A stretch of DNA of 21,218 nt from positions 1-21,218 of IMG/VR virus record IMGVR_UViG_3300009182_000367; one strand, written 5' to 3'. Shown one piece after another: positions 1 through 21,218 of this stretch (the first letter of the stretch is position 1; each line of letters opens with the position of its first letter). This DNA is from a virus. A program made the translations under genes and the position numbers. Under the pieces are notes generated by a model, which had not been told where the DNA came from, searched no databases, and saw nothing but the letters and a program-made list of their open reading frames with translations.

Positions 1-1
1 A

Positions 2-838
2 CAAGTGCAGTCAAACGGCACTACCATCTTTACTAATACTAACGTCAGTGCGTCAGTAGGTTCAAAACGTGCATACGCAATATTTCCATATTTTCGTTCA
101 GTGTTGTTTATGAATGATTATGGTATTTATGCTTTAGTAGGTTCTACAACTTCAAAGTTGTCTGACCCATTAGACGGAATATTCCCTTACATAGACTTTA
201 CTAAACCTGTAAGTGCAGGCCAGGTGTTGTTAAACAACATTCTTTGTTCGGCCTTTAATTTCTATTACACAGGCGGTCAAGGTACTGTATCTACAAGCCG
301 GTATATACAAGCGGTATTCTTTGAAAAGAAATGGTTTTTTACCAGTGGAGATGCTGCACAGAAGTTTGTGACTTCGGCACCAGTTGGCGGTAAAATAAAT
401 TTATATGGCACAAACGGTACATCGTGTGTGCAAATGTATTCAAATACAACGAGTAATGTAAGTAGTTATGTGCAGACTGCTTTGATGCCAATGGGAGACC
501 CCATACGCACCAAGCAATCATTGAAGGTAGGTATTGAAGCAACTCTGACTTCAGGTGCAAGTGTAAGCGCTACTATTGACTCAGAGGCCGGAAGCCAAAC
601 AATACCATATTTGGCAGCAACAACATTTGTAACTTGGATTAATGCCAGTGGAGTAACAATACCTTGGACAAATAATTCAAATGCAACAGTAGGCTGGTCA
701 AGCGGTACAGGTTACACGTTATACAAGTCTGACGCATCAAACTGGGGAAAATACTTAGGAATGACAGTAACTTCAAACAGTGCTGCTTTCGTCATCAACG
801 GATTTGAGTTCGAGCATGAACTCAGAGTGAGGTTCTAA
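2..838 (+). CDS. Virion protein, C-terminal part (possible tail hub/stabilization protein)
   Basis: The frame is open from the first full codon of the window, so this is the 3' part of a longer gene. A GTG at position 5 is in frame but has no visible ribosome binding site and is probably internal. About 278 residues are visible. They are rich in Gly, Ser, Thr and aromatic residues, with short beta-strand patterns such as RSVLFMNDYGIYALVG near residue 30 and a Trp-Phe pair near 110. The last 80 residues look like a separate beta-sandwich ending in FEFEHELRVRF. The strand-turn pattern and the place just upstream of fibre genes resemble C-termini of podoviral hub or DNA-stabilization proteins that form beta-propellers. 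That identity is an inference from pattern memory; other virion or fibre proteins remain possible. The next gene starts 1 nt after the stop, so the two are probably co-translated. Confidence 0.45.
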   Translation, partial: QVQSNGTTIFTNTNVSASVGSKRAYAIFPYFRSVLFMNDYGIYALVGSTTSKLSDPLDGIFPYIDFTKPVSAGQVLLNNILCSAFNFYYTGGQGTVSTSRYIQAVFFEKKWFFTSGDAAQKFVTSAPVGGKINLYGTNGTSCVQMYSNTTSNVSSYVQTALMPMGDPIRTKQSLKVGIEATLTSGASVSATIDSEAGSQTIPYLAATTFVTWINASGVTIPWTNNSNATVGWSSGTGYTLYKSDASNWGKYLGMTVTSNSAAFVINGFEFEHELRVRF

Positions 839-839
839 A

Positions 840-1412
840 ATGGCTGTTCCATATACATTTGCTAACGCAACTACATCAATTCCCTTGTCGCAGTTGGACA
901 GCAATTTTGCCACCTCGATTACTCTGGGAAATACGTCAGTAGTATTGGGTAACACAGTTACAAGCATTGGTAATTTAACGCTTACTACTTCTACCTTAAC
1001 AAATACATCTGCAAGTAATGTCACTATAACTAACGTAGTTAGTGCCAACTTAGCATCTAACGCTACAGTTGATGGTACAAACAAAGTTGGATATTTAACG
1101 ATTCCACAAGATTTACAAACAGGTAATTACACCATTACTTTAGCGGATGCAGGCAAGCATATTTACTATGCAACCAATGCAGCAGCTACGTTTACGATAC
1201 CAAACAATGCAACCACAGCGTTTACTGTTGGTACAGCGGTGTCTTTTGTAAACCTGTCAAACACCAATGTCACTATTTCTATATCAACGGATACGATGTA
1301 TTTAGCCAATTCAGGCAATACAGCTAACCGTACTCTAGCAACTTATGGTTTAGCTTCCGCACTTAAAGTTGCAAACACTACCTGGATTATTTCTGGAGCA
1401 GGTTTGACATGA
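840..1412 (+). CDS. Short tail fibre-like protein
   Basis: A 190-residue protein that probably belongs to the adsorption apparatus. Its N-terminus (MAVPYTFANATTSIPLSQLDSN) is of a kind I recognise from many uncharacterised phage fibre proteins that attach to the tail. Residues 28-80 are low-complexity Asn/Thr/Ser/Val strands typical of trimeric beta-helical fibres. Residues 90-190 form a distinct end domain with strand pairs around residue 118 (FTIPNNATTAFTVG) and a terminal TTWIISGAGLT. The same type of W-I-S/T-G ending closes the longer fibre at 5197-6732, so both may carry a related C-terminal cap. The gene starts 1 nt after the upstream stop and overlaps the next gene by 4 nt (ATGA at 1409). 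The fibre nature is well supported by composition. Whether it binds receptor or only links other fibres is not known. Confidence 0.7.
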   Translation: MAVPYTFANATTSIPLSQLDSNFATSITLGNTSVVLGNTVTSIGNLTLTTSTLTNTSASNVTITNVVSANLASNATVDGTNKVGYLTIPQDLQTGNYTITLADAGKHIYYATNAAATFTIPNNATTAFTVGTAVSFVNLSNTNVTISISTDTMYLANSGNTANRTLATYGLASALKVANTTWIISGAGLT

Positions 1413-3052
1413 GTGGAATATTACAAATCCTCCTTGCCTCTTTGGGAAGCGGAACAAGCGCTACATATAATGTAGTTCAGGCATTTTATGGCAGTGGAAG
1501 CTGGACTGCGCCTACAGGTGTTACGTCAGTCAACTATTTGGTTGTGGGTGGTGGAGGTGGTGGTGGTAGCGGAATTAACGGAGCCAACAATGGTGGTGGA
1601 GGTGGAGCAGGCGGGTATTTAGCAGGAACAAATCTTTCAGTAACAGCAGGAACAACTTATACCGTCACTGTTGGTGGTGGTGGTGCTGCTGGCCAAGAAG
1701 TTGCAAACGGTAATGGTACAAACGGAACAAGCTCAACCTTTAGCACTATAACTGCTGCTGGTGGTGGTTATGGAGCATATTCAAGCAATGCCGGTGGTGC
1801 TGGAGGTTGTGGCGGTGGTGCTGGCGGCAGTAGCGCAACCGGAGGCACTGGAAATACTCCTAGTACTTCACCTTCACAGGGTAATAATGGTGCTGGTGGC
1901 ACAGCAGGTGGAAATTCATCAGGTGGAGGTGGAGGTGGAGCAGGAAGTGCGGGGACAGCAGGAACTAGCGTAGGCGGCGCTGGAGGGAATGGAACCGCAA
2001 CTACTATATCTGGCTCATCTGTTACTTATGCAGGCGGTGGTGCAGGCGGTGGTGGAAGTAGCGGTTCAGGCAACCCCGGTGGTACTGGTGGTGGTGGTAA
2101 AGGGGGGACAAGCGTATTCCTCGCTACAAATGGAAGCGCAAATCTTGGTGGTGGAGGCGGGGGAGGATGGGGAGGAACTCCGTATGTTTCAGGAGGAATT
2201 GGCGGTTCCGGTGTTGTTATTATTACTTATTCCTATACGCGTACTTCAAATCAAATTTTCTCTTTTTATGGTTCAGGCACTTTAACAATACCCTCAGGCG
2301 TTACATCTGTTCAATATTTGGTATTAGGGGGTGGGGGTGGGGGTGGTGCTTTTTCAACTTCTTCTGCATCATTTGGTGGAGGAGGAGGTGCTGGAGGGTT
2401 TAGAACCGGTACTGGATTATCAGTTACGGCAGGGACCACATACACAATTACTGTTGGTGCTGGTGGAACAACCCAAACAAATGGTGGTGATTCAACCTTT
2501 TTAACTATCACTTCAACCGGTGGAGGCGCAGGGGCAAATGGAACCAATGCGCCATCTGGCGGCACAACCGGCGCTAATGGCGGTTGTGGTGGTGGTGGTG
2601 GTGCAATTGACCCATTTACGGCTGGAGGAACTGGAAACACACCATCTACCTCACCAAGCCAAGGGTTTAGTGGAGCTAACGGCGTTGTATATAATGATAT
2701 TACTCGTTCTGCTGGAGGTGGTGGTGGTGCGGGTGGAGCAGCGCCTGCTGCGCCTAGTACCGCTGGTGGCGCAGGTGGACCCGGGGCAGCATCTACAATC
2801 ACAGGTTCATCAGTAACCTATGGCGGTGGTGGTGGCGGTAGTGCAGACGCACGAAGCAGCATGACTGCTGGTCCCGGCGGTTCAGGAGGTGGAGGTAGTG
2901 GCGCTACGTTTGGCGCTACTCCGGGTACTGCTCCAACAAATGCTACCGGGGTAGGTTCTGGTGGAGGAGCTGGAATATCTAACAGTACAAATCAAAATTT
3001 ACCCGGAGCAAAAGGTTATTCAGGCATAGTAATTATCAAGTTTGAACAGTAA
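1409..3052 (+). CDS. Glycine-rich phage adhesin with two tandem copies
   Basis: A 547-residue protein made of two diverged copies, roughly residues 26-280 and 286-547. Each copy starts with FYGSG, a short strand region (VTSV-YLV), a run of seven to eight glycines, then LSVTAGTTYT, many GGG-rich loops, a shared GTGNTPSTSPSQG segment, a GSSVTY segment and a closing V-I-I strand. This is the layout of the phage glycine-rich domain proteins found at receptor-binding positions. Polyglycine-rich adhesins such as T-even-like gp38 fold as sandwiches of polyglycine-II helices and bind outer membrane receptors, so a similar fold is plausible but inferred. No signal peptide or enzyme motif is seen. The start overlaps the upstream gene by 4 nt, and the stop overlaps the oxygenase start by one base (TAATG at 3050-3054). 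Long ORFs in other frames here are by-products of the GGN codons. Confidence 0.75.
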   Translation: MSGILQILLASLGSGTSATYNVVQAFYGSGSWTAPTGVTSVNYLVVGGGGGGGSGINGANNGGGGGAGGYLAGTNLSVTAGTTYTVTVGGGGAAGQEVANGNGTNGTSSTFSTITAAGGGYGAYSSNAGGAGGCGGGAGGSSATGGTGNTPSTSPSQGNNGAGGTAGGNSSGGGGGGAGSAGTAGTSVGGAGGNGTATTISGSSVTYAGGGAGGGGSSGSGNPGGTGGGGKGGTSVFLATNGSANLGGGGGGGWGGTPYVSGGIGGSGVVIITYSYTRTSNQIFSFYGSGTLTIPSGVTSVQYLVLGGGGGGGAFSTSSASFGGGGGAGGFRTGTGLSVTAGTTYTITVGAGGTTQTNGGDSTFLTITSTGGGAGANGTNAPSGGTTGANGGCGGGGGAIDPFTAGGTGNTPSTSPSQGFSGANGVVYNDITRSAGGGGGAGGAAPAAPSTAGGAGGPGAASTITGSSVTYGGGGGGSADARSSMTAGPGGSGGGGSGATFGATPGTAPTNATGVGSGGGAGISNSTNQNLPGAKGYSGIVIIKFEQ

Positions 3053-3564
3053 TGGATAATTTATTGTTAGTTGAAAACATTTTAAGCAACAAACAGTGTG
3101 ACGAATTAATAGACAAATTTTCAACTAACTTAAATTATTTAGAACTTGATAGCCATTTAAATTATGGTTTTTATGATGCAGTAAATGGAAGTTGTAGTCT
3201 TTTAGATGAGTTGAAAATTAATCTTGTAGAAAGATACAAAGAAAAATTTCCAGCTATAAACATGACAAACGATAAGTGGACGGTAGAGTCATGGAGATTC
3301 AAACATTTCCCGCCCAATTATTGTTTTAAAGATTGGCATCAAGAACATACTACAAAGTATAGTTTCGCTATAGCTGCAATTTTAGTTTATCTTTCAAACC
3401 ATGATTGTGGAACAGAGTTTTATGCAACAGGAGAAGTAATTAAATCCAGAAAAGGTAGAGCGATTATGTTTCCGGCTTTTTGGACTCATACCCATAGAGG
3501 GCAACTTTGTCCAGACCAAAAAGACAGATACATAATGTCAGCGTATATTAATTTGCTTGGGTAA
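3052..3564 (+). CDS. 2OG-Fe(II) oxygenase, prolyl 4-hydroxylase-like
   Basis: A 170-residue single-domain enzyme of the 2-oxoglutarate and iron(II)-dependent dioxygenase superfamily. Such enzymes hydroxylate proteins, nucleic acids or small molecules with O2 and 2-oxoglutarate. The iron site is visible as H96-x-E98 in the segment DWHQEH and a distal histidine (H146 or H148) in FWTHTHRG. R159 in QKDRYIMSAY is the expected 2-oxoglutarate anchor. A GTEFY strand at 120-124 and GRAIMFP at 136-141 complete the double-stranded beta-helix pattern. The length fits a bare catalytic core. Its start codon overlaps the stop of the glycine-rich adhesin by one base, so it is probably translationally coupled to it. 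Phages often carry such genes near tail fibres, with unknown substrate. Modification of a virion protein is an attractive guess; a metabolic or host-directed role cannot be excluded. Confidence 0.85.
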   Translation: MDNLLLVENILSNKQCDELIDKFSTNLNYLELDSHLNYGFYDAVNGSCSLLDELKINLVERYKEKFPAINMTNDKWTVESWRFKHFPPNYCFKDWHQEHTTKYSFAIAAILVYLSNHDCGTEFYATGEVIKSRKGRAIMFPAFWTHTHRGQLCPDQKDRYIMSAYINLLG

Positions 3565-3578
3565 CGAAGGGGATATAG

Positions 3579-3833
3579 ATGAAAAGCAAGTTTTATCGGT
3601 TGTTTGGTATAAACGTGGCGGTTGAATTATTGCGACCTGGAGCTAAATGGGAATATAACGGTCAGCAATTTACACGTTGGGAAGATTCAAGACCTTGTCC
3701 AAGTGTTGAAGAAGTAAATGATGTTATGGAAAAGATTATGAAGTTTGAAGAATCTATTCCAACTTTGTTTACCGAAGAACAGTTAGCAAAAATGAAACAG
3801 CAAGAAGAAGATTTTGAGCGGGCGATTGCATGA
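3579..3833 (+). CDS. Small conserved phage protein, unknown function
   Basis: An 84-residue protein with no recognised catalytic motif. It begins MKSKFYRLFGINVAVELLRPGAKW, continues with a Phe-Thr-Arg-Trp-Glu segment near residue 31 and a Pro-Cys-Pro-Ser turn, and ends in an acidic alpha-helical tail with repeated Glu, Lys and Gln. I recognise this type of small protein from fibre regions of environmental phages but know no function for it. The start at 3579 has a good ribosome binding site (AAGGGG about 7 nt upstream). Its end overlaps the second oxygenase by 4 nt (ATGA). The position between two oxygenases makes a link to fibre assembly or modification possible but unproven. Confidence 0.7.
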   Translation: MKSKFYRLFGINVAVELLRPGAKWEYNGQQFTRWEDSRPCPSVEEVNDVMEKIMKFEESIPTLFTEEQLAKMKQQEEDFERAIA

Positions 3834-4432
3834 GAACAGAAAATTTGTTTCCAACTCCTGTAAGTTTTTTTGAGTATGGTTCATTTACAGAAGATGAACT
3901 AAAGTTTATTAAAGAGTTACCTGTAAGGCCTAATGACGGGAATAGAACAAGCGAAGATAGCTATTTATTTAAACAGAAAGAACTATCTGCAATTTATGAG
4001 TTTTGTTTAAGGTCGACAGAGGAATACCTTGCGTCTATTTATGCGCCAAGAGAAAAGGTAAAACCTTACATAACTCAATCTTGGACAAACTACGCTACCA
4101 AAGGTGAGTTTCATCATAGGCATCAACATGCAAATAGTATTGTTTCTGGTGTGTTGTACATACAAGCTCAAGAAAACACAGACAAGATTTATTTTTACAA
4201 AAACGAATATCAACCCATTAAGATTCCTACTGAAACGTATAATCCATACAATTCAGAATCTTGGTGGTTAAGCGTTAAAACAGGTCAATTAATAATGTTT
4301 CCTTCTGATTTAACGCATAGCGTTCAAACGATTGAAACAGACGAAACAAGAATTAGTCTTGCATTTAACACGTTTTTAACGGGTTATTTAGGCGATGAAA
4401 AACAACTTACTGGGTTGCATTTAGGAGCATAA
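3830..4432 (+). CDS. 2OG-Fe(II) oxygenase, TIGR02466-like
   Basis: A 200-residue protein of the 2-oxoglutarate/Fe(II) oxygenase superfamily, of the group I know as TIGR02466. The start (LFPTPV near residue 6), a Trp-x-Asn-x-Tyr strand at 85-89, HRHQHAN at 97-102 followed by SGVLYIQA, and IMFPSDLTHSVQ at 155-166 are the family hallmarks. R174 in DETRISLAFN is the 2-oxoglutarate anchor, and H163 the distal metal ligand. The proximal motif reads H98-x-H100, where the superfamily norm is H-x-D/E, which is notable though possibly normal for this group. It is not close in sequence to the oxygenase at 3052-3564, so the two were probably acquired separately and may have different substrates. The ATGA overlap with the upstream gene suggests coupling. 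Substrate unknown. Confidence 0.82.
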   Translation: MRTENLFPTPVSFFEYGSFTEDELKFIKELPVRPNDGNRTSEDSYLFKQKELSAIYEFCLRSTEEYLASIYAPREKVKPYITQSWTNYATKGEFHHRHQHANSIVSGVLYIQAQENTDKIYFYKNEYQPIKIPTETYNPYNSESWWLSVKTGQLIMFPSDLTHSVQTIETDETRISLAFNTFLTGYLGDEKQLTGLHLGA

Positions 4433-4433
4433 C

Positions 4434-4847
4434 ATGGCGCATTTTGCACAAATTAATGAAAATAACATTGTTGTCCAGGTTATTCGTGTAAACACAGAGG
4501 ACACATCAGATGCTTCTGGTGTTGAGAAAGACCATATTGGGTCAGCGTTTTGCGAGCGTTTGCTTGGGGGGACTTGGATTCGAACAAGTTTTAACACAAG
4601 AGCAAACAAACATTCAGAAGGTGGAATTCCTTTGCGTGGAAACTACGCAGGTATAGGTTACATTTATGACTCAACACATGACGTGTTTTATCCACCTTCT
4701 CCCTTTCCTAGCTGGACTATTTCAGCAGCTACTAATTGGACTTGGGAAGCACCTACATCTATGCCTACGGATGGTAAGTGGTATTCATGGAATGAAGAAA
4801 CAAAAGTTTGGATTGAACAACCTGCACTGACTACTACACAGGTGTAA
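4434..4847 (+). CDS. Small phage protein of fibre region, unknown function
   Basis: A 137-residue protein beginning MAHFAQINENNIVVQVIRV, a start I recognise from many cyanophage-like and pelagiphage-like hypothetical proteins close to tail fibre genes. The middle carries LLGGTWIRTSFN and GNYAGIGYIYD segments. The last third is rich in Trp, Pro and Thr with a repeated W-x-W-x-x-P style, ending near KWYSWNEETKVWIEQ. The composition suggests a small beta-rich virion or host-recognition protein, but no function is established. The start has an AGGAG ribosome binding site inside the end of the upstream gene. Confidence 0.75.
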   Translation: MAHFAQINENNIVVQVIRVNTEDTSDASGVEKDHIGSAFCERLLGGTWIRTSFNTRANKHSEGGIPLRGNYAGIGYIYDSTHDVFYPPSPFPSWTISAATNWTWEAPTSMPTDGKWYSWNEETKVWIEQPALTTTQV

Positions 4848-4849
4848 AC

Positions 4850-5188
4850 ATGGCTATTAACTCGGCGTTTACACCTACTGGAAACACGGTTGTAATTATC
4901 GTTACAACCAATGCTTCCACACCTGTACAGTGTGTGACAAACGGCGCAGCAAGCAATCAATATCGTATAATCAACGCATCGGGTTCTAACGGTGTGTTTT
5001 TGTCGTATTCGCAGACTTCTGCTAATGCTACAACTAACTGTGTAATACCTACGGCAAATGCTTCAACAACTACGTTGTACATTTTGCCTAATACCGATGA
5101 GATAATTACTTTTGTGCCGTTAGCTTACTTTGCGGCAATAGGACAGGGGACTGCCACTCTTTACATCGTGCCTGGCGATGGTATGTGA
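4850..5188 (+). CDS. Small beta-rich virion-like protein, paralogue of the protein at 14000-14356
   Basis: A 112-residue protein without enzyme motifs, made of alternating hydrophobic strands and Asn/Ala/Thr-rich turns and ending in YIVPGDGM. It aligns with the 118-residue protein encoded at 14000-14356. Both start MA-x-N-x-AF, have VTT near residue 18, an Asn-Gln pair near 35, a Cys-x-(I/V)-P strand near 65-70, an Ile/Leu-Pro strand and an end in PG-(D/E)-G. The overall pattern recalls small capsid decoration or surface proteins, but this is inference. The gene starts 2 nt after the previous stop, and the next gene begins 8 nt after its own. Confidence 0.7.
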   Translation: MAINSAFTPTGNTVVIIVTTNASTPVQCVTNGAASNQYRIINASGSNGVFLSYSQTSANATTNCVIPTANASTTTLYILPNTDEIITFVPLAYFAAIGQGTATLYIVPGDGM

Positions 5189-5196
5189 GGTAAAAA

Positions 5197-6732
5197 ATGT
5201 TAAAGGCGTTAGGGGCGCAAAGTTCAGTAACAGGCCAACTATCCTATCAAGGTACTTGGAACGCAAGCACTAACAACCCTACTCTTACGTCTAGTGTAGG
5301 CGTAGCTAACCAGTATTACGTTGTATCCACTGCTGGTAGCACAAATCTAAACGGAATTACTTCTTGGTCGGTAGGCGATTGGGCCATCTTCAATGGCACT
5401 GCATGGCAAAAAGTCTTGGGTGGTACTACTGAGTCTTTTGCCAACCTGACCGTTACAGGCTTGACCGGGTATATGTATGCCAACGGTACAAGCCAAGTTA
5501 CAGCGGCCACGACCATTCCTGTTGCAAGCGTTACAGGTGCAGTGCCGAATACAGTAAATGTTATAGCTGGAACAGGGTTATCTGGTGGCGGTGCTTTAAC
5601 TGGTAATGTCACTATCACTAATGCTGGTGTGACGGCGTTCAATACCAGAACAGGTAACGTCACTCTATCAAATACTGATGTTATTACGGCACTAGGTTAT
5701 ACACCTGGAACTGGTAATGGAACAGTTAGTAGCATCACGGCTGGAACAGGTTTAACCGGCGGCACAATCACCACTTCTGGCACAATTGCTTTAGCTAACA
5801 CAGCAGTCACGGCCGGAACGTATGGCAGCAACACGACTGTTGCTCAAATTACGATTGATGCACAGGGCAGGATTACGGCAGCCAGCAACGTCACGATTAC
5901 GGGTGGCGGGGGTAACGCTGCACCTAGCCCTTACAACAACTATGTTGCTACAGCCAATATTTCTGTATCGGCTAACATTGGTGCGTTCTCTTATGGCACC
6001 CTAACTTACTCTGACGTCAACATAGTCGCTTCGTATGCAAATAGCGTAAACAATTATTCTCAAATAATTTTTCAGAACGCGAGTGCCGGTGGAAATGCGT
6101 CAGTAGACTTTATTGTTAGTAACAACCTTGGAACCGCAAGCAACTACTACGGTGACTTTGGTATTAACAGTTCTAACTTTAATGCCACACCTGGCTCTAT
6201 TGGCTTGCCGAACGCAACCTATTTGTATTCTCAGGGTGGAGATTTAGTTATAGGAAGTGCTTCTGCCAACGCTGTTCACTTTTTGGCTAACTCATCTGTA
6301 ACTGATTCGTTTGTTGTAAACAGCAATAACCTATCTTTCTTTTATGGACAGGCCAAGAACCTAGTTACTATTACGGCAGGTAACACAATTGGATGGACTA
6401 ATACCGCGGTAGTCTTAATTGCTTGGACTAATAACGTAGCGGCCAACGTGGTTTGGACTTCATCAACATATACCGCCAAGATTAGTGATTACACAATACT
6501 GTCTAACGCATCTGTGCTTAGTTCAATTCAATTGCCAACAGCAGTAGGGGTGTTAGGTCAAGAATACGTTATTAAGAAAACAGATACATCCGGAACCGCT
6601 TTGACAGTTTCTACAACATCATCACAAACCATTGATGGTGCAACAACGTATAGCCTGCCTGCTCAATATAATGGCGTGAAAGTGCAGTCAGATAATGCAA
6701 ACTGGTGGATAACTGGAACTTGGACCCTCTAA
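5197..6732 (+). CDS. Tail fibre protein
   Basis: A 511-residue fibre protein. Residues 1-85 form a head domain with Trp-rich strands (GTWNAST, SWSVGDWAIFNG), of the kind placed at fibre N-termini. Residues 115-240 hold fibre repeats: AGTGLSGGGALTGN and AGTGLTGGTITTSGT, each followed by Thr/Asn/Val strands, as in long tail fibres. A GALGYTP-like ITALGYTPG segment sits near residue 165 and an AQGRITAASN segment near 225. Residues 245-430 are beta-rich. The last 80 residues form a recognisable end cap with IQLPTAVGVLGQEYVIKK, QTIDGATTYSLP and a final NWWITGTWTL. Receptor binding by the C-terminal half is inferred. The start has a GAGGT ribosome binding site. The stop overlaps the next start (TAATG at 6730-6734). 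Confidence 0.85.
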   Translation: MLKALGAQSSVTGQLSYQGTWNASTNNPTLTSSVGVANQYYVVSTAGSTNLNGITSWSVGDWAIFNGTAWQKVLGGTTESFANLTVTGLTGYMYANGTSQVTAATTIPVASVTGAVPNTVNVIAGTGLSGGGALTGNVTITNAGVTAFNTRTGNVTLSNTDVITALGYTPGTGNGTVSSITAGTGLTGGTITTSGTIALANTAVTAGTYGSNTTVAQITIDAQGRITAASNVTITGGGGNAAPSPYNNYVATANISVSANIGAFSYGTLTYSDVNIVASYANSVNNYSQIIFQNASAGGNASVDFIVSNNLGTASNYYGDFGINSSNFNATPGSIGLPNATYLYSQGGDLVIGSASANAVHFLANSSVTDSFVVNSNNLSFFYGQAKNLVTITAGNTIGWTNTAVVLIAWTNNVAANVVWTSSTYTAKISDYTILSNASVLSSIQLPTAVGVLGQEYVIKKTDTSGTALTVSTTSSQTIDGATTYSLPAQYNGVKVQSDNANWWITGTWTL

Positions 6733-6953
6733 TGGAAAACCAGCAACTCTTTGACATACTTATTACTCTAGCTGGTGTTCTTGCAGGTTGGATGTTTAAC
6801 AACCTAGTTAAAGATGTAAAGACTATTAGTGATGATTTAAAAGACTTGCCTCATGTATATCTGATGAAAGAGGACTACAAGACTGATATATCAGACATTA
6901 AATTGATGTTGAACAGAATATTTGAATTGTTGGATAAGAAGGCTGATAAGTAA
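6732..6953 (+). CDS. Small membrane protein with one TM segment and a coiled-coil tail
   Basis: A 73-residue protein starting at the ATG that overlaps the fibre stop. An in-frame upstream ATG at 6705 would extend it into the fibre gene and has no better signal. Residues 6-25 (DILITLAGVLAGWMFNNLV) form one membrane segment. The rest is charged and helical with spaced Leu/Ile (ISDDLKDL, ISDIKLMLNRIFELLDKK), suggesting a coiled coil. I recognise the type from many phages, where it is hypothetical. The topology (N-terminal TM, soluble coil) fits an accessory lysis or virion-membrane protein, and it differs from XhlA, whose TM is C-terminal. Function unproven. Confidence 0.75.
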   Translation: MENQQLFDILITLAGVLAGWMFNNLVKDVKTISDDLKDLPHVYLMKEDYKTDISDIKLMLNRIFELLDKKADK

Positions 6954-7294
6954 TGGATTGGGACGCCATTTCCTACGTCAAATTTGGTGACAAGGATAGT
7001 TTAGGCGTGTTTTTGTTTGAAAACGGCATACAACACCAGCGTTTTAGGGATATTTTCCATGCTAAAGGCGTTCAAGTGCCTGCATACCCTATTACAGATG
7101 CCGCTACAGAGAACCTAGACGATTGGTTATTAGCGCATCAGGACGAGCATCAGAGCTTTGCAAACCTGTTAAGTTTGGACAATCCGTTCAATATGTTGGA
7201 CGTAGATTGGAACGTAGAAGATGACTTTTACGATTGGGTAGCGAGTCATTATTATATTCATGAGCAGATTGCGGCGGCTTTAAAAATCACTTAA
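6953..7294 (+). CDS. Small acidic phage protein, unknown function
   Basis: A 113-residue soluble protein overlapping the upstream stop by one base (TAATG at 6951-6955). It is rich in Asp, Glu, Trp and His, with a central LDDWLLAHQDEHQSFANLL helix at about residues 55-73 and DFYDWVASHYYIHEQIAAAL at the end. Proteins of this kind are common in structural regions of environmental phages, and I know no assigned function. The paired His-rich helices could suggest metal binding, but the spacing matches no motif that I recognise. It is the last gene before a 49-nt gap and the large virion proteins. Confidence 0.7.
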   Translation: MDWDAISYVKFGDKDSLGVFLFENGIQHQRFRDIFHAKGVQVPAYPITDAATENLDDWLLAHQDEHQSFANLLSLDNPFNMLDVDWNVEDDFYDWVASHYYIHEQIAAALKIT

Positions 7295-7313
7295 GACCAC
7301 CCCAAAGAAAAGA

Positions 7314-7333
7314 TATTGTTGCACCGCACAATA
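7314..7333. other. Small inverted repeat in the gap before the large virion genes
   Basis: The bases TATTG at 7314-7318 pair with CAATA at 7329-7333. TGC (7320-7322) can pair with GCA (7326-7328) around a bulged T, giving a short hairpin with an ACC loop. It lies in one of the few intergenic gaps on the plus strand, 10 nt before the start at 7344. No T-run follows on either side, so it is a poor rho-independent terminator. It may be an RNA processing or translation signal, or chance. Confidence 0.3.
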
Positions 7334-7343
7334 AGGGAATGAG

Positions 7344-9431
7344 ATGGCCATACAACCAGCAAACTTAAGTGGATTACCAGACTTAGGAAACTTTCCTGTT
7401 AAGGCCTATGAAAGTCTGTATGACATTTCAACAAGGTATGGCTATAACGCTCAGTTTGGTGGTGCTGATTACATTGCTGCTCGACAAGCGGGATACAACG
7501 ATGCAGAAGTAATTGCATTTCTTAAAGCCAATCCGCAGCTAGATGGCGGGAATATATCTGGACGTTTAGCGGCAGGTGAAGGCCCATCACTTCTTAAAAC
7601 TGCTGCTGCAAACATTGCTGGCAGCGACCCTAGCAGAGCAGCCGTAGCTAATCCTTATACACAACCAAACGTGCCTGTTGGAGCAACGCTTGGTACTGGT
7701 GGGCAAGATTGGGTACCGGTTGCAAACAATGTAAACATCAACGTACAGGGCAATCAAGATTATGCCGCGATGATGTACGCCAATTCACGCGGTACATTAG
7801 ATGTAGCGGCTGCTGGTGGCGGTGAAGATGGAAATAGTTATTTTGTTTTTGATAGCGCAACAGGAAAAATCTTTGCTGGAATAAGCCCTGTTCAATCTGC
7901 TAACGGGTATACGGCATATCAGTTTTCATATCCTAATCCAAATTCCAGAGGCACGATTAGCGAATACGTCATAGCCAATGACAGCACAGGTATTGTTTCT
8001 CCTATTGATACTAAATCTCAATTGGCATACACCCCCGGTGCAGGCGGTGGTTTCCTAGCGCAAAGCGGTTTGCTTGACCTGTTTTCTAAAGCCTTACCTG
8101 TTCTTTCTTTTGTTTTGCCCGGTGTTGGTGGGTTTGGAGCAACCATTGCAGAACAGTTAGGTTTGTCTACTATGTTAGGCGTATCGGAAGCAACGGCCGC
8201 TCAAATAGGTAGTGCGTTATTAAACGTAGGAACCAAGTTAGCGCAAGGACAAGATTTAGCAACTGCTTTAAAAAACACAGCAATTACTACTGTTGTGAAT
8301 ACGGGTTCTACTGATTTAGCAAAACAAATCATTGCGGCCGGGGCAAACCAAACTGTTGCTAACGCGTTAGTTTCAGGCGTGGGTAGTGCAGGAAATGCTG
8401 CTTTAACAGGCGGTAATTCTCAACAGATATTGGCTAGCGCTATTTTGGGTGCTGCTCAATCCGCAGTAAAAACAAACACACCAAAACCAACTCCTGCACA
8501 AGTTGCGGCGGCCGATACTGGTACACAAACAGACGTAACAGCGCCAACGACAGGAACCATTCCAACATCATCAACAGATTTATCTAAACCACCAGGAGTG
8601 CCGGCTAATGCTGTTTTAGGTACTGATATTAGTGGCAATCCTGCTTATATAGATTACAGTACAGGAGCAGGTTACGATTTAGCTGGTAATAGAGTTCCAG
8701 GGTTTTATTTGGAAATAAAAACAAATGAGACTTCTACTCAAGGTCTTCCAGGTCCTTTAGGTCAAGGTGGTGGAAATGCACCCGGTCCAAGCACGCAAGA
8801 AACAAACATTCCTACAATAGTCTCTGCGCCCACATTACCAGGTGGTTCAGCAAACAATTTAGCTCAATCATTAAACACAAACCTTGGACCAATAAATTTT
8901 GGCGGTGCAACCGGGGGGGCTGCAAATATACCTACTGGTGGAGGTGGAGGTGTTGCTGGAGAAAGCGGGGGAACTACGAGCGCTGGAGGCGCTGGAGGCG
9001 GCGTACCTGAACTTGCTCCTATATCTGCCACTCTTTCAGGAGACAGTACGATTGCACAAGCAGGTGGTGGTTCAAATGTGCCTGAAAAAGTACCTGAAAT
9101 TGAAAAGATTTCTGTGACCGTGCCTAAAGGTGAAGCAGATATAGCAAGCGTACCAAGCACAACAGATACAACAACTGATAAACAAGCAGAACCAACTTAT
9201 GACCAAAATGGAGTGGTAATAGCAACTGCTCCAAAAGCACCAAAACAAACATTAACACCGACACAGCAGGCCGGTACAAAAACAAGTACAGGTAGTGCAG
9301 CGCTTGCACAAGCGTTAAACTTAGGCAACTTAGGAGACCCATTCTTTACGAAGACGGGTAAAAAACCGAGATATGTTTGGAATGAAGCATCTCTCAGAAC
9401 GGGGAATGAGACAGGAGTACAAAGTGGCTAA
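7344..9431 (+). CDS. Large virion protein, possibly internal/ejection protein
   Basis: A 695-residue protein starting after an AAGGGAATGAG ribosome binding site. Residues 1-80 look globular (PVKAYESLYDISTRYGYNAQ; a helical DYIAARQAGYNDAEVIAFL stretch). Residues 130-230 contain a compact beta-rich part (YFVFDSATGKIFAGIS). Residues 235-380 are Ala/Leu/Gly-rich helices with hydrophobic stretches (ALPVLSFVLPGVGGFG; LNVGTKLAQGQDLATALK). From 385 on the protein is disordered, Gly/Pro/Thr/Gln-rich, with a GGGGG-type stretch near 530-555 and a Lys-rich end. I recognise no enzyme domain. It heads a run of four large genes of similar composition. The place between fibres and lysis genes fits internal virion proteins that escort DNA. 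The exact role is unknown. Confidence 0.6.
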   Translation: MAIQPANLSGLPDLGNFPVKAYESLYDISTRYGYNAQFGGADYIAARQAGYNDAEVIAFLKANPQLDGGNISGRLAAGEGPSLLKTAAANIAGSDPSRAAVANPYTQPNVPVGATLGTGGQDWVPVANNVNINVQGNQDYAAMMYANSRGTLDVAAAGGGEDGNSYFVFDSATGKIFAGISPVQSANGYTAYQFSYPNPNSRGTISEYVIANDSTGIVSPIDTKSQLAYTPGAGGGFLAQSGLLDLFSKALPVLSFVLPGVGGFGATIAEQLGLSTMLGVSEATAAQIGSALLNVGTKLAQGQDLATALKNTAITTVVNTGSTDLAKQIIAAGANQTVANALVSGVGSAGNAALTGGNSQQILASAILGAAQSAVKTNTPKPTPAQVAAADTGTQTDVTAPTTGTIPTSSTDLSKPPGVPANAVLGTDISGNPAYIDYSTGAGYDLAGNRVPGFYLEIKTNETSTQGLPGPLGQGGGNAPGPSTQETNIPTIVSAPTLPGGSANNLAQSLNTNLGPINFGGATGGAANIPTGGGGGVAGESGGTTSAGGAGGGVPELAPISATLSGDSTIAQAGGGSNVPEKVPEIEKISVTVPKGEADIASVPSTTDTTTDKQAEPTYDQNGVVIATAPKAPKQTLTPTQQAGTKTSTGSAALAQALNLGNLGDPFFTKTGKKPRYVWNEASLRTGNETGVQSG
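9413..9417 (+). promoter_or_regulatory. Ribosome binding site deciding a GTG start
   Basis: AGGAG lies 6 nt before GTG at 9424. This supports the GTG as the start of the next virion protein over the in-frame ATGs at 9373, 9382 and 9406, which would overlap the upstream gene more deeply without a comparable site. Confidence 0.65.
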
Positions 9432-10599
9432 AACTTTAATGAAGTCGTTGAAAACAGAATTGACAGGTGACTTGCCTGCTATTGCTGCATTACTGCAAAG
9501 CAAAGGCCGAGGCAAAGATACGGTTCTGGCTCACATTACCCCGAAAGAAGCTGCGTTACTTAAGAAACGTGGCGGCCGCGGTTCAACCAATCCTGACACG
9601 GGTTTGCTTGAATTTGAAACAGAAGACAACTTAGGTTTTAGCACATACACTCAACCTGATTACAGTCTTTCTCCAGGCGCGTTTCAGAGTAATGTAGGTT
9701 TACAAGTTGCTCCATCTGCCCCAGGACAAAATGTACCGGCTGAACAATTTACAAGCGCGGCAGACAATTACAACATTCTTCCTTCTTCTAAAGCAGAAGG
9801 TTTACAAATGTTGCCAAGCACGGGAATTGAATCTCAAAACCTGCAATTACAACAACCAATAAATTTTGATTTAACCGGTCAAGCATTACCTCAAACACAA
9901 AAACTACCCGGAGTAGGTCAAGCAGGGGCAACAGGATTGCCAACAGGGTTAGCACCCACTTATGGTGCCTCTACATATAGCAGACCGGATTTTGGTCCGG
10001 GTGGTGCTTTACCTCAACCTGCACCCGGTACGTCTTTAACAAACCTTCCGTCTGCTGGTACTGGAGCTACAACACCTGATAAAACTCTATTGCAAAGTCT
10101 TGGGTTAAGCGGCGGCCAAGCATTAGGCGCAGGTTTATCTAGTCTTATAGGAATCAATACAGCAAGAAATGCTGCCGCTCAAGGACAACAAGCCAAACAA
10201 GAATTAGCTGCACAAGCCGCACCTTATCAACAACAAGGAAAGTCCTTGGTTAGTGCTGCACAGGCCGGACAGTTATCCACAGCTTCTCAACAATCATATC
10301 AAGCTGCACAGGCACAAGCTGCACAAGCTGCTGCTAGAGGCGGTATTAGTGGTGCAGGTGTTGTTCAAGCACAAGCTGCTTTGGAAAACCTGCGTCAAAA
10401 CTTGTTAGCTAACGACCTAAACATTGGTCTACAGATTCAGAGTATTGGTGACAAGATTGCTCAAGGCGCTATATCTGCTGGTGTTCAGGCTGACCAGTAT
10501 GTGAATAACTTGACTTCCAACTACGCTACTAACATTGCTAGAACCTTGTCAGGCTTAGGCGGTACACCTCAAGCACCGACAGCACCAACGGGGGTTTAA
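9424..10599 (+). CDS. Virion protein, Gln/Ala-rich (possible internal virion protein)
   Basis: A 391-residue protein starting at GTG with an AGGAG site. The start overlaps the upstream stop by 8 nt (GTGGCTAA). The N-terminus reads VAKTLMKSLKTELTGDLP and continues to HITPKEAALLKKRGGRGS and NPDTGLLEF. That stretch is one I recognise at the N-termini of many phage virion proteins of unknown role. Residues 75-230 are Gln/Pro/Gly/Ser-rich and probably disordered. Residues 235-391 are Ala/Gln-rich helices (AAQAAPYQQQGKSLVSAAQ; AQAAQAAARGGISGAGVVQAQAAL), ending in a Gly/Pro tail. This matches DNA-ejection-type proteins, which are Ala/Gln-rich and helical. No lytic transglycosylase or peptidase motif is seen. 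Confidence 0.6.
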   Translation: MAKTLMKSLKTELTGDLPAIAALLQSKGRGKDTVLAHITPKEAALLKKRGGRGSTNPDTGLLEFETEDNLGFSTYTQPDYSLSPGAFQSNVGLQVAPSAPGQNVPAEQFTSAADNYNILPSSKAEGLQMLPSTGIESQNLQLQQPINFDLTGQALPQTQKLPGVGQAGATGLPTGLAPTYGASTYSRPDFGPGGALPQPAPGTSLTNLPSAGTGATTPDKTLLQSLGLSGGQALGAGLSSLIGINTARNAAAQGQQAKQELAAQAAPYQQQGKSLVSAAQAGQLSTASQQSYQAAQAQAAQAAARGGISGAGVVQAQAALENLRQNLLANDLNIGLQIQSIGDKIAQGAISAGVQADQYVNNLTSNYATNIARTLSGLGGTPQAPTAPTGV

Positions 10600-10601
10600 A
10601 C

Positions 10602-11993
10602 ATGGCACTAGAAGATACTCTTGGAGTCAATAGTCTGAGCGGTTTACCGCCATTAACAGGCACTAGCAAACCTGAAGATTATTATAAAGCGCGAGATGTT
10701 GGAGCGTTGGCTAAAGGCGAACTAGCAGGTCTACAAGCACAACAAAAAGAAACGTCAGAGAAAGCCAAGTTAAAAGGTCAAGAGCAAGCATTAGCTGGCT
10801 ACAAAACCGCTGTTGAAGATAGTGGTTTATCAAAACAAATTAATGATGTTATTGAACAGCGCAACAAACAATTTGTGCCTACACAAGAATCAGCAGGTGA
10901 CTTAGCTAATGTGTTTACGCTTACTAGCTTGGTAGGTTTTATGTTAGGTGGCGCTGGCAAAGGTCATGCTCAACAAGCATTAGCCGGTATGAACGGTATG
11001 CTTGAAGGCCACAACGAAGGTAATGAAGACCGATATAAGAAAGAAAAAACTATCTATGAAGAAAACGCAAAGGCATTAGATAGACTTGTATCTACTCTGC
11101 AAGAGAAAAAGAAAGAAGTTTTAGAGCTAGCTAAGACTGATTATGACGCAGCATTGTTAAAAGCAGAGGAATCAGCGCATACAGCAGGTGCGCCATTCTT
11201 AGCGGAGATTGCAAAGAAACAGGGATTGGTTGCTTATGGAGAGTATGCGGATTCTGTGTTGAAGCAGCTTGAAAAGAAAGAAGAAGCGGCTAATAAACTC
11301 AAAGAAACCGCAGAGAGAAACAAAGAGACTGCTCGGCATAATGTAGAAATGGAAAAGCATCAAAGAAATTTAGAAAACCTTTACCGTGAACGTCAAAAAG
11401 CTACAGGAGAAAGAACAGCAGAAAAACTGTTTACTCAAACTGAATGGCCGTTAGTACAAGGTATTCGTGGCATTGAAGACCTGCAAACAAAATTACGCGA
11501 CCCTGAAGTACAAAAAGGATGGGCGTCTGCAACAGCACCATTGATACAAAAGTTGGGTTCGATTGATTGGACCGGAGACCCTTCTAGTGTTGTAAATGAT
11601 GTAAACAGAGCGTTGACGGGCAACGACAAAACAACTCTATTCTTGAAAGATGCGCTGTTAAGGTCGTATGAGATTGAACGTGCTACAAGAGGCGGTGGAA
11701 GATTAACTGTACAAGACGTGAGAACATTAGGCCCAGTGCTTAATCCGGCTGGATATGATGCTGCAACTTATAATCAACTTCTTGATGACCGGCGTAGAGT
11801 CTTGTATGAAAACTTGCAAGACCTTGGGATGAAACAAGAAGAAATACAAAGACGTACGACAACTAGAGCGTACACACCTTTTGGTGGTCAACAGCAAAGA
11901 AGCTCTGAAGACCAAGAGGCATTGTCGTGGGCTAACGCACATCCTAATGACCCAAGAGCAGCACAAATTAAACAACGGTTAGGAGTTAAATAA
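10602..11993 (+). CDS. Large helical virion protein, possible internal virion protein
   Basis: A 463-residue protein. The first 90 residues are charged helices. Residues 98-135 hold a hydrophobic, Gly-rich segment (NVFTLTSLVGFMLGGAGKGHA). Residues 140-280 are long coiled-coil heptads rich in Lys, Glu and Ala (YKKEKTIYEENAKALDRLV; KLKETAERNKETARHNVEME). The C-terminal 170 residues look globular and end in a disordered Gln-rich tail with DPRAAQIKQRLG. A single hydrophobic hairpin followed by coiled coils is typical of proteins that cross a membrane during ejection; this is inferred. The start is 2 nt after the upstream stop with a weak ribosome binding site. The stop overlaps the next start by one base. 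Confidence 0.6.
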   Translation: MALEDTLGVNSLSGLPPLTGTSKPEDYYKARDVGALAKGELAGLQAQQKETSEKAKLKGQEQALAGYKTAVEDSGLSKQINDVIEQRNKQFVPTQESAGDLANVFTLTSLVGFMLGGAGKGHAQQALAGMNGMLEGHNEGNEDRYKKEKTIYEENAKALDRLVSTLQEKKKEVLELAKTDYDAALLKAEESAHTAGAPFLAEIAKKQGLVAYGEYADSVLKQLEKKEEAANKLKETAERNKETARHNVEMEKHQRNLENLYRERQKATGERTAEKLFTQTEWPLVQGIRGIEDLQTKLRDPEVQKGWASATAPLIQKLGSIDWTGDPSSVVNDVNRALTGNDKTTLFLKDALLRSYEIERATRGGGRLTVQDVRTLGPVLNPAGYDAATYNQLLDDRRRVLYENLQDLGMKQEEIQRRTTTRAYTPFGGQQQRSSEDQEALSWANAHPNDPRAAQIKQRLGVK

Positions 11994-13303
11994 TGGCTTT
12001 TGACCCGGATGCCTATCTAAATAAACCAACTGAAAGCAAAAAGGAATTTAATCCTAATGCTTATCTAGGAAAAACCACTGCACCAAAAGAAAAAGAATTT
12101 GGTGAAAAAGCCATTGAGTTTGCTGAACCTATTGTTAGTGGTTTGGGTGCTGCATTAGGTACTGTTGCGGGTACAGAACTTGGACCACCAGGAATGATTG
12201 GCGGTGGTGCTTTGGGATATGGTGCAGGAAAAGAACTGACTCATCTTGCCAAGCAATACATGGGATATGAAAAGCCAAGAACTGGCGCTCAACAAATAAC
12301 GCAACCATTAATAAATGTAGCTGAAGGTGCTGCTGGTATGGCTGTACCTGCGGCTGCTGGTGCCGGATTAAAAGCACTAAGTAAAGCGCCTGAAGTTGCA
12401 AGTCGTTTGTTGCCTGGAGCTACAGCTAAAGCACAGAGCGCAATCAAAGACATTGGTAAAGCAACGGACATTAGCACTCTTGGACGAAACATAGAAGAAT
12501 TTTTGTCTAAACGTCTGGGTATGGCAAGAGGGTTTAGAGGCGGCCAAGCAGAACGAAACTACGCACAGTATTTTGAACAAGGCGCAGGAAAAGAACCCAA
12601 TATCATAGGTAACTACCAATCTTTTCTACAGAAAGCGATTTCTAAACCGGGCGCGTTGTCAGCACAGGAAAAGAAACTTATTGCTCAAACCAATGAGGTT
12701 ATGCAAAACAATCCCACTATTGAGGGTATTGAAAAAGAAATTAGAAGACTCAAAGACATATCTAATAGACCTAAAGTTGTTACTGGATATGATGCAATTG
12801 AATCTCAACAAGCAGGTCGTTTAGCAGATGCTTTAGAAAAAAGTGTAGATAAGTTTGTACCAAAAGCAACTAAAGCCAGAGCCGATTATGAAAACGCATC
12901 TAAACTACCTAACCTATACGAAAAGGTATTTGGTAAAGGTGCCGCCGAAGAATTGACTAAAGACCCGGCTAATTTACCAAAGGCATTGTTTAAAACGAAA
13001 GATTCTTTGCAAAAATTCAAAGATGTTGCTAAGAACGACCGTTTTGTTGAGCAGGTGGCGCGTGACCATGTTGCCTCAGAGTTAAAAGGTTTAACACCAC
13101 AACAAGCATCCTCATGGTACAAAGCCAATCAAATTTGGTTAGAAGATATGCCTAAAGTTAATACTGAAGCAAAAAGGTATGTAGATAACTTAACCAACAT
13201 ACAAAAAACTCAATCTAAAGCGGGCCAAGCATTGAAAGGTGGCGCAATATTAGGCGGTTTAGGCGCGGGGTACTATAAAGGCAAACAGATACTTGGATTT
13301 TAG
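11993..13303 (+). CDS. Virion protein with glycine-zipper segment, possible ejection protein
   Basis: A 436-residue protein that overlaps the upstream stop (TAATG at 11991-11995). The N-terminus has two copies of a short motif, DPDAYLNKPTE and NPNAYLGKTTA, in residues 4-30. Residues 45-80 are a Gly-zipper-like hydrophobic region (VSGLGAALGTVAGTELG; GGGALGYGAGKEL). Residues 100-130 are another Ala/Gly hydrophobic stretch (INVAEGAAGMAVPAAAGAG). Lys/Ala-rich helices run to 410 and a final Gly-rich segment (KGGAILGGLGAGYYKG) ends the protein. Three separate membrane-capable Gly/Ala stretches in a soluble helical protein resemble pore-forming injection proteins of podoviruses. No enzyme motif is seen. 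Role inferred from position and composition. Confidence 0.6.
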   Translation: MAFDPDAYLNKPTESKKEFNPNAYLGKTTAPKEKEFGEKAIEFAEPIVSGLGAALGTVAGTELGPPGMIGGGALGYGAGKELTHLAKQYMGYEKPRTGAQQITQPLINVAEGAAGMAVPAAAGAGLKALSKAPEVASRLLPGATAKAQSAIKDIGKATDISTLGRNIEEFLSKRLGMARGFRGGQAERNYAQYFEQGAGKEPNIIGNYQSFLQKAISKPGALSAQEKKLIAQTNEVMQNNPTIEGIEKEIRRLKDISNRPKVVTGYDAIESQQAGRLADALEKSVDKFVPKATKARADYENASKLPNLYEKVFGKGAAEELTKDPANLPKALFKTKDSLQKFKDVAKNDRFVEQVARDHVASELKGLTPQQASSWYKANQIWLEDMPKVNTEAKRYVDNLTNIQKTQSKAGQALKGGAILGGLGAGYYKGKQILGF

Positions 13304-13312
13304 GTGAGAAAA

Positions 13313-13507
13313 ATGAAAGCAACCGGACCGTACTACTGGGATGAAGTAAGGCAGGGTACGCCGCAGAAGATACCGTTAAGGGTAGTGGGATATGAAGAAA
13401 AAGGACAAAGGCATCAACCCCGAACTGGAGACAGCAATTGGGGAGATGTTAAAGCAGGTGATGCAGGACGAAACAGCGTCAATCACAGACAAGATGAAGG
13501 TAATTGA
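13313..13507 (+). CDS. Possible small protein overlapping the next gene
   Basis: An ATG at 13313 with AGGTGA 5 nt upstream opens a 64-codon frame. The first 28 residues (MKATGPYYWDEVRQGTPQKI onward) look like real protein, with an YYWDEVRQ patch. After 13392 the frame runs inside the next gene and becomes an Arg/Asp/Gly-rich low-quality tail. About 116 nt are shared with the next gene in another frame. It may be a true overlapping gene, a gene with a short functional part, or the front of one protein split by a frame change near 13392. If it is not real, the 13304-13391 stretch is an unusually long gap for this strand. Confidence 0.45.
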   Translation: MKATGPYYWDEVRQGTPQKIPLRVVGYEEKGQRHQPRTGDSNWGDVKAGDAGRNSVNHRQDEGN

Positions 13508-13589
13508 TAGAGCATTGAAACTAGAGCAGATTCGGCTTAAAGTAAGCGATGATGAGTGGGGAAGCGGTTTCCTTGCTGACGATGAATAG
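13392..13589 (+). CDS. Small conserved phage protein, unknown function
   Basis: A 65-residue helical protein, MKKKDKGINPELETAIGEML onward, with an ITDKMKVIDRALKLEQIRLK helix and a C-terminal DDEWGSGFLADDE acidic end. Small proteins of this type, with the TDKM-x-VIDRALKLE helix and a WGSGF end, are common in phage structural regions; I know no assigned function. AAGGG at 13378-13382 gives an acceptable ribosome binding site 9 nt before the start. The reading is more convincing than the overlapping frame at 13313-13507. Confidence 0.75.
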   Translation: MKKKDKGINPELETAIGEMLKQVMQDETASITDKMKVIDRALKLEQIRLKVSDDEWGSGFLADDE

Positions 13590-13597
13590 GGGATATT

Positions 13598-13816
13598 ATG
13601 GATGCAATAGTATTAGTCAGGATGGCTTTGTCCGTCCTGTCTGAGCGTTTAATCATGCTTGTGGCTTTGGCGTTAGTGTTTGGCCTAGCCTGTTGGACGA
13701 TGTGGGACCCGAGATGGGAGCGTATGGTGACTATGGCTTTCTTCTCTATATTTAGCTTTTTAATTATTACTAGGAGTACGCCAAATGCAAAGCCGCAAAC
13801 ACCAGAGGGACCATGA
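13598..13816 (+). CDS. Small membrane protein with two to three hydrophobic segments
   Basis: A 72-residue protein with AGGGGATATT just before its ATG. Residues 20-36 (IMLVALALVFGLACWTM) and 45-58 (MAFFSIFSFLIIT) are clear membrane segments joined by a short WDPRWERM loop. A weaker hydrophobic start covers residues 3-16. The C-terminal tail is short and polar. Small two-TM proteins with a WDP loop recur upstream of phage lysis cassettes, so a role as holin partner or membrane-associated accessory is possible but unproven. Its end overlaps the next gene by 32 nt in another frame. Confidence 0.75.
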   Translation: MDAIVLVRMALSVLSERLIMLVALALVFGLACWTMWDPRWERMVTMAFFSIFSFLIITRSTPNAKPQTPEGP

Positions 13817-14000
13817 CCTAAACCAACAGGTAGCCAAATCTATTCGTCCTCAATTGCCCCGTGATGGCAGTGCAGGACAGATTGCTTGGCAACCTGGTGA
13901 CTTGCCTAAAGGCGGTTATCGCTCAGTCTTTCCCATGCAGGAAGGACCTTTCCAAACCAAACTATCTCCCACAAGTGGTGGTGGCAAGAAGGTGTACTAA
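13785..14000 (+). CDS. Small conserved phage protein, unknown function
   Basis: A 71-residue protein with AGGAG 8 nt before its ATG. The first 25 residues are charged and polar (MQSRKHQRDHDLNQQVAKS). The rest has the pattern QLPRDGSAGQIAW, GDLPKGGYRSVFPMQEGPF and LSPTSGGGKKVY, which I recognise from a small protein of environmental phages near structural genes. No function is known to me. It overlaps the upstream gene by 32 nt, and its stop overlaps the next start (TAATG at 13998-14002). Confidence 0.75.
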   Translation: MQSRKHQRDHDLNQQVAKSIRPQLPRDGSAGQIAWQPGDLPKGGYRSVFPMQEGPFQTKLSPTSGGGKKVY

Positions 14001-14356
14001 TGGCTAATAACATTGCTTTTCAGTCTATGGGGAAAACCTATAAGGCTAATGTCACAACAAGCAGTCAAACCATTACGATTACTGCTGATGGTCCCTGCAA
14101 TCAGTTATTGGTGTCAAACCATCAACCAACAGGCACAGGTGGTCAGCCTGTTTATTTTAATATCAGCGCGTCTAATGCAAGCGTGACTTGTGCTGTACCT
14201 TCTAATGGTAGTCCACAGTATGCGTTACTGTCGGTGCCTGGAACACAAAGAGCGTTTACCCTTCCTGCTCAGGTATCTAACACTTCTAGCATTTATGTTG
14301 CGTTTATTGGTGAAGCGGCATCTGAGTGTTATTTCACTCCAGGTGAAGGAAAGTAG
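14000..14356 (+). CDS. Small beta-rich virion-like protein, paralogue of the protein at 4850-5188
   Basis: A 118-residue protein starting on a TAATG overlap. It consists of short strands and Asn/Thr/Ser turns, with Cys in VTCAVPS near residue 65 and an end in YFTPGEGK. It shares with the protein at 4850-5188 the MAxNxAF start, the VTT and Asn-Gln positions, the C-x-(I/V)-P strand, and the PG-(E/D)-G end. Copies in two places of one phage genome suggest duplication and specialisation of a small virion component. Function unknown. Confidence 0.75.
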   Translation: MANNIAFQSMGKTYKANVTTSSQTITITADGPCNQLLVSNHQPTGTGGQPVYFNISASNASVTCAVPSNGSPQYALLSVPGTQRAFTLPAQVSNTSSIYVAFIGEAASECYFTPGEGK

Positions 14357-14535
14357 TGGACCACGAAACAATCTTAATTTGGTTGTTAGTGTATGTTGTA
14401 GCGGTATCAGGAACAGTCGGTGCTGTATGTAATTTTGATGCAGTACCGTGTCAGCAAACGGGTGATACAACCCAGTGGACCTTGCAGCTAATTGCAGTTG
14501 TAGTGTCCTTACTAGCGGGAAGAAAAGATGGCTGA
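14356..14535 (+). CDS. Short membrane protein of the lysis cassette
   Basis: A 59-residue frame starting at GTG that overlaps the upstream stop (TAGTG at 14354-14358) and ending inside the holin gene (TGA at 14533-14535, an 8-nt overlap). It reads MDHETILIWLLVYVVAVSGT (GTG as Met), then a Cys-containing loop with CNFDAVPCQQTGD, and then LQLIAVVVSLLAGRKDG. Two membrane segments, about residues 6-23 and 43-55, flank a short loop with two cysteines that could form a disulfide in the periplasm. The double overlap and the position directly before the holin make it a likely small lysis accessory such as an antiholin or holin partner. No homology was tested. Confidence 0.6.
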   Translation: MDHETILIWLLVYVVAVSGTVGAVCNFDAVPCQQTGDTTQWTLQLIAVVVSLLAGRKDG

Positions 14536-15034
14536 TTGGATTGATACCTTAGAGAAGTTAGCGCCTACTATTGCATCTGCTCTTGGTAGTCCTGTAGCAG
14601 GGATGGGTGTTGCTGCATTAGTAACAGCACTTGGTGTGTCAGGTGATGATATACAAAAGACTATTGAGTCGAATAAACTGACTGCTGAACAAGTAGCGGC
14701 CATTCAACAAGCAGAAATTGCTATCAAAGCCAAAGCGCAAGAGCTAGGCCTAGACTTTGCCAAACTCAGTAATGAAGACCGAGCAAGTGCTAGGCAAATG
14801 CAAACCGCAGTCAAGTCATGGGTGCCTCCCTTTCTCGCTTGCGTGGTCACAGTTGGATTCTTCGGAATACTGGTAGGTTTGATGTTAAACAAGTTGGACC
14901 CTAATCCAGAGCTAGACGTGATGCTTGGCAGTCTAGGCACTGCATGGGTAGGTATTATCTCTTTCTATTTTGGTAGTTCTGCTGGTAGCCAGGCTAAAGA
15001 CCAGCTATTACATCAGAGTACGCCAATACAATGA
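14528..15034 (+). CDS. Holin, GTA_holin_3TM family
   Basis: A 168-residue membrane protein that permeabilises the inner membrane to release the endolysin. The N-terminal 40 residues are an amphipathic, Ala/Gly-rich helix (ASALGSPVAGMGVAALVTALG). A charged helical linker follows, with DIQKTIESNKLTAEQVAAIQ and EDRASARQM. Two membrane segments close the protein: residues 100-120 (PFLACVVTVGFFGILVGLML) and 131-149 (MLGSLGTAWVGIISFYFGS), with a SSAGSQAKDQ end. This layout and the short C-terminal tail match the GTA_holin_3TM family seen in many phages and gene transfer agents. It overlaps the short membrane gene before it by 8 nt and the endolysin by 4 nt (ATGA at 15031-15034). Confidence 0.8.
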   Translation: MADWIDTLEKLAPTIASALGSPVAGMGVAALVTALGVSGDDIQKTIESNKLTAEQVAAIQQAEIAIKAKAQELGLDFAKLSNEDRASARQMQTAVKSWVPPFLACVVTVGFFGILVGLMLNKLDPNPELDVMLGSLGTAWVGIISFYFGSSAGSQAKDQLLHQSTPIQ

Positions 15035-15462
15035 CACAGTTAAGCCCGCACTTTTCCCTTGAGGAACTCACGCATACGGACCACAGGGAGTTGGACAACA
15101 CCCCCGACCCATTGACCATTGTAAACTTGACCAGGATGGCCGAGTTTCTTGAGCGTGTAAAAGTATTGTTGAGCGGCAAACCTATCATGGTGAATTCCGC
15201 TTACAGGTCCCCAAGCGTAAACGAAGCAGTAGGCTCTAAACCCACTAGTCAACACTGCCTCGGCTGCGCTGCTGACATACGCGTACCCGGCATGACGCCT
15301 GATGAGGTTTGCAAAGCTCTGATTGCCAGTGACTTGCCCTTTGACCAACTCATCCGTGAATTCGACAGATGGACTCATATATCAGTACCTAATCGTGAAG
15401 GTGAATTACCGCGCCGCCAAACTCTCATCATAGACCGTGAAGGAACACGCAAATATGAGTGA
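15031..15462 (+). CDS. Endolysin, peptidase M15 family (D-Ala-D-Ala-type)
   Basis: A 143-residue zinc peptidase that cleaves the peptidoglycan peptide. It starts with HFSLEELTHTDH, the typical M15_3 entry. Residues 56-60 carry SAYRS. The zinc and catalytic motifs are S73-x-H75-x-x-G-x-A-x-D82 (SQHCLGCAAD), E110 in DQLIREF and H116 in WTHISV. All expected zinc ligands (H75, D82, H116) and the catalytic Glu are present, so it should be active. No signal peptide is seen, so release depends on the holin. The start overlaps the holin stop by 4 nt (ATGA), and the end overlaps the next gene by 8 nt. Confidence 0.92.
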   Translation: MTQLSPHFSLEELTHTDHRELDNTPDPLTIVNLTRMAEFLERVKVLLSGKPIMVNSAYRSPSVNEAVGSKPTSQHCLGCAADIRVPGMTPDEVCKALIASDLPFDQLIREFDRWTHISVPNREGELPRRQTLIIDREGTRKYE

Positions 15463-15676
15463 TACGAACCTCTCAGTCGGACGCGGCGAGAAACTCTCTG
15501 TTTCCAAAGGGGGAGGATTAACCGCAAAAGGCAGACGTAAATATAACCGAGCCACAGGGTCGAACCTAAAAGCACCACAAAAATCAGGGCCAAGACATAA
15601 ATCATTTTGCGCTCGCTCTAAGAATTGGAAGGGTGAAAGGGGTAAGGCTGCTAGACGTAGATGGGGGTGCAGATGA
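15455..15676 (+). CDS. DUF6321-like small basic protein
   Basis: A 73-residue basic protein. I chose the ATG at 15455, which overlaps the endolysin stop by 8 nt (ATGAGTGA), rather than the in-frame ATG at 15437. The pattern GEKLSVSKGGGLTAKGRRKY, then NRATGSNLKAPQ, then KSFCARS, matches my memory of DUF6321, a small phage protein near lysis genes. The tail is Arg/Lys-rich (KGERGKAARRRWGCR). Function unknown; the charge suggests nucleic acid or membrane contact. The end overlaps the next short gene by 4 nt (ATGA at 15673-15676). Confidence 0.8.
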   Translation: MSDTNLSVGRGEKLSVSKGGGLTAKGRRKYNRATGSNLKAPQKSGPRHKSFCARSKNWKGERGKAARRRWGCR

Positions 15677-15819
15677 AAGACGGTCTTTATGCGAACATTC
15701 ACCGAAAGCGTGCAAGGATAAAACGTGGTTCTGGTGAGCGGATGAGGAAGCCAGGTTCAAAGGGCGCACCAACCGCGGCAGCGTTTCGTAAGTCAAAGCG
15801 CACCGCCAAAAGACGCTAA
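15673..15819 (+). CDS. 48-residue very basic phage protein
   Basis: A 48-residue frame too small for routine ORF calls, starting on the ATGA overlap with the DUF6321-like gene. It begins MKDGLYANIHRKRARIKRGS, followed by GERMRKPGSKGAPTAAAF and a Lys/Arg tail ending in RTAKRR. Eighteen of 48 residues are Lys or Arg. I recognise it as a small protein that recurs in environmental phages, with no known role. The tight coupling supports that it is translated. Its last 27 nt overlap the 3' end of the methyltransferase gene on the other strand, so it marks the meeting point of the two converging modules. Confidence 0.75.
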   Translation: MKDGLYANIHRKRARIKRGSGERMRKPGSKGAPTAAAFRKSKRTAKRR

Positions 15820-16635
15820 CACAAAGATTTGTTTGGCTTGTATCCATCCAAAATCAATGTAGACAGTTTGTATCTTTTCTATTTTATAGCCCTGTTTTTC
15901 TAACAAAGCCGTGACTGATGGTTCGGTAAAGTAATTGATGTGTTCGTGAAATACCGTAGGATGGTCTCCCAAATGTGCTATTTCATTTGGTACATCAATA
16001 AACACCAAGCTATCCTTGTGCAACCATTTTTCTATATCTTTCAAAGCATTAACTGGATAAGGTAGATGTTCTAATACGTTGCTGCATATTACTAGGTCAA
16101 ATGTACCCTGATGTGCAGCATCTATCTTAGTAACCCCTTCAACAACATCTACCCCGGATACATCGTAAACATACTTGTTAGCGTTAGAAAAGTAATCAGG
16201 AATATGTTGGCCTTCATCCCCGCCGTAATCCAAAATAGAATTCACTTTATCCAAATGTATTTCTGAATTTAAGAACTGGCTTAATGCTAACGCCCTGTTC
16301 TTTATCTCCAGTGGGTCTTTACCTAGACGTTTGTTCAGTTCGGTATAGCCTGGTTCAAAGATAGTGCGAAGTGATGTGTAGGCATCATTGCGATAGCCTG
16401 TATAAATCCTGGCCATTTCTTCTTCTTCAAACCGTACTTGAGAAAACACAAAGTCACAATCCAAACACTTGATAGAGTTAGTAAACAAGATAGGAAAGAA
16501 TGGCTGGCTGTTCCCTATATTAATTTGCGAGACAGGGTAATCCATTACCTTATTAGAGATAAATGGTTGGAAGTATCCTAATTTTTTTTGTATGCGTTTA
16601 GACTCGCAGCATACGCAATGATTAATTGTTTTCAT
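15793..16635 (-). CDS. SAM-dependent methyltransferase with N-terminal zinc ribbon
   Basis: A 280-residue enzyme. The N-terminus has two Cys pairs, C7-x-x-C10 and C57-x-x-C60, as in the zinc-binding part of sugar C-methyltransferases. The Rossmann core starts near residue 133: motif I reads SILDYGGDEGQ (residues 133-143), followed by FDLVICSNVLEHLPYP at 179-193. The FIDVPNE strand and HEHINYFT at 230-237 are also typical of this group. Motif I has DYGGDEG in place of the usual D-x-G-x-G-x-G, so SAM binding may be slightly altered. The protein lies directly after two glycosyltransferases, with a 1-nt overlap with the GT34-like gene. A role in methylating a sugar or glycan is inferred; a host small-molecule role is possible. 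It is the last gene of the minus-strand module. Confidence 0.8.
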   Translation of the reverse strand: MKTINHCVCCESKRIQKKLGYFQPFISNKVMDYPVSQINIGNSQPFFPILFTNSIKCLDCDFVFSQVRFEEEEMARIYTGYRNDAYTSLRTIFEPGYTELNKRLGKDPLEIKNRALALSQFLNSEIHLDKVNSILDYGGDEGQHIPDYFSNANKYVYDVSGVDVVEGVTKIDAAHQGTFDLVICSNVLEHLPYPVNALKDIEKWLHKDSLVFIDVPNEIAHLGDHPTVFHEHINYFTEPSVTALLEKQGYKIEKIQTVYIDFGWIQAKQIFVLASFGGAL

Positions 16636-17294
16636 TATGCAGTTTGTGGGATTTCACGGTCATGTTTTACTTTCCATGTAGCCGTCCCATCCCCCCAATT
16701 TTTCTGGAATTCGGTAGCAGCTTGTACTTTGTTAGGTATAGGCATCCCATAGAAATGCACTATCCAATCTCCTAGTTGCCAATCTTTCGGATGCTGGTTC
16801 ATTACTTTGGCATCCACGATGCGTAGTGCTTTACGCACAATCTCATCTTCTTGAATCATATTCCATAGATGGGTCTGTACGGTCCAGGGATAGTTCTTCC
16901 AGGTTTCAAACTCATTGATAATACGGTCCAGTACATAATGAGATTGCCAAGTGTTTTTCCATATCATCACGTCATTGTTTATAGGCCACCAACAGCTTTG
17001 TTCTTTGGCTATCACAATATGGTCTTCATACTTGATAACGTCCTCAATCTTGATAGCCCAGTTCATAAACATAGTATCGGCACCTATTGTCATCAAAACA
17101 TCTGACGCCGTTAGCTCTACCTTTCTGCGTTTAAGACTGTCCACGACCAGATTGCCGTAATCTTTTGAGTAATCGAAGTATTCAGGCAGATAGGTATAGC
17201 CGTGTTTGTAGCAATAGTTCCGGTGGTTGATTCCGGTAATCTTGTACAGGTCGGCTATATTCTCTGAATAGTTACTACTGACAGTTATATTCAT
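16635..17294 (-). CDS. Glycosyltransferase, GT34-like
   Basis: A 219-residue protein resembling the galactosyl transferase GMA12/MNN10 (GT34) fold. The start has NHRNYCYKHGYTYLPEYFDY (residues 23-42), then DVLMTIGADTMFMNWAIK at 65-82, the position of the GT-A metal site. An NNDVMIWKNTWQS segment follows at 106-118, and the C-terminal GDWIVHFYGMP at 175-185 is the family signature. The usual D-x-D is G-A-D here, so one Asp seems replaced by Gly; whether this reflects metal independence or another carboxylate taking over cannot be told. It overlaps the upstream glycosyltransferase by 4 nt and the methyltransferase by one base. Target unknown. Confidence 0.75.
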   Translation of the reverse strand: MNITVSSNYSENIADLYKITGINHRNYCYKHGYTYLPEYFDYSKDYGNLVVDSLKRRKVELTASDVLMTIGADTMFMNWAIKIEDVIKYEDHIVIAKEQSCWWPINNDVMIWKNTWQSHYVLDRIINEFETWKNYPWTVQTHLWNMIQEDEIVRKALRIVDAKVMNQHPKDWQLGDWIVHFYGMPIPNKVQAATEFQKNWGDGTATWKVKHDREIPQTA

Positions 17295-18061
17295 GGTGAG
17301 GGTATCAATCCACCTTCAAAGATATAACTGCCAACGTGGGCTAGCTGTACCCAGGGTGCTGCGTGTACTGGGATGCCGTTCTTTCTGGCCACCATGCAAA
17401 AGTGATAATCCTCTGAGAGCAAACGGTTTGTACCTTCCTCAATAGAACAGGCAAAGAACTCAGCAATCTTTTCAGGTCCTAAATTGCCAGATAGGTCTAA
17501 TACGTCATTGGTATAGCTAGGCACAAGTGTCGAAAGTTTTTCCAATGCTTCACGTTTGATTAACATAAAGCCTGTACCGCCGTTCCATATCTCAATTGGC
17601 TTGTTGACCGGCACGGTGACGGTGCCTTCATAGTTGACCAAATTGACTACAAAGCTACCCGTGTAGTTTTTCCATTGTTCCATCGGTACACCGGCTTTCT
17701 GCGCTTGCTCAACTGACTGCCAGTTAATCTCTTTCTTAGGATAGATACCGCAGATAATGTCTAAATCGGCATCAATCATGGGCTGTACTTGTGCAGGGTT
17801 GAAACGTATATCTGCATCAATAAAGAACAGGTGAGTAGCTTCAGTCTTGAGAAACTGGTGTGCTAACGCGTTTCTAGCGCGTTGTATCAACGATTCGTTA
17901 AACATGAAGGAGAATGTGGTGTGATTACCGCTCTCGCCCATAGCACGCTGTAAACCGATTACAGACTGTAAATAGAATCCTGTACACATTCCCCCATACA
18001 TAGGGGTAGCGACAAAGATATGGTTTGATTTCTTTTCTACTTCTTTTTTTGCTTTCTTCAT
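17291..18061 (-). CDS. Glycosyltransferase, GT-A fold (GT2-like)
   Basis: A 256-residue glycosyltransferase. A Lys/Glu-rich lead is followed by HIFVATPMYGGMC (residues 14-26), then FNESLIQRARNALAHQFL, which is a common entry of phage GT-A enzymes. THLFFIDADIRFNP at 76-89 contains the D82-A-D84 metal motif. Residues 157-170 (EIWNGGTGFMLIKR) form the acceptor loop, and SEDYHFC at 216-222 carries the candidate catalytic acid. The HVGSYIF end is also typical. The start has AGAGGG upstream on the minus strand. It begins the cassette of two glycosyltransferases and a methyltransferase, after a 100-nt gap with inverted repeats. Sugar and acceptor are unknown. Confidence 0.85.
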   Translation of the reverse strand: MKKAKKEVEKKSNHIFVATPMYGGMCTGFYLQSVIGLQRAMGESGNHTTFSFMFNESLIQRARNALAHQFLKTEATHLFFIDADIRFNPAQVQPMIDADLDIICGIYPKKEINWQSVEQAQKAGVPMEQWKNYTGSFVVNLVNYEGTVTVPVNKPIEIWNGGTGFMLIKREALEKLSTLVPSYTNDVLDLSGNLGPEKIAEFFACSIEEGTNRLLSEDYHFCMVARKNGIPVHAAPWVQLAHVGSYIFEGGLIPSP

Positions 18062-18079
18062 ATATCCCTCTAATTAGGT

Positions 18080-18103
18080 GGGGCTGCCGTCAACCTCTGC
18101 CCC
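18080..18103. repeat. Inverted repeat GGGGC/GCCCC before the glycosyltransferase cassette
   Basis: GGGGC at 18080-18084 pairs with GCCCC at 18099-18103 around a 14-nt loop, in the gap upstream of the GT-A gene on the minus strand. There is no T-run after it, so it does not look like an intrinsic terminator. It lies 18 to 42 nt before the start codon and could affect translation or mark a promoter region. Confidence 0.3.
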
Positions 18104-18118
18104 TTAAGTTTCCTATCT

Positions 18119-18140
18119 ATCGTTGGGAGGACTCAACGAT
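18119..18140. repeat. Perfect 7-bp inverted repeat, possible operator
   Basis: ATCGTTG (18119-18125) and CAACGAT (18134-18140) form a perfect palindrome arm pair with an 8-nt spacer. It lies in the 100-nt gap between the lipoprotein and the glycosyltransferase cassette. An operator or a small RNA hairpin is possible. No clear -10/-35 pair was found in the gap, and no T-run follows the arms. Confidence 0.35.
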
Positions 18141-18161
18141 TCCCGTGACGGTTCAGGGGGT

Positions 18162-18422
18162 TTAGTAATCTTCACAGTACACGTCAACAGGTACTTTAAT
18201 TCTGCCCTGGTCGGTCTTCACGCTCATGTACTGTACTTCTGCATGCAGGTTCATGGCTTTGCATTTCTTGACTGCTCTGGCCTGTTCATCCCTATCCATT
18301 GCTTGTGGACCTTCATAGCCTGATAGCTTGTAAGCGGCAGGTTGTGGTGGGGGTATGAGCGGTACTACAGGTGGTGCTGAAGCACAGCCAACCAAAAGCA
18401 ATGGTAGAAGATAGCGTTTCAT
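18162..18422 (-). CDS. Small phage lipoprotein
   Basis: An 86-residue protein with a short signal peptide (MKRYLLPLLLVGCAS) and a lipobox ending at C13 (LLVGC), so it should be lipidated and membrane-anchored. The mature part begins with a Pro-rich stretch (APPVVPLIPPPQPA). It continues with a charged helix and closes with VKTDQGRIKVPVDVYCEDY, where a Cys pairs possibly with the Cys in KKCKAMN. Similar small lipoproteins with a VPVDVYCE end recur in phages. An outer-membrane spanin role is conceivable but the protein is in the recombination module, not next to the holin, so the assignment is uncertain. It overlaps the upstream nuclease stop by 4 nt (ATGA). Confidence 0.7.
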   Translation of the reverse strand: MKRYLLPLLLVGCASAPPVVPLIPPPQPAAYKLSGYEGPQAMDRDEQARAVKKCKAMNLHAEVQYMSVKTDQGRIKVPVDVYCEDY

Positions 18423-18736
18423 TTGATTTCATTTCCTAGTAAGGTAAGAAAGTCAGACCATTTCATGATAGCTAGGCTTTCCCGGTGGTCTCCACGGCAT
18501 ACCACGATGGGGGTCTGACCTTCTTTACAGGCTGCTTGAGCTTGGTCTACCCATTCGTAAACAGCAATAGAAGCACGGCGCTTACACTCAATAACAAACT
18601 TATCCAGAATAATATCCGCGCCCCCTTCCCTTGTCTGGTCGAGGTTTCTAGCACACACCACACCAAGATTGTCAAAAAGACTATGTACAATATCGCGTTC
18701 ATAGGTAGCTCCTTTGGTGCGCTGTGATTTACCCAT
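18419..18736 (-). CDS. PD-(D/E)XK nuclease, Holliday junction resolvase-like
   Basis: A 105-residue nuclease of the PD-(D/E)XK superfamily. The start KGATYERDIVHSL (residues 8-20) carries the conserved E13 near the N-terminus, as in archaeal Hjc-type resolvases. The catalytic set is D41 in GGADIIL and E50-x-K52 in VIECKRR. An alpha helix EWVDQAQAACKEGQ and the TPIVVCRGDHRE strand follow, as expected. The size fits a single-domain resolvase. Position in a module with exonuclease, RecT and an SSB-like protein fits processing of recombination or replication branches. A different branched-DNA specificity is possible. A second, well-initiated ORF lies inside it in another frame (18547-18702). Confidence 0.8.
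   Translation of the reverse strand: MGKSQRTKGATYERDIVHSLFDNLGVVCARNLDQTREGGADIILDKFVIECKRRASIAVYEWVDQAQAACKEGQTPIVVCRGDHRESLAIMKWSDFLTLLGNEIK
18547..18702 (-). CDS. Candidate embedded ORF: two-TM mini-protein inside the nuclease gene
   Basis: In a different frame of the same strand, ATG at 18702 follows AAAGGAG by 6 nt, a strong ribosome binding site. It opens 51 codons: MNAILYIVFLTILVWCVL, a polar basic loop (ETSTRQGKGAR), and ILFWISLLLSVSAVLLLLF with a TNG end. This is a clean two-helix membrane hairpin. Caution: the SD-like bases also encode the conserved Lys-Gly-Ala-Thr of the nuclease, and antisense-like or shifted frames of amphipathic sequences often look hydrophobic. So the signal may be chance. 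If real, it could be a lysis or membrane accessory. Confidence 0.3.
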   Translation of the reverse strand: MNAILYIVFLTILVWCVLETSTRQGKGARILFWISLLLSVSAVLLLLFTNG

Positions 18737-18745
18737 TTTTCAAGC

Positions 18746-18988
18746 TCAGAATGGGACGTCACTATCATATTTTTTAGTCACGTCCTTTGGATATTGTTGC
18801 TGGTTAGCGTCAAATGGTTTCTCAACAGTTAGACTAACAAGCTCACCGTATGCGCTTTTCTTAGTCCATCCGGCTATCTTAATAATCTCACCATTGTGCA
18901 TAACTGAACCTCTCCAATCTGGCTGAGAATCTTTGGTTTTCTTGTTTGAGAACAGTACGCCCTTTCCTTCTTGTGGTTCTTGTGCCAT
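18746..18988 (-). CDS. SSB-like small protein with acidic C-terminal tail
   Basis: An 80-residue protein. The central part is beta-rich: WRGSVMHNGEIIKIAGWTKK at residues 25-44, then YGELVSLTVEKP at 47-58, the strand pattern of OB-like or DUF736-like proteins that bind ssDNA. The last residues are YDSDVPF, close to the DDIPF-type acidic tail by which bacterial SSB recruits partner enzymes. The place between RecT and the nuclease supports a role in single-strand handling. It is much shorter than bacterial SSB (usually 150 or more residues), so a minimal or atypical SSB is meant. An AGGAG site for its start lies inside the end of the upstream gene. Confidence 0.6.
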   Translation of the reverse strand: MAQEPQEGKGVLFSNKKTKDSQPDWRGSVMHNGEIIKIAGWTKKSAYGELVSLTVEKPFDANQQQYPKDVTKKYDSDVPF

Positions 18989-18990
18989 GT

Positions 18991-19185
18991 CTAGCTCCTA
19001 ATTAAATGATAACGTGCAAACGTCTTATTGCCTTTCGTAACATCCTCGGTTCTGATGTTATGTCCTTGCTCTCTTAGTACATGAATGTGTGCTGCCAACC
19101 TTGTTGTACCCACTCGTTCATACGCTTCAATCTGCGTGATAGGTGCTCGTTTTAACTCATCAAGCACCATATCTGTTTGCGTCAT
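18991..19185 (-). CDS. Small helix-turn-helix protein
   Basis: A 64-residue protein with the layout of a winged helix. MTQTDMVLDELKRAP is the first helix, and ITQIEAYERVGTTRLAAHIH forms the helix-turn-helix with recognition helix RLAAHIHVLREQG. The wing is NIRTEDVTKGNKTFARYHLI. It matches the small HTH domain proteins common in phage DNA metabolism operons, which may bind DNA as local regulators or accessory factors. It overlaps the RecT stop by 4 nt (ATGA at 19182-19185). Confidence 0.75.
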   Translation of the reverse strand: MTQTDMVLDELKRAPITQIEAYERVGTTRLAAHIHVLREQGHNIRTEDVTKGNKTFARYHLIRS

Positions 19186-20054
19186 GCGAACTCGTCTGCT
19201 GTCATGAGTGGGCCAGTTGACTTTGGGCTTTTAACCGCTCCCAAAGAACTTTGAGTTGCTTGTGCTATCACTGCCCTTTGGATAGCTGACAAGCGATGTA
19301 AAGGCCCTTTGTTAGCATCTGCAAACGCCCTAGTCTTCTCTGCCTTCTCTTGTGATGAGAACTTAGTTGAATTACCTATTTTCTCTATCATTTCGTTATA
19401 GGCAAATATCCATGCCTCCGCGTTGTGATGAGTAGAATAGACAGTGCCATCGGGTAAAACAATGTCAGCCCAAACCTGTTCACCTATCTTTGATATATCA
19501 CCCTCATTTTCTTGCACTAATACGTTATGAGGAAGTTCAACAGGTGTTGGCGTCACGTCTTTCTCAACACGTTTAGGCGGTTCAAAGTCCTCCACTTCTT
19601 CAGGTGTATAGGTACCAACTACACAACCAGGATAGACCGAGCGGATTCCCTCAGAAACAACCCTAGCTCTTAACATAGCGCGTGGGTACTTTGTCCAACC
19701 ACCACCTGACTTAATAAGACCTGCCTTTTGTGCTTGCTCAATAGACCAAGTGACGGTCAGAGAACCACCGTTAGGATGCGTGAATAGTCCTGCTACCTTT
19801 TCATCGGTGTAGCTTGACCATTCCACCTTGCCACCTGCTTGTTGGAATCTGGCTAGCATAGCGTCTGCTTTAAGAGCGGGTCTACCTTGAATGATATGGT
19901 AGTCACGCGCTGCTGTGGCAGGGTGTAGGCCCTCTGCTTGGGCAACGAGCATGAGTGCCAATACCTCATTGACGTTCTTCATGCCAAACAATCCTGACTT
20001 GGCTATGCTGTCAGCCATCAGGGTCATATCTTGAAATGGGACTAGGTTACTCAT
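19182..20054 (-). CDS. recT: RecT family single-strand annealing protein
   Basis: A 290-residue recombinase of the RecT/Bet group, which anneals complementary single strands made by a partner exonuclease. The N-terminal MADSIAKSGLFGMKNVNEVLALMLVAQAEGLHP (about residues 13-45) and DYHIIQGRPALKADAML at 51-67 are typical of phage RecT proteins. GGWTKYPRAMLRARVVSEGIRSVYPG at about 118-143 is the family core. The C-terminal 100 residues are less typical and have a mixed charged helical part with QAKAEKTRAFADAN-like character. It lies two genes after the YqaJ exonuclease, the standard pairing. It overlaps the small upstream gene by 8 nt (ATGAGTAA) and the HTH gene by 4 nt. Confidence 0.88.
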   Translation of the reverse strand: MSNLVPFQDMTLMADSIAKSGLFGMKNVNEVLALMLVAQAEGLHPATAARDYHIIQGRPALKADAMLARFQQAGGKVEWSSYTDEKVAGLFTHPNGGSLTVTWSIEQAQKAGLIKSGGGWTKYPRAMLRARVVSEGIRSVYPGCVVGTYTPEEVEDFEPPKRVEKDVTPTPVELPHNVLVQENEGDISKIGEQVWADIVLPDGTVYSTHHNAEAWIFAYNEMIEKIGNSTKFSSQEKAEKTRAFADANKGPLHRLSAIQRAVIAQATQSSLGAVKSPKSTGPLMTADEFA

Positions 20055-20235
20055 CTGTTTTTATCTCCCTGTGTTTGAGCATGGCATCTGCTACTTTATA
20101 AGCGAGCATGGCAGCAACTTCAGCATCAGTAGCATGAGAATTTGCTACAGCCATACCTGCGAACCAATCTCTTAAATCCATCCCGTACTCGGTTTGGCCT
20201 GTCATCGTGTTGTACTGACTAGGAAATGCTTTCAT
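20047..20235 (-). CDS. Small phage protein in recombination operon, unknown function
   Basis: A 62-residue protein between the exonuclease and RecT. It reads YNTMTGQTEYGMDLRDWFAG near residues 8-27, then AMLAYKVADAMLKHREIK as a C-terminal helix. The GMDLRD-x-FA segment is one I recognise from short proteins of phage early operons, with no function known. It overlaps the exonuclease stop by 4 nt and RecT by 8 nt, so the three are surely one transcript. Confidence 0.75.
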   Translation of the reverse strand: MKAFPSQYNTMTGQTEYGMDLRDWFAGMAVANSHATDAEVAAMLAYKVADAMLKHREIKTDE

Positions 20236-21143
20236 TTGACTAGAAACCTCCGTGAACCTGGTTGTTCAATAACAAACTGGTTGTAAATGTCTGGCATAGC
20301 AGACTTGAATAAATCGGCAGAGAACCGCTTAGATGCTTTGGATTGCTTCCAAGTGGCTAATACCTCACCTGAAACACTGACCAACTCAGAATGGTTTCTT
20401 AGATGGTTTTGAATTAGAACGCTAAGTTCTTCTTCTCTAGTCTCCAACTCCTTAATGGTGTTCTTAACGTCTTTCAGGTAGCCGATGGCTTTCTCCACGT
20501 CATAGTTTGCCGTCACTGTGGTATCACTTGGTTGTGTGTACACCAGTTTGCACTCTGCTAACGTCTGCGGGTCGGGCAAGGTATTAGCGACTACATGCCC
20601 CCAAAACACGGCCATCTGCTTTGTCAGTTCTTCCTTCATCTCATCGGTGACAGTCATTTCATAGTGTCTGAAATGTTGGCCACCAAAGAGAACGCATAGC
20701 ACTGCGCTGCTTGAGTTAAGACAGATAGCTTCCTGTATCAATTGCCCTGTGTCGGCAGGCGGTAAGATAAGCGGGTCTTGTTCAAAGAACTTCATCTTGT
20801 TGATGTTGTAGTTCTTAATCTCATAGGGAATATACCCGCCACCTTTGACCTCTTTAACGTAATCAAAGTGGGATTGCATCCACGGTTCAGTTGGATGCTT
20901 GCCTGTCCAGTCCGCTTTAGCCAGATTAATTTGCAGAGTATCCTCGGCTATTTTGGCGATGAAGGGTTCCATTACATGTCCCATCTGCACCACCTCTACG
21001 CCTGACAGGTCATCGCGCTCTGCTTTACCCTGCTTTTGAAGGATAACGGTCGTGGCTTTGCCATCCAATGCCATGCGGGTATCACTTGAGAACCAAGCCT
21101 TGTTTCTGACTTCATCTTGAAAGTCTGCTCTATCGTTAGCCAT
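20232..21143 (-). CDS. YqaJ-like viral exonuclease (lambda exonuclease fold)
   Basis: A 303-residue 5'-3' exonuclease of the YqaJ/lambda Exo type, which resects double-strand ends so that RecT can anneal. The N-terminal helices (RADFQDEVRNKAWFSSDTRM) are followed by QMGHVMEPFIAKIAEDTL (residues 53-70), which holds E59. D94 in SHFDYVKEV and E108-x-K110 in YEIKNYN make up the D...ExK metal site. Residues 120-145 give the DTGQLIQEA helix. Beyond residue 215 a long coiled coil (IGYLKDVKNTIKELETREEE) is followed by a beta-rich end with RFLVK. The start is immediately after an upstream stop (TAA then ATG). The pairing with RecT is direct evidence for role. Confidence 0.88.
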   Translation of the reverse strand: MANDRADFQDEVRNKAWFSSDTRMALDGKATTVILQKQGKAERDDLSGVEVVQMGHVMEPFIAKIAEDTLQINLAKADWTGKHPTEPWMQSHFDYVKEVKGGGYIPYEIKNYNINKMKFFEQDPLILPPADTGQLIQEAICLNSSSAVLCVLFGGQHFRHYEMTVTDEMKEELTKQMAVFWGHVVANTLPDPQTLAECKLVYTQPSDTTVTANYDVEKAIGYLKDVKNTIKELETREEELSVLIQNHLRNHSELVSVSGEVLATWKQSKASKRFSADLFKSAMPDIYNQFVIEQPGSRRFLVK

Positions 21144-21218
21144 TTAGATGTTCTCCATTAAAAAAGAGATAACCTTCCATAACACGTCATTAGACTTTGT
21201 AAGTTCTTCCACTTGGTC
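21144..21218 (-). CDS. C-terminal end of an unknown gene (partial)
   Basis: The frame is open from the window edge to a TAA at 21144-21146, directly adjacent to the exonuclease start codon. The visible 24 residues are DQVEELTKSNDVLWKVISFL followed by MENI, a helical end with heptad-like Leu/Val/Ile spacing. The identity cannot be told from this end alone. It is probably the first visible gene of the same minus-strand operon. Confidence 0.6.
   Translation of the reverse strand, partial: DQVEELTKSNDVLWKVISFLMENI

Follow-up and report, generated by a model that had tools for sequence, protein, structure and literature searches.

Aquatic phages with an oxygenase gene beside a glycine-rich fibre tip probably hydroxylate their own tips

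Why should a phage keep two oxygenase genes among the genes with which it recognizes its host? We asked this of an entire IMG/VR virus record of 21,218 bases (hereafter the window), in which five genes on the plus strand follow one another closely: the gene for a predicted glycine-rich fibre tip or adhesin, GlyR (1409–3052; 547 aa); OxA, a P4H-like 2OG-Fe(II) oxygenase (3052–3564; 170 aa); Sm, a small conserved gene (3579–3833; 84 aa; phrog_21526, 9.6e-20); OxB, a second 2OG-Fe(II) oxygenase (3830–4432; 200 aa); and a gene that matches phrog_7759 at 2.2e-39 (4434–4847; 137 aa). Beyond them lie a 112-aa gene and then a 511-aa fibre-like gene. A first-pass annotation of this DNA had the P4H-like enzyme starting on the stop codon of the adhesin and the other enzyme coupled to the small gene by ATGA, and both junctions are exactly as it placed them. 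The TAA of GlyR (3050–3052) and the ATG of OxA (from 3052) have one base in common (TAATG), and the ATG of OxB at 3830 overlaps the TGA of Sm; the start of GlyR likewise overlaps the preceding gene by ATGA (1409–1412). The Sm–OxB overlap is not a chance feature of this record, because 85 of 92 distinct Sm–OxB pairs share exactly that overlap. Elsewhere in the window, the minus strand carries a row of methyltransferase-like and glycosyltransferase-like genes apart from the fibre operon (15793–18061) and genes for a RecT-like annealing protein and a RecE-like exonuclease (19182–21143). The small proteins encoded at 4850–5188 and 14000–14356 are distantly similar in a single comparison (25% over 73 residues, E 9e-7) and are possibly duplicated virion decoration proteins.

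The two oxygenases had been called unrelated, and profile searches bear this out by placing them in different families. OxB is of the PF13759/TIGR02466 type: it scored 78.4 bits against Pfam PF13759 (5.8e-22; cut-off 27) and 67.8 bits against TIGR02466, above the curated cut-off of 62.5, and it matched phrog_81 at 3e-41. OxA matched phrog_61 at 3.7e-18, which supports its place in the superfamily; its score against PF13640 (21.2 bits) is below the curated cut-off of 27, and its sequence match to bacterial P4H structures is weak (E 0.01). The suggestion that both enzymes have intact metal and 2-oxoglutarate residues holds for OxA, in which H96-x-E98, H146 and R159 form a canonical HxE...H...R motif with an aspartate or glutamate at position 98 in 13 of 13 aligned sequences. 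For OxB it is right by the standard of its own family and wrong by that of HxD. Its residues are H98-x-H100, H163 and R174, a three-histidine motif from which the classical 2-His-1-carboxylate HxD/E...H triad is absent; across the family alignment (n = 177) both first histidines, including the one at the carboxylate position, are present in all 177 sequences, H163 in 176 and R174 in 162. The bacterial structures 2rg4 and 3bvc carry the same HxH, and since the motif is typical of the family OxB may still be active.

An AlphaFold model of OxB (pLDDT 90.3) confirmed the double-stranded beta-helix fold, with 2rg4 and 3bvc as the best Foldseek matches (5.4e-10 and 1.5e-8). After these members of its own family came PHD2/EGLN1, Tpa1, OGFOD1 and the P4H of P. 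putida, together with the small-molecule enzymes PolD and HygX, so that, as judged from the model, the nearest characterized folds are mostly those of protein (prolyl) hydroxylases. To our knowledge, no member of the OxB family has been assayed. A pattern scan of GTDB genomes returned no close cellular relatives of OxB, and the hosts are therefore not readable from prophages.

GlyR, for its part, has the features of a fibre tip. Two stretches of the protein match PF21722 (Gly_rich_2; 1.8e-50, 172.5 bits against a cut-off of 24.3), and it also matches phrog_2295. When its second domain was modelled (AlphaFold, pLDDT 86.5), the best Foldseek match was the fibre of cyanophage Pam3 (7ypx; 1.1e-6, TM about 0.5), and the tail tip of Bxb1 was matched as well. 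With a Gly_rich_2 domain and a tip fold, GlyR falls in the Pam3/S16 class of glycine-rich fibre tips. Sequence searches of the PDB with the tip and with the phrog_7759 protein gave no matches.

We then examined how far this gene arrangement extends beyond the window. A scan of IMG/VR by similarity to OxB alone retained 80 contigs, with OxB proteins 51–58% identical to the query. A glycine-rich tip (a protein of more than 27% glycine) lies upstream of OxB in 65 of the 66 contigs with at least 1 kb of upstream sequence; the exception, L017, contains the motif DNA described below, with no intact tip frame called. Downstream of OxB, the phrog_7759 gene is present in 76 of 76 contigs. Two architectures occur beside OxB: two-domain tips, about 540 aa long, are always accompanied by Sm (36/36), and one-domain tips, about 300 aa long, never are (0/25). 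Sm thus follows the doubled domain and not OxB, and it is a likely partner of that doubled domain; the idea that small fibre partners such as Sm are themselves hydroxylated found no support. The downstream flanks of the cassette comprise at least eight groups not linked to one another (of 47, 17, 11, 2, 1, 1, 1 and 1 contigs); upstream flanks were left out as contexts because low-complexity tail proteins link them all. From these groups it follows that the cassette moves as a block and does not mark one phage lineage: GlyR, Sm, OxB and the phrog_7759 gene form a modular cassette. The same order of tip, small gene, OxB and phrog_7759-like gene is found in DSL-LC04, an uncultured, complete assembled phage genome.

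OxB is an optional part of this module, tied to some tips, because the cassette also occurs without it. Most tips in a sample drawn by phrog_7759 are without any oxygenase, and in related two-domain cassettes a shorter Sm (74 aa) is joined directly to the phrog_7759 gene with no OxB, this OxB-less form of Sm being shorter at its C terminus. Other genes also occupy positions in the cassette. HNH homing-type endonuclease genes sit at two of its slots, including the expected place of OxB (L029:5278-5820, L206:7805-8281, L236:2263-2775), and in L079, L081 and L234 OxB and the phrog_7759 gene are separated by a gene of 123–124 aa, of which the L081 copy has no Pfam match.

OxA differs from OxB in this respect. 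Among 90-odd cassettes with Sm, only that of the window has OxA in the slot between GlyR and Sm; its nearest relatives (42–43%) are in other loci, two of which adjoin a phrog_7759 gene. OxB is the conserved partner and OxA a rare extra, so the equal treatment that the first-pass annotation gave the two enzymes was wrong. The co-occurrence with fibre genes that it expected in related genomes is near-obligate for OxB and glycine-rich tips and is not conserved for OxA in its slot; a functional tie to the tip is strongly supported for the former and weakly for the latter. OxA does have a parallel, in that second oxygenases have repeatedly been added at this place. In several phages OxC (PF13640) separates OxB from the phrog_7759 gene or directly follows the latter, and 15 of the 77 tips that bear the motif described below and have an oxygenase close by have at least two oxygenase families nearby; most OxC relatives sit away from tips. 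In L163, L164 and L167, several 2OG-oxygenase-like genes stand in a row right after a glycine-rich tip and a phrog_7759 gene. Sulfotransferase-like genes, encoding a possible second modification, occur in or beside the tip module at L167:2579-3355 (by Pfam) and L180:3262-3837 (by eye only).

If OxB acts on the tip, which part of the tip would it meet? We compared the frequency of all three-residue patterns between tips with and without OxB, treating one- and two-domain tips separately. The strongest patterns, among them PSQ, N...T.P, NTP and P...PS, are pieces of one motif, GNTPSTSPSQG, which with small variation occurs once per tip domain and is carried by nearly all OxB-adjacent tips of either architecture. 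The window holds two exact copies, against none in 100 shuffles: one in the first domain of GlyR (residues 148–158; 1850–1882, plus strand) and one in the second (residues 409–419; 2633–2665, plus strand). A candidate peptide substrate for OxB would be GTGNTPSTSPSQGNNG. Contigs were next drawn with the motif as a DNA pattern, regardless of oxygenases, and this sample was pooled with others also drawn regardless of oxygenases, with 2.5 kb of room required. An oxygenase lay within 2.5 kb of 77 of 115 motif-bearing tips and of 5 of 88 motif-free tips, and in none of those five cases was it OxB. The other 38 of the 115 tips with the motif lack an oxygenase within that distance, and on this ground the idea that the motif marks OxB without exception was rejected. 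Three apparent exceptions with the motif have OxB elsewhere on the contig, the copy in L202 being far from its tip. A separate set of 38 contigs, picked because OxB was missing nearby and bearing almost exclusively motif-free tips, has no close OxB anywhere.

Tests that control for shared ancestry are in the same direction and weak. On a tree of phrog_7759 proteins, three independent pairs were for the association and none against, of seven supported, too few for significance; on the tip tree, about 1.5 pairs were for and 0.1 against, with significance out of reach. G[FY]RT, taken as a control pattern from another part of the tip, associates with the oxygenase equally strongly, including on the tip tree. 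Taken together, the control pattern and the weak phylogeny-controlled tests mean that the motif may only mark a tip subtype. In multi-tip arrays the relation with motif count is weak (p 0.05, in a sample partly chosen by motif), and arrays without OxB often bear the motif as well. The loop nevertheless remains the best single substrate candidate, because it brings together conserved tip prolines, the least ordered block of the tip and a sequence common to tips beside unrelated oxygenases. In the second domain of GlyR, it sits in the lowest-confidence block of the model (domain residues 131–140, mean pLDDT 63 against 86.5 overall).

On the basis of these comparisons, we propose that many aquatic phages with the tip–oxygenase block probably hydroxylate their own fibre tips. 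In this model, GlyR, carried in a modular receptor-binding cassette, would be a fibre tip rich in polyglycine, as in cyanophage Pam3, and OxB would be a protein hydroxylase dedicated to this tip, which it would modify inside infected cells with Fe(II), O2 and 2-oxoglutarate. Its likeliest site would be the exposed GNTPSTSPSQG loop of each tip domain and, most simply, a proline. Sm and the phrog_7759 protein, the latter possibly a fibre chaperone or tip partner, would aid the folding or mounting of the tip, and OxA would be an additional hydroxylase, recently or rarely acquired, probably with the same protein target. We give this explanation, taken whole, about an even chance. If it is right, host range would come partly from enzymatic modification of the tip, which receptor-binding prediction from sequence ignores. 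A broader and more tentative idea, which we consider rather unlikely as it stands, is a post-translational code in which three-histidine enzymes of the OxB type hydroxylate the prolines of GNTPxxSPSQG in polyglycine tips while added oxygenases and sulfotransferases diversify the receptor-binding surface; the tip would then not be fully set by the sequence of its own gene. With the subfamily locked to one type of tip, its partner named and the candidate loop short, the puzzle of an 'auxiliary gene' becomes a question for one mass spectrum.

Among the alternatives, the one to which we give most weight, itself a minority possibility, keeps OxB as a protein-modifying enzyme and moves its target to the phrog_7759 protein, to Sm or to another site on the tip, with the loop marking a subtype. 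The equal association of G[FY]RT, the constancy of the phrog_7759 gene as a neighbour and the shorter C terminus of Sm where OxB is missing are all consistent with this; however, many tips that have no oxygenase at all still have a phrog_7759 gene beside them, and one-domain cassettes carry OxB without Sm. We regard as distinctly less probable a target in the host, in which OxB and OxA would act on a receptor, a surface glycan or a small molecule, with the exclusion of competing phages as one possible benefit, and would stand beside the tip, and be exchanged with it, because enzymes and tip alike have to do with the host surface. Sulfotransferase-like genes in two related modules (L167 and L180) and the glycosyltransferase- and methyltransferase-like genes of the window at 15793–18061 fit such a role, whereas the position of OxB within the fibre operon, its overlap with Sm and its tracking of a tip subtype argue against it, as do its nearest characterized folds.

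The enzymes might also be ordinary auxiliary metabolic or repair functions that alter cellular 2-oxoglutarate, a nitrogen signal, or repair DNA. Distant cyanophage relatives do lie in other settings, for example in S-B64, where the neighbour is a DNA endonuclease gene, and in P-SSM2, where baseplate genes are close by, and most OxC relatives are away from tips, but this account, which we think improbable, leaves the constant place of OxB between a glycine-rich tip and phrog_7759 unexplained. Slightly less probable again is that OxB is no longer an enzyme and serves the tip as a structural component or chaperone, in which case HxH would be a relic or a structural metal site. The replacement of HxD by HxH and the fixed operon position would agree with this; the essentially invariant H98, H100 and H163 and the conserved R174 are instead what is expected of an active site in use, and 2rg4 and 3bvc have an identical HxH.

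The 2OG oxygenases of cyanophages were proposed to be 2-oxoglutarate/nitrogen-signal or DNA-repair genes (Sullivan 2010, PMC3037559), and the metabolic or repair proposal was repeated for DSL-LC04 (PMC10611076); taken with PMC9602691 and PMC12774648, these papers describe phage 2OG oxygenases as metabolic or repair genes or name them without a phage function. In the literature that we searched, the coverage of which is incomplete, we found no account of phage fibre hydroxylation or of a tip–oxygenase cassette. The oxygenases of T4-like cyanophages (PMC3037559, PMC9602691, PMC12774648) belong to the same superfamily and include relatives of both OxA and OxB, but at the places viewed (S-B64 and P-SSM2) they lie outside any tip cassette. 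For the tip, the closest parallels are the Pam3 tail fibre gp24 with its chaperone gp25 (PMC9608196; PDB 7ypx, 7yfw) and the gp38 tips of the S16 type, which are of the same fold class as the GlyR domain and likewise have a small partner gene after the tip gene; the small genes of the window are of other families, and the Pam3 paper (PMC9608196) mentions no oxygenase. As for the enzyme, the nearest characterized folds (PHD2/EGLN1, OGFOD1/Tpa1 and the P. putida P4H) are only 12–14% identical to OxB, and protein prolyl hydroxylases have HxD where OxB has HxH. The TIGR02466/PF13759 structures 2rg4 and 3bvc are of the same family as OxB, with the same HxH...H...R residues and the same fold; those known structures are bacterial and uncharacterized, whereas the OxB subfamily is bound up with the fibre tips of phages.
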